Origin: Myxococcus stipitatus DSM 14675 | Lineage (GTDB): Bacteria; Myxococcota; Myxococcia; Myxococcales; Myxococcaceae | Length of the DNA stretch: 64,000 nucleotides | Reading direction: 5' to 3' | Assembly (NCBI RefSeq): GCF_000331735.1 | Contig: NC_020126.1 | Span: forward strand, 3,534,001 to 3,598,000 | Shown: piece after piece, positions 1 through 64,000 of the stretch | How the letters are laid out: every line of letters starts with the position of its first letter | Position numbering within the stretch: position 1 is the first letter of the stretch | Translations under genes and position numbers: made by a program | The notes under the pieces: generated by a model | The model's database searches: none | Seen by the model: the letters and a program-made list of their open reading frames with translations, nothing else | Told to the model about the DNA's origin: nothing

Positions 1-189
1 GAAGCCGTGCGGCGCGCGAGCAACCCGAGGGCCTTCCTGCTCGACTTCCTGCAGACGACGTATGACGCCTGTGCGGACCTGGGGAAGTGGGACCGTCCGC
101 GGCTGGAGCGGCCCCTCATCCTTCCGGACAGTGTGAAGGCCGCGCACTCCGTCTCGCCCGAGGGGTCTCCCGCCAGCGCGAGTCCGTAG
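1..189 (+). CDS. C-terminal fragment of a DUF5996-like protein
   Basis: The reading frame is open from the first base to the TAG at 187-189, so this is the 3' end of a gene that starts before the window. The 62 visible residues include AFLLDFLQTTYDACADLGKWDR, which resembles the C-terminal helix seen in DUF5996 proteins of unknown function. The last 15 or so residues are Ser/Pro/Ala-rich and look like a disordered tail. There is no visible partner: the next gene is on the other strand and the space between is filled by a tandem repeat. Family assignment rests on one short motif. Confidence 0.55.
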   Translation, partial: EAVRRASNPRAFLLDFLQTTYDACADLGKWDRPRLERPLILPDSVKAAHSVSPEGSPASASP

Positions 190-755
190 CCGCTCAGCGT
201 GAGCAGGGCCGCGATGAGGAGTGTCCTCGCGCGGCCCTGCACCATCCGCGCGCGTCGCTGTTCATCCGGATGGCCGGCGCTGCCAGGCGTGCGTGAGCAG
301 GGCCGCGATGAGGAGTGCCTACGCGGCCGGGAGCCATCTGCGCGCGCCACCGTTCACCCCGACGTCCGGCGCTTCCATGCACGAGTGAGCAGGGCCGCGA
401 TGAGGAGTGCCTACGCGGCCGGGCGCCATCTGCGCGCGCCACCGTTCATCCGGACGTCCGGCGCTTCCATGCGCGCGTGAGCAGGGCCGCGATGAGGAGC
501 GCTCCCACGAGGCCCAGCACCATCAGCGCGCGCCACTGTTCATCCGAACGTCCGGTGCTTCCATGCACGAGTGAGCAGGGTCGCGATGAGGAGTGCCTAC
601 GCGGCCGGGCGCCATCTGCGCGCACCACCGTTCACCCCGACGTCCGGTGCTTCCATGCACGAGTGAGCAGGGTCGCGATGAGGAGTGCCTACGCGGCCGG
701 GCGCCATCTGCGCGCACCACCGTTCATCCGGACGTCCGACGCTTCCATGCACGAG
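190..755. repeat. Six-unit tandem array derived from the 3' end of the adjacent gene
   Basis: Units begin at about 200, 294, 386, 478, 572 and 664, with a period of 92 or 94 bases, and run into the true gene end at 756. The unit at 478-571 matches the last 84 bases of the minus-strand lipoprotein gene (724-807, stop codon plus C-terminal membrane helix) almost base for base, plus about 9 extra bases. The other full units are a diverged, 2-base-shorter type, and the one at 200 is the most decayed. Short reading frames predicted here on both strands are repeat translations, not genes. Confidence 0.9.
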
Positions 756-1869
756 TGATCAGGGCCGCGATGAGGAGCGCTCCCACGAGGCCCAGCACCA
801 TCAGCGCGAGCAGCCACAGGAAGACGCGGTCCACCAGCCCCGAGGCACGCTGGAAGGCGTGGTCCACCAGTCCGTAGCCGATGCGCTCGCCCTGCTGGAG
901 CCCGTCCACTCGTTCGGTGTGAAGCGCGGAGAGCACCGCCTCGCGCTCTCCACGCACGTCCACCATCAGCGCCTGCCGCTCCGCATCGAGGAAGCGCTGG
1001 AGGGCTTCTCGCTCCGTGCTCAGTGCGCCAAGCACTTCGCTGCGCTCCCGCGCCACCAGCGCGGACGTCCCCGCCGCCAAGCCGCCAATCTGCTCCAGCA
1101 CCTCCACGCTGCGCTCGAGGTCGCGCAGGACTTCCCTCGCGGGGAGCGCCCGCCAGGCCTCTTGCGCCAAGGACTCCGCCTGCCACCGGGCTTGTCGTGG
1201 CAACGAGGCCGCGTAGAGGTCCACGCGCGTGGTCAGGTCCCTCACCTCGTCCTCGAGCACCGCCGCAGTGCCTCGCAAGTTGACGCCGGAGAGCGCGGAG
1301 ATGTCCGCGAGCAGCGGCACCGTGGACACGCGCGTGACGAGCGGACCCACGAGCGGATTCCGCGCGGCCCACTCGTGGACCCGTGTCCGCGCGGGCGACA
1401 CATCCTCCTGGCCGGACACGTCCCGCCAGAGCGCCTCTATCTCGCCCTCCTGCTCGTGCACCATGCGCGTGGCTTCGTCCGTCGCATCGCGGGACGCACC
1501 GGCGCGCTCGGCGAACTGGGGCAGGGCGAGCTCGAGCTGCGCGAGCAGCGCCCACGCGTCCACAAGCGCCGCCACGGGGTCGGGTTGGAGCAGCGCGCCC
1601 TGCATCGCTGGCACCGCGTTGATCTTGAACGTGGTCATCGCCTCACGCACCGAGGCCGAGCCCGAGCGCGAGGCGATGTCATCCGCGGAGACCTCCAAGA
1701 GCCCGGAGAAGCGCCGGGCCATGTCTCGCACGCGGGCGCGCAGCGCATCCACGGACAGGTCCGAGCGCCCCACGCGCCGCGCCAGCTCCGAGCGCGGCGT
1801 CGCGACGGAGCACCCGCCCAGGACGGCAAGAAGCAGCGCGCAACCCACGCATGGGCGGAGGCGGGACAT
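724..1869 (-). CDS. Lipoprotein with C-terminal transmembrane helix, unknown function
   Basis: 381 residues. An N-terminal lipoprotein signal ends at LAVLGGC (Cys20). The body is helix-rich, with long charged stretches likely to form coiled coil (about residues 215-330), and the C terminus is a single membrane helix (VFLWLLALMVLGLVGALLIA) followed by the basic tail RAWKRRTSG. A protein with both a lipid anchor and a terminal helix suggests attachment at both ends. I recognise no family. The ribosome binding site is weak. The last 28 codons are the source of the tandem array lying beyond the stop codon. Confidence 0.75.
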   Translation of the reverse strand: MSRLRPCVGCALLLAVLGGCSVATPRSELARRVGRSDLSVDALRARVRDMARRFSGLLEVSADDIASRSGSASVREAMTTFKINAVPAMQGALLQPDPVAALVDAWALLAQLELALPQFAERAGASRDATDEATRMVHEQEGEIEALWRDVSGQEDVSPARTRVHEWAARNPLVGPLVTRVSTVPLLADISALSGVNLRGTAAVLEDEVRDLTTRVDLYAASLPRQARWQAESLAQEAWRALPAREVLRDLERSVEVLEQIGGLAAGTSALVARERSEVLGALSTEREALQRFLDAERQALMVDVRGEREAVLSALHTERVDGLQQGERIGYGLVDHAFQRASGLVDRVFLWLLALMVLGLVGALLIAALITRAWKRRTSG

Positions 1870-1984
1870 GGAGCCCGCTCAAGCTGCGCATGCCCTCCCG
1901 CCGTGGCGCGCCGTTCTCGAGGACAGGCCCACGTCCGGCGCACGACGCTCCCATTCGCCGGAGGCGCCGGACGTGCGCGCTGCC

Positions 1985-2572
1985 CTATTTCTTCCCGGCC
2001 TTGGGCGGGAAGCGCTCCAGGATCTTGTCCACCGCTTGAGTGACCTTCTTCTGCTGCTTCTCCGCCGACGCGTTCCCATTCACTTCCGACTGCGCCTTGC
2101 CGCGCCAGACGAGCTGCTTGGACTTCCCGTCCACCACGTCGAGCAGAATGGTGCCCTCTTCGTACTCGCGGACATACGTCTCCGGCGCCGCGGCGACGAC
2201 GGGGCCACCCCAGTACGGGTCCCACATGGGGCTGTAGGGATAGCCGTAGTAGTTGTTGACCGTCTCGGCCTCCATCTTGTCCTGCACGGAGCCGTGCCAG
2301 CCCACGAGGAAGTCAGGGTTCTCGCTGGCGTCCACCTTCTTGTAACCCCGCGCCTGCAGCACGGCGTCGGCCGCCTGCATCACCTGGTTGCCCATGATGG
2401 GGTTGTAGACGCGCTTGTCGCCGCCCTCGGGCTGTGCGGCCCAGGCGTAGGACTTGTAAGCGTCAATCTCCTGCACGGCCGAAGGGTCGTAGTTGGAGCT
2501 GACGTTGATGCTCGCGCAGGCCATGAAGAGCCCCGCGAACAGCACGGGCGCGAGCCGCGAATGAAGACGCAT
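1985..2572 (-). CDS. DUF4136-type lipoprotein
   Basis: 195 residues when started at the ATG at 2570-2572, which has AGGAGG seven bases upstream (2580-2585); an earlier in-frame start lacks this. The signal peptide MRLHSRLAPVLFAGLFMAC ends in a lipobox Cys. The mature part has the DUF4136 pattern: YDPSAV near the start, then YKSYAWAAQPEGG, a central DFLVGWHG strand and a C-terminal helix ending KILERFPP. Members are periplasm-facing lipoproteins of unknown function. It stands alone between two other minus-strand units. Confidence 0.85.
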   Translation of the reverse strand: MRLHSRLAPVLFAGLFMACASINVSSNYDPSAVQEIDAYKSYAWAAQPEGGDKRVYNPIMGNQVMQAADAVLQARGYKKVDASENPDFLVGWHGSVQDKMEAETVNNYYGYPYSPMWDPYWGGPVVAAAPETYVREYEEGTILLDVVDGKSKQLVWRGKAQSEVNGNASAEKQQKKVTQAVDKILERFPPKAGKK

Positions 2573-2702
2573 GGGAATGCCTCCTGGTGCCGGCGCGACA
2601 CGCGCCGTCGGCTCCTTGACGGTAGGCATGCCCTGCTCGACGTCCCCGGACGGGGACGCCCGTCTGCCCCGGACTCCAGTCCCATGGCCCCGAAGGGCGG
2701 GC

Positions 2703-3233
2703 TCAGTCGTCGCCGCGCAGGCCCTTGAAGGACTCGCCCTTCATCAGGCCCATGTGCTTGCCACCCCCCCGCGCCAGGGCGAGCGCCAGCTTCGCCCGCT
2801 TCTCCGGAGGCAGGCCCCGGGCCAGCGCCTGGTACATCTCCCGGTCCAGCGCGGCGATGCGCTCGCGGGCCTCGAAGGCGCGCTGCGCGGCGGTGTCCAC
2901 CTGCGCCAGCGCGGTGCTGTCACCCCGCGCGGCCTGATGGAGCGTGCGCGCCGCATCCCGCACCTGCTCTCGCAAGGGACGGCGCTTCTCGTCGAACTGG
3001 CGCAGCGTCTCTTCCATCTTCAGCGCCTGCGCGTTGTCCAACTCCAGCGCATCCGACAGCGTCAGCACCTGCCGCAGTCGCATGCGCTGCTCCGCGCGCT
3101 CCATCCGCTGCTCGGAGCGCTCCTGCCGCTCGCTCTCACGCGCCTGCTCCGAGCCCTCCCTCGCGCCGGGCCTCGCCATCGCCAGACACGGCGCGAGCAC
3201 CACGGCCATCACCACCCACGACTTGCGCGTCAT
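2703..3233 (-). CDS. Spy/CpxP-like periplasmic protein
   Basis: 176 residues with a signal peptide (MTRKSWVVMAVVLAPCLAMA). The mature protein is almost all helix, very rich in Glu, Arg and Gln, and carries LRQVLTLSDALELDNAQALKM, resembling the LTxxQ region of Spy/CpxP/ZraP-type periplasmic sensors and chaperones. It is the last gene of a three-gene unit behind an ECF sigma factor and its anti-sigma factor, with only 5 bases separating it from the latter. That context suggests an envelope-stress or metal response, but no metal ligands are obvious. Confidence 0.65.
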   Translation of the reverse strand: MTRKSWVVMAVVLAPCLAMARPGAREGSEQARESERQERSEQRMERAEQRMRLRQVLTLSDALELDNAQALKMEETLRQFDEKRRPLREQVRDAARTLHQAARGDSTALAQVDTAAQRAFEARERIAALDREMYQALARGLPPEKRAKLALALARGGGKHMGLMKGESFKGLRGDD

Positions 3234-3238
3234 CGTCT

Positions 3239-3772
3239 TCACAGCGTCTCTCCCAGCAGGTCGTCCTCGTTCGACGCGTCGAGGTCCTCGAGCGCCTCTT
3301 CGTCTTCCATCGCCGCGCCGGACTCCAGGGACTCCAGCCCCGCCCACGCCTCGAAGTCCGCGAGCGTCTGAGCCTCCACCTGATGGGCCTCGGTCGCCGC
3401 CTCCGGGGGCGCGGTGGCCCCGCCCGTGGCGCCACCGGGGCGCACCAGCCCCGGGACCAGGACGGCCATCGCCACCGCCGCCGCGGCGGCCAGCGTCACT
3501 CCCACCGCGCGCCGCCAGGGCGCCGGGCGCGCATGCTCGCGCTTCCAGGCCTCCAGCGTGCGCTGGGGCAGGGCCTCCTGGGCGTTCTTCTCGGCCGTCG
3601 TCGGCTCGGGGAGGGCGAGCAGCGACAACATCTCCACCGACGTGGCGAAGACCTCGCGGCACCCCCCGCACGACTCCAGGTGCTGGACCAGTTGCACTGT
3701 CTCCGCCGCGTCCAGCGCTCCCGCGGCGTGCAGGTCCAGTCGTGCTTCCTGCTCCGGGCATGCAGCCATCAC
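3239..3772 (-). CDS. Zinc-finger anti-sigma factor
   Basis: 177 residues. The N-terminal anti-sigma zinc-finger motif is H-x3-C-x2-C (His31, Cys35, Cys38 in QHLESCGGC). A single membrane helix follows at about residues 89-109 (VGVTLAAAAAVAMAVLVPGL), then an acidic, disordered periplasmic tail. The ATG overlaps the stop codon of the sigma gene (3769-3772), implying translational coupling and roughly equal synthesis. The expected role is to hold the sigma factor at the inner membrane until a periplasmic signal arrives. The signal is unknown. Confidence 0.88.
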   Translation of the reverse strand: MMAACPEQEARLDLHAAGALDAAETVQLVQHLESCGGCREVFATSVEMLSLLALPEPTTAEKNAQEALPQRTLEAWKREHARPAPWRRAVGVTLAAAAAVAMAVLVPGLVRPGGATGGATAPPEAATEAHQVEAQTLADFEAWAGLESLESGAAMEDEEALEDLDASNEDDLLGETL

Positions 3773-4404
3773 TGCTTCTCCTCCGGCTCGGCCACCCGCG
3801 CCTTCAGACGCTTCACGGCCAGGTGGAACTGCACCTTCGCGTTGTTCTCCGTGATGCCGAGCGTCTCGGCAATGTCCTTGAACGCCAGCCCTCCGTCCAC
3901 GCGCAGCGTCAGGACCTCGCGCTGGCGCCGAGGCAGGAGCAGCACCTCCTCGCGCACCCGCCGCGCCTGCTCGGAGCGCTCCAGCCCCTCCTGGGCGGAC
4001 TCACCCGGAGCCTCCTGCGCCGCGTCGTCCGGCGCCTCCACCAGCACGGGCCTCCACCGGCGGGTGTTGCGCGCGTGGTTCTTCGCCAGGTTGAGGGCGA
4101 TGCGCACCAGCCACGCCCGGAACGGGGTGGGGCCCCGGGGAATCCAGCGCGCGAAGACGCGGCGAGACGCCTCCAGCGCCCGCAGGAAGGCGGCCTGAGT
4201 CAGGTCCGCGGCGTCCTCCGGCCGGGTCGCATAGCGCCGCACCAGCGAGAAGACGAGCGACCGGTGCCGGGTCACCAGCACCTCGAAGGCCGTCTCCTCG
4301 CCGTCCAGGAACGCGCGGCAGAGGGCCTCGTCCGGCGCCCGCTCCAGGGCCAACCGTCGCGCCGGCATCGCCACCACCCGTCGGCCTGTGTCCCCGAGGC
4401 TCAC
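3769..4404 (-). CDS. ECF-family RNA polymerase sigma factor
   Basis: 211 residues. Region 2 is seen at about 25-90 (AFEVLVTRHRSLVFSLVRRY, then DAADLTQAAFLRALEA), and region 4 at about 145-205 with LLPRRQREVLTLRVDGG and the helix-turn-helix FKDIAETLGITENNAKVQ. The GTG at 4402-4404 has AAGG four bases upstream; an ATG twelve codons in is an alternative. It heads the sigma / anti-sigma / Spy-like unit. Autoregulation from the 4405-4577 gap is usual for such units, but I could not assign its promoter. Confidence 0.9.
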   Translation of the reverse strand: MSLGDTGRRVVAMPARRLALERAPDEALCRAFLDGEETAFEVLVTRHRSLVFSLVRRYATRPEDAADLTQAAFLRALEASRRVFARWIPRGPTPFRAWLVRIALNLAKNHARNTRRWRPVLVEAPDDAAQEAPGESAQEGLERSEQARRVREEVLLLPRRQREVLTLRVDGGLAFKDIAETLGITENNAKVQFHLAVKRLKARVAEPEEKQ

Positions 4405-4577
4405 GGCGCCTTCAACCCCCGGCCCGTCCCCAGGTTATTTTCCGCGCGCCTTTTTCCGAGGCGCCCCCGGCCCCAGGCCCAACAGCCCGTTGGCGGACAC
4501 TCGCTTGCCTGGGCGGGTTGCTCCATGTGTTGGCCGACTGTCACAATGGGGCTGTTGGTGCAACCCACGGACTTCTC

Positions 4578-5156
4578 ATGGTGCTGGAAGGCTCGGGCTC
4601 TCGCATCAAGGGGGGCGTGCTCATCTCCCGGCTGAACTTGCTGCGCCAGCAGGGCGGGCAGGTTCGCGTGGACCAGGTCCTGGGACGGCTGCCTCCCTCG
4701 GACCAGGCCCTGCTGCGCAAGTCGCTCCTCCCCGTGGCCTGGTACCCGCTGGAGCTCAACCTGCGGCTGGACTCCGCCATCGCGGAGGTGCTGTCCCCGG
4801 ACGACGAGGGCCGGGCCTTCATCGAGATGGGGCGCGCGTCCGCGGAGGAGTCGCTGCGGGGGCCCCAGCACGGCTTCCTGCGGGCGGGAGATCCTCACTT
4901 CCTGCTGAGCCAGGCGGCGCGCATCTACCGGTTCTATTACGCGGTGGGCTCGCGCACGTACGACAAGACGGGGCCGCGCTCCGCCGTCCTGCGCACCTTC
5001 AGCGCGGAGAACGTCACGCAGGCGGACTGCCTCACCATCGTCGGCTGGCACGAGCGCGCCATCGAGCTGTCGGGAGGCCTGTCCCCCCGCATCACCCACC
5101 CCATGTGCCGGGCCCAGGGCGCGCCCCACTGCGAATACCACTGCTGTTGGGACTGA
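4578..5156 (+). CDS. Conserved hypothetical cytoplasmic protein
   Basis: 192 residues from the ATG at 4578. Recognisable stretches are VDQVLGRLPPSDQALLRK, a WYPLEL motif, RIYRFYYAVGSRTYDKTGP and a Cys-rich end (CRAQGAPHCEYHCCWD). The end resembles the last strand of V4R/heme-NO-type domains, where paired Cys residues close the fold, and the helical front resembles proteins common in Myxococcales. No signal peptide or membrane segment. Function not assigned. The ribosome binding site is poor, so the start could differ. It is divergent from the ECF operon. Confidence 0.7.
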   Translation: MVLEGSGSRIKGGVLISRLNLLRQQGGQVRVDQVLGRLPPSDQALLRKSLLPVAWYPLELNLRLDSAIAEVLSPDDEGRAFIEMGRASAEESLRGPQHGFLRAGDPHFLLSQAARIYRFYYAVGSRTYDKTGPRSAVLRTFSAENVTQADCLTIVGWHERAIELSGGLSPRITHPMCRAQGAPHCEYHCCWD

Positions 5157-5171
5157 GCCGGGCGCCCGCCC

Positions 5172-5648
5172 TCACGCGGCCGAGTCGAGGGCGGCCGGGA
5201 GCGGGTGCTTCTCCAGGTAGGTCAGCACGTCGTCCAGGTGGCGGTACACCCGCAGCTCGTGGCGGATGACGTCCTCGACGCGGCCGTCCGGGTCGATGAT
5301 GAACGTGACGCGCCGGTCCACGCGCAGCACCGGCCAGAGCACGTCATAGGCGCGGCTGATGACGCGGTCCGGGTCCCCCAGCAGGGAGAAGTGGATGTCC
5401 TCCTTCGCCGCGAACTCGCACTGGGTCTTCTGCGTGTCCACGGAGACGCCCACCAGCTCCGCGCCCAGCTCCTGCAGGCGCAGGTGGTTGTCCCGGAAGG
5501 CGCGGTTCTCGATGGTGCAGCCGAGCGTGAAGGCCTTGGGGAAGAAGAAGAGGACCACCCGGCGGCCCTTGAGCGCGGACAGGCTCAGCGGCACGCCATG
5601 ACAGTCGATGGCGGAAAAGTCTGGCGCGAGGTCTCCGATGGCGAGCAT
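5172..5648 (-). CDS. Peroxiredoxin (BCP/AhpC-TSA type, 1-Cys-like)
   Basis: 158 residues; start chosen at 5646-5648 because AGGAGG-like sequence lies just upstream. The thioredoxin fold is clear: PDFSAIDCHGVPLSLSALKG, then KGRRVVLFFFPKAFTLGCTIENRAFRDN. The peroxidatic Cys is in FTLGCT. The second Cys that BCP proteins carry five residues later is replaced (IENRAF), so it must resolve through another thiol, perhaps Cys in TQCEF, or act as a 1-Cys enzyme. It would reduce hydroperoxides in the cytoplasm. It stands alone. Confidence 0.85.
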   Translation of the reverse strand: MLAIGDLAPDFSAIDCHGVPLSLSALKGRRVVLFFFPKAFTLGCTIENRAFRDNHLRLQELGAELVGVSVDTQKTQCEFAAKEDIHFSLLGDPDRVISRAYDVLWPVLRVDRRVTFIIDPDGRVEDVIRHELRVYRHLDDVLTYLEKHPLPAALDSAA

Positions 5649-6098
5649 TCCTGCACCTCCCTCCTGAGTGGCCGCGACGGGCCACCGATACCACGTTGAT
5701 GGACAGGCTCCCGGCGCCATTTCCCGGGGAGCGTCACCCTCGTTCGCCCCACGACTCCGGTCCTGTGTCCTGGTGGAACACCGGAGAGGGGCGCGTCCTG
5801 CATCGCATGGTTCAAATCACCGGGGTGTTAAGTTCTCTTAAGGCTCGGCCGGGTGCCCGCACGGCGAGGGCCTCGCGCCCGGAACCAACGGCTGACGTCG
5901 GGTCCTCGGACGCCGCATGAGCCCACCTCCCGGGTGGGAAAAATCGTGACAGCCCTTGAAGACAGGCTAGGGTCAACCCGGGAGGTTGCCCTTGTCCAGC
6001 CCCGTTCCCTGGGTGGTCACCAAGCCTGAAGCGCAGCGCATGCCCCGGTGCGGGGGAGGGCGAGGGCACGCCGTGCCGCGGGAGGTGGCGTCGCCGTG
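5649..6098. other. 450-base gene-free stretch upstream of the kinase gene
   Basis: No credible gene: the short frames here have no ribosome binding site or family resemblance. It holds a small inverted repeat TTAAG-TTCT-CTTAA (5828-5841), an AT-richer patch at 5938-5945, and a possible promoter at 5946-5973. The next 125 bases to the kinase ATG are a long GC-rich leader. Confidence 0.5.
5946..5973 (+). promoter_or_regulatory. Possible housekeeping promoter for the kinase gene
   Basis: GTGACA (5946-5951), a 16-base spacer, and TAGGGT (5968-5973), about 125 bases before the ATG at 6099. Four or five of six positions match in each hexamer. No experimental support. Confidence 0.35.
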
Positions 6099-8096
6099 AT
6101 GCCCGCGCCGTTCCATCCGGACCAGCTTGCCCCCGGGAGCGTGGTGGGGCCGTGGCGCGTGGTGGCCTCGTTGGGGGCGGGCGGCTTCGGCCGCGTCTTC
6201 AAGGTGGAGCGGGGAGGGCGCTTCTTCACGATGAAGATGGCGCTGCGCCCCGCGGGCCCCCAGGCCTCCGAGGAGGAGGACGTCAACGGTCGGCTGTCGC
6301 ACGAGGTCGCCGCGCTGCTGGCGTGTGCCCCGCACCCGAACCTGCCCCGGATCCAGGCGGTGGACCGGTGGCCGGACCCGCCCGAGGGCTACCTCTACTT
6401 CGTCACCGACTACATCGACGGGGAGACCTTCCACGAGTGGCGCTGGCGGGTGAAGCCGTCCGCGGCGCACCTCTTGTCGGTGTTCACGGAGGTGGTGCGC
6501 GCGGTGTCGGACCTGCATCGGCGCGGGCTGCACCACCGCGACGTGAAGGGCGACAACCTGCTCATCCGCCGCGACGACGAGCGGCCCTTCCTCATCGACC
6601 TGGGCACGGTGCGGATGCCGGGGGCCACGACGCTGACGGTGGGCGTGGCGCCGGCCTCGCCGCACCTGCTGCCGCCCGAGTGCGTGGCGTTCCTTCGCGA
6701 GGGTCAGTGGGAGCAGGGCGCCCGGTTCGACGCGGGCATCCCCGGGGACCTCTACGCGCTGGGCGCGCTCCTGTACGAGTCGCTCACGGATGGCTACGCC
6801 TTCGACCCCCGGCTCCCGTATGACCGGCTGCTGCCGGCCATCGAGACGGTGACGCCGCGCGCGCCCCAGGCCGTCAACCCCAAGGTCCCGCCCGCGCTGG
6901 GAGACATCGCGCTGCGGCTGCTCGCGAAGCGCCCCGAGGAGCGCTACGCCGGCACCGAGGCGCTGCTCCAGGCGCTGTGGGAGGTGGCCAAGGAGAAGCG
7001 GCAGCCGGCCTGGAAGGTGTCGCTGGACAGGCCCCCGGACCCCGAATCCCCGCGCGACGTGGACGCGGACACGCCTCGGCTGCGCATCGTCCCCGAGCTC
7101 GTCCGTTCGATCGAACACGGGCCCTCCGCGGACGAGGTGTCCGAGGACTCCGCGCCACCGCCCGGGGGCCTCGAGGTGGCCGCTGTCATCCCTCCGGGCG
7201 AAGCCTCGCCTGTCGCCGCGCAGGCGCATGTGCCCGAAGTCGCCCCTCCGCTTTCGCGCGAGCCTCGGGCGGCGCCCGCGCGAAGGCCCCGAGGCCGGGT
7301 GCTGGGCGTCGCGGCGACTGTTCTCTTCATTGTTGGTGCCGTGGCGCTGGGCCTCGCCCGCCGCGAGCAGCCCCCCCACCCCATGCAGGAGGTTGGTACC
7401 CCCTCGCCTCTTGCCGAGAAAGGAAGTCCCGTCGTGACGAGCCGTTCTTCCCCCCCCGCGAACACACCCCTCTCCGATTCGAAACCCACGCCTCCTCGGT
7501 CCATGGCGTCCCCGCCCGAGCGGGTCGTCGCGCTCACGGAGGCCGCCCCGAAGCCCGCGGCCGAGCCCTCGCCGAAGAAACGGGGGCTGGGCAAGGTCGC
7601 GGCGGTGGCGTGCCTGGCCGGGGCGGCCTGCGCGGGTTCCTCATCGAACCTGCGGACGGAACCGCCCGAGAGGAAGGCGTGTCCTCCAGGGGCCATCAAC
7701 CAGATGGCGAAGCTGGGCTTCCACACCCCGTGGATCCTCTCCGAGGGCGCCTTCTACGTGACTGAGGACGGCGACCTGGAGCCGTCGCTGGTGCCCCCCG
7801 AGGGGCCCCTCACCGTCTATCTCCCCATCCGGGGGCTCAAGCACCCCGACACCCTTCAACCCGCGATTCCCCAACACACGAAGTTCCACGGCCAGATCTT
7901 CCCGGGGAGGGACCGGGCCTACGCCTGGTTCACGGAGATGGAGTTCCCCGATGGGTCGCGCTACCCCGTCTGCGTCGACCTCACCTGGGAGGGCCGGTCC
8001 GAACTGGGGCAGCCGTACCACCCATCAAGCACTTCCGAACGGAAGCTGTGGGGGCCCAGAGTGATCCTCTCCACGACCCAATTCCTAGGAAGGTAG
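6099..8096 (+). CDS. Membrane Ser/Thr protein kinase fused to a second C-terminal domain
   Basis: 665 residues. The kinase domain spans about 18-290: glycine loop GAGGFG (26-31), Lys46, Glu69 of helix C, HRDVKGDN (146-153) and DLG (167-169) in place of DFG. A membrane helix lies at about 400-420, followed by a Pro/Ser-rich linker. Near 515-530, KKRGLGKVAAVACLAGAACAGSS looks like a lipoprotein signal buried inside the chain. A separate domain follows, starting ACPPGAINQMAKLGF, typical of small myxobacterial lipoproteins. The kinase would face the cytoplasm and the tail the periplasm. The DUF2381 gene begins 3 bases after the stop. Confidence 0.9.
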   Translation: MPAPFHPDQLAPGSVVGPWRVVASLGAGGFGRVFKVERGGRFFTMKMALRPAGPQASEEEDVNGRLSHEVAALLACAPHPNLPRIQAVDRWPDPPEGYLYFVTDYIDGETFHEWRWRVKPSAAHLLSVFTEVVRAVSDLHRRGLHHRDVKGDNLLIRRDDERPFLIDLGTVRMPGATTLTVGVAPASPHLLPPECVAFLREGQWEQGARFDAGIPGDLYALGALLYESLTDGYAFDPRLPYDRLLPAIETVTPRAPQAVNPKVPPALGDIALRLLAKRPEERYAGTEALLQALWEVAKEKRQPAWKVSLDRPPDPESPRDVDADTPRLRIVPELVRSIEHGPSADEVSEDSAPPPGGLEVAAVIPPGEASPVAAQAHVPEVAPPLSREPRAAPARRPRGRVLGVAATVLFIVGAVALGLARREQPPHPMQEVGTPSPLAEKGSPVVTSRSSPPANTPLSDSKPTPPRSMASPPERVVALTEAAPKPAAEPSPKKRGLGKVAAVACLAGAACAGSSSNLRTEPPERKACPPGAINQMAKLGFHTPWILSEGAFYVTEDGDLEPSLVPPEGPLTVYLPIRGLKHPDTLQPAIPQHTKFHGQIFPGRDRAYAWFTEMEFPDGSRYPVCVDLTWEGRSELGQPYHPSSTSERKLWGPRVILSTTQFLGR

Positions 8097-8099
8097 TAA

Positions 8100-9038
8100 T
8101 TGCCCGCCGCGACCTCTGTTTGGGTGTTCATCTGGGGAGTGATGCTGTCGCTGGGGGCGAAGGCCTCCGGGCTCGAGCCTTCAGGCTCCCTGGCTCCGGT
8201 TCGCCGAATCGAGTTCAGCGCGGATGCTCGCGCGCCGCTTCCGGAGGTCCACATCACTCCGGGCCGCTCCACGACGTTCTTCTTCGACGCGCGGATCCGC
8301 CCGGATGAGGTGGTCCTGGAGGGCCGCGAGCGGTTCGAGCGGCTGGGGCTCGCCGAGGACCACGTGGCGCTCATCCCCTCGAGCCTGTTCCGGGAAGGGG
8401 AGCGGCTGCTCCTGGAGTTGCGCTTCCGCGATGGCGCGGCGCCCGAACGCGCGGCGTTCATGCTGGTGGTGGACGCCGCGCGCGGCGAGCCGCAGGTCGA
8501 GGTCTTTCGCTCGGTGCGCCCGGTGGAGTCCTACCGCCAGGAGGTCCAGGAACTGAAGGAGCGTCTGGCGCGGCTCCAGGCGGAGCTGACGCATCCTCGC
8601 TCCGAAGGGCCCTCTTCCTGGCACATCGAGGCCGCCGTGGCGGAGATGGAGGGCAGTGACTCCATGCGGTTCTACGTGCTCTCTCGCAGCCAGACGGTGG
8701 TGCATCCGGACCTCTCGGTGGCACAGGTCGCACACGCCCAGGCCAAGGGGCTGTGGACGGCGCTGCGCCTGGATGTCCGAGCGCGGAAGGGAAGCGAGAC
8801 GTGGAACGCGGTGGGGGCCTCGCTGACGGACGAAGAGGGGCGTGTCCTCGAGGTGCCGGCGCCCTGGCAGTCGACGCCGCTGATAGGCGGGGGGGCCGCG
8901 ATGCTGGTCATCATGGTGTCAGGCGCCGTCCCGTTGGACGCGCGGCGGTACGTCCTCAAGCTGTGGGACGCGGCGGGGCGGACGGCCACGGTCGAGGGGC
9001 TTACGTTCAAGCCCTCCGCGGAGCAGGAGAGGCCTTGA
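8100..9038 (+). CDS. DUF2381 (TIGR02268-type) secreted protein
   Basis: 312 residues. The start is TTG at 8100-8102, supported by AGGAAGG at 8087-8093 six bases upstream; an ATG fourteen codons in would cut the signal peptide. The N terminus is a signal peptide (VWVFIWGVMLSLGAKASG), then a beta-rich region (VHITPGRSTTFFFDARI), a coiled-coil helix (SYRQEVQELKERLARLQAEL) and a second beta domain ending EGLTFKPS. DUF2381 is a myxobacterial paralogous family often found next to Ser/Thr kinases. Three bases from the kinase stop, it probably forms a sensor pair with the kinase tail. Confidence 0.88.
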   Translation: MPAATSVWVFIWGVMLSLGAKASGLEPSGSLAPVRRIEFSADARAPLPEVHITPGRSTTFFFDARIRPDEVVLEGRERFERLGLAEDHVALIPSSLFREGERLLLELRFRDGAAPERAAFMLVVDAARGEPQVEVFRSVRPVESYRQEVQELKERLARLQAELTHPRSEGPSSWHIEAAVAEMEGSDSMRFYVLSRSQTVVHPDLSVAQVAHAQAKGLWTALRLDVRARKGSETWNAVGASLTDEEGRVLEVPAPWQSTPLIGGGAAMLVIMVSGAVPLDARRYVLKLWDAAGRTATVEGLTFKPSAEQERP

Positions 9039-9062
9039 GCCTCGCGGCCCTCCGTGTAGGGT
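9035..9062 (+). promoter_or_regulatory. Possible promoter placing the methyltransferase start near +6
   Basis: TTGAGC (9035-9040), 16-base spacer, TAGGGT (9057-9062). The ATG at 9075 lies 12 bases past the -10 element and has no Shine-Dalgarno sequence, so the transcript would be nearly leaderless. Confidence 0.35.
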
Positions 9063-9074
9063 GGCGGCCGGACG

Positions 9075-9857
9075 ATGACCTCCGCCCCCTCTCCCGACGC
9101 CCTCCGCTGCATCCGCGCCGACTCCCGTGAGCCGCAGGGCTACCGCGCCGCCCTGGGCGAGCGCCGCGCCTCGCTGCTCCTGACGGACCCGCCCTATTGC
9201 CTGCTCACCCGGCGGCGCAAGGGCGGGGACCTGAGAGATCCGCGCGCCCACAAGAAGATCGACCAGAACCCCATCGTCCGCTTCGAGACGGTGCGCGACT
9301 ACCGCGTCTTCTCCGAGGCGTGGATGTCGCGCGCGCTGGCGCACCTGACGCCCGACGCGCCCCTCATCATCTGGACGAACCTCCTGGGCAAGGAGCCCAT
9401 CATCAGCGCGGCGAAGGGGCTGGGCTACACGCACCTGCGCGGCGAGTTCACCTGGGGCAAGCGCACCACCGACAAGAACGCGAACGAGCAGACGTTGCGC
9501 GTCTACGAGGTCGCCCTCGTCATCGCCCGCACGCCCGAGCCCGTGTTGTCACCCGGAGACCTGCCCACGGTGTGGGCCGTCGTCGGGGGCTATGACGACG
9601 ATGGCGAGGCCACGCGCTGGGGCGGCCATCCGCACCACAAGCCCTTCTCCGTCGTGGAGCCCCTGGTGCGCACGTACAGCCGCCCTGGCGAGACGGTGCT
9701 GGACCCGTTCGCGGGAAGCGGCTCGCTGCCCTCGGCCGCGCTGCGCCTGGGCCGCCATCCCGCGTGTCTGGAGATAGAGCCCGAGTGGGCGGAGCGCGTC
9801 ACGCACCGCCTGCGCGAGACGGCCGCCGCGCTCGCTCAGCCCCCGAGCGCCCGGTAG
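9075..9857 (+). CDS. Orphan DNA amino-methyltransferase (N6-adenine or N4-cytosine)
   Basis: 260 residues. The catalytic motif IV TDPPY is at 37-41 and the S-adenosylmethionine motif DPFAGSGS is near 217-224. This order (IV before I) is that of beta-class amino-methyltransferases. Between them is a target-recognition-like region with TWGKRTTDKNANEQT. No restriction endonuclease gene is next to it, so it is probably solitary and regulatory or protective. Its 3' end overlaps the tail of the convergent dioxygenase-like gene by 22 bases. The recognition site cannot be read from the sequence. Confidence 0.85.
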   Translation: MTSAPSPDALRCIRADSREPQGYRAALGERRASLLLTDPPYCLLTRRRKGGDLRDPRAHKKIDQNPIVRFETVRDYRVFSEAWMSRALAHLTPDAPLIIWTNLLGKEPIISAAKGLGYTHLRGEFTWGKRTTDKNANEQTLRVYEVALVIARTPEPVLSPGDLPTVWAVVGGYDDDGEATRWGGHPHHKPFSVVEPLVRTYSRPGETVLDPFAGSGSLPSAALRLGRHPACLEIEPEWAERVTHRLRETAAALAQPPSAR

Positions 9858-10474
9858 ATTCGCGTCTCCGACCAGCGCGGCACGTCGGTGGGCCGCTGCG
9901 TCCACCAGTTCATGATGAGGGTGCGCCGCAGCCGCGAGCGCCCCGGCAGCTTCCTGTCGGGAACCTGGTTGCGCGCGTCGAGCACGCCATGGGTGAGCGA
10001 GCCCTCGAACACCACGAGCCGGTTGGGGCGTGGTGTCACCAGGTCCGCGGTGTCCAGGCGTGAAGGCGCGAGCGACGGGTTGCCCTCGTCGGGCAGCTCC
10101 CGCGTCACCACGAAGGCCCCGCCGCGCACGCGGTTGAGGAACAGCACGGAGCCGATGCGCGGGTGCACGAGCTTCCCGGTGCGCCGCGCGAGCTTCTCAT
10201 CGCGGTCCTGGTGGAAGTCCACGCGCACGTCCGTCGGGTACATGCGCGACAGCCACCACTCCACGCCCGCGATGCGGCGCTTGCCGGCGATGGCGGGGCG
10301 CAGCGTGGTGATGATGTCCTCCACCACGTTGGCCGGCGGGCCGAAGTCGTACCAGAACGTCGTCTGGTAGGTGTCCTTCAGCCGCTCCCGGCCCAGGACC
10401 CCCAGTCGCCGCAGCAGGCGGCGGAAGAGGGGAGGGGGCACGGCGCCTTCGGTGAGCTGGACCAGGGTTTCCAC
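9836..10474 (-). CDS. 2-oxoglutarate/Fe(II) dioxygenase-like protein
   Basis: 212 residues. The iron-binding triad is visible as HQD (His88, Asp90) and His162 in GSLTHGV, with an Arg in RRTLIMNWW about 23 residues later to bind 2-oxoglutarate. Flanking strands (VEWWLSRMYP, GSVLFLNRVRGGAFVV) fit the jelly-roll fold of prolyl-4-hydroxylase-like enzymes. Substrate unknown. It converges on, and overlaps by 22 bases, the DNA methyltransferase gene. A nucleic-acid role is possible but rests only on that neighbour. Confidence 0.75.
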   Translation of the reverse strand: METLVQLTEGAVPPPLFRRLLRRLGVLGRERLKDTYQTTFWYDFGPPANVVEDIITTLRPAIAGKRRIAGVEWWLSRMYPTDVRVDFHQDRDEKLARRTGKLVHPRIGSVLFLNRVRGGAFVVTRELPDEGNPSLAPSRLDTADLVTPRPNRLVVFEGSLTHGVLDARNQVPDRKLPGRSRLRRTLIMNWWTQRPTDVPRWSETRIYRALGG

Positions 10475-10578
10475 GCGGGCCCCAGCTTTGTCTCATGCGA
10501 AGGGTGGGCGCCACCCTCCTTTGCAAGTAGGCTGCGCGCCCCATTGCCCTCCCGCCGGGAGGATGCGGAGACCGCTCG

Positions 10579-11859
10579 ATGAAGGCGCACCACAAGATGC
10601 TCATCGGCATCCTCACCGGCACGGTGGCGGGACTCACCGCCAATGCCCTGGCAGGCAAGTCCGCGTGGCTGGATTGGACCGTGTCCAACGTGGCCTCGCC
10701 GGTGGGACAGATCTTCATCCGCCTCCTGCTCATGCTCGTGGTGCCGCTGCTCTTCGCGGCGCTCGTCATGGGCGTGGCGGACCTGGACCTGAAGCAGGTG
10801 GGACGGCTGGGGGCTCGCACCCTCGGGTACACCATCGTCTTCTCCACCATCTCCGTGCTGCTGGGCCTGGTGCTGGTGAACATCATCCAGCCGGGCGCGA
10901 ACCTGAGCGACGAGGCCCGCGCGCTGGCCCAGCAAGGCACCCAGGTGAAGGCCGCGCCTCCGCCCTCGGAGACGTCCTTCGGCGCGGTGCTCATGTCCAT
11001 GGTGCCCACCAACCCGATGAAGGCCGCGGCCGACGGGGACATGATTGGCATCATCGTCTTCTCGCTCATCTTCGGCCTGGGCGTGGCGCTCACCCCCACG
11101 GACTCCGCGAAGCACCTGCGCGACACCATCCAGGGCCTCTACGACGTGATGATGAAGCTCATCGACGGCGTGCTGAAGCTCGCGCCGTACGGGGTCGCGG
11201 CGCTCCTGTTCGCGATGACGGCGAAGCTGGGGCTGAGCATCCTGGGGCAACTCGCCGCCTACGTGGGCACGGTGCTCCTGGCGCTGGGCCTGCACATGTT
11301 CGTCGTCTACTCGCTGTCGGTGCGTTTCCTGGGCGGGCGCAACCCCATCGCGTTCTTCCGGGACTGCCGGCTGGCCATCGTCACGGCGTTCTCCACGTCC
11401 TCCTCCAGCGCCACGCTGCCTACCGCGCTCAAGGTCGCCGAGGAGAACCTGAAGCTGCCGCCCAACGTGTCGCGGTTCGTGCTCACCGCGGGCTCCGCCA
11501 TGAACCAGAACGGCACCGCGCTCTTCGAGGGCGTCACGGTGCTCTTCCTCGCCCAGGTGTACGAGGTGCCGCTGAGCCTCCAGCAGCAGGCGCTCATCAT
11601 GTTCATCTGCATCCTGGCGGGCATCGGCACCGCCGGCGTGCCCGCGGGCTCCATCCCCGTCATCGCGATGATCCTGGGCATGTTCAAGATTCCGGTGGAG
11701 GGCCTGGGCCTCATCCTGGGCGTGGACCGCTTCCTGGACATGTGCCGCACCACGCTCAACGTCACCGGAGACCTGGCCGCGGCCGTGTACGTGGCGCGAG
11801 GGGAGCCGAACGCCCAGGCGGATGCCGGGCAGCCCGCGGGCTCGCCTCACTCCTCCTGA
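10579..11859 (+). CDS. Dicarboxylate/amino acid:cation symporter (GltP/DctA family)
   Basis: 426 residues, the usual length for the DAACS family, with eight membrane helices and two re-entrant loops expected. Signature segments are the serine-rich hairpin FSTSSSSATLPTAL and the substrate/sodium site SAMNQNGTALFEG (NMDGT-like), followed by AGIGTAGVPAGS. It takes up C4-dicarboxylates or acidic amino acids with protons or sodium across the inner membrane. A GGAG-like site precedes the ATG. It appears monocistronic and I cannot separate glutamate from dicarboxylate specificity. Confidence 0.93.
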   Translation: MKAHHKMLIGILTGTVAGLTANALAGKSAWLDWTVSNVASPVGQIFIRLLLMLVVPLLFAALVMGVADLDLKQVGRLGARTLGYTIVFSTISVLLGLVLVNIIQPGANLSDEARALAQQGTQVKAAPPPSETSFGAVLMSMVPTNPMKAAADGDMIGIIVFSLIFGLGVALTPTDSAKHLRDTIQGLYDVMMKLIDGVLKLAPYGVAALLFAMTAKLGLSILGQLAAYVGTVLLALGLHMFVVYSLSVRFLGGRNPIAFFRDCRLAIVTAFSTSSSSATLPTALKVAEENLKLPPNVSRFVLTAGSAMNQNGTALFEGVTVLFLAQVYEVPLSLQQQALIMFICILAGIGTAGVPAGSIPVIAMILGMFKIPVEGLGLILGVDRFLDMCRTTLNVTGDLAAAVYVARGEPNAQADAGQPAGSPHSS

Positions 11860-11922
11860 CGCCACTCCCGGCCCATCCTTTCCCCCGAAGTCGTTCCACC
11901 GCCGCACCGCCAAGGAGCCCGC

Positions 11923-12408
11923 ATGAGGGTCGCCAAGGATTCGATTGTCTCGCTGGAGTACCGGCTGCACCTGGGAGATGGACAGGTCATCGACCAGAGT
12001 GAGCCCGGCCAGCCGCTCGCCTATCTGCACGGGCACCGTCAAATCGTCCCGGGCCTGGAGGGGGCGCTGGAGGGCCTCGCGCAGGGCGACAGCAAGCAGG
12101 TGGTGGTGCAGCCCGGGCAGGGCTATGGCGAACATGACCCGGAGGGCGTGCGGGTCGTCCCGCGCGCCATGTTGCCCCCGGGCTTCAATCCCCAGCCCGG
12201 CCAGACGCTGATGGCCCAGACGGACCAGGGCGACATTCCCCTGCGCATCCAGGAAGTGCGGGGCGATGAGGTGGTGGTGGACCTCAACCACCCGCTCGCG
12301 GGCAAGACGCTGCACTTCGACGTCACCGTGAAGGACGTCCGCGCCGCCACTCCCGAGGAACTCTCCCACGGCCACGTTCACGGGCCGGGTGGGCATCAGC
12401 ACGGCTGA
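11923..12408 (+). CDS. slyD: FKBP-type peptidyl-prolyl isomerase, SlyD-like
   Basis: 161 residues. The FKBP half begins SLEYRLHLGDGQVIDQ and includes PLAYLHGHRQIVPGLEGALEG; the insert-in-flap chaperone domain follows (GQGYGEHDPEGV to about residue 115); and FKBP resumes to DVTVKDVRAATPEEL. The C-terminal tail HGHVHGPGGHQHG is a short metal-binding His segment like that of SlyD. It is a cytoplasmic folding factor with prolyl isomerase and chaperone activity, possibly handling nickel. AAGGAG lies just before the ATG, and a strong hairpin terminator follows at 12440. Confidence 0.9.
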   Translation: MRVAKDSIVSLEYRLHLGDGQVIDQSEPGQPLAYLHGHRQIVPGLEGALEGLAQGDSKQVVVQPGQGYGEHDPEGVRVVPRAMLPPGFNPQPGQTLMAQTDQGDIPLRIQEVRGDEVVVDLNHPLAGKTLHFDVTVKDVRAATPEELSHGHVHGPGGHQHG

Positions 12409-12439
12409 TGCCTGGGTGTGACGCCCCGCGGCGTGCGTG

Positions 12440-12469
12440 AAGGGACGAGGTGGAGGCGCCTCGTCCCTT
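12440..12469 (+). terminator. Hairpin terminator after slyD
   Basis: Perfect 11-bp stem (12440-12450 with 12459-12469, AAGGGACGAGG and its complement), 8-base loop, then TGCTTGC. It lies 32 bases past the stop codon. Confidence 0.75.
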
Positions 12470-12532
12470 TGCTTGCTGGATGGAGTCAAAGCTTCGTTGG
12501 ATGGGGGGACGTGCACTATCTTTTCGCCCCCC

Positions 12533-14437
12533 ATGAGCCAGTCCTCTCCTCCCTCGACGCCAAGACCCAGCGCGGCCCACGGCGGCCCGCCCCCTGACGC
12601 CCACTCCCAAGCGCCCGGGGTTTCGGCGGAGACGGACCCGGAGCGGTACTGGCTCCAGAACGTGTATCAGGGAGGCTCGCGGCAGCTCACCGTGCGCGCT
12701 GTCATCGCCGGCATGTTGATTGGCGCGGTGATGTGCCTGTCCAACCTGTACGTCATCCTCAAGACGGGCTGGAGCCTGGGCGTCACCATCACCGCGTGCA
12801 TCCTCGCCTTCGCGGTGTTCGGCACGCTGCGCTCGCTGCGTGTCTTGAAGAACGACTTCACGGCGCTGGAGAACAACGCCATGGGCTCGGTGGCGTCCGC
12901 CGCCGGCTACATGACGGGTGGTGGCAACATGGCCGCCGTCCCCGCGCTGCTCATGCTCACCGGCGCGCTGCCTCCGTCGGGCTGGCTGGTGGTGTGGTTC
13001 GCCGTCATCTCCGCGCTGGGTGTCTTCGCGGCCATCCCCATCAAGCGCCAGCTCATCAACATCGAGGCGCTCCCGTTCCCCACCGGCACGGCCACCGCGG
13101 AGACCATCCGCGCGCTGCACGGCCACGGTGAGGTGGCGCGCCGCAAGTCGCGGCTGTTGACGGGCGCGGGTGTCATCGGCGCGTTCCTGGTGGTGCTGCG
13201 CGACGCGCGCTTCACGTGGCTGACCAACATCCCGGACAAGGTGAGCCTGCCCTTCTCGATGCTGGGCAAGAAGGCCTCCGCGTGGACGCTGTCGCTCGAC
13301 TTCAGCCTGCTGATGGTGGGCGCCGGCGCGCTGGTGAGCTTCAAGACGGGCTGGTCCATGCTGCTGGGCGCGGTGCTCGCGTATGGCTTCCTGGCGCCGG
13401 CCATGGTGGCGCAGGGCGAAATCGCCGAGGTGACGTACAAGGCCATCAACTCGTGGATGGTGTGGACGGGCTCGGCGCTGCTGGTGTCGTCCGGCCTCCT
13501 GTCCTTCGCCTTCCAGTGGCGCAGCGTGGCGCGCTCCTTCAAGGCGCTCTCGGGGCTGTTCGGCGGCAAGCGCTCCGGTGAGGAGGAGAAGGACCCGCTG
13601 GCGGGCATCGAGTGTCCCCCGTCCTGGTTCCCCCTGGGCTTCGCGGTGCTGGGCCCCGTGGCGGTGTTCCTGATGGCCCACCTGTTCCAGATTCCGTGGT
13701 GGGCGGGCGTGCTGGCGCTGCCGCTGGCGGTGGTGATGGGCGTCATCGCCAGCCGCGTCACGGGCGAGACGGACACCACGCCCACCAAGGCGCTGGGCCC
13801 CGTCACGCAGCTCATCTTCGGAGGCCTGGCGCCGGGCAACATCCCCGCCAACGTGATGAGCGCCAACGCCACGGGCGGCGTGGGGTTGCACGCGGCGGAC
13901 CTGCTGACGGACCTGAAGTCCGGCTGGTTGTTGGGTGCCAACCCGCGTCAGCAGTTCATCGCGCAGTTGTTCGGCGTGGTGGCGGGCGCGGCGGTGGTGG
14001 TGCCGGTGTTCAACATCCTGATTCCCACGCCGGACGTGCTGGGCTCGGTGGACTTCCCCGCGCCGGCGACGATGGTGTGGGCGGGCGTGTCCAAACTGCT
14101 GGCCACCGGCGTGGCCGCGATGCCCGTCTCCGCCCGCTGGGGCGCGACGTGCGGCGCGACGCTGGGCATCACCCTGGTGCTGCTGGAGCGGTGGGCGCCG
14201 TCGAAGCTGAAGGCCTTCATTCCTTCCGCGGCGGGCTTCGGGCTGGCCATCGTCATCCCCGCGTCCAGCTCCATCGCCTTCTTCATCGGCGCGGGCATCG
14301 CGGAGTTCCTGCGGCGCAAGAAGCCCGTGCTCGCGGAGGCGACGGTGCTGCCGGTCTCGTCGGGCTTCATCGCCGGCGAGAGCTTGTTGGGCATCGGAAT
14401 CGCCATGCTGAAGGCGTTCGGGATGATGCCCAAGTAG
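12533..14437 (+). CDS. OPT-family oligopeptide transporter
   Basis: 634 residues from the ATG at 12533; the longer frame upstream is non-coding. A Pro/Ser-rich cytoplasmic start is followed by about 14-16 membrane helices with OPT family segments: ERYWLQNVYQGGSRQLTVRA, NLYVILKTGWSLGV, ENNAMGSVASAAGYMTGG and FIAGESLLGIG near the end. OPT proteins import peptides or metal chelates with protons. There is no Shine-Dalgarno sequence before the ATG, and TATCTT at 12517-12522 suggests a nearly leaderless transcript. M. xanthus EspB is an OPT protein that affects development, but identity is not established. Confidence 0.9.
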   Translation: MSQSSPPSTPRPSAAHGGPPPDAHSQAPGVSAETDPERYWLQNVYQGGSRQLTVRAVIAGMLIGAVMCLSNLYVILKTGWSLGVTITACILAFAVFGTLRSLRVLKNDFTALENNAMGSVASAAGYMTGGGNMAAVPALLMLTGALPPSGWLVVWFAVISALGVFAAIPIKRQLINIEALPFPTGTATAETIRALHGHGEVARRKSRLLTGAGVIGAFLVVLRDARFTWLTNIPDKVSLPFSMLGKKASAWTLSLDFSLLMVGAGALVSFKTGWSMLLGAVLAYGFLAPAMVAQGEIAEVTYKAINSWMVWTGSALLVSSGLLSFAFQWRSVARSFKALSGLFGGKRSGEEEKDPLAGIECPPSWFPLGFAVLGPVAVFLMAHLFQIPWWAGVLALPLAVVMGVIASRVTGETDTTPTKALGPVTQLIFGGLAPGNIPANVMSANATGGVGLHAADLLTDLKSGWLLGANPRQQFIAQLFGVVAGAAVVVPVFNILIPTPDVLGSVDFPAPATMVWAGVSKLLATGVAAMPVSARWGATCGATLGITLVLLERWAPSKLKAFIPSAAGFGLAIVIPASSSIAFFIGAGIAEFLRRKKPVLAEATVLPVSSGFIAGESLLGIGIAMLKAFGMMPK

Positions 14438-14441
14438 CACG

Positions 14442-14463
14442 CGAGGCCCGTCCGGGCGCCTCG
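14442..14463. terminator. Imperfect hairpin between convergent genes
   Basis: CGAGGC (14442-14447) pairs with GCCTCG (14458-14463) around a GC-rich loop, followed on the plus strand by GCGGTTTCTTC. It sits in the 35-base gap between the OPT gene and the convergent outer-membrane protein gene and may serve the former. Confidence 0.4.
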
Positions 14464-14472
14464 GCGGTTTCT

Positions 14473-15384
14473 TCAGTCCACCTTGGACGTGGAGAACGAG
14501 GCGCCCGCGATGAAGCGGAACGTGGGCGTGTCCATGCCCGCGCCCACGCCCGGGCCGCCCATCACGTAGAGGTCCAGCCAGGGCAGCGCGTGGCGGCGGA
14601 TGGCGATGAGCAGCTCCGCGCCCACCCGGCCATCACCCAGCGGAACACCCAGGAGCATGCTCAGCTCTCCGCGCGTCGTCTCACCCGCGCGAGACGTCAC
14701 CGTGGCGCCCAGCCGCAGCTCGTTGCCAATCATGTCCTGCTTCTCGGAGGACACCGGCGCCAGGTCCCGCTGTTCGCGCAGGAGCACGCCGACCTCGCCG
14801 CCCAGCTGCCACGTCTCCCCGAGGTAGCCCAGCTGGAGGCTGGGGTGGAGCGCGTACTTGTCCCGGGCGAGGAGGTCCTCGGTGCCCACGGGGAGGGCGC
14901 CGGAGACGTCGAGCGCCAGCTGGAAGCCCAGCTCCTGCCGCACCAGCGCCGCGCGAGCACCCACCCAGGGCGCGCCCAGGCCGCTTCCGTTGGGAGGCGC
15001 GAAGCCCATGAGCTCCTTGCCGCCCTGGCTGACGATGAAGGGGACCTCCACGTCCAGCTGCAGCCAGTCGAGCAAGCCGATGGCGGCCGTCACGTCCATC
15101 GTGAACTTGTTCTCCACCAGGCCCGTGCCGTCGGAGGGCTCCCAGCGCGTCTGGAACTTGAAGGGGAGCTGCTCGTAGTGGCCCTGGACGGACACGCGCA
15201 CCATGCCCGCGGGCAGCGTGCGCCCGGTGCCGACCACCAAGGAGCCAAGCGCCGCCGGGTCCAGCTCCAGCCGCTGCAGGTTGAAGCTCGGCAGCCTGGT
15301 GGCTTGCGCGGAGGCCGCGGTCGGCAGGGCCAGGGCAAGAGGAAACATCGCGGACAGCAACGCAAGCGCGGGCCGGAACGACAC
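14473..15384 (-). CDS. Outer-membrane beta-barrel-like protein
   Basis: 303 residues from GTG at 15382-15384, chosen because AAGGAG lies about six bases upstream and the signal peptide (SFRPALALLSAMFPLALALPTAASA) then starts correctly. The mature part opens ATRLPSFNLQRLELDPAALGSLVVGTGRTL, a start seen on large myxobacterial outer-membrane proteins, some of which continue into an OmpA domain. Alternating strands follow, as in a barrel, and the chain ends at FRFIAGASFSTSKVD. This protein has no OmpA peptidoglycan-binding domain. It diverges from the ADOP permease gene. Confidence 0.75.
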   Translation of the reverse strand: MSFRPALALLSAMFPLALALPTAASAQATRLPSFNLQRLELDPAALGSLVVGTGRTLPAGMVRVSVQGHYEQLPFKFQTRWEPSDGTGLVENKFTMDVTAAIGLLDWLQLDVEVPFIVSQGGKELMGFAPPNGSGLGAPWVGARAALVRQELGFQLALDVSGALPVGTEDLLARDKYALHPSLQLGYLGETWQLGGEVGVLLREQRDLAPVSSEKQDMIGNELRLGATVTSRAGETTRGELSMLLGVPLGDGRVGAELLIAIRRHALPWLDLYVMGGPGVGAGMDTPTFRFIAGASFSTSKVD

Positions 15385-15569
15385 GACGACTCCTTCAGCA
15401 AAACAGTCGGGATAAACGCGAACCTGTCGCATGAGGGCAATAGCCACGCAAGTGGCCCCACAACTCGCCCTCCCCAGGCAAGTATCGCCAAGGGATTCAA
15501 CGTCAGACTTGACGACGCATGTCTCCAGATTCTCCCTGGCTTGCGGTGCTGTCTCTTCCCGTCGCGGGT

Positions 15570-15603
15570 CCCATTCATGGGAAAGCGTCTCCATTCATGG
15601 GAA
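15570..15603. promoter_or_regulatory. Paired direct repeats, possible operator
   Basis: CCATTCATGGGAA occurs twice, starting at 15571 and 15591, 20 bases (two helical turns) apart. The core of each is close to a dyad (CCCAT-TC-ATGGG). The pair lies about 100 bases before the permease start and 190 before the divergent outer-membrane gene. Confidence 0.45.
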
Positions 15604-15671
15604 TCGCAACGAGGCTTGTAATCACAGGCAGGCACGGAGCGTAGAGCGCGAACCCCCTGATAGGAGTTTCC

Positions 15672-18128
15672 GTGGCCGTGCTCCTCGAGGATCTTCGCTA
15701 CGCCGTCCGGTTGTTGCTCAAGAGCCGGGGCTTCGCCGCCGTCTCCATCCTCACGCTGGCGCTGGCCATCGGCGCGAACACCGCCATCTTCAGCGTCGTG
15801 CATGGCGTGTTGCTGCGTCCGCTGCCGTACCCGGAGCCGGAGCAGCTGGTCCAGGTGGTGCGAGTGAGCGAGCAGGGGCGGAGCGCCATCCACTCCATTG
15901 GCCAGTACGTGCAGATGACGGCGGAGGGCTCGCCCTTCGCGCAAGTGGCCGCGCACGAGCTGCTCCCGGCGGGCTTCAACCTCGTGGGAGATGGGCTGCC
16001 GGAGCGCCTGTCTGGCATCCGGGTGTCGCGCAGCTTCTTCGACACCTTCGGGACGCGGCCCTTGCTGGGGCGCGGCTTCCTCCCGGAAGAGGATGTCGTG
16101 GGCGGCCCGCGCGTGGTGGTGCTGAGCCACGGGCTGTGGCTGCGCCGCTTCGGGGGCGCGCCGGACATCATCGGCCGCTCCATTCCCCTCAACGACGAGC
16201 CCTACACCGTGGTGGGCGTCGCGGCCGAGTCCTTCCACTATCCCCGCGAGGCGCAGCTGTGGGTGCCCGCGCAGCTGGACCTGACGAACGACGAGGACTC
16301 CAACTTCCTCGCCGTCACGGGGCGGCTGCGCCAGGGGCTGTCCGAGGAGGGCTCGAGCGCGTCGCTGCTGTCGCTGGGGCAGCGGCTGCGCGCGGACAAG
16401 CCGCAGCTCCTGGACGCGAAGGAGCGCTTCGTCGCCGAGGACTTGAAGACGTACCTGGCGGGAGACCTGCGGCTCGCGCTGTGGGTGCTGCTGGGGGCGG
16501 TGGGGCTGGTGCTGCTCATCGCCTGTGTGAACCTGGCCAACCTGCAGCTGGCGAGGTCCGCGTCGCGGCAGCGGGAGCTGGTGGTGCGCGCGGCGTTGGG
16601 GGCCGCGCCCCGGCGGCTGGTGTGGCAGTTGCTCACGGAGAGCCTGCTGTTGTCGGTGCTGGGCGGTGGCCTGGGCATCCTGCTGGCGGAGCTGGTGTTG
16701 CCCGCGCTCCTGGCCCTGGCGCCCGAGGGGCGGCTGGGAGGAGGCGCGGAGGTGGGGCTCGACGGCGCGGTGCTGGCGTTCTCGGTGGCGGTGTCGCTGC
16801 TGACGGGCGTGCTCTTCGGGCTGTTGCCCGCGTGGCAGGCCTCACGGCCGGACCTCCAGGACGCGCTGAGGCAAGGCGCGCAGCGGGCGACGGCGGGGCC
16901 GGGCAGCGGGCGGACGCGCACGGTGCTGGTGGTGGGGCAGGTGGCGCTCGCGGTGGTGCTGCTCGTGGGCGCGGGGCTGCTCATCCGAGGCTTCGGCTCG
17001 CTGCGAGAGGTGCGCCCGGGGTTCGATGCGAGCGGCGTCCACGTGTTGAAGCTGTCCTTGCCGGACGGGCGTTATGGAGACCCCGCGGCGCTGGAGCGCT
17101 TCCACCACCAGGTGGAGGAGCGGGTGCGCGCGCTGCCGGGCGTGAAGGCCGTGGGCTTCACCCCCGCGCTGCCCATGGAGCTGGGCCCGAGCCTGAGCTT
17201 CGCCATCGACGGGAAGTACGAGGGCCGCGATGACGGAGCCGGCGTGGGGCATGGCGAGTACCGCGCGGTGTCGCCGGGGTACTTCACGGCGCTGGGGCTG
17301 CGGCTCGTGCGCGGCCGGCTGCTCGCGGACACGGACCGGGCGGGGGCTCCGCTCGCGGTGGTCATCAACGAGACGGCGGCGCGCAAGTACTGGCCGGGTG
17401 AGGACCCGGTGGGCAAGAGCATCCGCGTGGCGCAAGGGGTGCCCTCGCTGCAAGACACCGAGCCGCGCCTCGTGGTGGGGGTGGTGTCGGACGTGCGCGA
17501 GAAGGGGTTGGGCGCGGACGTGCCGTCGGTGTTGTACGTGGCCTCGGGACAGGCGGGCGCGGTGCTCACGGGGATGATGGTGCGCGGTCTCCCGCAGAAC
17601 CTGATGGTGCGCGCGTCGGGCGGCCATGCGGCGCTCGTGGCGGCGGTGAAGCAGGAGCTGCACGCGGTGGACTCACGGCAGCCGGTGTCCCAGACGCTGA
17701 TGCTGACGGACTTCGTGGCGGGCACGCTGGGCTCGCAGCGCTTCAACATGGTGCTCTTGGGGTTGATGGCCGCGCTGGCGTTGGTGCTGGCCGCGGTGGG
17801 CATCTACGGCGTGCTGTCCTATCTGGTGAGCCAGCGCACGCGGGAGATGGGCGTGCGGCTGGCGCTGGGCGCGACGCGCACGGAGGTGGTGCGCCTGGTG
17901 CTGCGTCAGGGCTTGGGCGCGGTGGGCCTGGGCGTGGCCCTGGGCTTCGTGGGCGCGCTGGGGCTGACGCGCCTGGTCTCCGGGTTGGTGCACGGCGTGA
18001 GCGCGCTGGACCCATGGGCGTTCGCCGCCGCGCCGCTGCTCTTGCTCGGCGTGGGGTTCGTCGCGACCTGCGTGCCGGCCCTGCGCGCCTCGCGCGTGGA
18101 CCCCATCATCGCGCTCAAGTACGACTGA
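15672..18128 (+). CDS. ADOP-type ABC transporter permease (MacB/FtsX family)
   Basis: 818 residues, GTG start with TAGGAG upstream. It has the layout of ADOP permeases: an N-terminal helix ([21 protein letters not shown]), a MacB-like periplasmic domain, three helices (about 270-400), a fourth helix and second periplasmic domain (about 415-680), and three C-terminal helices, ending [16 protein letters not shown]. These duplicated permeases are common in Acidobacteria and Myxococcales. No ATPase gene is adjacent, which is usual for ADOP proteins. The substrate is unknown. Confidence 0.92.
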
Positions 18129-18132
18129 GCGC

Positions 18133-20067
18133 TCAGGCGGTGCCGGCGGCCAGGTCCTGGAGCTCCTGCCAGCGCACGTAGAGGCGGTCCACCTCCGCGA
18201 TGGTGGCGTCCAGGTCCTTCTGGAGCTCGGCCACCTTGCCGCCGTTGCTGTAGATGGCGGGGTCGGCGAGCTGGGCTTCGAGGCTCGCCTTGCGCGTCTC
18301 GGCCGCCTCGATGGTGGCCTCCATGCCATCCAGCTCCCGCTGGTCCTTGTAGGAGAGCTTGCCCGCCTTGCGCGCCTGCTTCGGCGGGGCAGGGGGCTCC
18401 TCCTTCTTCGGCGCGGCCTTCGCCGAGGCCGGGGTCGCCGCGGCGGCCTGCGCGTCCGCCTGGTCCTTGAGGCGGCGGTACATCGCGTAGTTGCCCTCGT
18501 AGCGCGTGACGCGGCCCTCGCCCTCGAAGGTGAGGATGCTGGTGGCCACCTTGTCGAGGAAGTAGCGGTCGTGCGTGACGAGCAGCGTGCTGCCGCCGAA
18601 GTCCAGCAGCAGCCGCTCCAGGACGTTGAGCGTGACGATGTCCAGGTCGTTGGTGGGCTCGTCCAGCACCAGCACGTTGGCGCCCTCCAGGAACAGGCGC
18701 GCCAGCAGCAGCCGGTTGCGCTCGCCGCCGGACAGGGCCTTCACCTTCATGCGCTGCATGGGCACGGGGAACAGCAGGTCGTCCAGGTAGTCGCGCAGGG
18801 CCACCTTCTGGTCCCCCAGCTCCACCCAGTCCTCGCCCTGCGAGGCCGCGTCGTACACCGTCAGCTCCGGGTCCAGCTGCGCCCGGTTCTGGTCGTAGTA
18901 TGCCACCTTCGTGTTCTTCCCGATGACGAGCTTGCCGCCGTCCGGAGGCAGCTCCCCCAGCAGCACGCGCAGGAAGGTCGTCTTGCCCACGCCGTTGGGG
19001 CCCACCAGGCCCACGCGCTCGCCGCGCTGGAGCCGGAAGTCCACCTTGCTGAGCACCTTGCGGTCGCCGAAGGACTTCTCCAGTCCCTCCGACTCGATGA
19101 CGGTGTGGCCCAGGCGGGGCGCGGCCATCACCCGGAGGTCCGCGACCTTGGGCCGCTGGAAGCCCTTCTCCGCCATCAGCTTCTGCGCCCGCTCGATGCG
19201 CGCCTTGCTCTTGGTGCGCCGCGCCTCGGGGCCTCGGCGCAGCCACGCCACTTCCTGCGCAATCCACCGCTCGCGCTTGTGCTGCGCGACTTCGGCGTTC
19301 TCCTGCGCCACCATCTTCTGCTCGACGTAGGCCTGGTAGTTGCCCGGATAGGACGTGACGCCCTCGCCCGGGTTGATTTCGACGATGCGGTCCACCAGCC
19401 CGTCCAGGAAGTAGCGGTCGTGCGTGACGAGCAGCAGCGCGCCGGGCAGCTTGTCCAGCTCCTCTTCCAGCCAGTCCACGGTGTCCGCGTCCAGGTGGTT
19501 GGTGGGCTCGTCCAGCAGCAGCAGGTCCGGCCGCGTGAGCAGCGCGCGGGCAATGGCCACGCGCTTGCGCAGGCCCCCGGAGAGCTGCGCCACGGGGCGG
19601 TCCCAGTCCTTCACGCCCAACCGGTCCAGCAGCGTCTTGGCGTGGTGCTCGGTGTCCCAGCCGCCCATCTGCTCGATGCGGTCCGACAGCGTGGCCAGCT
19701 GCTCCATCAGCTTCTCTTGCGCGGCGCCGGCGGGCGTGGACTCCAGCCGCTTCGCCAGGTCCGCCTGGGCGGCCAGCGCCTCGCGCAGCGGCCCCTGCGC
19801 CACGGACAGCTCCGAGGCCACCGTGGCGCCCTCGGCGAACACCGGCTCCTGCGGCAGGTACGTGACGCGGGCCTGCCGGCGCAGCTGGAGCTCCCCCGTG
19901 TCCGCGCGGGCCGCGCCGGCGAGAATCTTCATCAGGGACGACTTGCCGGAGCCGTTGACGCCCACCAGGCCCACGCGCTCGCCCTCTTCGATCGTGAAGG
20001 TGAGGCCCTGGAAGACAGTGCGGCTGCCGAAGCTGAGCTGGACGTTGGCGGCGCGAAGCAGCGTCAC
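18133..20067 (-). CDS. uup: ABC-F family ATPase, Uup-like
   Basis: 644 residues with two ABC domains and no membrane segment. Domain 1: Walker A GVNGSGKSS, signature LSGGLRK, Walker B LLLLDEPTNHLD. Domain 2: GPNGVGKTT, LSGGERN, VLVLDEPTNDLD. A linker rich in Arg/Lys joins them, and the end (from about 575) is a coiled coil, LDGMEATIEAAETRKASLEAQL, as in Uup's DNA-binding tail. ABC-F proteins act on the ribosome, and Uup also affects transposon excision. GTG start with AGGAG. It follows EF-G by 87 bases with a terminator hairpin between. Confidence 0.9.
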   Translation of the reverse strand: MTLLRAANVQLSFGSRTVFQGLTFTIEEGERVGLVGVNGSGKSSLMKILAGAARADTGELQLRRQARVTYLPQEPVFAEGATVASELSVAQGPLREALAAQADLAKRLESTPAGAAQEKLMEQLATLSDRIEQMGGWDTEHHAKTLLDRLGVKDWDRPVAQLSGGLRKRVAIARALLTRPDLLLLDEPTNHLDADTVDWLEEELDKLPGALLLVTHDRYFLDGLVDRIVEINPGEGVTSYPGNYQAYVEQKMVAQENAEVAQHKRERWIAQEVAWLRRGPEARRTKSKARIERAQKLMAEKGFQRPKVADLRVMAAPRLGHTVIESEGLEKSFGDRKVLSKVDFRLQRGERVGLVGPNGVGKTTFLRVLLGELPPDGGKLVIGKNTKVAYYDQNRAQLDPELTVYDAASQGEDWVELGDQKVALRDYLDDLLFPVPMQRMKVKALSGGERNRLLLARLFLEGANVLVLDEPTNDLDIVTLNVLERLLLDFGGSTLLVTHDRYFLDKVATSILTFEGEGRVTRYEGNYAMYRRLKDQADAQAAAATPASAKAAPKKEEPPAPPKQARKAGKLSYKDQRELDGMEATIEAAETRKASLEAQLADPAIYSNGGKVAELQKDLDATIAEVDRLYVRWQELQDLAAGTA

Positions 20068-20093
20068 GGTGTCTTTGACTCCTGGAAAGGCGA

Positions 20094-20123
20094 AAGGCGC
20101 CCCTCACTCAAGAGGGACGCCTT
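20094..20123 (-). terminator. Hairpin terminator after the EF-G gene
   Basis: On the minus strand AAGGCG(T)CCCTC pairs with GAGGG(G)CGCCTT around a 6-base loop, followed by TCGCCTTTCC. It ends about 30 bases after the EF-G stop and before the ABC-F start. Confidence 0.65.
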
Positions 20124-20154
20124 CCTTACAGCCTGGACGTCGAGATGGCGCGGA

Positions 20155-22269
20155 CTACTTGCGCGCCGCCTGCTCCGCCGCCTGCTTCTCCTTGTACGCG
20201 GCCATCAGGGCCTCGGACTCGTTGCGCGGCACCGGCGTGTACTTGGCGAACTCCATCGTGAACTCGCCCTTGCCCTGCGTCGCGGAGCGAAGGTCCGTGG
20301 AGTAGCCGAACATCGTGTTCAGCGGAACCTCGGCCACCGCCGTCACGTAGCCCTCGGCGGTCTCCGTGGAGAGGATGGTGCCGCGGCGCTGGTTGAGCTG
20401 GCCGACGACGGAGCCCTGGAAGTCTTCGGGCGCCGTGACTTCCACCTTCATCATCGGCTCGAGGATGATGGGCTTCGCGGCGGCGTAGCCCTCACGGAAG
20501 CCCATGATGGACGCCGTCTTGAACGCCATTTCGGACGAGTCGACCGCGTGGAACGCGCCGTCGTTGATGACGACGCGGACACCGACGACGGGGAAGCCGA
20601 TGAGGCTGCCCTTCTTGACGGCCTCGGCGAAGCCCTTGTCGCACGCGGGGATGAACTCGCGCGGAATCGAGCCACCGACGATGTCGTCCACGAACTCGTA
20701 CTGCTGCACGGCGTCCGAGGGCAGCGGCTCGATGTAGCCGCACACGCGCGCGAACTGACCGGAACCGCCGGTCTGCTTCTTGTGCGTGTAGAAGAACTCG
20801 CCCTTCTGGCTGATGGTCTCGCGGTACGCCACCTGGGGCTTACCCGCCTTGACCTCGCACTGGTACTCGCGCTTCATGCGCTCGATGTAGATCTCCAGGT
20901 GCAGCTCACCCATGCCGCGGATGATGGTCTGCCCGGACTCTTCATCGCGGTGCACGCGGAAGGTGGGGTCTTCCTTCGTGAAGCGGTTGAGCGCCTTGGA
21001 GAAGTTCTGCAGCGCCGAGCGGTCCTTGGGCTCCACGGCGAGCGAAATCACCGCGTCCGGGACGTGCATGGACGTCATCGTGTAGCTCACCGAACCATCG
21101 GTGAACGTGTCGCCGGAGGCGCACTCGATGCCGAACAGCGCGACGATGTCGCCGGCCGTCGCGTCGTTGATGTCGTCCATCTTGTTGGAGTTCATCCGGA
21201 CGATGCGCGGAACCTTGACCTTCTTCTGGTTCACCTGGTTGACGATGAAGTCACCCTTGGACACGCGGCCCTGGTAGATGCGCATGTACGTCAGCTGCCC
21301 GTAGCGACCATCTTCCAGCTTGAACGCCAGACCGACGAAGGGCTTCTCCGGGTCCGACTCGAGGATGACCTTCGCCTCGTTGTTCTTCTGGTCCAGCGCC
21401 TCGTTGGTCGCCTCCTTGGGGTTCGGGAGGTAGCCACAGACGGCGTTCAGGAGCAGCTGCACGCCCTTGTTCTTGTAGGCGGAGCCGCACATGACCGGCG
21501 TCATCTTCAGGCCGATGGTGGCCCGGCGGATGGCGGCGATGATGGCGTCGTTCGGGATGACACCGTCGGACAGGAACAGCTCGCCGAGCTGGTCGTCGAC
21601 CTCGGCCACGCCCTCGATCATCTGCTGACGGCGGACCTTGGCCTCGTCCAGCAGCTCGGCGGGGATCTCCTCCTCGCGGATCTTCTCGCCGTTCTCACCG
21701 TCGAAGTAGAACGCCTTCATCTGGATGAGGTCGACCAGGCCCTTGAAGCGGTCCTCGGCGCCGATGGGCAGCTGCAGCTTGACGGGGTGGTGCGCCAGCT
21801 TCTCCTTCAGCTGCGCGGCCACGCGGTCATAGTTCGCGCCAGCGCGGTCCATCTTGTTGACGAACGCGATGCGCGGAACGCGGTAGCGCTTCATCTGCCG
21901 GTCCACCGTGATGGACTGGGACTGGACGCCGGACACCGAGCAGAGCACCAGGATGGCGCCGTCGAGAACGCGCAGGGAGCGCTCCACCTCGATGGTGAAG
22001 TCCACGTGTCCCGGCGTGTCGATGAGGTTGATGTTGAAGTCGCCCCACATCGCATACGTCGCGGCGGACTGGATGGTGATGCCCTTCTCACGCTCCAGGT
22101 CCATCGAGTCCATGACCGCGCCCACGCCGTCCTTGCCGCGGACCTCGTGGATCTCATGGATCTTGCCCGTATAGAACAGGATGCGCTCGGAGAGCGTCGT
22201 CTTGCCCGAGTCGATGTGGGCGGAGATACCGATGTTTCGAATCTTCTCGATGGGTGCGTTGGCGGCCAC
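20155..22269 (-). CDS. fusA: Elongation factor G, mitochondrial-like (spdEFG type)
   Basis: 704 residues from GTG at 22267-22269 (AAGGA upstream). GTPase motifs are [16 protein letters not shown] and NKMD, then domains II-V, ending in a Lys/Ala-rich tail. The G-domain text ([35 protein letters not shown]) resembles mitochondrial EFG1 and the spdEFG group reported from spirochaetes, planctomycetes and deltaproteobacteria more than classical E. coli FusA. It catalyses GTP-driven translocation, or ribosome recycling if it is the second paralogue. It is not in the usual str operon here, which supports a secondary copy. Confidence 0.88.
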
Positions 22270-22392
22270 GATCCGGTCCTTCTTTTCTATGAAAGTGCCT
22301 GACGGAACAGAGCAGGCGGGGCCCTTACTTCCCACGGGACTTGGTTTCCAGCCAAATCCGCATGAGGGTGGAGTCCAATACTCCTACCTTTG

Positions 22393-22421
22393 ATTACAGT
22401 CCGGGCTCCTGCAAATATAAA
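22393..22421 (+). promoter_or_regulatory. Likely sigma-70 promoter in the EF-G / SnoaL-like divergent gap
   Basis: ATTACA (22393-22398), 17-base spacer, TATAAA (22416-22421), about 64 bases before the ATG at 22485. This is the most AT-rich patch of the gap 22270-22484. A promoter for EF-G must also lie here but I cannot place it. Confidence 0.5.
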
Positions 22422-22484
22422 CCAAGACCCGAGCGCTCGCAGTCGAGCGGCTCGAGGCTGATTTCTTCAAGAGGTGCATGAACC

Positions 22485-22847
22485 ATGAGTGCGAGCGAAA
22501 ACTTCTCCGTGGCCCGAGCCTGGCTGCACGCCTTCAACGCCCACGACGTGGAGGCGCTGGTGGCCCTCTACGCCGAGGACTGCACCCACACCTCGCCCAA
22601 GATCCGGGTGCTGCACCCGGAGACGGGCGGCAAGCTGGTGGGCCGCCAGGCCCTGGGGACGTGGTGGAGGGAGGCCATCGCCCGGCTGCCTGGCCTTCGC
22701 TACGAGGAGACGGCGCTGACGGCGGACGGGGAGCGCGTCTTCATGGAGTACCTGCGCCACGCGCCGGGCGAGGCGCCCATGCCGGTGGCGGAGGTGCTGG
22801 AGGTGCGCGGGGGCAGGATTGTCGCCTCGCGCGTGTACCACGGTTGA
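22485..22847 (+). CDS. SnoaL-like (NTF2-fold) small protein
   Basis: 120 residues. The NTF2-like pattern is ARAWLHAFNAHDVEALVALY, then AEDCTHTSP, GRQALGTWWREA and a beta C terminus VAEVLEVRGGRIVASRVYHG. Such proteins are single-domain polyketide-cyclase-like or steroid-isomerase-like folds, often with unknown substrate. Cytoplasmic, with no signal sequence. AAGAGGTG precedes the ATG. It could form a unit with the small gene 57 bases downstream. Confidence 0.8.
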   Translation: MSASENFSVARAWLHAFNAHDVEALVALYAEDCTHTSPKIRVLHPETGGKLVGRQALGTWWREAIARLPGLRYEETALTADGERVFMEYLRHAPGEAPMPVAEVLEVRGGRIVASRVYHG

Positions 22848-22904
22848 GGGGGCTTCCCGCCCGGGGAATGGGCTAGGGTGGCGGCGCGGCAGAGGAGGAT
22901 GGAC

Positions 22905-23210
22905 GTGGCGACGAACCCCAGCACCTTCGACAAGGACTTCGGCTACCTGATGCCCTTCCTGGACAAGGTGGCCGCCGCCGCGGCCAGCTTGGAGGATGCC
23001 TCCGCCCGCGAGGAGCTCATCCGGCTGATGGCGGAGGAGAAGGGCCGCTGGGCCCGCGCCCAGGAGCTGCTGCGAGGCGCCTCGGGGGCTTCGGTCCAAG
23101 GCCCCCAGGCTCCGCCGGAGCCGCGCGTGGATCAGACTCCGAGCGCCCGCGCGGGCCTCACGGTGGGCAGCCTGCGCGGGGTGGCGCCGGTGAAGTCCCG
23201 GCGCCGCTGA
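22905..23210 (+). CDS. Small conserved-looking protein of unknown function
   Basis: 101 residues from GTG at 22905. The AGGAGG at 22893-22898 touches an in-frame ATG at 22899 but sits six bases before the GTG, which is the better-placed start. The front half is helical (YLMPFLDKVAAAAASLEDASAREELI, MAEEKGRWARAQELL) and the back half is Pro/Arg-rich and probably disordered. No family recognised. Its stop is 9 bases from the convergent transhydrogenase gene's stop. Confidence 0.65.
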   Translation: MATNPSTFDKDFGYLMPFLDKVAAAAASLEDASAREELIRLMAEEKGRWARAQELLRGASGASVQGPQAPPEPRVDQTPSARAGLTVGSLRGVAPVKSRRR

Positions 23211-23219
23211 AGGCGGACC

Positions 23220-24626
23220 TCAGACAGTGCCGTGCTTGAGGTGGTCCATCGCGTCGAAGGTGGCCGCCTTGTACGCCTCTGTGAGCGTCGGGTAGTTGAA
23301 GCAGGTCTCCAGGAAGAGCCGCGCGGTGGAGCCGGTGAGCATGGCGACCAGGCCCACGTGGACGAGCTCCGAGGCCTGCTCTCCCAGGACGTGGACGCCC
23401 AGCAGCTTGAGGCTCTCCCGGTGGAAGAGCAGCTTCAGCATCCCGCACATCTCCCCGATGATCTGCCCGCGGGGGTTGGTGGAGAAGGGGGCGCGCCCGG
23501 CCACGTACGGGATGCCCTTGGCGCGCAGGCCTTCCTCCGTCTCCCCGGCCATGGAGACCTCGGGGATGGTGTAGATGCCGTAGGGGAGAATCGTGGGCAT
23601 GCGGGTGGGGCCGCCCAGTCCGAACGCGTGCTCCACCGCGATGCGCGCCTGGTCCATGGACGTGGAGGCCAGCGCGGGAAAGCCGATGACGTCGCCCACC
23701 GCGTAGATGTGGGGCACGGACGTCTGGTAGCCCGGGCCCACCTCCACCTGGCCTCGTGAGCCCAGCTTCACGCCCAGCTCGCAGAGCCCCAGGCCCTCCG
23801 TGTTCGCGCTGCGCCCGGAGGCCACCAGCACCTGGTCCGTGGCGACCTCCTCGCCCGAGGACAGCGTCAGGTGGATGGGCGTCTCGCACGCGGCCGGCAC
23901 CTCCACCTTCTCCACCGACTGGCCGAAGCGCATGCGGATGCCCAGGGCCTCCATGCGCTGGGCGAGCAGCGCGGAGAACTCGTCGTCGAGGAAGGGCAGC
24001 AGCTCCGGGCGCAGCTCGACCAGCGTCACCGGGATTCCGAGCGCGGCGAACATGCACGCGTACTCACAGCCGATGACGCCACCGCCCACGACGACGAGCG
24101 AGGTGGGCAGCCGGCCAATCTCCAGCACCTCGTCCGAGTCGTGAACGCGCGGGTCGTCGAAGGGGTAGATGGGCGGGCGGAAGGGCGTGGAGCCGGTGGC
24201 CACCAGGATGAAGGCGCCCTTCAGGTGCAGGTCGGGCTGGCCCTGGCGCGTCACCCGCACGGTGTGCTCGTCCACCAGCGAGCCCGTGCCCAGCACCACC
24301 TGGACGCCGTGGCGCTCCAGGTTGCCCGCGATGCGCGCGCGCTCCATGTCCTTCACCCGCCGCTCGCGGAAGAGGAAGTCGGAGACGGTGGCCTCGTGGC
24401 GCAGCGTCGTCTCCACGCTGTAGAGGCCGCGGGCCTTGAGGCCGGAGAGGTGCAGCGACGTCTCCCGCAGCGTCTTGGAGGGCAGGGTGCCCGTGTTCGC
24501 CGCCGTGCCGCCCAGCACGGGCTCGCGCTCCACCACCGCGACGCGCTTGCCCGCGAGGGCCGCCTGCACCGCCCCCCACTCACCGGCCGGGCCGGAGCCA
24601 ATCACCACCAGGTCGAAGTCCACCAT
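23220..24626 (-). CDS. sthA: Soluble pyridine nucleotide transhydrogenase
   Basis: 468 residues, a flavoprotein of the disulfide-reductase superfamily. FAD-binding VVIGSGPAGEWGA is at the N terminus, and a second dinucleotide motif VVGGGVIGCEYA near 180 binds NAD(P). The usual redox Cys pair is absent: the region reads GGTAANTGTLPSKTLRE, the hallmark of SthA. Later segments AVGDVIGFPALASTSMDQAR and YGIYTIPEVSM also match. It transfers hydride between NADPH and NAD to balance cofactors in the cytoplasm. It follows the double hydrolase gene by 36 bases on the same strand. Confidence 0.93.
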   Translation of the reverse strand: MVDFDLVVIGSGPAGEWGAVQAALAGKRVAVVEREPVLGGTAANTGTLPSKTLRETSLHLSGLKARGLYSVETTLRHEATVSDFLFRERRVKDMERARIAGNLERHGVQVVLGTGSLVDEHTVRVTRQGQPDLHLKGAFILVATGSTPFRPPIYPFDDPRVHDSDEVLEIGRLPTSLVVVGGGVIGCEYACMFAALGIPVTLVELRPELLPFLDDEFSALLAQRMEALGIRMRFGQSVEKVEVPAACETPIHLTLSSGEEVATDQVLVASGRSANTEGLGLCELGVKLGSRGQVEVGPGYQTSVPHIYAVGDVIGFPALASTSMDQARIAVEHAFGLGGPTRMPTILPYGIYTIPEVSMAGETEEGLRAKGIPYVAGRAPFSTNPRGQIIGEMCGMLKLLFHRESLKLLGVHVLGEQASELVHVGLVAMLTGSTARLFLETCFNYPTLTEAYKAATFDAMDHLKHGTV

Positions 24627-24662
24627 GGGGGGAAGGTACGCGAGGCCCCTCCGCCTTTGAAG

Positions 24663-26465
24663 TCATGGCTGCAGATGTTCCATGAAGAAGAGCGCCGTCT
24701 TCCTCATGACCTCGCGTGAGCTCTCCACGTCATCGACCAGCTCGAACGAGTGGTGTCCCTCGGGAAGCTCTTCCAGCGTGAGGGGGACGCCCTTGCCTCG
24801 GGCCTGCTTCACGAAGTCGTCGAGGAGGGCGTTGAGCCCGGGGGCGTCCCGGCCCGCGCGCACCACGAAGAGGGGCGGCGACTTGGGGCCATTCATGACC
24901 TTCAGCCCCTCGATGGGGAGGCTGCTCGTGGGGACTCCCTCGGCTCCGAGCAGGGGGTACCACGCCACCGCGCAGCGCAACCAGGCGGGAGGCGCCTTTC
25001 GCAGTGCGGGCGCCAGGCCCCAGAGTCCGCCCGCGGACATGGCCATCACGCAGATGTGGTCCCCGTCGAGCTTCTCCGTGGTGGCCTGCTTGCGCACGAA
25101 GGCCAGCGCCGCGTCCATCCGCTTCTGGAGCTCGGGGGCACCGGTGAACCACTTCCCTCGCTCGGCGCCGGTGGCCGGAGAGCCCAGCTCCACCAGGGCC
25201 ACCGCGAAGCCTTGGGAGGCGAGCCACCGGGCCTGTCCGGTGAAGGCGGGCAGGTCCCTCACGAAGGGCACCAGGTCCGGGTGCATCATGCCGTGCGCGA
25301 GAACCACCACGGGCACCGGGCCCAGGAACGTGTTCACGGGCAGGTAGATATCCAGCTTGTAGTCGCGTCCGCCCGAGCGGGAGTACGTGAGGCCTCGACG
25401 GACCTGGAGCTCCTCCATCCCGGGGATGGTGAGGACCGGGCGCGTCTTGGCCCACTCGGGGAGCGGCGTGCTCGCAAGCCCGGGAAGGTTCGGCGCGGAG
25501 ATCATGGGCGGACCCACGGCATGCACCTCCGCGAAGCCCAGGTGGGTGCGCAGCCACTGGGCCCTGTCTCGGCGGGCGGCCTCACTCAGCTCGTGCCCCC
25601 CTTCGTAGAACTTGGCGAGCTTGGGCTGGGTGGCCGCGTCGATGAACGCGGTGACCTGCGCGGCGGTGACCCACGGGTCCGAGCGGCCGTATTGGAAGAA
25701 GAGCGCTCGCGGCGCCGCGTCGCTGACGCCGACCACTCCGTCCAAGGCAGCCAGCTTCCGGGCGTGCGCGGCGAAGTCTTCGGAGGAGAGCTGGCCCTCG
25801 AGCTGCTTCCGCGTCTCGGTCTCCACCTCGAGGACGCTCCGGGAGTAGTCGCCCACGCCGTTCATCAGGACGAACGCGCGCAGCCGAGGCTCGACGCCCG
25901 CCAGGGCCCCGCCCACCATGGCCCCCACGCTGTGGCCGACGTAGCCCAGGCGCTGGGCGTCGACCTCGGGCCGGGACGCGAGCAGGTCCACGCCGCGCCG
26001 CAGCTCCACCATCATCTTCACGAGGGTGTCGGGCAGGGCCGTGCCCTGGAGTGAGGCGCGCCAGGGCTCCGGGCGCACGTGCGGCGCATCCACGAGCAGG
26101 GACACCACACCCGAGCGCGCCAAGGTGAGTGCCTCGTCGAGGAACTCGTTCTTCGTTCCCTGTCCCCAGTGTTGAAATGCGACGCCAGCGAAGGGGCCTG
26201 TGCCCGGCGGCACGACGAGGGAGGCCGGGACACGCCCACCCTTCGGGCTGGCATAGGTCAGCTCCGTCACGGTGATGTCGCCGCGCCGTTGGCTGCGAAC
26301 GACCTGCACGTCCAGTGGCGCTTTCGCGTCGTACTCCGTGATGCGCCGGAGCTCCGTGCGCAGCGTGGGCAGGTCGGGTCGGCCTTCCGTCGCGGAGGCC
26401 GGGAGTGCGCAGAGCACGGCCATCAGGGAAAGGAGCCAGGGGGCGGGGCGAAGGGGCCGGGTCAT
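24663..26465 (-). CDS. Secreted protein with two tandem alpha/beta-hydrolase domains
   Basis: 600 residues from ATG at 26463-26465. Signal peptide PAPWLLSLMAVLCALPASA, then hydrolase domain 1 (about 30-330) with nucleophile elbow GHSVGAM, an Asp in YGRSDPW and His in EGGHELSEAA. Domain 2 (about 345-600) has the oxyanion-type loop VVLAHGMMHPD, nucleophile elbow MSAGGLWG, Asp in AGRDAPG and His in EGHHSFE. Both triads look complete, so both domains may be active. Fusion of two full hydrolases is uncommon. Substrate unknown, likely an ester or peptide outside the inner membrane. Confidence 0.82.
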   Translation of the reverse strand: MTRPLRPAPWLLSLMAVLCALPASATEGRPDLPTLRTELRRITEYDAKAPLDVQVVRSQRRGDITVTELTYASPKGGRVPASLVVPPGTGPFAGVAFQHWGQGTKNEFLDEALTLARSGVVSLLVDAPHVRPEPWRASLQGTALPDTLVKMMVELRRGVDLLASRPEVDAQRLGYVGHSVGAMVGGALAGVEPRLRAFVLMNGVGDYSRSVLEVETETRKQLEGQLSSEDFAAHARKLAALDGVVGVSDAAPRALFFQYGRSDPWVTAAQVTAFIDAATQPKLAKFYEGGHELSEAARRDRAQWLRTHLGFAEVHAVGPPMISAPNLPGLASTPLPEWAKTRPVLTIPGMEELQVRRGLTYSRSGGRDYKLDIYLPVNTFLGPVPVVVLAHGMMHPDLVPFVRDLPAFTGQARWLASQGFAVALVELGSPATGAERGKWFTGAPELQKRMDAALAFVRKQATTEKLDGDHICVMAMSAGGLWGLAPALRKAPPAWLRCAVAWYPLLGAEGVPTSSLPIEGLKVMNGPKSPPLFVVRAGRDAPGLNALLDDFVKQARGKGVPLTLEELPEGHHSFELVDDVESSREVMRKTALFFMEHLQP

Positions 26466-26490
26466 GGTGTGCCTCGGTTCTCGGTGCGTG

Positions 26491-28317
26491 TCATGGGCGC
26501 GGGCCGTAGACGGGCAGGGGCGCCCCCACTTCATGGGCACCCAGGTCGGGCGCGGAGCCACTGAAGCCCTCCGTGATGTTGGGGAGGGGGGCGCCGGCGT
26601 TCTCGGCCGCCGAGCCTGCTCCGGGCCTCAAGTCGGGCGCGGCGTACAGCGTCATGGGTGCGGAGGGATAGGCGACGGCGGTGGCGAACACGCCGAGGTC
26701 CACCTGCACGGCGTGCTGCTCGGTGGTGCTGGACCGCAGGGCACCCAGGCTCGTGAGCGCGGTGGCGCCCCACGTGGCGCTGAAGGTGCCGGACGTGGAG
26801 CCGAAGCCGTCATGGTCCAGGTCCGCGTTGGCCGTCACCAGGGTGGGGATGTGGAGCACGCGCCCGGTGGCGTTACCGCTGCTGTAGCCGCCGAACGTGC
26901 CGCCCGGCCCGCCGATGAACAGGTTGTTGCGCGAGTAGAGGTTCGCCACGGGCGTGGTTGCGGAGATGGCGAAGGCGTCGCCGTGCTTCACTACGGTGTT
27001 GTGCAGGAGCACGTCGCCGGAGCTGCCTCGGTAGAGTTTGAAGGCGATGTGGACCGCGTTGTAGACGGCGTTGCGGACGAAGTAGGTCGGCCCGCCGAGT
27101 CCTGGCTGGGACGACAGGGCGATGAAGTTGTTGGTGAGGCGATTGCCGACGATGCGGCAGTTGTGGAAGCAGAAGTCCGCCTCGATGCCATCGTCCGCGT
27201 TGCCGATGAGGTCGTTGCCGACGATGTCGATGCTGTACTGGTCCTTCGCGTCGGAGTCCTCGATGAGCGAGATGCCATCGCGGAAGCCCGACACGCGGTT
27301 GTTCATGATGACGTGTCCGGGGCCAGTGACACAGATGCCCTCGCCCTGGTTGTTGCCGTTGACGCCGAGCGAACCCTCCGTCCACTGCGTGACGCCTGTC
27401 ACCACGTTGTCCGCGATGTATGCATTCTCCGCGCGGAGGAAGGTGACGATGGCGTCGCCATTGTTGGCCGACGTGGCGTTGACGGTGGAGCGGGTCAGCG
27501 CGAAGTGATTCGTGCCGTTGAAGCGCAGCCGACCGTTGATGGTGACCCGGTCGAAGTGGACGTGGCTCTGGTTGAACAGGTTGATGGGGCCGTTGAGCAC
27601 GGTGCCCATGGTGCCGCGCAGGACGATGGGCTTTCCCTCGGTGCCGCTGCGTGACCAGTCGAAGGCGCCGTAGGTTCCAGGGCCCAATTCGAGGATGTCT
27701 CCTGGCTGGGCGCTCGCGGCGACGGCGGCGAAGGTGGACGGGGTCACGGCCTTGGTGGGTGCTCCCGCCATGGGCGCGGGCACGGCTCGGGTGGAGACCT
27801 TCTCCGTCCTCGTGGTGCCGCCTCCGTTCATGTCGCTGAGCGTGAGCTCCACTTCGTAGCGAGTCCCGGGCTGGAGGCCGAAGATGCTTCCCGAGTGGCG
27901 CAGTCCCCAGCTGAAGCCCTCGTTGTCGCCCGCGGCGATGAGGCGCAGGGGCATGGCCTGTCGCCAGGTGCTCTCGCCCTCGGCGCGATAGCGGACGGTG
28001 ACGGTGCTGTTGGAGTTCTCGTCACCCGTGATGAGCCACTCGACGGTCAGGTGCTGCAACGTCGGAAAGGGGAAGCGGACCTCTCCGGCGAAGACGGCTC
28101 CGGGACAGGCCACGCCTCCATCTCCACACGTGGCCGGGGGATGGCCACCGTCGGGACGCGGAGGCCCCGCGTCGGGCACGCCGGAAGCATCGGGTGTGCT
28201 CGAGCCATCCGGCGAGCCTGAATCGCCGGGGCCGTGATTCGATTCACCTCCGCCACAGGCCACGCAGAGGAGGAGGAGTGCGAGCAGAGACCATCGACGG
28301 CAAGCGGGACGGTTCAT
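26491..28317 (-). CDS. Lipoprotein with right-handed beta-helix
   Basis: 608 residues. Lipoprotein signal ending LLCVACGGG (Cys21), a long Gly/Ser/Asp/Pro linker typical of myxobacterial surface lipoproteins, and a fibronectin-like beta domain (about 75-180). The parallel beta-helix runs from about 190 to 470, with regular Asn-rich coils such as YIADNVVTGV, VIMNNRVSGF and IVGNRLTNNF. The end has SAPDLGAHEVG, common after such helices. Beta-helix proteins bind or cut polysaccharides, but no catalytic set is evident. Probably displayed on the outer membrane. It is 25 bases upstream of the double hydrolase gene. Confidence 0.8.
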   Translation of the reverse strand: MNRPACRRWSLLALLLLCVACGGGESNHGPGDSGSPDGSSTPDASGVPDAGPPRPDGGHPPATCGDGGVACPGAVFAGEVRFPFPTLQHLTVEWLITGDENSNSTVTVRYRAEGESTWRQAMPLRLIAAGDNEGFSWGLRHSGSIFGLQPGTRYEVELTLSDMNGGGTTRTEKVSTRAVPAPMAGAPTKAVTPSTFAAVAASAQPGDILELGPGTYGAFDWSRSGTEGKPIVLRGTMGTVLNGPINLFNQSHVHFDRVTINGRLRFNGTNHFALTRSTVNATSANNGDAIVTFLRAENAYIADNVVTGVTQWTEGSLGVNGNNQGEGICVTGPGHVIMNNRVSGFRDGISLIEDSDAKDQYSIDIVGNDLIGNADDGIEADFCFHNCRIVGNRLTNNFIALSSQPGLGGPTYFVRNAVYNAVHIAFKLYRGSSGDVLLHNTVVKHGDAFAISATTPVANLYSRNNLFIGGPGGTFGGYSSGNATGRVLHIPTLVTANADLDHDGFGSTSGTFSATWGATALTSLGALRSSTTEQHAVQVDLGVFATAVAYPSAPMTLYAAPDLRPGAGSAAENAGAPLPNITEGFSGSAPDLGAHEVGAPLPVYGPRP

Positions 28318-28410
28318 GTTTCCCGAGCTTGCCAGGAGTACGGGCTTGCAGCGAGCGCCGCGCCCGGTGTCGCGCTCCTCCGCGGCCGATGACGGAGCGC
28401 AGGGCCCCGG

Positions 28411-29223
28411 TCAGTCTTGCGGCTCAGCCGCCGCGGCCCGTCCCTCGTAGCGCAGTCCTTCGCGGACCTCTTCGTCGGTGAGGAGGCGGAAGGTGCCCTC
28501 GGGGATGTCGAGCAGGTCCACGCTCCCCACGGCTTCCCGATGGAGCGCGCGCACGGGCAGGCCCACGGCCCCGAGCATCCGCTTCACCTGATGGTGACGG
28601 CCCTCGGTGAGGGTGACTTCGACGGTGTGCTCATCGCGGACGCGCACCTGGGCGGGGCGGGCGGGGCCATCGTCGAGCGTCATGCCCTTGCGCAGCGGCT
28701 CCACGCGGGCGTCGTCGGCGGTGCTGAAGACGGTGGCGACATACCGCTTGGGCAGGCGCGTGTCCGGGGACGTGGCGTGGGCGACGAACTTGTCGTCGTT
28801 GGTGAAGAGGAGCAGGCCCGTGGAGTCCACGTCGAGCCGTCCCACCGCGTGCCACGTGTACCCGGCGAGGTCCGTGGGGAGCTGAGGCAGGAGCACCTCG
28901 AAGACGGTGCCCGTGCGGTGCTGGCGCGCGGTGGAGGACAGCACGCCCGCGGGCTTGTGGAAGGCGAGCACCCGGGTGGTTGGCGCGGACAGCTCGATGA
29001 CCCTGCCGTCGACGCGCACGGTGGCACCGGGCGGAACGGGCGCGAGGGCCATCTTCGCGACGCGGCCGTTGATGCTGACGCGGCCGGCGTTGATGGCGGC
29101 CTCGGCCTCGTCCTGGGGGAACACGCCAGCTCGGGCGAGTGCGCGCGACAGCCAGTCCGGCTTCTCCTTGCCCTCCCAGCGTTGGTGGCGCGGTGGCTTG
29201 GTCTTGTCGGGCTTGCGTGTCAT
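28411..29223 (-). CDS. RsuA/RluB-family rRNA pseudouridine synthase
   Basis: 270 residues. An S4 RNA-binding domain at about 25-75 (LARAGVFPQDEAEAAINAGRVSING) precedes the catalytic domain. The catalytic Asp131 lies in GRLDVDSTGLLLFTND, and the family loop KRYVAT and GRHHQVKRMLGAVG follow. It converts a specific uridine of rRNA to pseudouridine; RsuA, RluB, RluE and RluF types cannot be separated by eye, though the S4 domain excludes the shortest (RluE) type. TGGAG precedes the ATG. Monocistronic. Confidence 0.9.
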   Translation of the reverse strand: MTRKPDKTKPPRHQRWEGKEKPDWLSRALARAGVFPQDEAEAAINAGRVSINGRVAKMALAPVPPGATVRVDGRVIELSAPTTRVLAFHKPAGVLSSTARQHRTGTVFEVLLPQLPTDLAGYTWHAVGRLDVDSTGLLLFTNDDKFVAHATSPDTRLPKRYVATVFSTADDARVEPLRKGMTLDDGPARPAQVRVRDEHTVEVTLTEGRHHQVKRMLGAVGLPVRALHREAVGSVDLLDIPEGTFRLLTDEEVREGLRYEGRAAAAEPQD

Positions 29224-29346
29224 GGGGCTCCAGAGGGGAGCGGCGTCATATCACTCCCGCCCGCGAGTCGTGGGGCATCTCGAAGTCGACAGTTCCAGGA
29301 TGCGACGCGAGGGCTCGCCGAGTGTCGGGTGCAAGGCGTGGGAGCC

Positions 29347-29391
29347 CTGACACGTCAACCCCGTTCCACGCTTCCCCGCTGACGTGTCAAC
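29347..29391. promoter_or_regulatory. Two TGAC-NN-GTCA dyads 32 bases apart
   Basis: CTGACACGTCAAC at 29347-29359 and CTGACGTGTCAAC at 29379-29391 are the same 13-mer except for two central bases, and each core is a dyad. Spacing of 32 bases puts both on one DNA face. They lie 82-126 bases before the protease gene and about 125 before the divergent pseudouridine synthase. The binding protein is unknown. Confidence 0.45.
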
Positions 29392-29472
29392 AGCGCGCCT
29401 CGAGCGCGATTCGCGCGGTCCCTCCCTCGAAGTGGGAATGGCGTGTGACTTGCTAATGCGTCCAGGTGTCAC

Positions 29473-30420
29473 ATGAAACAGGAGGGCGCTTTGCGCTTCG
29501 TGAGTGGAGTGGTTGTCGCGGTCGGTCTGTTGGGTTGCGGTGGCCCGGAACAAGACCTGGCGCAGGGGGACGTGCTGGGTCGCGGTGACCAGGAGATCGT
29601 CGGAGGAGTCGAGGCGCGTCCAGGCAGTCATCCGTGGATCGTCAGCCTTCAGCAGGTGGGCAGCCACTTCTGCGGTGGTTCGCTCATCCGTGTCTCGCCG
29701 ACCCGGAACGAGACCGACATCGTCGTCACCTCTGCTCACTGTGTCTACGATGGATGGAGCGGCCTCACGGTGAGCGCGGGGGCTCACGACCTGAACCGGC
29801 CCTCGTCGAACCAGGTCACTGTCGCGGTGCGGAACGTGGTCTATCACTCGAGATACAACCCGGACACGACGATGAACGACATCGCCGTCCTCAAGCTCGA
29901 GAAGCCCATCAAGTTCAGCAGTTCGGGGTGCGGCATCGGCCTCACCATGCGTCCCAACCCGAAGGTCCAGGCCGCGGCGGGTGGCCTCTGGGTCATGCCT
30001 GTGTGTCTCCCGGCAGCGGGCGAGCAGGTTCCGGACAACATGGAAGCCACCGTCGCGGGCTGGGGGCTGACGCGGGAAGGGGGAACCCACACCCTCCCAG
30101 CCTCTTGCTGCAGGTGGGGGTCCCCCCCCACCATCAACTCGCGGGAGGCGGCCCAGATGTACAGCAGAGAAGGCATCGTCATCGACCCGGCGGCGATGCT
30201 CGCGGCTGGGTACAAGCAGGGGGGCAAGGACTCATGCCAGGGTGACAGTGGTGGACCTCTGGTCATCAAGAAAGGGAGCACCTACGTCCTCCAGGGCATC
30301 GTGAGCTTTGGAGTGGGCTGCGCGAGGGCGGGGCTTCCAGGCATCTACACGCGAGTCTCCAACTACACGTCGTGGATCAACACGCAGGTGAGGAACCTCA
30401 GCAGCATCGCGAGCATGTAA
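29473..30420 (+). CDS. Trypsin-like serine protease lipoprotein (possible internal frameshift pair)
   Basis: 315 residues. Lipoprotein-like signal ending VGLLGCGG (Cys22), short propeptide, then the activation site IVGG (42-45). The catalytic triad is His89 (TSAHC), Asp136 (NDIAVL) and Ser259 (GDSGGP), all present. Chymotrypsin fold (S1 family), presumably secreted or surface-bound. Between about residues 207 and 219 the frame reads a Cys/Trp-containing stretch unlike the family, while the neighbouring frame over the same bases (30093-30128) reads PPSLLLQVGVP, which fits. Two compensating indels are likely. Confidence 0.88.
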   Translation: MKQEGALRFVSGVVVAVGLLGCGGPEQDLAQGDVLGRGDQEIVGGVEARPGSHPWIVSLQQVGSHFCGGSLIRVSPTRNETDIVVTSAHCVYDGWSGLTVSAGAHDLNRPSSNQVTVAVRNVVYHSRYNPDTTMNDIAVLKLEKPIKFSSSGCGIGLTMRPNPKVQAAAGGLWVMPVCLPAAGEQVPDNMEATVAGWGLTREGGTHTLPASCCRWGSPPTINSREAAQMYSREGIVIDPAAMLAAGYKQGGKDSCQGDSGGPLVIKKGSTYVLQGIVSFGVGCARAGLPGIYTRVSNYTSWINTQVRNLSSIASM

Positions 30421-30572
30421 TTCCGGGCCCTGCCTGTTCCGGCTGGGAATGAAGTGTTCGCGCCGGGCCGATGACGCTCGCGTAGGATGGTGATGGGTGG
30501 TTTCGAGGCGCATGCCACCCATCGCCCCTGCACTCCCACGCTGGAGCAGCGCCCGTTCGCGAGGACCCCCGG

Positions 30573-31532
30573 ATGCACCCGCTGGATGGCTTCGTCTCCT
30601 CGCTGTCCAGCCGCTCCTTGTTCCGGGAGGGTTGGGGTGACGAGCAGACCTTCGGTGGGGTGTCGCTGACGACGCTGCTGTCTCCGAGCGTCAGCCCCGT
30701 CGAGGTGACGTGGGACGCGGAGCAGCCGCTGGGCCGTCGTCGGTTCCAGGAAGGTGTGTTCGCTTCGCCGTGGTCGGCGTTGCCCTCCGAGGTCCGTCAG
30801 GGAAGGGTGCGCTGGCTCTCCTCGGGGCGCGGTCCACGTCGGGATGCATGTGTGGTGCTCGCGGCCTCGAGGGACGAAGGCTATCGTCTCAGGACGTGGC
30901 TCTTCGCATCGCTGGTCGATGAGGGGATGGACTTGTTCCTCCTGGAGAATCCCTTCTACGGGGCGCGGCGCGCCACGGGGCAGCGGGGGCCGCACATCCG
31001 CACGGTGGGCGAGCAACTCCACATGAACATCGCGACCATCGAGGAGGCGCGAGGGCTGGTGGCGTACGCGAGGCGTCAGGGATATCAGCGCGTCGCGGTG
31101 GCGGGTTACAGCATGGGGGGCTACATGGCGGCGCTGTCGGCGGCCACGATGCCGGAGCCCGTAGGGGTGGCGGCGCTTGCTGCGGGAGCTTCTCCGGCGC
31201 CTGTCTTCACGAAGGGGGTTCACGGCCGCTCCATCGACTTCAAGCGGCTCGGTGGCTCTCCGGACGAGACTGTTGCCCGGCAGCGCCTCGCGACGCTCCT
31301 GGACATGGCGAACGCGTGCCTGCTGCCTCCGCCCGCGAAGCCGGGTGCCGCCATCATCGTCGCGTGCGCGCGGGATGGGTTCGTTCCCATCGCGGAGTCC
31401 CGCGCGCTTCACGCGCACTGGGCCGGCAGTGAGCTGCGGGTCTTGGACGCGGGGCATATCTCCGCGATTCTCACCTCGGGTTCGGCGCTGCGAGCCGCGC
31501 TCCGGGACGCGGTGCGGCGCTCGGGCGAGTGA
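30573..31532 (+). CDS. ABHD18-like (DUF2048) alpha/beta hydrolase
   Basis: 319 residues. Features are GWGDEQTFGG near the start, a strand-loop AASRDEGYRLRTWLF, ENPFYGARR and the nucleophile elbow GYSMGGYMAAL (Ser in GYSMG), then Asp in ARDGFVP and His in DAGHIS. This arrangement matches the ABHD18/DUF2048 hydrolases. No signal peptide, so cytoplasmic. GAGGA precedes the ATG. Substrate unknown. Its 3' end resembles the repeat array that follows. Confidence 0.83.
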   Translation: MHPLDGFVSSLSSRSLFREGWGDEQTFGGVSLTTLLSPSVSPVEVTWDAEQPLGRRRFQEGVFASPWSALPSEVRQGRVRWLSSGRGPRRDACVVLAASRDEGYRLRTWLFASLVDEGMDLFLLENPFYGARRATGQRGPHIRTVGEQLHMNIATIEEARGLVAYARRQGYQRVAVAGYSMGGYMAALSAATMPEPVGVAALAAGASPAPVFTKGVHGRSIDFKRLGGSPDETVARQRLATLLDMANACLLPPPAKPGAAIIVACARDGFVPIAESRALHAHWAGSELRVLDAGHISAILTSGSALRAALRDAVRRSGE

Positions 31533-31565
31533 CACCTCTTCGAGCCTTCCAGAGAACGGGCTGAT

Positions 31566-31822
31566 GGGGCGCCGCGCATCGCCTTCAGCGAGCGCCCTCC
31601 GTGCCGCCATCGCAAGGGCTCCGCGCGAAGCATTCGGGGGCAAGAGGGCGCTGGGACGCCGCGCATCGTTTGGGCGAGTCTCCTCCGTGCCGCCATCGCG
31701 AAGGCTCCGCGCGAAGCCTTCGGGGCCAAGGGGGCGCTGGAACGCCGCGCATCGCTTCGGCGAGCGCCCTCCGTGCCGCCATCGCAAGGGCTCCGCGCGA
31801 AGCATTCGGCGCCAAGGGGGCT
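31566..31822. repeat. Three-unit tandem array of about 87 bases
   Basis: Units start at 31570, 31657 and 31743, each opening CGCCGCGCATCG and containing CTCCGTGCCGCCATCGC and CTCCGCGCGAAGC; the third is slightly truncated. Part of the unit (31648-31681) resembles the last 37 bases of the hydrolase gene just upstream (31497-31532). The remainder of 31533-31904 holds no gene. Confidence 0.85.
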
Positions 31823-31904
31823 CGATTCGAGTGTGTCACGCCGGGCCTTGCGGTCCCCTGGCTCACTCGCGCAGCCTGCATCCCGTTCGCCCACGGGAGC
31901 CCTC

Positions 31905-32897
31905 ATGCCTCGTCTCCTCGCTTGCCTCGTCCTCGTCTCGTTCTCCGCCGTCGCCGCGGAGCGTGCACCGGTGCCTCGTCGCCCCGTGCACACGTACTCC
32001 ATCGTCGCCAGGGACCCGGTGACGGGAGATCTGGGCGTCGCCGTGCAATCGCACTGGTTCTCCGTGGGCAGCACCGTGCCTTGGGCCGAGGCCGGTGTCG
32101 GCGCGGTCGCCACCCAGTCCTTCGTGGACCCGACCTACGGCAAGCTCGGCTTGGACTTCATGCGCGCCGGACGCAGTGCCCCTGAGACCCTCAAGGGCCT
32201 GCTCGCCGCGGATGTCGCCAGCGACGTGCGCCAGGTCGGCATGGTGGACGCGCGGGGCCATGTCGCCGCTCACACCGGCAAGAACAACATCGCCGCCGCG
32301 GGCCACCTCGTGGGCGAGGGCTTCACCGTCCAGGCCAACATGATGGAGAAGGACACCGTCTGGCCCGCGATGGCCAAGGCCTACCGCGAAGCGAAGGGAG
32401 ACCTGGCCGAACGAATGCTCATCGCACTCGAGGCCGCCGAGGCCCAGGGCGGCGACATCCGGGGCAAGCAGTCCGCCGCCCTCATCGTCGTGTCCGGAAC
32501 GTCCACCGGGCGCCCCTGGGCGGACCGCCGCTTCGACCTGCGCGTCGAGGACCACCCCGAGCCCCTCAAGGAACTCCGTCGCCTCATCAACCTCCAGCGC
32601 GCCTACAACGCGATGAACGAAGGAGACCTCGCTCTCGAGCGAAAGGACACGGATGGCGCCCTCGCCGCGTACTCCACCGCCGCGAAGCTCGCCCCCGGCA
32701 ACGCGGAGATGCTCTTCTGGCACGCCATCTCACTCGTGGGCCTGGGCCGCGTCGATGAGGCGATGCCACTGCTGAACAAGGCCTACGCCGCGGACCCTCG
32801 CTGGAAGCAACTCGTCACCCGGCTGCCCGCAGCCGGCCTCCTCCCCAATGACCCGAAGCTCCTGGGCCGCCTCACGGGAGCGAAGGTCACGCGGTAG
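31905..32897 (+). CDS. Secreted DUF1028 protein with TPR-like C terminus
   Basis: 330 residues from the ATG at 31905; earlier starts lie in the repeat. Signal peptide MPRLLACLVLVSFSAVAA, then the DUF1028 domain (about 25-220): TYSIVARDPVTGDLGVAVQS, VGAVATQSFVDPTYG and AEAQGGDIRGKQSAALIVVS, resembling Ntn-hydrolase folds. The C-terminal 100 residues have two TPR-like helical pairs (NLQRAYNAMNEGDLALER, AEMLFWHAISLVGLGRVDEA). DUF1028 has no firm biochemical role. Probably periplasmic. Confidence 0.87.
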   Translation: MPRLLACLVLVSFSAVAAERAPVPRRPVHTYSIVARDPVTGDLGVAVQSHWFSVGSTVPWAEAGVGAVATQSFVDPTYGKLGLDFMRAGRSAPETLKGLLAADVASDVRQVGMVDARGHVAAHTGKNNIAAAGHLVGEGFTVQANMMEKDTVWPAMAKAYREAKGDLAERMLIALEAAEAQGGDIRGKQSAALIVVSGTSTGRPWADRRFDLRVEDHPEPLKELRRLINLQRAYNAMNEGDLALERKDTDGALAAYSTAAKLAPGNAEMLFWHAISLVGLGRVDEAMPLLNKAYAADPRWKQLVTRLPAAGLLPNDPKLLGRLTGAKVTR

Positions 32898-33013
32898 CCC
32901 CTGTCCCCGGCGAGCGAGGGCCCGGACGCCGAGCCCTCCTCCTCGGTGGGGCAGGGGGCTCGCGCACTTGTGGACGCCCCGTGGGATGCAGAGGTTTCCA
33001 GGACGAGGTGCCC

Positions 33014-33202
33014 ATGCGTTCTCCCCTGGCCGCGCTGCTCGCGTTGACCCTCCCGCTCCTGGCATTGGCCCAGTCGCCGCCAGACATGGCTCTCCCTCGA
33101 GATCCCGGTGCGACGAGCGTCTGGTACTGGGTGGCGCTCCTGGTCCTGGCCGCCGCCGTGTTCTCGTGGGTGGTGGTGCGGCTCAACCAGAAACACCGTT
33201 GA
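33014..33202 (+). CDS. Small membrane protein
   Basis: 62 residues from ATG at 33014 (GACGAGG upstream). A signal-like N terminus (SPLAALLALTLPLLALAQ) is followed by a short Pro-rich loop and one membrane helix VWYWVALLVLAAAVFSWVVV with a basic tail RLNQKHR. It looks like a two-helix membrane peptide or a cleaved single-pass protein. No family recognised. Its stop lies 34 bases from that of the convergent trmJ. Confidence 0.6.
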   Translation: MRSPLAALLALTLPLLALAQSPPDMALPRDPGATSVWYWVALLVLAAAVFSWVVVRLNQKHR

Positions 33203-33236
33203 GCTCCAGGGGGCCCCCGAGGTCCGCTCGTTCCCC

Positions 33237-33965
33237 CTAGCCCTCGCCGGAAGGACGGTTCTTCCGCAGCGTGTGCATCGCGGCCAGCCACAGCCGCGCC
33301 TCCTTGCGCGTGAGCCGTGAGCGACGCAGCGGCGCGAAGAGGTCTCGGAGGCCGGTGCGTCCGGGCTGCTCGTCGATGAGGAATCCCCCCGACGTCAGCA
33401 CCTCCCCGAGCGTCGACTCCACCTGCGCCAGCTCCGTGTCCGTGGCCGCCACCGGAAGGGGACCGGGCGGCGGAGCCTGCTGCTCCAGCGTGGCCACGCG
33501 GACCTCATAGGCATACAACAGTACGGCCTGCGCCAGGTTGATGGAGGGCTGCTCCGGCGCGGTGGGCACCGCGGACAGGTCATGACAGCGCTCCACCTCC
33601 GCGTTGGTCAGCCCGCTGCGCTCATCCCCGAAGACCACCGCCACGGTGCCCTGGGCCGCGCGCGACACCAGCTCCTCGCCCACCGCGCGCGGGGGCAACC
33701 GGCGCTTCCCCTCCACCTTGCGCGAGCTGGTCCCCACCACCCAGACACAGTCGGCGATGGCCTCGTCCAGCGTCGCCGCCCTGCGGGCTCCGTCCAGCAC
33801 GTCCTCGGCATGGACCGCCAGCCGGCGCGCGGGCGTCAAATCCTCCACCTCGGGCGTCACCCAGACCCAATCCGACAGACCGCAGTTCTTGAGCGCGCGA
33901 GCCGCGGCACCCAGGTTCTCCGCGTTGCGCGGACGCATCAGGACAAAACGAACGGGCAGCACCAT
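33237..33965 (-). CDS. trmJ: tRNA 2'-O-methyltransferase, TrmJ family
   Basis: 242 residues, SPOUT fold. Motif 1: RPRNAENLGAAARALKN near the N terminus. Motif 2: VVFGDERSGLTNAEVERC (about 110-127). Motif 3: PSINLAQAVLLYAYEV (about 139-154), forming the knotted cofactor site. TrmJ methylates the ribose of nucleotide 32 in the tRNA anticodon loop. The C-terminal helical extension is of usual length. The gene diverges from the alpha-2-macroglobulin gene. Confidence 0.88.
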   Translation of the reverse strand: MVLPVRFVLMRPRNAENLGAAARALKNCGLSDWVWVTPEVEDLTPARRLAVHAEDVLDGARRAATLDEAIADCVWVVGTSSRKVEGKRRLPPRAVGEELVSRAAQGTVAVVFGDERSGLTNAEVERCHDLSAVPTAPEQPSINLAQAVLLYAYEVRVATLEQQAPPPGPLPVAATDTELAQVESTLGEVLTSGGFLIDEQPGRTGLRDLFAPLRRSRLTRKEARLWLAAMHTLRKNRPSGEG

Positions 33966-34009
33966 GCGCGGCGCACCTTACCGCCTTCCGAGCCCGGGGC
34001 CTTGGGCCG

Positions 34010-34038
34010 TTGACCCGGACTCGGGGCCCTCCTATAGC
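34010..34038 (+). promoter_or_regulatory. Strong sigma-70 promoter for the alpha-2-macroglobulin/PBP1C unit
   Basis: TTGACC (34010-34015), 17-base spacer, TATAGC (34033-34038). The match to consensus is good. The expected transcript has a leader of about 180 bases before the ATG at 34227, room for post-transcriptional control. The gap 33966-34226 holds no gene. Confidence 0.6.
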
Positions 34039-34226
34039 GTGACGCCATCGACCGCTGGGTGAGCACTCGGAGGCCACCAAGAGTGTGGCTCCGGATACAC
34101 CATGTGGGCGCCGGGACGCGCGGGGGACGCACCGGAGCCGTGGGCAGTCGGCCTCACCCCCTCGGATTCCGACGTGTGCGGTGTCGGCACGTCACGTGAA
34201 AAACAGGCGGCATCCTCGGAGGAACC

Positions 34227-37200
34227 ATGGGTTCGCAGTCCGTCGTCACGACCTCACCCCCTCGCGCATGGCGCGCGAGCGGGCTCTTCGCGCTGCTCCT
34301 GGCGGGCACCGCGCTCACGGGCTGTAAGAAAGAGGGAGAGCCCGCGGCCGCGCCGCCGGCCACCACCGGAACGTCGGCCGCCACCGCGCCGCTCGCCGCG
34401 GGGGAGGACGCCGGAACCTCCCTCGTCGCGACGCCGGAGCCCGTCAAGCCGGAGTCCATCGTCCCCATCATCCGCACGCTGGGCGCGGAGGGCTCGCTGC
34501 CCGAGGGCCTCGTCGTCGAGCTGGCGCGCTCACTGAGCCCTCACGACAACAGCGTGATGCCGGGCACGACCTTCTCGCTGACGCCCCCGGTCCCCGGGAG
34601 CCTGAGTTGGACTGGCGGGTCCACGCTCACCTTCAAGCCCACGTCCGACGCCTTCGCCTTCGGGGCCGAGTACACCTTCTCGCTCGATGCGCTCCGGACC
34701 GAGGGGGGCGTGGTGAAGCCTCCCTCGCCGGGGGCGTGGGCCTACAAGTTCAAGACGCCCGCGTTCCGCTTCGTGCGCTTGCGGCCGATGCAGGTCGAGG
34801 TCGGCAAGCACTCGGCCGTGGTGGACCTCGAGTTCACGGGCCCGGTGGACGCGAACGCCCTGCGCGGGCGCGGGACGTTCCAGGTCGGCGGAGAGACCGT
34901 GTCCTCGGTGACCTGGCGCTCCGTCCCCGAGTTCCGGAACGTCGTCAACGCCGTGCTGACCCATCCGGGCATCAAGCCAGGAGCGGAGGTCCGCTTCGCG
35001 CTGGCCCCGGGGCTGACCTCGTCGGTGGCGTCGAAGGCGGTCGCCCCCGCGACGGACGCATCGGTCGTCCTGCGCGGCGGCAAGCGCATGGACATCACCA
35101 GCATCAAGCGCGACGAAGGCGCCATGGGCTTCTTCCTGGAAGTCTCCTGCCGCGACGTGGACATGGGCGAGGCGCTGAGCACCCGGTCCAACGACGAGTA
35201 CGACTCCTACTACTGGGACTCGCGCAACCGGGGCTGCGTGCTGGATGACGCCATGGCCGAGTCGGCCATCCGCGTGTCTCCACCGGTCAAGGTGTCGGTG
35301 ATTCCCGCGCGGCGCGGCTTCCGCATCTTCGGCGACTTCAAGCGAGGCACGTACACGGTGCGCATCGCCGGCGGCGCCACGTCCGTGGGCGGAGGCACGC
35401 TGCTGGCGGACTTCGAGCGGGGCATCACCATCCCCGCGAGGAAGCCGCAGCTCTCGTTCTCCTCGACGGGTCGCTACCTGCCGCGCAGCGCGTGGCGGAA
35501 CCTGCCGCTCCAGCACCTCAACCTGGACAGCGTGGAGCTCATCGTCCGCAACGTGCCGCCGGAGAACCTGGTCTTCTGGATGAGCGACGACGAGCGGGAG
35601 ACAGCGGACGAGCGCACCTCCAACGTGGTGGTGAAGAAGACGCTGTCGCTCCAGTCGCCCGTGGACACCCTGGTCACCACCTACGTGGACGTGGCCACGC
35701 TGGTGCCCGCGACGACGCGGGGGCTGGTGGAAGTCTCCGTGCGGAAGAGCGGCATGGAGGCCGCCTCGCGCATCCTCCTCACGGACCTGAGCCTCGTCGC
35801 CAAGCGCGGAGGCCCGGTGCCCGGCTCCACGGACCAGGGAGAGGTCTGGGTGTGGGCGCTCGGCATGGAGAGCACCGACCCGGTGTCGGGTGTCGAGGTG
35901 TCGCTGGTGAAGAAGAGCGGGCAGTCCGTGGCCCGCTGTGTCACCAAGGGCGCGGATGGGTGCGTGCTCCGCGTGCCCGCGCCGGGCGCGGATGACAGCG
36001 CGCCTTTCGCCCTCATCGCCCGCCAGGGGGAGGAGCTGACGTACCTGAAGTACAGCGAGCTGGGGACGGAGATCGCCAACTCGGACGTGCAGGGTGAGCC
36101 GTACCGCTCCGAGAAGGCCTACCGGGCCTCCCTCTGGTCGGACCGGGGCGTGTACCGGCCGGGCGACACCGCGCACCTGGCCGCGGTGCTGCGCGGCGTG
36201 AATGACCTGGCGCCGCCCGTGGGCATGCCGGTGGAGCTGGTGGTGTTGGACCCGCGTGAGCGGGAGCTGAAGAAGGTGCCGCTGAAGACGAACGACGCGG
36301 GCCTCGTGTCGCTCGACGTGCCCTTCGAGGCGTTCCAGGACACGGGCCGCTACCACGTGACGCTGAAGGTGGCGGACCGGGAGCTGGCCTCGTACGGCTT
36401 CAGCGTGGAGGAGTTCGTCCCGGAGCGGATGAAGGTGACCGCGGCCGCGCAGGCTCCGGGCTACGTGCAGGGCGTGGAGATTCCCGTCGCGGTGGAGGCC
36501 GCCTACCTCTTCGGTGGCTCCGCCGAGGGCAGCCCCGTGGAGCTCAACTGCCGGCTGCTGCCGTCGGACTACAAGCCGAAGGAGAACGCCCAGTTCACCT
36601 ACGGCCTGTGGCGACAGGATGGAAAGGAGCCTCGCCCCGTCACGCTGGGGCAGGCGAAGGGCACGCTCGATGCGAAGGGCCAGGCGGTGCTCAACTGTCC
36701 GGCGCTGGCGGCCATGGGCGGGCTGCGCGGCGGCGCGAAGCTCAGCGCGCTGGCCAGCGTCTTCGAGTCCGGCAGCGGCCGCTCCACGGTGAACGAGGCC
36801 AGCGTGCCCGTGCACCCGGAGCGCTACTACGTGGGCCTCCAGGCCAACACCAAGAAGGTGCAGGCGGGCAAGCCGTTCACGGTGCAGGGCGTGGTGGTGG
36901 ACTGGGACGGCAAGCTCGCGGGGGCGTCGCTGGCGCCGCAGTCCGTGGAGGTGGAGTACGTCCGGCTGGAAGAGGAGTACGGCTTCACCTACGACGAGGA
37001 CGAAGGCTATGAGCGCTACCAGCGCTTCCTGCGGCCGATGCGGGAAGGCCGCGTCACGACGAAGGTGTCGGGAGGCCGCTTCAACGTCACCGTGACGCCC
37101 GGCGCGGATTCCGCGGGCTATCTGGTGCGCGTGCGGTCCGGCAACGCGCAGACGGACCTGGAGCTGGAGGGCGAGGGCCGCTACTACTGGTGGGGCGGGG

Positions 37201-39977
37201 GCTCGCGCGTGGAGCAGACGCCGCGCCCGCTCAAGCCCACGTCGCTGGACGTCGCCGTGCCGGCGCAGGCGCGGGTGGGGCAGCCGTTCACCGTGAAGGT
37301 CAAGGCGCCCTACAAGGGCCGGATGCTCTTCACGGTGGAGACGGACCGCGTCCTCGCCACCGAGTGGAAGGCCGTGGAGCCGGGCGAGGTGACGTGGAGC
37401 TTCACGCCCAAGGAGTTCGCTCCCAACGTCTACGTGAGCACCTTCCTGGTGAAGGACCCGCACCTCGAGTCCGCCGAGGCGTTCATGCCGGACCGCGCGT
37501 TCGGCATCTCCAGCGTGACGCTGGAGCCGGTGGACTTCACGCAGGCGGTGACGATGAACGTGCCCAAGGAGGTCCGCTCCAACGACACGCTCACGGTGGA
37601 CCTGGACCTGGGCGCGCTGGAGGGCGCGACGTACGCCACGGTGGCGGTGGTGGACGAGGGCATCCTCTCCCTCACGCGCTTCCAGAGCCCCGACCCCATC
37701 AAGCAGCTCTTCACCAAGCGGGCCCTCGGGGTCGGGACCTTCGAGACCATCGGCTGGACGTTGCTGATTCCTCCGGGGGGCAGCTCCCGCTCCACGGGTG
37801 GTGACGCGGAAGGCGATGCGAGCGGCCGCGTGCAGCCCGTCAAGCCGGTGGCGCTGTGGAGCGGCGTGGTGCCGGTGCCCGCCAACGGCAAGCTGCGCGT
37901 GCCCTTCAAGCTGCCGCAGTACCGGGGCGCGGTGCGGGTGATGGCGGTGACGGCCGGGGCCAAGCGCGTGGGGCGCGCGAGCGCGCAGGTGCTCGTGAGA
38001 GATCCGCTGGTGCTCCAGACGACGCTGCCGCGCTTCCTCACGCAGAACGACGAAATCCAGGTGCCCGTCTTCATCACCAACCTGTCCGGCAAGCCGCAGG
38101 ACGTGAAGGTGACGCTGAGCGCGGAGTCGCTCCCGGTGCCGGGGCTCGAGATGCCCTCCACGGGCACGTCGCCCTTGCAGTTGCTGGGCAAGAGCGAGGG
38201 CCGGGCGCGGGTGGAGGATGGCAAGTCCACGACCTTCGTCTTCCAGGCGCGCGCCGTGCAGTCGGTGGGCGCGGCGCGGCTGAGTGTCGTGGTGGAGGGC
38301 GGCGGGTACACGTCGAAGGAGACGCTGGACGTGCCGCTGTCACCCGCGGGGCCGCGTGAGCGGCGCGTGCAGCGCATCGAGCTGGCGCAGGGCGTGACGG
38401 ATGTCTCGAAGTTCCTCCAGGGGTGGACGCCGACGACGGAGCGCTCCACGTTGTGGGTGACGACCAATCCGTATGCACAGTCGCTCCAGCACCTCTCGTA
38501 TCTGGCGCGCTACCCGTATGGCTGCGTGGAGCAGACGACGTCCTCGACGCGTCCGCTGCTCTTCGTGTCGGAGCTGGTGGACAACATCGACCCCACGCTC
38601 ACGCAGGGGGGCTCGCTGGCGGACATGGTGACGTCCGGCATCAACCGGGTGCTGTCGATGCAGACGTCGTCGGGCGGCTTCGGCTACTGGCCGGGCTCCA
38701 CGGACCCGGTGGAGTGGGGCACCGCGTACGCGACGCACATGCTGATGGACGCGCAGAAGCAGAAGTACCTGGTGCCGCAGGACCGGCTGGACGACGCGCT
38801 CAAGTGGATGGGCGACACGCTCAACACCTACGAGGGGCGTGAGCTGCGCGCGAGCGGCTACCCCGAGCGCGCGGAGGCCTACATGCACTACGTGCTGGCG
38901 CTGTCCGGCAAGGGCCGCAAGGCGCGGGTGCAGAAGCTGGTGGAGGCGCTGGCGGTGAAGGCGAAGACGAAGGCGCTGGAGGGCCAGGAGCGTGAGGAGG
39001 AGTACATGCTGAAGGCCGCGCTGTATCTCGCGGGAGACCGCCGCTACGAGAAGGAGCTTCGCAACCCGGACCTGTCGCCCGTCACCGACGAGCGGAACAA
39101 CTCCTGGTCCTTCTACTCGGACCGTCGTCGTCGCGGCTTCATGCTGAGCACCTTCCAGGACCTGTTCGGCAAGGACGCCGCGGGCGAGCCCCTGGCGGCC
39201 ATGGTGGCCGAGTCGCTCCAGTCGCATCCGAGCGGCTGGTACACGACGCAGGAGCTGGTCTGGGGCATCACCGGCCTGGGCAAGCGACTGACGGGTGTGT
39301 CCTCCCAGTTCACCCCGCCGGTGTTGACGGTGGACGGCAAGGCGATGGCGGCGCAGCAGAACAAGGAGTCGCGCGCGTCGGACCGCACGTGGGCACTGGC
39401 GCGGGCCAGCGAGCGCAAGCAGCTCCAGCTCGACGTGAAGGCGAAGGACGAGGGCCGGCTGTACCTCGTGCTGAGCAGCGAGGGCGTGCGCTCGGACGGA
39501 CAGGTGCGCATGGGCGGCCAGGGCCTGGTGCTGACGCGCAAGTACCGCAAGCAGGATGGCTCGGAGCTGAGCCTGAATGCGTCGCCGGTGGCGCTGGCGG
39601 AGCTCATCTACGTGGAGCTGGAGCTGAAGAACACCACGGGTGAGCGGGTGCAGAACCTCGCGCTGGTGGACCGACTGCCTGCGGGCTGGGAGATCGAGAA
39701 CGCCCGGCTGGGCCGAGGCGGCTCGGTGGACTGGGTGTCCGGCGACGCGCTGTGGGTGCCCGACTACGTGAACATCCGCGATGACCGGATGGAGGTCTTC
39801 GGTGCGCTCAACGCGAAGGAGTCGAAGAAGGTCATCTACGCGGTGCGCGCGGTGACGGCGGGCTCCTTCACGCTGCCCACGGTGGAGGTCGAGGCCATGT
39901 ACGACCCGCGCATCTGGGCGCGCGAGGCGGGCGGCACGGTGCAGGTGTCCGGCCCGTGGAAGGACAGCCTGCTCTGA
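34227..39977 (+). CDS. Bacterial alpha-2-macroglobulin lipoprotein
   Basis: 1916 residues, matching the large bacterial alpha-2-macroglobulin class. Lipoprotein signal ends TALTGCKK (Cys33), then a disordered linker and repeated macroglobulin-like beta domains (ASLWSDRGVYRPGDTAHLAAVLRG near 635; FVPERMKVTA). The thioester site GCVEQ is intact (Cys1433, Gln1436), so it should covalently trap a protease that cuts its bait region. The receptor-like C-terminal domain ends VQVSGPWKD. Lipid-anchored and periplasm-facing. GGAGG precedes the ATG. pbpC begins 1 base after the stop, the classic pairing. Confidence 0.94.
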   Translation: MGSQSVVTTSPPRAWRASGLFALLLAGTALTGCKKEGEPAAAPPATTGTSAATAPLAAGEDAGTSLVATPEPVKPESIVPIIRTLGAEGSLPEGLVVELARSLSPHDNSVMPGTTFSLTPPVPGSLSWTGGSTLTFKPTSDAFAFGAEYTFSLDALRTEGGVVKPPSPGAWAYKFKTPAFRFVRLRPMQVEVGKHSAVVDLEFTGPVDANALRGRGTFQVGGETVSSVTWRSVPEFRNVVNAVLTHPGIKPGAEVRFALAPGLTSSVASKAVAPATDASVVLRGGKRMDITSIKRDEGAMGFFLEVSCRDVDMGEALSTRSNDEYDSYYWDSRNRGCVLDDAMAESAIRVSPPVKVSVIPARRGFRIFGDFKRGTYTVRIAGGATSVGGGTLLADFERGITIPARKPQLSFSSTGRYLPRSAWRNLPLQHLNLDSVELIVRNVPPENLVFWMSDDERETADERTSNVVVKKTLSLQSPVDTLVTTYVDVATLVPATTRGLVEVSVRKSGMEAASRILLTDLSLVAKRGGPVPGSTDQGEVWVWALGMESTDPVSGVEVSLVKKSGQSVARCVTKGADGCVLRVPAPGADDSAPFALIARQGEELTYLKYSELGTEIANSDVQGEPYRSEKAYRASLWSDRGVYRPGDTAHLAAVLRGVNDLAPPVGMPVELVVLDPRERELKKVPLKTNDAGLVSLDVPFEAFQDTGRYHVTLKVADRELASYGFSVEEFVPERMKVTAAAQAPGYVQGVEIPVAVEAAYLFGGSAEGSPVELNCRLLPSDYKPKENAQFTYGLWRQDGKEPRPVTLGQAKGTLDAKGQAVLNCPALAAMGGLRGGAKLSALASVFESGSGRSTVNEASVPVHPERYYVGLQANTKKVQAGKPFTVQGVVVDWDGKLAGASLAPQSVEVEYVRLEEEYGFTYDEDEGYERYQRFLRPMREGRVTTKVSGGRFNVTVTPGADSAGYLVRVRSGNAQTDLELEGEGRYYWWGGGSRVEQTPRPLKPTSLDVAVPAQARVGQPFTVKVKAPYKGRMLFTVETDRVLATEWKAVEPGEVTWSFTPKEFAPNVYVSTFLVKDPHLESAEAFMPDRAFGISSVTLEPVDFTQAVTMNVPKEVRSNDTLTVDLDLGALEGATYATVAVVDEGILSLTRFQSPDPIKQLFTKRALGVGTFETIGWTLLIPPGGSSRSTGGDAEGDASGRVQPVKPVALWSGVVPVPANGKLRVPFKLPQYRGAVRVMAVTAGAKRVGRASAQVLVRDPLVLQTTLPRFLTQNDEIQVPVFITNLSGKPQDVKVTLSAESLPVPGLEMPSTGTSPLQLLGKSEGRARVEDGKSTTFVFQARAVQSVGAARLSVVVEGGGYTSKETLDVPLSPAGPRERRVQRIELAQGVTDVSKFLQGWTPTTERSTLWVTTNPYAQSLQHLSYLARYPYGCVEQTTSSTRPLLFVSELVDNIDPTLTQGGSLADMVTSGINRVLSMQTSSGGFGYWPGSTDPVEWGTAYATHMLMDAQKQKYLVPQDRLDDALKWMGDTLNTYEGRELRASGYPERAEAYMHYVLALSGKGRKARVQKLVEALAVKAKTKALEGQEREEEYMLKAALYLAGDRRYEKELRNPDLSPVTDERNNSWSFYSDRRRRGFMLSTFQDLFGKDAAGEPLAAMVAESLQSHPSGWYTTQELVWGITGLGKRLTGVSSQFTPPVLTVDGKAMAAQQNKESRASDRTWALARASERKQLQLDVKAKDEGRLYLVLSSEGVRSDGQVRMGGQGLVLTRKYRKQDGSELSLNASPVALAELIYVELELKNTTGERVQNLALVDRLPAGWEIENARLGRGGSVDWVSGDALWVPDYVNIRDDRMEVFGALNAKESKKVIYAVRAVTAGSFTLPTVEVEAMYDPRIWAREAGGTVQVSGPWKDSLL

Positions 39978-39978
39978 C

Positions 39979-42351
39979 ATGCGTCGCTTCCGCCACCTCC
40001 TGAAGAAGCTGGGTTGGACCGCCGTGGGGGTGTTGAGCCTCATGGCGGTGGGGGTGGCGGCGGCGTGGTGGGTGCCGCTGCCGTCGCGCCTCACCGCGCC
40101 GCCCTCCGTGGTGATGGAGTACCGCGACGGGACACCGGCGCATGTGTTCCTCGCGCCGGATGAGCGGTGGCGAATCGCCGCGCCGGTGGAGCGCATCGAC
40201 CCGGCGTACCTCCGGGCGCTGTTGGCACTGGAGGACAAGCGCTTCTATGCACACCCGGGCGTGGACCCGCTCGCGGTGGTGCGCGCCGCCGCGCTGAATG
40301 TGACGCGGGGGCGCCGGGTGTCGGGAGCGTCCACGCTGACGATGCAGTTGGTGCGGGTGCTGGAGCCTCGCCCGCGCACGCTCTCGTCGAAGGTGGTGGA
40401 GTCATTCCGCGCGATGCAGTTGGAGCTGCGGCTGACGAAGGAGGAGGTGCTGGCGGCGTATCTCCAGTTCGTGCCGTACGGGCGAAACGTGGAGGGAGTG
40501 GAGGCGGCGGCGCTGGCGTACTTCGGCCACACGGCGGCGCACCTGAGTCCGGCGGAGATAGCGACGCTGCTGGCGGTGCCTCAGAACCCGAACCGCCGGT
40601 TCCCGGTGCCGGAGAACCAGGCACGGCTGAGGGCGGCTCGGGACGAAGTGGCGCGGCGGCTCCTGGACGTGGAGGCGCTGCCGAGAGGGCCGGAGGAGGC
40701 GAGTGTCTCGAAGGAGCAGGTGCTGGAGGAGGTGCGTGCCTCCTCGGTGCCGCGAGAGATGAAGGCGTTTCCACGCGAGGCGCCCCATGCCGCGGTGTGG
40801 CTGAAGGGCCAGCGTCCCGGGCAGGCACTGCTGCGGACGACGTTGGACGCGGGCACGCAGCGGCTGGTGGAGCGGCTGATGCGGGATGCGGCCGTGACGC
40901 TGCTGCCGAAGGGCATCCACAACGGGACGGCGGTGGTGGTGGACCGGGAGCAGGGAGGTGTGCTCGCGCTGGTGGGGAACTTCGACTTCTTCGACGAGAA
41001 GCACGGAGGGCAGATCGTGGGCTTCGTGACGCCGCGCTCTCCGGGCTCGACGCTCAAGCCGCTGCTCTATGCGATGGGCATCGACCTGGGAATGGTGGGC
41101 CCCGAGCAGCTCGTGGCGGACATCCCCATGACGTATGGGGGCTACTCCCCGCGCAACTTCGACGGCCGCTTCCTGGGGTTGGTGCGGCTGGAGTACGCGC
41201 TCTCCCAATCGCTCAACATGCCCTTCGTGCGGCTGCTGGAGCGAGTGGGCGTGGAGCGCTTCCTGGGGGCGCTGCGTGGCGCGGGTACCACCAGCCTGGT
41301 CGCGGAGCCGGGGCACTACGGCCTGTCGGCGGCGGTGGGGGGCATCGAGATGACGCCGATGGAGGTGGCCGGGGTGTACGTCGCGCTGGCGGGGGATGGG
41401 CGGACGCGGCCCTTGCGGTTGCTGGAGGAAGGGCAGCCACGAGAGGACCCCGTGGAGGTGATGTCACCCGGCGCGGCGTGGCTGACGCGCAAGGCCCTGG
41501 CCATCCGAGACCGGCCCGACTTTCCGGAGCGACGTCGGCTGACGGGGTTGCCCGCGCGCGTGCACTGGAAGACGGGGACCAGCTTCGGACACCGGGATGC
41601 GTGGGCGGTGGGCTCGGGGCCTCGGCACACGGCGGTGGTGTGGCTGGGCAACTTCGACCACTCGCCCAGCGTGCACCTGGTGGGCGCGGACGCCGCGGGG
41701 CCGGTGCTGTTCGACATCCTGGAGGGCGTGGGGCCTCGGGGCCGCTCATTGCCGGACGAGGATGTGAACGCGCCCAATGACCTGATGCGCGTGGAGGTGT
41801 GTGCGTACTCGGGCCACCTGCCGACGGAGGCGTGTACCCAGCGCAAGGAGGTCTACGCGAGGCGCACCTCGGTGCCCACCGCGCGCTGTCCCTATCACCA
41901 GCGGGTGGAGGTGGACGTGGCCACGGGGCTCGCGGTGGGGCCGACGTGCCGGGCGGGACGGGAGACCGAGTCGCGCGTCTTCGTCACCTGGCCCGCCACC
42001 ATCCGCCGCTGGCTGGAGGAACAGCATCGCCGGCTGCCCGAGCCCCCCTCGGCGGCGCCCGGCTGTGAGCCCGGTGGTGAGCGTGCCGCCCCGAGCATCG
42101 TCTCGCCGGGGGCGGGTCACATCACCCTGCTGATTCCGGGGGTGCCTCCGGAGAAGCAGGAGCTGCCGCTGGAGGCGGAGGCTTCCCACGAGCGAGCGCT
42201 CACGTGGTTCGTGGACGGAGCGCTGCTGGGCACCGCGCGCGCGGACGAGCGGATGTGGTGGACCCCCTCGGTGGGGACCCACGAAATCCTCGTCACGGAT
42301 GACCGAGGGCTCACCGCGAAGCGCACGCACACCGTTCGCGAGCACCGCTAA
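39979..42351 (+). CDS. pbpC: Penicillin-binding protein 1C
   Basis: 790 residues. One N-terminal membrane helix, then a GT51 glycosyltransferase domain with catalytic Glu85 in LALEDKRFYAHPGVDP and STLTMQLVR. The transpeptidase domain has SxxK at Ser357-Lys360 (STLK), SLN at 411-413 and KTGTS at 531-535. The C-terminal BiPBP_C beta domain (about 690-790) defines PBP1C. It polymerises and may crosslink peptidoglycan. Paired with alpha-2-macroglobulin, it is thought to help repair the wall after protease breach. The stop overlaps the CotH gene's stop tail to tail. Confidence 0.94.
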   Translation: MRRFRHLLKKLGWTAVGVLSLMAVGVAAAWWVPLPSRLTAPPSVVMEYRDGTPAHVFLAPDERWRIAAPVERIDPAYLRALLALEDKRFYAHPGVDPLAVVRAAALNVTRGRRVSGASTLTMQLVRVLEPRPRTLSSKVVESFRAMQLELRLTKEEVLAAYLQFVPYGRNVEGVEAAALAYFGHTAAHLSPAEIATLLAVPQNPNRRFPVPENQARLRAARDEVARRLLDVEALPRGPEEASVSKEQVLEEVRASSVPREMKAFPREAPHAAVWLKGQRPGQALLRTTLDAGTQRLVERLMRDAAVTLLPKGIHNGTAVVVDREQGGVLALVGNFDFFDEKHGGQIVGFVTPRSPGSTLKPLLYAMGIDLGMVGPEQLVADIPMTYGGYSPRNFDGRFLGLVRLEYALSQSLNMPFVRLLERVGVERFLGALRGAGTTSLVAEPGHYGLSAAVGGIEMTPMEVAGVYVALAGDGRTRPLRLLEEGQPREDPVEVMSPGAAWLTRKALAIRDRPDFPERRRLTGLPARVHWKTGTSFGHRDAWAVGSGPRHTAVVWLGNFDHSPSVHLVGADAAGPVLFDILEGVGPRGRSLPDEDVNAPNDLMRVEVCAYSGHLPTEACTQRKEVYARRTSVPTARCPYHQRVEVDVATGLAVGPTCRAGRETESRVFVTWPATIRRWLEEQHRRLPEPPSAAPGCEPGGERAAPSIVSPGAGHITLLIPGVPPEKQELPLEAEASHERALTWFVDGALLGTARADERMWWTPSVGTHEILVTDDRGLTAKRTHTVREHR

Positions 42352-44129
42352 CGCACCTCCCACCCCTTGTCCCCGCGCGTGTACTGCTGGCCCGTGGGCA
42401 GCTCGCCGTAGAACAGGAGGTCCTTCACCCCGATGACGGACTTCCCGTCGAACAGGCCCACCTCGCCCTTGGGTGCGAGCCGGATGCCCAGCTCGGACAG
42501 CTTCAGCCGCACGCGCTTGCCCGGTGCCACGGACACCTGGGGCAGCACCGCGCCCAGGGGCGGCCGCGCCAGGGTGGGCGCATGCTCACCGCCCGCCAGG
42601 CTCACCCGGAGGTTGGTGGTCAGCACCATGCCCTGGAGAGACAGCGCCTCCTCGCCGCGGTTTCCAATCTCCACCCAGCCCGCGCTGGGGTCGAACGCCT
42701 CGAACACCAGCGGCGAAATCCGTGCCTCCATCCGCGCCCAGTCCTTCTGCACGAAGGCGCGGCGCTCCTTCACGAAGCGCTTCATGTACTCGCGGCCCGC
42801 GGCGAACCGGCCGTGGTCCATGTGCGGGTCCGCGCGCATGTCGTTGTCGATGAGCCGGTGCAGCTTGTCGATGTAAGGGTCCATCACCGCGGGGGTGAAC
42901 AGCTCCTCCATCGCCTTCTCCAGCCGAGCCCCCAGCCGCTCCCGCAGCTCGGGGTGCATCACCACGCGCGTGCCCAGGTTGGAGAACACGGGCAGGTAGC
43001 CGGGGTACGAGCCCGTCTCCAGCTTGCGCTGCTGATACATCTTGTCCACCCACGCGTCCGTGAGGGTGAAGTTGAACAGCGGGTGGCGCATGTTGTTGCT
43101 GCTCCCGCGCATGTCCTCCACGGTGGCCGGGTACCACCAGCGCGCATCCACGTTGTTCAAGTCCCACGGGACGTAGGACCACTTCGCCACCGCGCGGTCG
43201 TAGAGGAAGTAGCTCTCCGAGTCCTCCACGAAGTTGTTCGACATCAGCGCGTCCAACACCATGGAGCGCAGGTAGTGCTCCAACTGGAGGTGCTTCTCGA
43301 GCGCCGCGGGCAGGTCGGGCTCTGGCGTGTGGTTGATGAGGTCCAGCATGGCGATGAGCGGGTCGTTCGACTCCCGCTCGTTCGTCTTCTTCGTCCACTC
43401 GCCCTGGTACGGCACGCGCCACGTCTTGAGCTCGCAGTCCTTCCAGCCGCAGCGGTAGATGGTCGCGTCCGTGTCCGCGAAGTCATGGGCCTTGAGGAAC
43501 GCCTTGTTCACCTGCTCGATGTCCAGGAACACGCCCTCGTAGTGGCCGTTGAGCTTGAGGCGCACGTACTTGGCTCGGGGCGCGGGCACGCGCATCGCGG
43601 CGAGCAGGTCGAACGCCATCTTCTCCGCCAGCATGGAGGCGTCCGCGTACTCCGCCACCAGGTTGAGCGACGTGCGCCCCTCGAAGCGGACGTTCTTCTC
43701 GAAGCTCACGTTCCAGCTCTTCTTCGGGAACGAGCGCGCGGAGGCGCCACGCAGCCGCACCTTGACGGGATAGGCCGTCCCCTGCGCCTTGAAGACGGCG
43801 TCCTGCTCCGGCGTCCAGATGTCCGCCTCGAAGCGCCGCATGGTGGCCTCGGGGATGATGAGCTCGTACTCCTGCACGCTCGCCTGGACGGCGGGCAGCT
43901 CGAAGCGCCGCTGGACCTCCGTCTCCTGGGGAGGAGGCGGCTGCACCGGAGGAGGCTGCACGGGAGGCGGTGGAGGCGGCTGGACGGGCGGCGGTGGAGG
44001 CTCCGGCGGGCGCGGGGGCGGCTCTTCCGCGGCGGGAGGCGTGGGCGGGACGGAGGTGGCCGGTGCTCCAGAATCGCAAGCCCACATCCACATCACTGGA
44101 AGACAGAGCAAGAGTCGTGAGCGTGTCAT
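42348..44129 (-). CDS. CotH-kinase-domain lipoprotein
   Basis: 593 residues from the ATG at 44127-44129. Lipoprotein signal ends VMWMWACD (Cys18), followed by a long poly-Pro linker (about 25-70) that should span the periplasm or surface layer. The CotH domain (about 90-430) shows VRLRGASARSFPKKSWNVSF, EGVFLDIEQVNKAFL and YVPWDLNNVDARWWYP. CotH proteins are atypical kinases that phosphorylate other proteins outside the cytoplasm. The end is an LTD-like beta domain (GWVEIGNRGEEALSLQGM). Monocistronic. Confidence 0.88.
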   Translation of the reverse strand: MTRSRLLLCLPVMWMWACDSGAPATSVPPTPPAAEEPPPRPPEPPPPPVQPPPPPPVQPPPVQPPPPQETEVQRRFELPAVQASVQEYELIIPEATMRRFEADIWTPEQDAVFKAQGTAYPVKVRLRGASARSFPKKSWNVSFEKNVRFEGRTSLNLVAEYADASMLAEKMAFDLLAAMRVPAPRAKYVRLKLNGHYEGVFLDIEQVNKAFLKAHDFADTDATIYRCGWKDCELKTWRVPYQGEWTKKTNERESNDPLIAMLDLINHTPEPDLPAALEKHLQLEHYLRSMVLDALMSNNFVEDSESYFLYDRAVAKWSYVPWDLNNVDARWWYPATVEDMRGSSNNMRHPLFNFTLTDAWVDKMYQQRKLETGSYPGYLPVFSNLGTRVVMHPELRERLGARLEKAMEELFTPAVMDPYIDKLHRLIDNDMRADPHMDHGRFAAGREYMKRFVKERRAFVQKDWARMEARISPLVFEAFDPSAGWVEIGNRGEEALSLQGMVLTTNLRVSLAGGEHAPTLARPPLGAVLPQVSVAPGKRVRLKLSELGIRLAPKGEVGLFDGKSVIGVKDLLFYGELPTGQQYTRGDKGWEVR

Positions 44130-44438
44130 CACTCCGTGTTGAGCAAGGTGCATGCCTTCGACGGGGGGACTTGCACCGCGCGGAAGTGAACGTTGCCAGC
44201 GTGCGGAAGGGCCGAAAGACAGCCCATGGATGAAAGGGATTTCCCTCCCTGGTCCGGTTCAGGGGGCCCATGAGGGCAGGGGAGCCGCCGCGCACTCGAC
44301 ACGTCCTGTGCTCTCGCGAGGTGCAGGCGGCCGGGCGGGGAACTCCCTGGAACGTGTCTCCTGCTGTTCCCGGCGCGGTGGGTCGAACCTAGTTTCAATG
44401 AGGAGAGGGGAGTGCCCAGAGAGAGGGAGTCGCCCGCG

Positions 44439-44906
44439 ATGGAGACCTGGAACCAGTCGTCGGATTCGGCCCGCAGTCACACGCCGGTGATGGTGAACCG
44501 GCGCATCGACCAGCATGTGGAAGCGTGCGTGCGGCACATGGCGACGCGTGCGGACCGCCCAGAGATGAGCCGCTACCTCCAACGCCTGGAGCGCGAGTGG
44601 GACCTCAACCGCGCCGTCATGGTGGCGACGGCGGCGCTGGGGGCGCTGGGGCTGTTGCTCGGCAAGAAGGATGGTGGCCGGTGGCGCGTGCTCAGCGGCG
44701 TCGCGGCCGCGGCGCTCCTCCAGCACGGCGTCTTCGGCTTCGGGCCCTTGTCCGGTCCCCTGCGCGCGCTGGGGGTCCGCACGCGCCGGGAAATCGACCT
44801 GGAGAAGTTCGCCATCAAGGCGCTGCGCGGTGACTTCGAGCGCATCCCCAACGACGGAGGCCCCATGGCTCGGGCCAACGCGGCGCTGGTGGCCGCGCAG
44901 TCCTGA
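44439..44906 (+). CDS. Conserved-looking membrane protein, unknown function
   Basis: 155 residues from the ATG at 44439; a GTG nine codons earlier is possible. A soluble N-terminal part (VNRRIDQHVEACVRHMATRA) is followed by two membrane helices (AVMVATAALGALGLLLG and WRVLSGVAAAALLQHGVFG). A C-terminal helix then carries GVRTRREIDLEKFAIKALRGDF. The pattern recalls DUF2892-type two-helix proteins, but I cannot be sure. Inner membrane. Confidence 0.65.
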   Translation: METWNQSSDSARSHTPVMVNRRIDQHVEACVRHMATRADRPEMSRYLQRLEREWDLNRAVMVATAALGALGLLLGKKDGGRWRVLSGVAAAALLQHGVFGFGPLSGPLRALGVRTRREIDLEKFAIKALRGDFERIPNDGGPMARANAALVAAQS

Positions 44907-44915
44907 GGTGACGCG

Positions 44916-44948
44916 GCCCCCGCTCGCCCGGAAGAAGGGAGCGGGGGC
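44916..44948. terminator. Bidirectional hairpin between convergent genes
   Basis: GCCCCCGCTC (44916-44925) pairs perfectly with GAGCGGGGGC (44939-44948) around a 13-base loop. No T run on either side. It lies in the 54-base gap between two convergent stops. Confidence 0.6.
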
Positions 44949-44960
44949 GCTCTCGAGCCC

Positions 44961-47900
44961 TCAGTGCCGAGGCGCGGTGTAGCCACCGCCCACGGCGGGC
45001 ACCAACGCGGGAGACGCGGGCTGGGGCGCGCTGTTGTTCGCCGCACCCGTGTTCGCCTGGTCGAAGAAGCCGTTGAGCCCGGCGATGCCCAGCGAGAAGT
45101 TCGTCACCCAGCCCGAGTCGGGCTTGCCCGCCTTCGCGCCGATGTCGAGCGGCCGCGCGAAGTGCAGCCGCATCAGCAAGGGCCCCAGCGCGACGTTCAC
45201 GCCGATGGCCGCATCCAGCACGCGGTGGTTCCACAAGTCCCTGGAGCTGTTGCCCACGCCACCCACGTCGATGCCGGCCACGGCCTCCAGGTCGCTGAGG
45301 AAGGCCACGCGGATGATGTCATTGAGTGGCAGCTGCAGCTCCAGTGTGGAGTAGGCGAAGTGCCGTCCGAGCAGCCACCGCTCGTCGCCGAAGTTCACGC
45401 CGCGCAGGGTGTCGAACGAGGACAGGAAGTAGGAGCGCGCGTAGCGTCCCCCCAGCGTCGTGCCGGCGCCGCCGCGCAGGAACAGGTTCGTGCGGCCGTA
45501 GATGGGGAAGTAGCGCTCCGCGTCCAGGCGGAAGTTGCCGTAGGCCTGGTCGTCGAAGGGCTGGGCACCCAACGTGGTCTCCAGGAGCACGGAGCTGCCG
45601 GACAGGGGGCCGGTGGCGTAGTGGTACTTGAGGCTGTCGTAGCCGATCTGCCCGCTCAGCTCGGTCTGGAAGCGGATGGCCTTGTTCTTCGCGTTCCACA
45701 CCGACAGCAGCTCGCGGTTCGCCTCGTTGCGGTCGGGGAAGAACAGGTAGAACTCGGTCGGGTCGTCCAGGAAGTACTTGGTGCCGCCCAGGCTCAGGTC
45801 CGCTTGCACGAAGAGGAAGGTGCTCAGCGGGTAGCGCAGGCTGCCGACGGCGCCGAAGTAGCGCTCCGCGGACGTGAAGAAGACGGGCAGGTCGTCGAAG
45901 GTCTGGTCCACGCGGAAGCGCAGCGACTGGAACAAGCCGCCGCCCTTCGTCGTGCGTCCCTCGTCGTTGATGTAGAGCAGGTAGCCGTCCGTCAGGTCGA
46001 AGCTGCCGTACACCGCCAGGGTGAGGATGAACTGGTGGTCCCGCATCTTGTCGCTGGCCGCCGCGAAGAGCTGGCCGACGAAGCCGCCGCCGCCCGCGCC
46101 CGCGAAGCCGAAGATGGGACCGAACTCCAGGTTCTGCCGGGCGAAGGGCTGGTACGCCAGGGCATCCGTGAGGGGCCGCACCGCCAGCGGGTTGGGCGGC
46201 TCGGGCGGAGGCTCCGGGGCCACGTCGAGCGCCAGCATGCGCGGAGGCCGGAGCACCGCGGGTTTGCGCTCACCCGACACGTGGAAGAGCATCCACAGGC
46301 TGCCCTCGGGGCCCGGACCCGGCTCGAACACGCCCGTGGTCAGGTCCGTGCGGCGGACGATGCGGCCGTCGGCCATGAGCTCGTGCAGGTCGGAGCTGCT
46401 GTTGTTGAACGCGGTGAAGAACACGCGCCCATCCGACAGCGCGAGGGGGTCCGCGTGGTCTCGCTCCTCGCTCGTCAGGCGCTCCACCTGGCGGGGCGCG
46501 TCCAGCTTCACGCGGAAGAGGTTGAACTTGCGATGGGACGTGGCGTCGGACGAGAAGATGATGCCCGCGGGTCCCCAGGTGACCTGCCGCTCCGAGAACA
46601 CGTCATCGGTGAGCTGCAGCGGCTTGGCGTCCGAGCCCGCCTCCAGGTCGATGACGTACACGTCGCGCAGGCCGTCGTCCCGGATGCCGATGAAGGCCAC
46701 GTAGCGGCCATCCGGCGACATGGCTGGCGAGTACGCCGCCAGGAGGCCGTGCTTGTCGATGCGGTACGTCTTGCGCCCGCCCAGCGTCAGCTCCACCTGG
46801 GTGCCCACCTCGCGGTCGATGCCCGTGCGGATGGGGTTGCGGCGCACGAGCACGTCCTGCGCGCGCTTCTCCACGGTGTGTTTGTAGTCCTGCACGTAGA
46901 TGACGTCGCGCCCGGTGACCTCGGCGACGAAGGCCAGCTTGTCCGGCGACAGCGCGAAGCTGCGGCCGGAGATGGGATGCAGCGACTCCATGCCCGGCAC
47001 GCCGTCACCCGCGACCTTCAGCGACTTGTCCGCGTCGCGCGGGTCCATCAGGTACAGCCGGCTCTCGCCCGTCTCCGGGACGATGGTGCGCACCGCGAGC
47101 ACGGTGCCGTCCGGCGAGCTGCTCATCGCGGTGATGTAGCCCGGCGCCTTGTCGAGCAGGTCCAGCGCGGGTGAGGACTGCTCCGAGCTGAGATACGTCT
47201 TGTAGGCCCGGCGCTTCAGCCAGTTCTCGAAGCGCGCGGACAGCCGCTTCGGGTCATCTCCCGTCAGCCGCTCCAGCAGCTCCTCGAACTTGAGCGAGGG
47301 CGTGTCCTTGGCGCCGCCCACCAGCCGCGGAGACTCCTCCAGCACGCGCTGGATGAAGCCCTTGCCGTACTCCTCCTCGAGGAAGGCCACGCGCACCTGG
47401 CCCACCTTGTAGATCCACAGGTAGCCGTAGGGCCCGGGTGAGAAGAAGTCGAGGAAGGCGTAGCCCTTGTAGAGGTCCGGGTTGACGAGCAGGTCCCGCA
47501 CCAGCATCTCCGCCTCGGGGTCCATGCCCCGCTTGGCGTAGAACTCGGCGATACCTTCGATGAACCACAGCGGAATCGCCTGGAGCGGATCTCCAAACAC
47601 CTTGGCCTGCTCCGCCACCGTGCGCGTCTTCTGGATGGTGAACTGGTGCGCCAGCTCGTGGGTGCTGATCTCCTCGAAGAGCCGGTGGTCGCCCAGGTAC
47701 GGAAGTGTCAGCTTCAGGTCCTCGGTGCTGGTGACACCCAGCGTTCCCTCGGAAAGCGGGAAGAGGTTGGTCTGAAGGAACTCCTGGTAGCTGCTGTAGA
47801 GGATGTAGGGGAAGGTCTCCGTGGGGACGTACTGAAAGGTGTCCACCAGGTACCGGTAGGCTTCCTCGATGAGGGGCGCGGCGCGCTCGGCGACCATGCG

Positions 47901-48470
47901 CTCGCGCTCGTAGAAGTAGAAGCGCACGCCGCCGGCCTTGGTGCCCAGCGACTTGGCATAGGTGTAGTTGAAGCCGCCGTCCGGAGAGCCGCCGTCGGGC
48001 GCGGTGCCGAACACGCTCCCGGAGAGGGACGGCGTGGTGCCGCTGTCCTCGGAGCCGGGGCCGCTCGCGGCGACGCCCGTGGCGGCAGTGCCCGAGTCCT
48101 CGCCGCCCGTGGCGACCACCCCCGCATCGGGCGTCCCGGCGTCGTCGGCTCCCGCGAGCTGCGGGGGCGGGCTGGGAGGCAGGGCGGGGGAGGCGCCCGC
48201 GGGCGTCTCGGCCTGGAGGTTGGGCGGCGCGGTGGGAGGCGTGGAGACATCTCCGGGCGCGGCGGGAGGCTGGTCGTGCGCCGTCCTGTCCGGAGGCTTG
48301 GCGACGCCGGTGGCATCAGGGCCGACGAGGATGTCGACATGCCGCCACTCGAACTCGAAGCTGTTCACGGGCGTCTTGCCCGGGCGGCGAGGCACGACGA
48401 AGACCTGGGCCAGCGCCAGCTCGGGCAGGAGCAGCGCCAGCGCGGCGGCGGCGAGGAGACGGGGGTTCAC
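44961..48470 (-). CDS. HELAH metalloprotease / TolB-type propeller / outer-membrane barrel protein
   Basis: 1169 residues from GTG at 48468-48470 (AGAGGTGA upstream). Signal peptide RLLAAAALALLLPELALA, low-complexity Pro/Ala/Gly linker to about 170, then a gluzincin-like peptidase: zinc site HELAH (271-275) and likely third ligand Glu305 or Glu309 in WFIEGIAEFYA. Next a six- or seven-bladed WD40/TolB propeller (about 400-760) with SPDGTVLAVRT, MSPDGRYVAFIG and YVIDLEAG. The last 350 residues have the strand pattern of a BamA/Omp85-like barrel. It is probably an outer-membrane-anchored protease that binds targets through the propeller. Confidence 0.85.
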   Translation of the reverse strand: MNPRLLAAAALALLLPELALAQVFVVPRRPGKTPVNSFEFEWRHVDILVGPDATGVAKPPDRTAHDQPPAAPGDVSTPPTAPPNLQAETPAGASPALPPSPPPQLAGADDAGTPDAGVVATGGEDSGTAATGVAASGPGSEDSGTTPSLSGSVFGTAPDGGSPDGGFNYTYAKSLGTKAGGVRFYFYERERMVAERAAPLIEEAYRYLVDTFQYVPTETFPYILYSSYQEFLQTNLFPLSEGTLGVTSTEDLKLTLPYLGDHRLFEEISTHELAHQFTIQKTRTVAEQAKVFGDPLQAIPLWFIEGIAEFYAKRGMDPEAEMLVRDLLVNPDLYKGYAFLDFFSPGPYGYLWIYKVGQVRVAFLEEEYGKGFIQRVLEESPRLVGGAKDTPSLKFEELLERLTGDDPKRLSARFENWLKRRAYKTYLSSEQSSPALDLLDKAPGYITAMSSSPDGTVLAVRTIVPETGESRLYLMDPRDADKSLKVAGDGVPGMESLHPISGRSFALSPDKLAFVAEVTGRDVIYVQDYKHTVEKRAQDVLVRRNPIRTGIDREVGTQVELTLGGRKTYRIDKHGLLAAYSPAMSPDGRYVAFIGIRDDGLRDVYVIDLEAGSDAKPLQLTDDVFSERQVTWGPAGIIFSSDATSHRKFNLFRVKLDAPRQVERLTSEERDHADPLALSDGRVFFTAFNNSSSDLHELMADGRIVRRTDLTTGVFEPGPGPEGSLWMLFHVSGERKPAVLRPPRMLALDVAPEPPPEPPNPLAVRPLTDALAYQPFARQNLEFGPIFGFAGAGGGGFVGQLFAAASDKMRDHQFILTLAVYGSFDLTDGYLLYINDEGRTTKGGGLFQSLRFRVDQTFDDLPVFFTSAERYFGAVGSLRYPLSTFLFVQADLSLGGTKYFLDDPTEFYLFFPDRNEANRELLSVWNAKNKAIRFQTELSGQIGYDSLKYHYATGPLSGSSVLLETTLGAQPFDDQAYGNFRLDAERYFPIYGRTNLFLRGGAGTTLGGRYARSYFLSSFDTLRGVNFGDERWLLGRHFAYSTLELQLPLNDIIRVAFLSDLEAVAGIDVGGVGNSSRDLWNHRVLDAAIGVNVALGPLLMRLHFARPLDIGAKAGKPDSGWVTNFSLGIAGLNGFFDQANTGAANNSAPQPASPALVPAVGGGYTAPRH

Positions 48471-48519
48471 GAAGGTCACCTCTGGGGTGGGGTACTGACG
48501 AGACAGGTGCTTCCTAGGA

Positions 48520-48541
48520 GGCTCGCTCTCGAAGGCGAGCC
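48520..48541 (-). other. Hairpin in the 5' leader of the protease/barrel gene
   Basis: GGCTCGC (48520-48526) and GCGAGCC (48535-48541) form a perfect 7-bp stem with an 8-base loop, 50 bases upstream of the GTG on the minus strand, within the divergent gap 48471-48658. Confidence 0.4.
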
Positions 48542-48658
48542 TATACAAGCGTCTCGTGGAAATCCTTGGGTTTACTTGCCTGGCGGTGGGAGTTGGCGCT
48601 GGGGAGGGTCGCGCGTAGTGCTTTTGTTGAGTGCCAACGCCCGATATGGATACGGGTC

Positions 48659-50101
48659 ATGAGACGCTTCTACCTACTCAGCAGCACGCTGGTCCTCGCC
48701 CTGGGTTGCGGCAAGGACGACAACTCCAAGAACAAGGCGGAGTGTCATCTTGCCGCCATCAACCTGTCGGCCTGTCAGCGTTCGACTCTTGCCCAGGTGC
48801 AGCGCTCGGGTGTGTGGAACGTCAACGTCGACTTGAATGACGGGACGGGCTCCGCGGGTGCGCTGCGGCTGACGGGCGGCGCGGGGCCGCTCATGTTCAA
48901 CATGCCCGTGACGGAGCAGGAGTCCACCGACGACACCCTCTACATGGCGTCGGAGAGCCTGGACACCTTCAACCGGAAGGTGCGCTTCGCTCTCGCCGGG
49001 TGTGATGCGACCGCGCCCGACAAGATGCGGGGCACGTTCCGTCGCTGTGTGGACGGCGAGGTGGATCTGGAGGGCACCTTCACCGCGGCGCGGCTCGGGC
49101 GGCGCGCGAGCGAGTCCGAGGCGTCCGGGCTGGAGCTGGTGAAGGAGATCGCGCTGCCGCGTGGCGCCGCGTCGGAGCTGGCGGTGGTGGGGGGCTACGC
49201 CTACGTCCCCGCGGGGAAGGAAGGCCTCTTCGTCTACGACGTGCGCAATCCCGCCGAGGCGAGGAAGGTGGGCGAGTACAAGCCGTCGGATGACACCTAC
49301 TTCGACGTGGCGGCGTCGGGGACGCTGCTCTACGTGGCGAGCCAGAAGAGCGGCCTGGTCATCTACAACATCGAGGACCCCGCGAACCCCAAGCCCTTGC
49401 GCTCGCTGACGCAGCCGTCGGTGGTGTTCGAGACGCTGTCGGTGGAAGGCAACTTCCTGCTGGCGGGCTCGCCTTCTCCCAACGGGGAGATCCTGGTCTT
49501 CGAGTTGACGAATCCCGCGGAGCCGAAGCTGGCGGACCGCTACTTCGTCGAGGGCGCCGAGCCGTCCGCAAGCGAGGTTCCCCGTGAAGTGAAGGTCTTC
49601 GGCGACAGGCTGTACGCGAGCATGTGGACGTTCGGCCTCACGGTGTCGGACTTCACGAAGCCGTCGGACCCGAAGCTGTTGGGCCGCTTCAGCGGTGCTC
49701 CGTCGCGCGGGTTGGCGGTGGGCAACGTGGGGGGCCGCCTGCTGGCGTTCTCGGGAGGCGAGGACTGGGGTGCGTACCTGAGCGTGCTGGACGTGGTGAA
49801 CCCCGCGAACATCCTCCAGGTGGGGACGTTCCGGCTCCGGGATGAGGTCTCCATCCGCGCGATGGCGCTGGCGGGGTCCAAGCTCTACGTCGCGTACTAC
49901 CAGGATGGTCTGCGTGTCCTGGACGTGAGCAACCCGAGCGACGTGCGGCAGTTGGCCTACTACAACACGTGGCGCGAGACCGACGCCAACCGCGGAGGTT
50001 CGTTCTTCGAGGGCCTCACCAACGTGGTGGTGCCGGGCGATGGATACATCTACGCGACGGAGTCGTCGCGCGGCCTGCTCATCTTCCGCGAGACGAACTG
50101 A
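48659..50101 (+). CDS. LVIVD-repeat lipoprotein
   Basis: 480 residues from the ATG at 48659. Lipoprotein signal ends LALGCGK (Cys16), then a Cys-containing beta domain (about 20-150) and an LVIVD-type propeller (about 160-480) with repeated blades: GLFVYDVRNPAEARKVGEY, GLVIYNIEDPANPKPLRSL, GLTVSDFTKPSDPKLLGRF and GLRVLDVSNPSDVRQLAYY. LVIVD proteins are secreted or surface beta-propellers with presumed binding roles. It diverges from the protease/barrel gene, whose product also has a propeller, so a shared surface task is possible. Confidence 0.85.
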   Translation: MRRFYLLSSTLVLALGCGKDDNSKNKAECHLAAINLSACQRSTLAQVQRSGVWNVNVDLNDGTGSAGALRLTGGAGPLMFNMPVTEQESTDDTLYMASESLDTFNRKVRFALAGCDATAPDKMRGTFRRCVDGEVDLEGTFTAARLGRRASESEASGLELVKEIALPRGAASELAVVGGYAYVPAGKEGLFVYDVRNPAEARKVGEYKPSDDTYFDVAASGTLLYVASQKSGLVIYNIEDPANPKPLRSLTQPSVVFETLSVEGNFLLAGSPSPNGEILVFELTNPAEPKLADRYFVEGAEPSASEVPREVKVFGDRLYASMWTFGLTVSDFTKPSDPKLLGRFSGAPSRGLAVGNVGGRLLAFSGGEDWGAYLSVLDVVNPANILQVGTFRLRDEVSIRAMALAGSKLYVAYYQDGLRVLDVSNPSDVRQLAYYNTWRETDANRGGSFFEGLTNVVVPGDGYIYATESSRGLLIFRETN

Positions 50102-50113
50102 CGCGGAGCTCGT

Positions 50114-50139
50114 GAGGCGCCTCGACGTCGAGGCGCCTC
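50114..50139. terminator. Perfect 26-bp palindrome after the LVIVD gene
   Basis: GAGGCGCCTCGAC and its exact complement meet at ACGT's centre, 13 bases past the stop codon. There is no T run. It may terminate transcription or form a cruciform, and it is immediately followed by the tail-repeat array. Confidence 0.5.
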
Positions 50140-50166
50140 GCTGAGACGCGAGCCGTGACGCACCAC

Positions 50167-50407
50167 CTCACGGCGTGAGCAGCGAGTTGCCCGTGATGGA
50201 CCGCCCAGGCTGTCGCGCGATGAGCATCGAGACGTGACGCGACGCCTCACGGTGTGAGCAGCGAGTTGCCCGTGCCGGACCTCCCCAGGCTGGCGCCGCG
50301 ATGAGCATCGAGACGTGGCGCGACGCCTCACGGCGTGAGCAGCGAGTTGCCCGTGCTGGACCTCTCCAGGCTGGCGGCGCGATGAGCATCGAGACGTGAC
50401 GCGACGC
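50167..50407. repeat. Three-unit tandem array derived from the 3' end of the next gene
   Basis: Units at 50167-50245, 50246-50326 and 50327-50407 (79, 81, 81 bases). About 54 bases of each unit copy the true end of the minus-strand gene at 50408-50462 (stop codon and last 17 codons); the other 27 bases (TGAGCATCGAGACGTGACGC and neighbours) are absent from the gene. Each unit starts with the near-palindrome CTCACGGCGTGAG, which overlaps the stop codon. Confidence 0.9.
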
Positions 50408-50408
50408 C

Positions 50409-51746
50409 TCACGGCGTGAGCAGCGAGTTGCCCGTGCCGGACCTCCCCAGGCTGGCGCCGCGAGCGAGGCTGAGCTCGACGCCCGCATCCTGAAGGGCGA
50501 CCCGAGCGGCGTAGGTGTCACTGCGCCCCGCCGCGTCGCGAGCCAGGTTGATGAGCGCGCGTGCGCGTTCGGCATGGACGGTGACGGTGCCCTGCCCGAA
50601 CTCCGACGCACTGGAGCGGATGTCCGCGAAGGCGCTGTCGGCGAAGTCCAGGGCGTTGTCGACATCGTTGTCACCCTGTTGCAGCGCCGCGTCCGCCGCG
50701 AGCATCCACTCCCCAGCGCTCTGCAAGGTCGAGAGCCGCTGCTGGCGAGACTGCTCGGTCTCGACGGCTCGGTCTCCGAACGTGTCGACCTGCTCCTGCG
50801 TGGCTTGCGCATTCTGCTCGATCACGTCGTCTCGCGCGCTGAGCTCCGCTTCGAGTTGGTCGACTCGCTGGCGGAGTTGCTCCATTTCGGCGGCACTCGC
50901 TTGGGGGGCGGGCGCCGCGGGCTGTGTCGTCGACGAACTGGAGGCAGCTCCCGCGGGTGCCTCACCCCCCGCCATGGCATTCCCAGGCGCCAGCTGCTGG
51001 GGTGGCGTTGCGTCCGTTGCGGCGCCGGACAGGTTCGCGGGGGTGCCCGCTCCACCCGTGCCTGAAGTCGTCTCAGGTGGACTTGTGGGAGCTTCACCCG
51101 CTCCGGTTGATGGACCCTCCGTGGGCGTCGTCGAACTGCTCGTCCCCGAGCCGCCCGAGGCCTGCTGCTGGCCGTTGGCCTGTTCCTCCGCCGTCGGGCC
51201 GAAGCCGCCCATCATGTCCTGCGCATCAGGCTGCGCGGCCTCGCTTCCACCTGAGCCGCCCGTTGCTGGTGCTCCCGACGGCTGCGCGGGTTGTTGGGTG
51301 GAGCCGCTCGAGCCCGAGCCACCCACCCCTGGAGCTTGAGTGCCCGAGGCCGCTCCAGCCGGGGCTGTCTGAGCCGAGCCCTGGGGCTCGGCTTCCCCCG
51401 ACTCCACCGGTTCGGGAGCGGGGGCGGGGATGGGTTGATAACGCTGATACGTCTCGTGGATGGCGACATCGCCCGAGGTCGCAGGGGCTTGGCCATCCGG
51501 GAGGACGGGCGTGATATCAAATCCTCCACCGTACGCGCCCGAGGCAGGGCTCTCGCCTCCAGGCATCTGCTGGATGACGAAGTTGGGAGGGAGCCAGGCG
51601 CCCTCCGCCTCCTCGGTGGCCTGCTCGTTGGCGTCCCGCAGGGCGCTCGCGGAGTTGTCCCGGACCGACGGGTCCAAGGGCGAAGGGTACTCGCTGCTGA
51701 CTTGCGCCAGGCTCAAGCTGGCGGCGATGGCGATCCACGGGTGCAT
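50409..51746 (-). CDS. Secreted low-complexity protein with coiled coil, unknown function
   Basis: 445 residues. A short signal-like start (MHPWIAIAASLSLAQV) is followed by a region with QRYQPIPAPAPEP and about 190 residues of Ser/Gly/Ala/Pro/Gln/Thr-rich disorder (about 105-280). A coiled coil comes next (MEQLRQRVDQLEAELSARDD, about 287-310), then a helical tail (LDFADSAFADIRSS, RALINLARDAAGRSDTY) ending GRSGTGNSLLTP. The tail resembles helical repeats of lipoprotein-associated OmpA partners, but no domain is assigned. The last 17 codons are the seed of the array beyond its stop. Confidence 0.7.
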   Translation of the reverse strand: MHPWIAIAASLSLAQVSSEYPSPLDPSVRDNSASALRDANEQATEEAEGAWLPPNFVIQQMPGGESPASGAYGGGFDITPVLPDGQAPATSGDVAIHETYQRYQPIPAPAPEPVESGEAEPQGSAQTAPAGAASGTQAPGVGGSGSSGSTQQPAQPSGAPATGGSGGSEAAQPDAQDMMGGFGPTAEEQANGQQQASGGSGTSSSTTPTEGPSTGAGEAPTSPPETTSGTGGAGTPANLSGAATDATPPQQLAPGNAMAGGEAPAGAASSSSTTQPAAPAPQASAAEMEQLRQRVDQLEAELSARDDVIEQNAQATQEQVDTFGDRAVETEQSRQQRLSTLQSAGEWMLAADAALQQGDNDVDNALDFADSAFADIRSSASEFGQGTVTVHAERARALINLARDAAGRSDTYAARVALQDAGVELSLARGASLGRSGTGNSLLTP

Positions 51747-51851
51747 GCACCCACGATGTCCACGAGATGAAACATCCAGCAGCTCACTGACTTGCAGAGT
51801 CCTCGCCAGCCCGCTCGCTGGACACCCGGCCGCCGCCGCCCTGGAAGTACA

Positions 51852-51886
51852 AGGACCGCGCCCCTCGAGACACGGGACGCGGTCCT
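51852..51886 (-). terminator. Hairpin at the end of the six-gene operon
   Basis: AGGACCGCG (51852-51860) pairs with CGCGGTCCT (51878-51886) around a 17-base loop; the minus strand continues TTGTACTTCC. It lies 28 bases after the stop of the outer-membrane gene. Confidence 0.55.
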
Positions 51887-51913
51887 GGATGACCGGGGAG
51901 TGTGACGCGGGCC

Positions 51914-53575
51914 TCAGAGACTGATGCGCAAACCCACGCCCAGCTCGAAGGTGGGAGTCGGAATCGTGTAGCCAGGGATGGTCCTCCCGTCGACGACGAG
52001 CTCCGGCACGGTGAAGCCCATGCGGAACTCACCGCCCTTGTGGCCGTAGTGGACGGCGCCGTACGCCTCCAGCGTCAGGTAGCTGAGCGCGCGGTGAGTC
52101 ACGTTGAGCCGACTGATGTACGACTTGTCCGAGAGGTTCCCGAGCGTGAACAGGTTGAAGGACGTGCGCTCGAGCGGCCCCGGGTCGTTGAGGAACAGGT
52201 ACGCGGAGGTGTAGTGCTGGCCGATGTACAGAGGCTGGAAGGCGTTCTGCCTCATCAAGAAGGGATAACCCAGCGAGCTCGTGTAGCCGGTCGAGTTGTA
52301 GAAGTACTCGACGCCCAGTACCGCGAGGTCGTTGTCACCGTACCCGAAGCTGTAGTTGGCGCCGGCCGTCACCTGGGGAGTGAGGCCCGAGGGATGATAC
52401 TCCTCCACCGTCGCATCGCCTTTGATGATGTCCTCGACGGTGGCGCCCGCGGGGAGTCGGTACAGCGGCTGATCCGTGCCCTTCTTGAGCCCCAACTCTC
52501 CGTAGACGTCGATGGGGCCCACGGCCGAGGACAGGTCGAACCCGAAGCGCGGCTTGCGCCCGCGCTGAGCCACGACGCTGACGGCCAACTCCGCGGGGCC
52601 CATGACGACCTCGGCGCGCAGCGCACCACCGATGCGGCTGAGCCGGTTGACCGGCCGCTCGACTGCCTCGGGAGGGGGCTGGGTGGGCGCGGTGGGCTCG
52701 GTAGGCTCGGTGGGGAGACCCCCGGTGTTGTTGTCGACCAGGGCGCCCGTGTCGGTGCCCAGGTCATCAATCACCGCGATGCCGTAGAAGTTCCAGCCCT
52801 TCGCCTCCCAGGGGACATGGACCTTCACCATGGACACGCCGGTGCGCAGGTCCACGAAGGCCAGTGGGTTGCGCCGCTGCGGTGAGAGGAAGTCGGTGGG
52901 ATTCCAGATCTGCGCCGAGCCCCACTTCACGTGCTGCTTGCCGACGGTGAAGAACACCGTCCGGTCGAAGTCGAAGCGGAGCCAGGCCTGGTCCAGCAGC
53001 ACGCGGGGATTGGAGGGCGCGTTGGCGTCCGTCGCCGTGGGGACGGTGGGGTCGTAGCTCAACCGCCCCACCACGAACCCGCGCAGCCGCTCCATGGGCC
53101 GGGCATCGAAGTACCCGTCCACCAGCGTGGGCGCGGCGAACGACGTGTTGCCGAACGATGTGCCCTCCGTCGCGGCCGCGAAGCCGCGGAGGTAGAACTG
53201 CCCGCCAATCTGCAGCGGGTCGTCCACGGCTTCATTGGAGTCGAAGGCGCTGCGAGTCCCTGGCCCCGACAGGGCGGTCCCATCCCGGTCCCCTGGCTCC
53301 GGAGGCGCCTCCGTCAGCGAGGGCTGCCGCTCCACCGCATCACCGGTATTGCTGGCATCGGCGTTCGCCGAAGGAGCGGGGTCCTCGCCGAACAGCGCGT
53401 CCTCGCTGGGGCGGTCCGGCGACGGTGACGCCGTCGGAGTGTCCGCCTGCGCGGGCTTCTCATCGCCACCGCCGAACAGCGCATTCTCGTCCGGCCGCTC
53501 GGACTGACCGAGCGCGGCGGTGCCGGCGAGGGCCACGGTCAGCGCCGTGGCCACGGTGAGCGTGCGCGAGCTCAT
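51914..53575 (-). CDS. Outer-membrane beta-barrel protein, last gene of the Lol-like operon
   Basis: 553 residues. Signal peptide RTLTVATALTVALAGTAALG, then an acidic disordered segment (25-100) with two motif copies, ENALFGGGD (30-38) and EDALFGED (58-65). A barrel of about 450 residues follows, with strands such as FYLRGFAAATEGTSFG, WLRFDFDRTVFFTVGKQHVKWG and a terminal FELGVGLRISL ending in Leu. The pattern NPTDFLSPQRRNPLAFVD resembles DUF1302-type barrels. The start overlaps the LolA-like gene's stop (ATGA). Likely the outer-membrane end of an export route. The second motif is shared with the 702-residue permease. Confidence 0.8.
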   Translation of the reverse strand: MSSRTLTVATALTVALAGTAALGQSERPDENALFGGGDEKPAQADTPTASPSPDRPSEDALFGEDPAPSANADASNTGDAVERQPSLTEAPPEPGDRDGTALSGPGTRSAFDSNEAVDDPLQIGGQFYLRGFAAATEGTSFGNTSFAAPTLVDGYFDARPMERLRGFVVGRLSYDPTVPTATDANAPSNPRVLLDQAWLRFDFDRTVFFTVGKQHVKWGSAQIWNPTDFLSPQRRNPLAFVDLRTGVSMVKVHVPWEAKGWNFYGIAVIDDLGTDTGALVDNNTGGLPTEPTEPTAPTQPPPEAVERPVNRLSRIGGALRAEVVMGPAELAVSVVAQRGRKPRFGFDLSSAVGPIDVYGELGLKKGTDQPLYRLPAGATVEDIIKGDATVEEYHPSGLTPQVTAGANYSFGYGDNDLAVLGVEYFYNSTGYTSSLGYPFLMRQNAFQPLYIGQHYTSAYLFLNDPGPLERTSFNLFTLGNLSDKSYISRLNVTHRALSYLTLEAYGAVHYGHKGGEFRMGFTVPELVVDGRTIPGYTIPTPTFELGVGLRISL

Positions 53576-54354
53576 CGGCTCTTGCTCTCGAGCCAGGCCT
53601 TGGTGAAGAGGTTGGCCTCCAGGGAGCGCAGGTCCACCGACTTGATGAGCACGATGGTGGAGTTGGCCTTCTCCACCTCGTCGTAGAAGCGGATCTCCTC
53701 GGGGTACCAGACGTCGGCGCCCTTGGACTCGCTGAAGACCTTCTTCCAGCGCGGGTAGAGCGCGGTGCGCATCAGGCGGCCGGACAGCGCGTACTCCTCG
53801 CGCTTGAGGATGTTGTTCGTGTCCTTGTCCACCCACAGCTTCACGACGGGGTAGGCCACGTCGATGTTGGGCTTCACCTTCAGGTTCAGCTTGTGGGCCG
53901 TGTACTTGCCCAGCTTGGCCTCGCCCTCGTAGGCCGGGTCGAACTCCTCGGCCAGGCGGGACTCGTCGAAGTCGGCGCGGCGGCTGTCGGTGCCGGCGAT
54001 GCGCTCGCGCTCCGTGCGCCGCTCCCACTTGCCCACGTTGGGGTCGTAGCTCCAGAGGTTCTTGTCCAGCCGCAGGTAGCCCTTGCCGGCCTCCGTCTTG
54101 GGCTTGCTGAAGAGAATCATCAGCTTGTCGTCGGCGTCGCGCCGGTAGACGAAGCCCTCGCGGACGTTGTCGGTTTTGTCCTTCTCCTTCTGCTCCAGGT
54201 AGATGTGCGCCTTGTAGTCGCCACCGTTGCGCTGCCGGTCGTCGATGACGGAGAGGATCTGCACCATGGCGGCCGGCTCCAGGGCCAGCGCCACGGGGGC
54301 GGACAGGAGGGCCACGGACACCGCCGCGGCGGACAGCAGGTTCTTGAGGCTCAT
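53572..54354 (-). CDS. LolA-like outer-membrane lipoprotein-sorting protein
   Basis: 260 residues. Signal peptide KNLLSAAAVSVALLSAPVALA, then the LolA-like fold common in exporter operons (PF17131-type): KAHIYLEQKEKDKTDNVREG, KGYLRLDKNLWSYDPNVGKWER, YPVVKLWVDKDTNNILKREEY. The half-barrel binds lipid or lipoprotein in the periplasm and carries it across. Spacing is 5 bases from the permease upstream and a 4-base overlap with the barrel gene downstream. It supplies the periplasmic step of the operon. Confidence 0.87.
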   Translation of the reverse strand: MSLKNLLSAAAVSVALLSAPVALALEPAAMVQILSVIDDRQRNGGDYKAHIYLEQKEKDKTDNVREGFVYRRDADDKLMILFSKPKTEAGKGYLRLDKNLWSYDPNVGKWERRTERERIAGTDSRRADFDESRLAEEFDPAYEGEAKLGKYTAHKLNLKVKPNIDVAYPVVKLWVDKDTNNILKREEYALSGRLMRTALYPRWKKVFSESKGADVWYPEEIRFYDEVEKANSTIVLIKSVDLRSLEANLFTKAWLESKSR

Positions 54355-54359
54355 GAGTG

Positions 54360-55661
54360 TCACCCGATGTGGTGCATCGCCGTCACGGGCTTGAGGCGCG
54401 CGGCGAGGAAGGAAGGAATCAGTGAGATGAGCGTGGTGCACCCGGTGATGAACACCATGGCGCCCAGGACGGAGCCCGCGTTCACGACCAGGTGCAGCCG
54501 GTCCGACATGATGAACATCGCCGCGGCCTCCGGCACGCCCACGTGGGCCGCGTCCACGGCCACGCACACGACGAAGCCGATGATGGCCCCCGCGAGCGTC
54601 CCCAGCGCGCCGAGCGTCATCGCCTCGAAGAGGAACATCACCATCACCCGGGTGCGCTGCATGCCGATGGCGCGCAGCGTGCCAATCTCCCGCGTGCGCT
54701 CCCGGATGGCGATCCACAGCGTGTTCATGATGCCCACGCCGATGATGACGAGCAGCACGAAGGTGAGGATGCCCGTCAACCCGTTGAGCGCCTTGAGCGT
54801 CCAGGTGATGAAGGACATCTCGTCCTCCCAGTTGGTGATGTCCAGCTTCTGGCCCGTCCACTCCTCGCGGTTGACCACGTCGAACTTGAACCAGAACGCG
54901 CGCGGGTCGTTGTCCATGAGGGTGTAGCCCGCGTCCGTCAGCAGCTGGCGCACCCGGGCCTGCACCTGGGCCATCTGCTTGAGGTCCTTGAGGTACAGGA
55001 AGATGGCGCCCGTGGAGTCCTCGCGAAGCTGGTACAGGGAGCGCAGCGTCTGCGAGGGCACGTAGACGTTGAAGTCGCTCATCATGCCCACGTCCGCGGC
55101 GATGGCCGCCACGCGCACGTCCACGGTGTTGTTGGTGCCGCGCATCGTGGGGGCGGCGATGGTGACGACGTCGCCCACCTTCACCTCGAGCCGCTTGGCC
55201 TGCTTCTCGAAGATGAGCACGGTGTTCGGCTGCGCCAGGTCGTCCATGGAGCCGGAGCGCACCTGCAGGACCTGGCGGAAGCCGGGCTCGTCCTTGACGT
55301 CGATGCCGCCGACGCCCACCTGCGAGGAGGTCTTCTCGCTGACGAGCTTCGCCCAGCCGCGCCCGCGCTGGACGGCGTAGTCCAGCTCCGGCACTTCCTT
55401 GCGGACCAGCTCGAGAATCTTCGGATAGGCGGTCACCACCGGCGCGGCCTGGCCGGAGGTGATCTTGTAGAAGCCCGCCACGTTGACGTGGCCGGTGCCC
55501 AGGGTGGTGGCGGACCGGAGCATGGTCTCCTCCATCCCCTGGGACAGCCCCATGAGGATGACGAGCAGCGCGGTGACGCCGGCGATGGCCCCGCCCAGCA
55601 GCAGCGTGCGCCGCCGGTGGGTGCCCAGGTTTCGGAATGCGATGAGGAAGAGCTGGAACAT
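54360..55661 (-). CDS. FtsX/LolE-type ABC permease
   Basis: 433 residues: N-terminal helix (LLLGGAIAGVTALLVILMG), a MacB-like periplasmic domain (about 45-300), then three C-terminal helices with the FtsX hallmark NTLWIAIRERTREIGTLRAIGMQRTRVM and the ending SFLAARLKPVTAMHHIG. This is the layout of LolC/LolE and MacB, which extract substrate from the outer leaflet of the inner membrane rather than pump it from the cytoplasm. 4 bases after the larger permease gene. Confidence 0.9.
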   Translation of the reverse strand: MFQLFLIAFRNLGTHRRRTLLLGGAIAGVTALLVILMGLSQGMEETMLRSATTLGTGHVNVAGFYKITSGQAAPVVTAYPKILELVRKEVPELDYAVQRGRGWAKLVSEKTSSQVGVGGIDVKDEPGFRQVLQVRSGSMDDLAQPNTVLIFEKQAKRLEVKVGDVVTIAAPTMRGTNNTVDVRVAAIAADVGMMSDFNVYVPSQTLRSLYQLREDSTGAIFLYLKDLKQMAQVQARVRQLLTDAGYTLMDNDPRAFWFKFDVVNREEWTGQKLDITNWEDEMSFITWTLKALNGLTGILTFVLLVIIGVGIMNTLWIAIRERTREIGTLRAIGMQRTRVMVMFLFEAMTLGALGTLAGAIIGFVVCVAVDAAHVGVPEAAAMFIMSDRLHLVVNAGSVLGAMVFITGCTTLISLIPSFLAARLKPVTAMHHIG

Positions 55662-55665
55662 GGCC

Positions 55666-57774
55666 TTACTCGTCCGTCTGCATGGCCTGCAGCGGCGACA
55701 CGCGCGTCGCGAGGAACGCGGGGTAGAAGGTGGAGATGGCGGACACCAAGAGGACGATCACGAGCGCGGCGATGAGGTTGCCGGCGCTCAACGTGGGGTA
55801 CAGCCGGGGACCGGAGAAGAAGAAGTAGAGTGCCTCGTTGTTCGCGGGGATGCCGCTGGAGCCCAGCATGCTCATGATGCCGCTGCCGACCAGGGCGCCA
55901 CCCGCGCCGAAGACCAGGCCCAGGAGCACGGTCTCCACCAGCACCATGCTGAGGATGAAGGAGCGCTGCGCGCCAATGGCTCGCATCGTCCCCACCTCCC
56001 GCACCCGCTGGAGCGTGGCCATCATCATCGCGTTGTTGATGATGACCAGGGCGACGACGAAGATGATGAACACGGCGAAGTACAGCACCAGCTTCGCCAG
56101 CAGCACGAACTGACCGATGAAGCCCGCGGCCTGTTGCCATGACGCCGCCCGCAGCTTCATCCCCGCGTCGGTGCCCACCTGCTTGAGCTCCTCCATCGTC
56201 TCTTGGAGCTTCGTCGGGTCCTTGAGGATGACGGCCGTGCTGAGCACCACGCCCTTCTCGATCTCCTCCTGGGAGTAGACCCGGGCCACCTGGTCCTCGC
56301 GGTGCACCGCGCCCTGGTTGCCCTCGAAGGCCTTGGCGTCGTCGACGATGCCCGTCGCCGCGTCCGCCACCAGCGTGTTGCCGCTGTCCTCGCCGAACAG
56401 CGCGTCCTCGGCGCTGGCGCGGTCCACCGCCTTGATGCCGCTGTTCTTCTGGAGCTCGGCGATCTCCGCCTTCCGGTCCGGGCTGAGGTAGCCGTAGAGG
56501 TCCCGGAAGGTCATCAGGTCCATCAGGTTGATGAGCCCCGCCATGGTGGACTTCTCCAGGCCCTTGAACTGGTAGGTGCCGTAGACCTTCACGTTGACGC
56601 TCTGCACGTAGCCGGTGCGCGTGAAGGCGCTGATGGTGAGGCTGTCGCCCATGCGCAGGCGGTACAGGTCCAGCAGCGGGGCCAGCTCCGCGTAGAACTG
56701 CTGGTAGCGCGTGTCGAAGTTCTCGTCCGTGGTGGTGAAGAACTCGGGCAGGAGCTTGTCCAGGGTGGACTCCTTGCTGCCGAGCACCTTCTGGAGCCGC
56801 TCCACCGCCTGGCGCGTCTTGACGGGGTCCAGCTGGAAGATGATTTCACGCGTCTGGGTCTGGTTCTCCTTCACCCACCGCTGCATCTGCGGGTCCGCGG
56901 CGATGAGCTTCCCGTTGAGGTCCCGCTCCGTCTTGATGTTGTCCAGGCGGAACGCCGTCTTGAGCTTGAAGAAGTTCTCGTAGAAGAACTTGGAGACGAG
57001 CATGCCGCGCTTGCCCTTCGGCACGGCCTCTCCGTCCACGACCTCCATGCGGTCGAACGTGCGCTGGAACGTGTCCAGGTCCGTGCCCACGTAGCGCAGC
57101 TCCAACAGGTCGCCGTCCGGCAGCTGCGGGGCGATGCGGTTCTCCAGGAACTCCAGCGACGCGAACGGGTCCGCGTCGAAGCCGCTCCAGAACGCGTCGG
57201 TGCGCGCGCGGGCGAGCGCCTCCACCTCCATGGGGTCCACGGCGGCCTCGGTGAGCACGTTCTGGCTGTTGGCCCGCTGCTTCTCCATGAGGGCGACAAT
57301 CTGACGGACGTGGGCCTTGACGCTGTCGATGCTCTCCGTGAGGGCCGGCGTCTCTCCCTGCTCCGCGCGCTTCTTGTAGAGGTCGCGGAGCCGCGCGAGC
57401 GTCAGGTCCACCGTGTTGCCGGAGGTGATGAGCGCGCTGCTGGTGCCCATGGGCACCACCGTCTTCACGTTGGGGTGCTTCTCCAGGACGGGCCTGACGC
57501 GGCTGAAGTCAGCCAGCACCGTCAGGTCCGGCTCGCCGCTCATGCCGCCGTACAGGCTCAGCTCGTCCTTGGACTCGTCCGAGTAGACCTGGATGTGGCC
57601 GGCCACGCTGCCGATGATGCTGCGGCTCATCGAGCCGTCGATGCTGTCGAGCAGCGCGCCGCCCACGACGACGAGCAGCGTGCCGAAGAAGATGATGCCG
57701 CCGATGAGGATGTTGATCTTGCTGGTGAACAGGTTGCGGAAGGCCACCTGCAGCAGCAACCGGAGCTGCCCCAT
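55666..57774 (-). CDS. Large FtsX/LolC-type ABC permease with extended periplasmic domain
   Basis: 702 residues. First helix ILIGGIIFFGTLLVVVGGALL, a periplasmic domain of about 500 residues (usual members have 200-250), and three C-terminal helices with QRVREVGTMRAIGAQRSF and ending TRVSPLQAMQTDE. The extra part holds coiled-coil stretches (DLYKKRAEQ, RQIVALMEKQRANSQ) and the motif EDALFGED at 456-463, encoded by the same 24 bases (56386-56409) as in the operon's outer-membrane gene (53381-53404). One base after the ATPase stop. Confidence 0.9.
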   Translation of the reverse strand: MGQLRLLLQVAFRNLFTSKINILIGGIIFFGTLLVVVGGALLDSIDGSMSRSIIGSVAGHIQVYSDESKDELSLYGGMSGEPDLTVLADFSRVRPVLEKHPNVKTVVPMGTSSALITSGNTVDLTLARLRDLYKKRAEQGETPALTESIDSVKAHVRQIVALMEKQRANSQNVLTEAAVDPMEVEALARARTDAFWSGFDADPFASLEFLENRIAPQLPDGDLLELRYVGTDLDTFQRTFDRMEVVDGEAVPKGKRGMLVSKFFYENFFKLKTAFRLDNIKTERDLNGKLIAADPQMQRWVKENQTQTREIIFQLDPVKTRQAVERLQKVLGSKESTLDKLLPEFFTTTDENFDTRYQQFYAELAPLLDLYRLRMGDSLTISAFTRTGYVQSVNVKVYGTYQFKGLEKSTMAGLINLMDLMTFRDLYGYLSPDRKAEIAELQKNSGIKAVDRASAEDALFGEDSGNTLVADAATGIVDDAKAFEGNQGAVHREDQVARVYSQEEIEKGVVLSTAVILKDPTKLQETMEELKQVGTDAGMKLRAASWQQAAGFIGQFVLLAKLVLYFAVFIIFVVALVIINNAMMMATLQRVREVGTMRAIGAQRSFILSMVLVETVLLGLVFGAGGALVGSGIMSMLGSSGIPANNEALYFFFSGPRLYPTLSAGNLIAALVIVLLVSAISTFYPAFLATRVSPLQAMQTDE

Positions 57775-57775
57775 G

Positions 57776-58525
57776 TCAGTGACCCTCCGCGCCCGCGGCC
57801 ATGGCCCGCTTCGCCTCGGACGGGGTGAGCCGGTCCAGGAACTTGCCGTCCGCCAGGCGCACCACCGCGTTGGCGTGGCTCATCACCTTGGCGTCGTGGG
57901 TGGAGAAGATGAAGGTGGTGCCCTCCTTCTGGTTGAGCTCCTTCATCAGGTCGATGATGTGCTGGCCCGTCACCGAGTCCAGGTTGGCGGTGGGCTCGTC
58001 CGCCAGCACCAGCTGGGGCCGGGTGACGAGCGCGCGCGCCACGGCGACGCGCTGACGCTGGCCACCGGACAGCTCGTTGGGGCGGTGCTTGGCGTGGTTG
58101 GCCAGACCCACCTGCTCCAGCAGCTGCATCACGCGCTCGTGGCGCTGGTTCTTGTCCAGCTTGCGCTGGAGCAGCAGGGGGAACTCCACGTTCTGGAAGA
58201 CGCTGAGCACCGACACCAGGTTGAAGCTCTGGAAGATGAAGCCGATGGTGTGCAGGCGCAGGTGCGTCAGCTGCCGCTCGGAGAGCTGCTTGGTGTCCTG
58301 CCCGGCCACGCTGACCACGCCCGTGGTGGCGGTGTCCACGCAACCGATGAGGTTGAGCAGGGTCGTCTTGCCGCTGCCGGACGGGCCCGCGATGGAGATG
58401 AACTCACCAGGGTGCACCTGGAGATCCACGCCGCGCAGCGCCGGGACGACCACCTTGCCCAAGGTGTAGTCCTTGGTGACGTTGCTGATGGAGACGATGG
58501 GTGAGTGGGGGACTGCGGCGTTCAT
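57776..58525 (-). CDS. LolD/MacB-type ABC transporter ATPase
   Basis: 249 residues from the ATG at 58523-58525. Walker A GPSGSGKTT, Q-loop FIFQSFNL, signature LSGGQRQR, Walker B LVLADEPTANLD, and switch His in FSTHDAKVM. The text ANLDSVTG and the missing membrane part match LolD/MacB partners. It powers the two permeases downstream. The start overlaps the regulator gene's stop by 4 bases. Confidence 0.93.
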   Translation of the reverse strand: MNAAVPHSPIVSISNVTKDYTLGKVVVPALRGVDLQVHPGEFISIAGPSGSGKTTLLNLIGCVDTATTGVVSVAGQDTKQLSERQLTHLRLHTIGFIFQSFNLVSVLSVFQNVEFPLLLQRKLDKNQRHERVMQLLEQVGLANHAKHRPNELSGGQRQRVAVARALVTRPQLVLADEPTANLDSVTGQHIIDLMKELNQKEGTTFIFSTHDAKVMSHANAVVRLADGKFLDRLTPSEAKRAMAAGAEGH

Positions 58526-59022
58526 GCGGTGCGTCCTTTCGATGCCTTGGGGGTGCGGGGCGAGGGGCGGGCACGACGTGAGGCGCGCCACCGCTCGGCG
58601 ATACCGGCCATCTCGGCCAGGTAGAAATCACAGAAGTCCGCCGCGTCTCGCAGGTGCTGCCGGTTCGCGAGCTGCGGCGCGGACAGGGCCTCCTGGCACA
58701 GGCGGACGAACGCCTTGACGCTGTCCTCCGCCGTGCGAAGGCGCGACTCCCAGCCGTCGCTGTTGACGACGTAGTAGTGCTGTCGGTCTCCAGGGACGCT
58801 GACGGGGTCCACCAGCCCGATGCTCATGATGGCCCGGATGTTGGTGGAGACGGAGGCGGCGCTCACCTTGAGCACGCGGGCGATCTGCTGGAGCGACAGC
58901 GGCTCGTCCGCCAACATCAAGAGCCCATGGATGCGCCCGCTGATGCGGGTGCTGCCCTGCCGCTCGAAGTACAGCCCCATCGACTCGATGAAGCGTTGCT
59001 CCGCGGCGCTCAGTTCCTTCAT
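58522..59022 (-). CDS. GbsR/MarR-family transcriptional regulator
   Basis: 166 residues from the ATG at 59020-59022, chosen over one eight codons earlier because GGAGG lies just upstream. Winged helix: RISGRIHGLLMLADEPLSLQQIARVLKVSAASVSTNIRAI, then wing PGDRQHYYVV, and a C-terminal helical region (DSVKAFVRLCQEALSA). GbsR-type proteins are usually repressors that respond to small molecules. It heads the six-gene exporter operon and a large dyad 77 bases upstream is its probable site, so autorepression is expected. Confidence 0.88.
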   Translation of the reverse strand: MKELSAAEQRFIESMGLYFERQGSTRISGRIHGLLMLADEPLSLQQIARVLKVSAASVSTNIRAIMSIGLVDPVSVPGDRQHYYVVNSDGWESRLRTAEDSVKAFVRLCQEALSAPQLANRQHLRDAADFCDFYLAEMAGIAERWRASRRARPSPRTPKASKGRTA

Positions 59023-59098
59023 CCCTGCCTCCGTCCCACCCGACATGGCCGAGCGCGACGGACATCCGCCTGGGCCAGGGTGGCACCCGGCATCTAGT

Positions 59099-59138
59099 TC
59101 GTTCAGAGCATTCAGTCAATACTGAATGAAGTGAACGA
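59099..59138. promoter_or_regulatory. 40-bp nested dyad, probable operator of the exporter operon
   Basis: Outer arms TCGTTCA (59099-59105) and TGAACGA (59132-59138) and inner arms CATTCAGT (59109-59116) and ACTGAATG (59121-59128) are both perfect and share one centre (CAAT). The site is AT-rich against its surroundings and lies 77 bases before the regulator ATG. The rest of 59023-59249 holds only this and a terminator. Confidence 0.75.
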
Positions 59139-59171
59139 CGCCCTCCGCGCGGGGCCGCGGGGTGGAAAGAA

Positions 59172-59208
59172 GAGAGGGCCCCGGACCTGCGCGGTCGGGG
59201 GCCCTCTC
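59172..59208 (-). terminator. Strong hairpin terminator of the small secreted protein gene
   Basis: 16-bp stem with one mismatch (59172-59187 with 59193-59208) and a 5-base loop; the minus strand continues TTCTTTCC. It isolates the downstream exporter operon from readthrough. Confidence 0.75.
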
Positions 59209-59249
59209 CATCCCTCCCTGGGAGGGGTGTGATGCTTCACGGGAGCACG

Positions 59250-59786
59250 TCAGTACGAGTCGGGTTGGGTGCTCTTGTTGCCGCTGTCGGAGTCACTCCC
59301 CATGTCGCGGTCCTTGTCCGCGTCCATGCCCGAGCCCCCGGTGCCATCGTTGATGGAGGAGTCCGGGGACATGACGTCCTTGCCGGTGCCGCCCGTGCCG
59401 GAGAGGGAGATGCTCTTGGCCATGTTCTTGGTCTCCTTGACCTCGAAGCTGGCGCGAATCTCCTGTCCCTCCTTGAGGTCCTTGGCCTTCTTGAGGGTCG
59501 GGTCGGTGAACATGGTGCTCTTGTCGATGTCGAGCGTCACCACCGCGCCCTGGGCGTCCTGGACGAAGACCTTGCTGCTCTCGGCCTTCACCACCTTGCC
59601 GCTGAGCTCCTTCTGGCCCATGGCGGAGCCCATGGTGGACCCGGAGCCCCCCATGGAGGTGTCGTGCTGCATGGTGCCCGAGCTGCCCTGCGGCGGCGGA
59701 GGCGGCTTGTTCGGGTCGTCCTTCGCCAGGGCCGAGCCAGAGCCCACCAGAGCCAGCGCCGCGCAAATCCCAACGAGCTTCTTCAT
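59250..59786 (-). CDS. Small secreted protein with OB-like core
   Basis: 178 residues from the ATG at 59784-59786 (GGAGACTCTCCC upstream). Signal peptide KKLVGICAALALVGSGSALA, a Pro/Gly/Ser/Met linker, then a beta core (about 58-125: ELSGKVVKAESSKVFVQDAQG, VVTLDIDKSTMF, EGQEIRASFEVKETKNMAKSISL) that looks like a DUF5666/OB-type fold. The C terminus is Gly/Ser/Asp-rich and ends PDSY. Periplasmic or secreted, with no known role. A strong terminator follows. Confidence 0.7.
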   Translation of the reverse strand: MKKLVGICAALALVGSGSALAKDDPNKPPPPPQGSSGTMQHDTSMGGSGSTMGSAMGQKELSGKVVKAESSKVFVQDAQGAVVTLDIDKSTMFTDPTLKKAKDLKEGQEIRASFEVKETKNMAKSISLSGTGGTGKDVMSPDSSINDGTGGSGMDADKDRDMGSDSDSGNKSTQPDSY

Positions 59787-60049
59787 GGGAGAGTCTCCTG
59801 TGTGAGTGTCACGGAGGGGTGCGTGGTGTGCGGTGTCCCTCCGCTGGACCACAAGCTAGGTGCGCCCCCCGAAGCGGACAGGGCAGGGGGAGCAAGGTCG
59901 CCACGTGCCCGTTCCCTCTCCTGCCGGTAGGGCGGGGGCCAGGGCGGGCAGCAGGCGGCTTGATGGCGGGCGGCCTTTTCCCCTACCGTCACACAGGCAA
60001 GCGTCCATCGGCCTTCCGGCCGCGGACCCGACAGGAGCCCCTCTCCGAG

Positions 60050-60325
60050 ATGCCCCCCTCCAGCAAGCCGTCCGCCCCCGCGCAGGAGCTTCCCGCGCCC
60101 TCGTACCCCGCAATCGAGTCGCTCCTCGAGGACACCCCGGCCGAGGACGTCCGCGCCCTGTTCTCCCCCGTGAAGGAGGGCCTGGCGGGCCTCAAGGGCC
60201 CCAAGGTGGAGGTCGGCAAGAAGGTCCAGGCCGCCGTGGCCCACGCCGAGCAACTCCTGGAGGTGCTGGTGGACACCCGTGAGCGGCTGATCGCCGAGTC
60301 CAAGGGGGCCAAGGGTCGGAAATGA
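60050..60325 (+). CDS. Short helical protein, unknown function
   Basis: 91 residues from the ATG at 60050; a longer frame upstream has no support. A Pro/Ser-rich start (PPSSKPSAPAQELPAPSYP) is followed by a helical part (IESLLEDTPAEDVRALFSPV, KKVQAAVAHAEQLLEVLVDTRERLI) and a basic tail. AGGAG lies 12 bases before the ATG. No family recognised. It precedes the T3SS genes by 132 bases and could belong with them. The gap 59787-60049 upstream has no other gene. Confidence 0.6.
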   Translation: MPPSSKPSAPAQELPAPSYPAIESLLEDTPAEDVRALFSPVKEGLAGLKGPKVEVGKKVQAAVAHAEQLLEVLVDTRERLIAESKGAKGRK

Positions 60326-60354
60326 CGGCGTTTCCCCTGGACGTCGCGAATTTT

Positions 60355-60394
60355 CGCCAGCGGGAGGCAACTGGCGGGGCGTCGGACCGATAAT
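60355..60394 (+). promoter_or_regulatory. Inverted repeat and GATAAT/FliA-like -10 before the T3SS genes
   Basis: CGCCAG (60355-60360) and CTGGCG (60371-60376) form an inverted repeat. It is followed by CCGATAAT (60387-60394), which can be read as a sigma-70 -10 (GATAAT) or as the CCGATAA core of a FliA-type -10. The -35 region is weak in either reading. Confidence 0.35.
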
Positions 60395-60457
60395 GGGGAA
60401 AAGAGCACTGGATCATCCAGAGTCTCTGTCAACTTCTCGCAGCGCCTGGAGGATGTA

Positions 60458-61027
60458 ATGGCGAAGATCGACAACATGATGGGCCCCAGCGTCCGGCTTT
60501 CGACCCACGTCACGACGGCGCGGCAGACTCCGAACACGGGCTTCGGCGCGCGTCTCCAGAACGGCCTGAACAGCGCCGCGGGTGCCGTGGGCACGGGCGT
60601 GGGCGCGGTGGCGGGCATGATTCCCGGCGGGCAGATTGTGTCCGCGGCGGTCTCCTCGGTCCACACCCTGTCCAACTCCAGCGGTTCGGGCGCCGGCCCC
60701 TACGCGGGCGTGATGAGCACGGCGGTGGGCGTGGGCGGCGGCGGCATGGCGCCCTCCGTGGGCGGCGCGGGCGTGGGCATCGGCGGCGTGACGGGTGGAC
60801 TGGGCGGCAACGTGGCCGGCATGGGCGGCAACCCCGTCAGCCCCAACGGCAGCGCGGCTGACAGCGTCAACGGCAATTTCTCGCTGAACCAGATGGCGGC
60901 GGAGAACTCGAAGCTGCTGAACCTCCAGGCGGCCATCCAGCAGGAGTCGCAGACGTTCACGGCGATTTCCAACGTGATGAAGTCGCGGCACGATTGCATC
61001 AAGAACTCCATCAGCAACGTCCGCTGA
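60458..61027 (+). CDS. Gly-rich T3SS-associated protein, candidate filament or secreted component
   Basis: 189 residues, no signal peptide. The middle (about 45-135) is very rich in Gly, Ala, Ser and Val (AVGVGGGGMAPSVGGAGVGIGG). The end is a conserved-looking helix, LLNLQAAIQQESQTFTAISNVMKSRHDCIKNSISNVR, of the sort found at the C terminus of exported T3SS needle- or filament-like subunits. GGAGG precedes the ATG. It opens the cluster, followed by a TPR chaperone-like gene, as exported subunits often are. SctF or EspA-like identity is inference. Confidence 0.6.
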   Translation: MAKIDNMMGPSVRLSTHVTTARQTPNTGFGARLQNGLNSAAGAVGTGVGAVAGMIPGGQIVSAAVSSVHTLSNSSGSGAGPYAGVMSTAVGVGGGGMAPSVGGAGVGIGGVTGGLGGNVAGMGGNPVSPNGSAADSVNGNFSLNQMAAENSKLLNLQAAIQQESQTFTAISNVMKSRHDCIKNSISNVR

Positions 61028-61117
61028 GCCCTCGGGGCCACGCGGGCGCGAGCCCGGAGGGGAGGGAGGCGGCGCCGCTTCCCTCCACGCCGGGCGAGGA
61101 AAGGAAGAGCGAAGTCC

Positions 61118-61552
61118 ATGGCGGAGAGCGTCTCGGAGATCTCGAACAGCCTGGTTCCCCTCGGGCGCCAGCAGGCCATGGTGTTGCTGGAGGCCGGCTA
61201 CCTGTGGCTGGACATGGGGCAGTTCGACAAGGCGAAGGAGATCTTCTCCGGCGCCGCGGCGCTGATGCCCAAGAGCGAGGTGCCGCAGCTGGGGCTGGGC
61301 GCCGTGGAGTTCGCGCAGGGCCGGCACGACAAGGCGCTGCAGGCGTACCGCTCCGCGCAGCGGTTGGCGCCGCAGGCCTCGCTGCCTCGGGCCCACGTGG
61401 GCGAGGCGCTCCTGTTCCTGGGCAAGGTCCCGGAGGCGCTCAAGGAGCTCAAGGCGGCCATCGACCTGGAGCCCGAAGGTGATGGGGCCCGTCTGGCGCA
61501 GGCGCTCATCCAGGCGAAGGAAGCGGGGGTCCTGCCTCCCGCGAAGAAGTAG
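61118..61552 (+). CDS. TPR protein, T3SS chaperone-like
   Basis: 144 residues with three TPR pairs: MVLLEAGYLWLDMGQFDKAKEIF, VPQLGLGAVEFAQGRHDKALQAY and LPRAHVGEALLFLGKVPEALKEL. Size and repeat number match SycD/LcrH class II chaperones and PscG/YscG-type needle chaperones. Its place, 90 bases after the Gly-rich candidate, suggests it binds that protein before export. Cytoplasmic. Which client it holds cannot be told from sequence. Confidence 0.72.
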   Translation: MAESVSEISNSLVPLGRQQAMVLLEAGYLWLDMGQFDKAKEIFSGAAALMPKSEVPQLGLGAVEFAQGRHDKALQAYRSAQRLAPQASLPRAHVGEALLFLGKVPEALKELKAAIDLEPEGDGARLAQALIQAKEAGVLPPAKK

Positions 61553-61574
61553 GGGCAGGAGGAGAGGTTCACCC

Positions 61575-61970
61575 ATGGCTGTCGGTGGCGTTGGACGAGG
61601 AGGCGGGAAGGGGCGCGCCGGTGGCGCGAAGGGGGCGTCGTCCGCGGGCCCCACCGGGGGCGCGGGCTTCGGCGCCCGGGTGGACAAGTCGGAATCACTC
61701 GTGGGCGTTTCGGGTCTGGTAGGCTCCAGCAACGTCCAGGGCCCCCAGGCCGCGGATCCGGTCGCCGCACAGGCGAAGGCCATTGCCCGCGGGCTGAAGA
61801 ACGGGGGCTTCAAGAGCAAGGAAGAGGCGACCCGGGCGTTGGTCGCCGAAGTCCTGAAGGAGAAGCTGCGCATGAAGTCTTCCTCCCTCACCACGAAGAT
61901 CGCGGACGCCTTGCAGGATGACCCGAGGCTGAACCAGGTACTCGAGCGGCTGTGGTCCAAGGCCGAGTGA
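61575..61970 (+). CDS. Small T3SS-cluster protein, unknown function
   Basis: 131 residues from the ATG at 61575 (AGGAGGAGAGG upstream). The first 50 residues are Gly/Ala/Ser-rich and basic. The rest is helical (ADPVAAQAKAIARGLKNG, SKEEATRALVAEVLKEKLR, LTTKIADALQDDPRLNQVLERLW). No signal peptide. The disordered start and helical end recall exported or gating proteins. It lies between the chaperone-like gene and the sigma factor, with 22- and 7-base gaps. Confidence 0.65.
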   Translation: MAVGGVGRGGGKGRAGGAKGASSAGPTGGAGFGARVDKSESLVGVSGLVGSSNVQGPQAADPVAAQAKAIARGLKNGGFKSKEEATRALVAEVLKEKLRMKSSSLTTKIADALQDDPRLNQVLERLWSKAE

Positions 61971-61977
61971 GCAGCGC

Positions 61978-62814
61978 TTGCCACTGGGCGAAGACAGAAA
62001 GGCCATTCTCACCAAGTACGGCCCCTACGTTCGGTCCCTCGCGGCGACCGTGCGCAAGCAGTTCAACGCCCAGCTCGAGCTGGACGAGCTGCTGGCATAC
62101 GGACAGATAGGGCTCCTGGAAGCGGCGGAGCGGTTCGACCCCAAGGTCGGTGCCAACTTCCTGACCTTCGCGCACTACCGCATCAAGGGCGCCATCTTCG
62201 ACGGCCTGAGGAAGATGGGGGTGTTGCGGGGTTCGGACGCGCGAAACGCGTTCGTGGGAGAGCGGGCGGCGGCGTATCTGGGCAATTTGTCGGACCGCGA
62301 GTCGGGTTCAAGCAACCGCGGCAGCTCATTCGACGATGATGTCAGTGACATCTCGGATGCGGTGCAGGGGTTGGCGATGGTGTTCGCCTCCAGTCTGGAG
62401 GGGGCGGACAGCTCCGGGTACATGGATGAGTCCCTCCCAGCCGATGTCCGGCTGGAGATGGAGCAGCTGAAGACGCGGGTGCGGGCGGCGATCGAGAAGC
62501 TCCCCGAGAAGGAGCGAAAGCTCCTCCAGGGGTATTACTTCCAGGGCAAGACGCTGGAAGATGCCGGGGCGGAAATCGGGCAGTCGAAGAGTTGGGCCTC
62601 GCGGCTTCATGCGCGAGCCATCGACCGGCTCAAGGAACTCTTGAACGAGGAGGAGGAACTTCCTCCCACCTCGACGGATGCAAGGAGGCTGTCACATGGC
62701 GGGTCCGATGGCGGGCGTCTCCGCGGCGCAGGTGGCTCAGCAAAAGCTGCAGGATCAGAGCGTCCAGCAGACGAACAAGCAGGGCGTGTCGAAGTTCGAC
62801 GGAGTTCTCGCTGA
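61978..62814 (+). CDS. FliA/WhiG-like sigma factor inside the T3SS operon
   Basis: 278 residues from TTG at 61978, the only start after the in-frame stop at 61930. Region 2: AATVRKQFNAQLELDELLAYGQIGLLEAAERFDP and FLTFAHYRIKGAIFDGLRKMG (about 23-80). Region 4: AIEKLPEKERKLLQGYYFQGKTLEDAGAEIGQSKSWASRLHARAIDRL (about 175-222). This is the sigma-28 (FliA) group, normally flagellar. The usual end would be near residue 235; the frame continues 43 more residues through the start of sctI, giving a Gly/Arg/Ser tail. It probably times expression of exported subunits. Confidence 0.85.
   Translation: MPLGEDRKAILTKYGPYVRSLAATVRKQFNAQLELDELLAYGQIGLLEAAERFDPKVGANFLTFAHYRIKGAIFDGLRKMGVLRGSDARNAFVGERAAAYLGNLSDRESGSSNRGSSFDDDVSDISDAVQGLAMVFASSLEGADSSGYMDESLPADVRLEMEQLKTRVRAAIEKLPEKERKLLQGYYFQGKTLEDAGAEIGQSKSWASRLHARAIDRLKELLNEEEELPPTSTDARRLSHGGSDGGRLRGAGGSAKAAGSERPADEQAGRVEVRRSSR
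62682..62688 (+). promoter_or_regulatory. Shine-Dalgarno that sets the sctI start inside the sigma gene
   Basis: AAGGAGG seven bases before the ATG at 62696. It is the strongest site in the neighbourhood and shows that sctI starts 119 bases before the sigma frame ends. Confidence 0.8.
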
Positions 62815-63247
62815 CAAGGCGCAGGGCGCCGGTCAGGTCGACGCGACCCAGGGTGTGAACAAGGCCCAGGCGACCCAGAAGACGGACGCCGTGCGCCAGG
62901 TGGAGACCGTCAACAAGACGGAGAAGGCCGCCCTCAACAAGGTGAACGCGGCCGCCACCCAGCCTGTGTCCGCGAAGGCCGCGGAGCCCGTTGCCGCCAA
63001 GACGGAGACGGGGAAGACGGGCAAGACCTCCGACATGATGTCGCAGGTGATTGGCGACCTGGAGAAGGGCCAGGGCAACCTGGAGAAGATCATCTCCCAG
63101 GCCTCCAGCGGCAAGCAGTTCTCCAACGCCGAGCTGTTGTCGCTCCAGGCGTCCATGTATCAGTACACGCAGCAGTTGGACCTGACGAGCAAGGTGGTGG
63201 AGAAGGCCACCACGGGTCTCAAGGACGTCGTCAAGACGCAGGTCTGA
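62696..63247 (+). CDS. sctI: T3SS inner-rod protein SctI
   Basis: 183 residues. A disordered front half rich in Gln, Lys, Thr and Ala is followed by the SctI/YscI/HrpB signature: IISQASSGKQFSNAELLSLQASMYQYTQQLDLTSKVVEKATTGLKDVVKTQV, where ELLSLQ, Y-x2-QLDL-x-SKVVEKAT and the final QV match the family. SctI polymerises at the base of the needle and is itself exported. Longer than most SctI (about 110-150), due to the front half. It overlaps the sigma gene by 119 bases and precedes sctJ by 102. Confidence 0.85.
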   Translation: MAGPMAGVSAAQVAQQKLQDQSVQQTNKQGVSKFDGVLADKAQGAGQVDATQGVNKAQATQKTDAVRQVETVNKTEKAALNKVNAAATQPVSAKAAEPVAAKTETGKTGKTSDMMSQVIGDLEKGQGNLEKIISQASSGKQFSNAELLSLQASMYQYTQQLDLTSKVVEKATTGLKDVVKTQV

Positions 63248-63277
63248 TTCACTCCACGTCCTCGGTGGCGCTTGACG

Positions 63278-63312
63278 AAGGGCGACCTCTCCTGGTTGGA
63301 GGGGGCGCCCTT
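63278..63312 (+). terminator. Hairpin between sctI and sctJ
   Basis: AAGGGCG (63278-63284) pairs with CGCCCTT (63306-63312), with further pairing inside (CCTC/GAGG), followed by CCGCGTTTTCC. It may partly separate expression of sctJ from the upstream genes. Confidence 0.6.
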
Positions 63313-63349
63313 CCGCGTTTTCCGAGGCCCTAGTAAGCTCCCCCCGCCC

Positions 63350-64000
63350 ATGATTCGCCGACCGCAAGCGTTCGCCGCCCCGCTTCTCGCCCTCGTGCTC
63401 GTGACGGGTTGTCACATCGAGCTCCAGCACGAGTTGAGCGAGGCGGACGCGAACGAAATCTACGTCCTGCTCAGCAAGAACGGCATCAACGCGAAGAAGG
63501 AGAAGGAGGAGGGCGGCAACGAGGTGCGGTTCATGATCACCGTGCCCAAGACCGACGCCGCCGAGGCCGCGGAGCTGCTCAAGCTCAACTCGCTTCCCCG
63601 ACCGGTGGAGAAGGGCCTGTCCCACTTCGCCAAGGGAAGCATGGTCCCCACCGCCACGGAGGAGCGCGCGATGCTCCTGAAGGCCATGGCGGGGGAGGTC
63701 TCCAACGCGCTCAACCAGATTGACGGGGTGCTGGAGGCCCGCGCCATCGTCAGCGTGCCGGAGAACAACGACCTGACGCAGCCGGAGAACAAGCCGATGC
63801 CGTCCGCGTCCGTGTTCATCAAGTACCGCGTGGGCGAGGGTGGCAAGGCGCCCATCGACGAGGCTCGCGTGAAGGAGTTCGTCGCCGCCGCGGTGCCGGA
63901 GCTCCGGCCGGAGGCGGTGCGGGTGTTGATGACGGCCGCGCAGGGACCCAAGGCGGAGAAGACGGACGAGAACCGCCAGCAGGACGTGCTGGGGCTGCGG
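63350..64000 (+). CDS. sctJ: T3SS inner-membrane ring lipoprotein SctJ (cut by window end)
   Basis: 217 residues visible, frame open to the last base. Lipoprotein signal FAAPLLALVLVTGC (Cys21), then the YscJ/FliF ring-building domains: ELQHELSEADANEIYVLLSKNGI, KTDAAEAAELLKLNSLPRP, EVSNALNQIDGVLEARAIVSVPE and ASVFIKYRV. SctJ forms the inner ring of the T3SS basal body. There is no Shine-Dalgarno sequence; TAGTAA at 63331-63336 could be a -10 giving a leader of about 7 bases. The missing part should hold the C-terminal membrane helix. Confidence 0.92.
   Translation, partial: MIRRPQAFAAPLLALVLVTGCHIELQHELSEADANEIYVLLSKNGINAKKEKEEGGNEVRFMITVPKTDAAEAAELLKLNSLPRPVEKGLSHFAKGSMVPTATEERAMLLKAMAGEVSNALNQIDGVLEARAIVSVPENNDLTQPENKPMPSASVFIKYRVGEGGKAPIDEARVKEFVAAAVPELRPEAVRVLMTAAQGPKAEKTDENRQQDVLGLR

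Follow-up and report, generated by a model that had tools for sequence, protein, structure and literature searches.

In Lol-like export lines that lack LolB, the way in which a carrier recognizes the correct outer-membrane acceptor after leaving the pump is, to our knowledge, not settled. This question is raised by an operon of Myxococcus stipitatus DSM 14675 in which a permease and an outer-membrane barrel share an eight-residue peptide. If this duplicated peptide serves for docking, it would provide a simple and testable answer to carrier addressing, i.e., the same peptide at two membranes. The operon lies within a stretch of 64,000 nucleotides (contig NC_020126.1, positions 3,534,001 to 3,598,000), hereafter the window, to which all coordinates refer.

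Organization of the operon

The genes considered here are on the minus strand. They encode a LolD-like ABC ATPase assigned from profile matches (57776..58591), a first permease of 702 aa that carries the motif (55666..57774), a second permease of 433 aa matching the MacB_PCD and FtsX profiles (54360..55661), a LolA-like periplasmic carrier that is the presumed partner of the motif (53572..54354) and an outer-membrane beta-barrel of 553 aa. The coding sequence of the barrel is best read as 51914-53575 and overlaps the stop codon of the LolA_like gene. A putative MarR-like helix-turn-helix regulator, whose score is just under the Pfam cut-off, is encoded upstream (58522..59046).

The carrier matches PF17131 (LolA_like) with 126.9 bits for a gathering cut-off of 30 and has 3buu as a PDB relative. 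The first permease scores above the Pfam FtsX cut-off and has a LolC/LolE-like fold, which places it within the type VII ABC transporter fold (LolCDE/MacB/FtsEX). In structure comparisons, it was aligned with LolE (9rld_E; Z 22.8, rmsd 5.9, 389 aligned residues) and with the periplasmic domain of LolC (6f3z_C; Z 16.4, rmsd 3.3, 195 aligned residues), and the LolC domain crystallised with LolA is among its fold relatives. In E. coli LolC, the Hook is the permease element that enters the cavity of LolA; sequence alignment of the first permease to E. coli LolC/LolE covers only its C-terminal part and stops short of the motif loop. The NCBIfam equivalog cut-offs are reached neither by the permeases for lolCE (55.9 bits for the 702 aa protein and 85.6 bits for the 433 aa protein; cut-off 362.45) nor by the ATPase for LolD (233; cut-off 307.75). 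The structure search describes the barrel as AlgE/porin-like: among the matches listed, its PDB relatives include AlgE, MOMP and porins, and the Foldseek matches are partial (TM-scores of 0.3-0.45 by query length). No plug-domain or TonB-receptor family, nor any other Pfam or NCBIfam family, matches the barrel at E<=0.001.

A peptide common to the barrel and the first permease

The barrel and the first permease have a single 8-mer in common, EDALFGED, and all their common peptides of at least 5 residues fall within it, while none of 2000 shuffled pairs had any common 8-mer. The preliminary description had reported that EDALFGED is encoded by 24 identical nucleotides in both genes and that the barrel gene carries a related copy, ENALFGGG, 28 residues earlier. 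Both statements hold: GAGGACGCGCTGTTCGGCGAGGAC is found as an exact, in-frame match of the minus strand at 53381-53404 (barrel) and 56386-56409 (permease), and ENALFGGG is encoded at 53465-53488. When a 70-nt stretch of the barrel gene was compared by BLAST with its own 10.35 Mb genome, only the two former places matched. The DNA identity is of little added weight: once the peptide is common, the codon use of these genes makes the choice of the same codons in both copies fairly likely (probability of about 0.08). The significant feature is the peptide and not the DNA identity. Peptides of the EDALFGED type persist phylum-wide and beyond in both genes, with codons that differ among genomes; the duplication of the peptide is real and stronger than first noted.

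The two locations proposed earlier, i.e., the disordered N-terminus of the mature barrel and the oversized periplasmic domain of the permease, agree with the AlphaFold2 models, the permease motif bordering a disordered loop. In the barrel, whose model numbering is the gene residue number minus one, the first copy directly follows the signal peptide (helix H29-33, ENALF) and the second one (helix H57-60, EDAL) lies within the N-terminal tail, which is predicted to be disordered (about residues 18-117, 53225..53524; pLDDT<50 for model residues 17-57 and 62-116). In the permease, the motif (residues 456-463) includes the end of a helix (452-460) that adjoins the disordered loop (residues 464-485, 56320..56385; pLDDT<50). 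Each motif is drawn as a short helical turn that adjoins a disordered stretch or lies within one, with a low confidence (about 66 for the permease motif and 34-42 for those of the barrel tail).

Conservation of the motif in homologous operons

Homologous operons that keep the genes and have lost the motif, the refuting case named in the preliminary description, were searched for, and almost all operons examined proved to have retained the motif in the two genes. The strict pattern E-x-x-L-F-G is present in 124/136 non-redundant permeases, and LFG is found at the aligned site in all 80 alignment rows. Among 66 permease sequences, including that of M. stipitatus, Phe460 is invariant (66/66), E456, L459 and G461 are conserved at 98%, 94% and 94%, respectively, and the mean column conservation of the loop that follows the motif is 34%.

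Two samples of homologues that share some genomes were used for the barrel, and the non-redundant count concerns 96 barrels (136 loci, including 30 with no usable barrel and 10 with a barrel that was not delimited). The relaxed motif is present in 91 of these 96 barrels and the strict one in 85. Before removal of redundancy, the relaxed motif was found in 112/117 barrels, and the 11 other barrels (of 128), which were not delimited, all hold at least the relaxed motif when examined by eye. One of the five barrels devoid of the motif (L172) seems to have a broken frame, its sequence holding unknown bases, as seen by eye. When the tails were delimited in another way, the strict motif was found in 70 of the 79 delimited tails, versus a mean of 0.19 and at most 4 for shuffled tails; the 57 remaining loci (of 136) had no barrel or a tail that the script did not delimit. 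Among the nine tails that do not match the strict motif, two (L083 and L108) were wrongly cut and do have it, and that of L225 was removed by the fixed trim of 18 residues. Two strict copies are found in 33/79 tails, and the median distance from the motif to the presumed cleavage site, as given by a simple A-x-A rule, is 5 residues (67 tails).

The clearest losses strike the barrel and the permease together. The four other barrels devoid of the motif come from genomes labelled Bdellovibrio or Bacteriovorax (L196, L214, L215 and L221), where the permease motif has decayed as well, probably as a result of a single event. Partial exceptions are L224, where the permease motif has decayed to VESALFEN and the barrel retains REEDLFGS, and L203 (titled Bdellovibrio sp.), with LFS in the permease and LFG in the barrel. 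Loci L145-L149 keep the permease motif and have no carrier or barrel within the fetched stretch; the motif may therefore also serve the permease alone, or such pumps may borrow the carrier of the main operon.

A first DNA pattern had 12 sites in the M. stipitatus genome (7 for the reversed pattern) and the wider pattern E-[DENK]-x-[LMI]-F-G had 16 (10 for the reversed pattern). All 16 sites were translated, and only three, the barrel copies and that of the first permease, fall in a seemingly exported linker. The 13 others, judged by eye, belong to cytosolic-looking proteins (e.g., the sigma-54 activator-like protein, L233), to doubtful frames or to a membrane-protein-like frame (L116), and the idea that motif proteins form a family across the genome was rejected on this basis. 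In seven relatives, the motif pattern has many sites among the matches listed.

A paralogous system with a different peptide

The same genome harbors a second, paralogous permease/carrier/barrel set. Its permease and barrel have the same distribution, being found together in 33 of the 96 genomes, and the cassette includes its own LolA-like gene in 13/13 loci. The strict E-x-x-L-F-G pattern was found neither in the paralogous permeases (0/32 HMM-selected proteins, 0/31 loops) nor in the paralogous, B-type barrels (0/31); the relaxed pattern occurs in 6/31 of these barrels as ERMFG, well ahead of the tail. The motif is specific to its own system.

The paralogous permease loops and barrel tails have another peptide in common, approximately L-x-P-A-x-[IV]-x-[DE]. 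With this pattern, defined from the permease loops after both sets had been seen, the mean best score in 21 non-redundant tails (out of 31 B-type tails) is 6.96, versus 0.25 +/- 0.74 for shuffled tails, and none of 1000 shuffles reaches the observed mean; an earlier run included 23 tails, 15 of them non-redundant. The peptide is weak (score of 2.0 or below) in 5 of the 21 tails (L356, L358, L359, L370 and L372), and the top-scoring match of the L366 and L368 tails differs from the segment chosen by eye. Among the conserved positions of LolA, 21/67 are type-specific. As the paralogous system has a different common peptide, the idea of a code is supported, and these sequence data suggest that such peptides may indicate to the carrier its sites of loading and unloading.

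Proposed mechanism and alternatives

The operon would encode a Lol-like trans-envelope export line that includes an ABC transporter (LolD-like ATPase and two FtsX/LolC-E-type permeases), a carrier and a barrel. The docking peptide, approximately [SDA]-E-x-x-[LMI]-F-G, would probably be one turn of helix that contains acidic residues and leaves Leu-Phe exposed. Each membrane would present this peptide: the inner one next to a flexible periplasmic loop that belongs to the first permease, and the outer one on the floppy N-terminal end of the mature barrel, usually in one or two copies. For loading, the LolA-like carrier would dock on the copy of the permease, in the way that the LolC Hook recruits LolA in E. 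coli (PMC10865981); at the outer membrane, it would then dock on the copies of the barrel and release its load. That a single partner, probably this carrier, recognizes both the inner- and the outer-membrane copies of the peptide and that this guides loading and unloading has, in our opinion, a marginally better than even chance of being right.

Alternatively, the ABC transporter itself could bind the peptide, the permease copy occupying in cis a site on the permease pair where the barrel tail would replace it in trans; the barrel would then be tethered directly to the transporter and gate or activate it, and the carrier would not be the reader. This would fit the permeases that retain the motif at loci with no carrier gene in the fetched stretch, as well as the long (about 100 residues) and flexible barrel tail with its often duplicated motif. 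However, the separate LolA-like carrier encoded in 75/79 regions of the first sample would be bypassed, and this explanation appears rather unlikely. Binding of both proteins by a general periplasmic protein encoded outside the operon (chaperone, protease adaptor or cell-wall factor) is less probable still: short acidic-hydrophobic peptides are generally plausible ligands of chaperones or adaptors, but so few of the genomic sites lie in a seemingly exported linker, and the paralogous cassette, which has its own LolA, uses another common peptide.

It is equally improbable that two unrelated structural elements, one capping a helix of the permease and the other acting near the signal peptide or in the assembly of the barrel, converged on a common helix-capping pattern. 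Although AlphaFold2 shows both as short helical turns just ahead of a Gly, their joint presence or absence, seen both across the paralogous systems and among the genomes labelled Bdellovibrio or Bacteriovorax, together with the second common peptide of the paralogous pair, argues against convergence. An origin by chance, or by gene conversion inside a single genome, is hardly credible: codon bias could account for the 24-nt identity once the peptide is common, but the conservation of the peptide in both genes of the homologues contradicts these explanations, which were rejected.

Docking of the carrier at both membranes could be part of a more general scheme, in which myxobacterial export lines would use system-specific 'address peptides' carried by pump and barrel and read by their own LolA-like carrier, with at least two insulated codes per cell (E-x-x-L-F-G here and the L-x-P-A-x-[IV]-x-[DE] type in the paralogous system). 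This joint proposal is more tentative, and we give it somewhat less than an even chance. If true, the different peptides of the two paralogous systems would also account for the way in which parallel lines are kept from crossing, and export lines could be re-wired in a laboratory strain by exchanging an eight-residue peptide.

Relations to known systems

The TonB box of outer-membrane barrels is a short peptide as well; it lies close to the N-terminus of the mature protein and docks on a periplasmic partner. Unlike in TonB-dependent transporters, the peptide described here is also found in an inner-membrane transporter, and the barrel matches no plug or TonB-receptor family at E<=0.001, its listed PDB matches being other barrels. 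The operon resembles LolCDE-LolA, which ensures lipoprotein trafficking in E. coli, by its FtsX-type permeases of LolC/LolE-like fold, its LolD-like ATPase and its LolA-like carrier, but differs from it by the large extra periplasmic part of the 702-residue permease, by the presence of a porin-like outer-membrane barrel in the operon and by the occurrence of one short peptide in both the permease and this barrel. Furthermore, the motif is highly conserved, whereas the E. coli LolC Hook is described as low in sequence conservation (PMC10865981). The BBJ23-29 cluster of Borrelia also combines a MacB/Lol-type ABC transporter, a LolA-like protein and an outer-membrane barrel, but this barrel belongs to the Omp85 family, and the main text of the report does not include the word 'motif', with no common peptide described in the passages on this cluster (PMC13078400). 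Among open-licence papers, nothing specific was found on the motif or on this type of operon.

Finally, DELSLYG (57547..57567) in the first permease could be another relative of the motif; its D70, L72 and G76 are nearly invariant among 37 sequences, and a number of relatives have DELxLFG. Its resemblance to the motif may be coincidental.

The shared peptide in the window

The minus-strand genes encode, in order, an HTH regulator, a LolD-like ATPase, permease 1 (702 aa), permease 2 (433 aa), a LolA_like carrier and an outer-membrane barrel (51914-58591 from ATPase to barrel), and the start of the barrel gene overlaps the carrier stop codon (53572-53575). In a sequence search, the minus-strand 24-mer GAGGACGCGCTGTTCGGCGAGGAC was found in two exact copies, at 53381-53404 (barrel) and 56386-56409 (permease 1). 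Translation confirmed the preliminary description, according to which both copies encode EDALFGED in frame and a second barrel copy, ENALFGGG, starts 28 residues earlier. A 70-base query from the barrel tail (its N-terminal segment, predicted to be disordered) gave BLAST matches in the genome at these two places only. All peptides of at least 5 residues common to the barrel and permease 1 fall within EDALFGED, and none of 2000 shuffled pairs had an 8-mer in common. The identity of the 24 nucleotides per se is modest evidence (p 0.08 once the peptide and the codon usage are taken into account).

Permease 1 also contains DELSLYG (57547-57567), which resembles the motif and reads DELxLFG in a number of relatives. 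Downstream of the barrel, a proline/serine-rich gene carries at its 3' end (about 50050-50812) repeated DNA units, visible in more than one reading frame (several in all) as recurring blocks of peptide.

Conservation of the motif in permeases and barrels

Permease 1 has matches (E<=0.001) in 193 of the 195 genomes of the phylum, but many of these are weak and score about as FtsX-type permeases in general do. Among the 79 homologous regions taken as a first sample, 74 have a barrel match and 75 a carrier match. LFG occupies the motif site in 80/80 alignment rows (the window protein and 79 relatives). In 66 permease 1 sequences (the window's and 65 from named genome records), Phe460 is conserved at 100%, Glu456 at 98%, and Leu459 and Gly461 at 94%, with a mean of 34% for residues 462-507 and 55% for the whole protein.

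The homologous operons were searched for the motif, as the preliminary description had proposed, and it proved to be kept in most non-redundant proteins from both samples pooled: 124/136 permeases (strict E-x-x-L-F-G) and 91/96 barrels (relaxed pattern; 85/96 strict). The twelve other permeases are that of locus L231, two with Asp for Glu (L074, L089), four in which the motif is mostly kept (AEDAFFG, AEAELFS, AESAMFG and VESALFE in L202, L203, L216 and L224) and five in which it is more decayed (L196, L212, L214, L215, L221), these five being in records whose titles name Bacteriovorax, Bdellovibrio or Bdellovibrionales.

The strict barrel pattern, [ED]-x-x-[LMI]-F-G, occurs in 70 of 79 automatically delimited tails, 33 of which have two copies; in 1000 rounds of shuffling of the 79 tails, a mean of 0.19 and at most 4 carried it. 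With tails delimited another way, the relaxed motif is found in 112/117 barrels (71/71 in the first sample, window included, and 41/46 in the second), its chance rate alone being about 2.5 in 79 tails. The median distance between the motif and the cleavage site, guessed by an A-x-A rule, is 5 residues (67 tails), so the motif usually lies at the mature N-terminus of the barrel.

Five barrels lack the relaxed motif. That of L172 seemingly has a broken frame; the others (L196, L214, L215, L221) accompany decayed permease motifs (IEAMFG, IENLFS, IENLFA and SDMFK), a joint decay that probably reflects one evolutionary event. Counter-cases are L224 (VESALFEN in the permease, REEDLFGS in the barrel) and L203, titled Bdellovibrio (LFS in the permease, LFG in the barrel). 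Both proteins carry the motif in L229, titled Silvanigrellales.

In five loci (L145-L149), LFG-bearing permeases occur with carrier and barrel absent from the stretch examined; since these genomes have a full operon elsewhere (L084, L092, L086, L067, L068), the permeases may share its carrier and barrel. These loci hold permease 1 and 2 pairs, separated in L148 by MBL-fold-like and short-chain dehydrogenase-like genes (by eye). Two MAG contigs titled Klebsiella pneumoniae (L225, L226) carry the operon, with a permease 36-37% identical to the window's; these labels are probably wrong.

A paralogous system with a different peptide

The same genome encodes a second permease 1 (2124394-2126427), accompanied by a permease 2 and a LolA-like protein of its own, and, about 16 kb away, a second barrel (2144202-2145560). 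The whole cassette spans 2124394-2145560 (G000:C1; loci L132 and L246), and an NRPS-like ORF lies next to its permeases and LolA-like gene (by eye). Of 96 genomes of the family, 33 have the paralogous permease, and it is these 33 that have the paralogous barrel. The LFG motif was found in 0/32 paralogous permeases and 0/31 of their loops, and the strict pattern in 0/31 paralogous barrels; first-system barrels carry the LFG motif in 12/12 other genomes that also have the second system.

At the aligned loop position, paralogous permeases read LQPAAIIEVP, LRPATILEEQ, LKPATVVEVE, FHPPDIVDAE and similar (30 of 31 loops match a pattern written from these loops themselves), and the barrel tails read LRPATITDES, LRPARIVDDA, LTVPTIVEAS and LRRPTVVETE. 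A weight matrix built from the permease loops alone gave a mean score of 6.96 in 21 non-redundant paralogous tails, against 0.25 +/- 0.74 in 1000 shuffles (maximum 2.66) and 1.38 in reversed tails; five of the 21 score 2.0 or below, and first-system tails averaged -4.12 with an earlier version of the test. Paralogous pump and barrel thus appear to have a second, different peptide in common. In one genome (L310 / L354, G116:C247), the barrel tail carries about 10 tandem copies of an LRPATM-like unit such as GELRPATMDDSG, an expansion of the putative docking peptide.

First-system permeases have a weaker element after the LFG motif, ATPG[LI]I[DE] (56320-56385 in the window, and relatives). It aligns with the paralogous peptide, a hint that both peptides may derive from one ancestral loop.

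Predicted structures and a proposed model for carrier docking

The AlphaFold2 model of permease 1, made with 66 sequences, has a mean pLDDT of 86.6 and places the motif in a helix (452-460, block pLDDT 66) at the edge of a disordered loop (464-485). The best PDB matches among those listed are LolE and LolC (9rld_E, Z 22.8, rmsd 5.9 over 389 residues; 7mdx_A, Z 22.0, rmsd 3.7 over 373); the domain of LolC that was co-crystallised with LolA (6f3z_C) gives Z 16.4, rmsd 3.3 over 195. The barrel model (mean pLDDT 78.8) falls below 50 in residues 17-57 and 62-116, in keeping with the disordered N-terminal segment in which the preliminary description placed the motif; of three helices predicted in the tail, 29-33 and 57-60 coincide with the two motif copies and the third is 96-102. 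Among the matches listed, MOMP, AlgE and porins come closest to it in fold, and the overlap is partial.

No report of the LFG motif, or of a peptide common to a pump and an outer-membrane barrel, was found in the literature searched, which consisted largely of open-licence papers. The nearest described cluster found, Borrelia BBJ23-29, differs in that its barrel is an Omp85 protein (PMC13078400).

In E. coli, LolA is recruited by the Hook of LolC (PMC10865981). Here, the equivalent recruiting element would be a linear peptide on the pump, repeated at the outer-membrane barrel, which would allow like-for-like docking of the carrier at both ends. The main rival explanation is that the peptides serve direct bridging between barrel and permease. 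For docking of the carrier, an acidic helical turn, Leu-Phe and a terminal Gly would suit a pocket that is small and hydrophobic and has basic residues around it. The best solved sequence relative of the carrier is 3buu. When 48 first-system carriers were compared with 13 paralogous ones, 21 of 67 strongly conserved positions proved to be type-specific, and 10 of the 21 fall within residues 201-233; the type-specific positions include four basic (K60, R126, K211, K229) and several hydrophobic residues (F82, L190, L194, W203), all of them candidates for recognition of the acidic-hydrophobic peptide.
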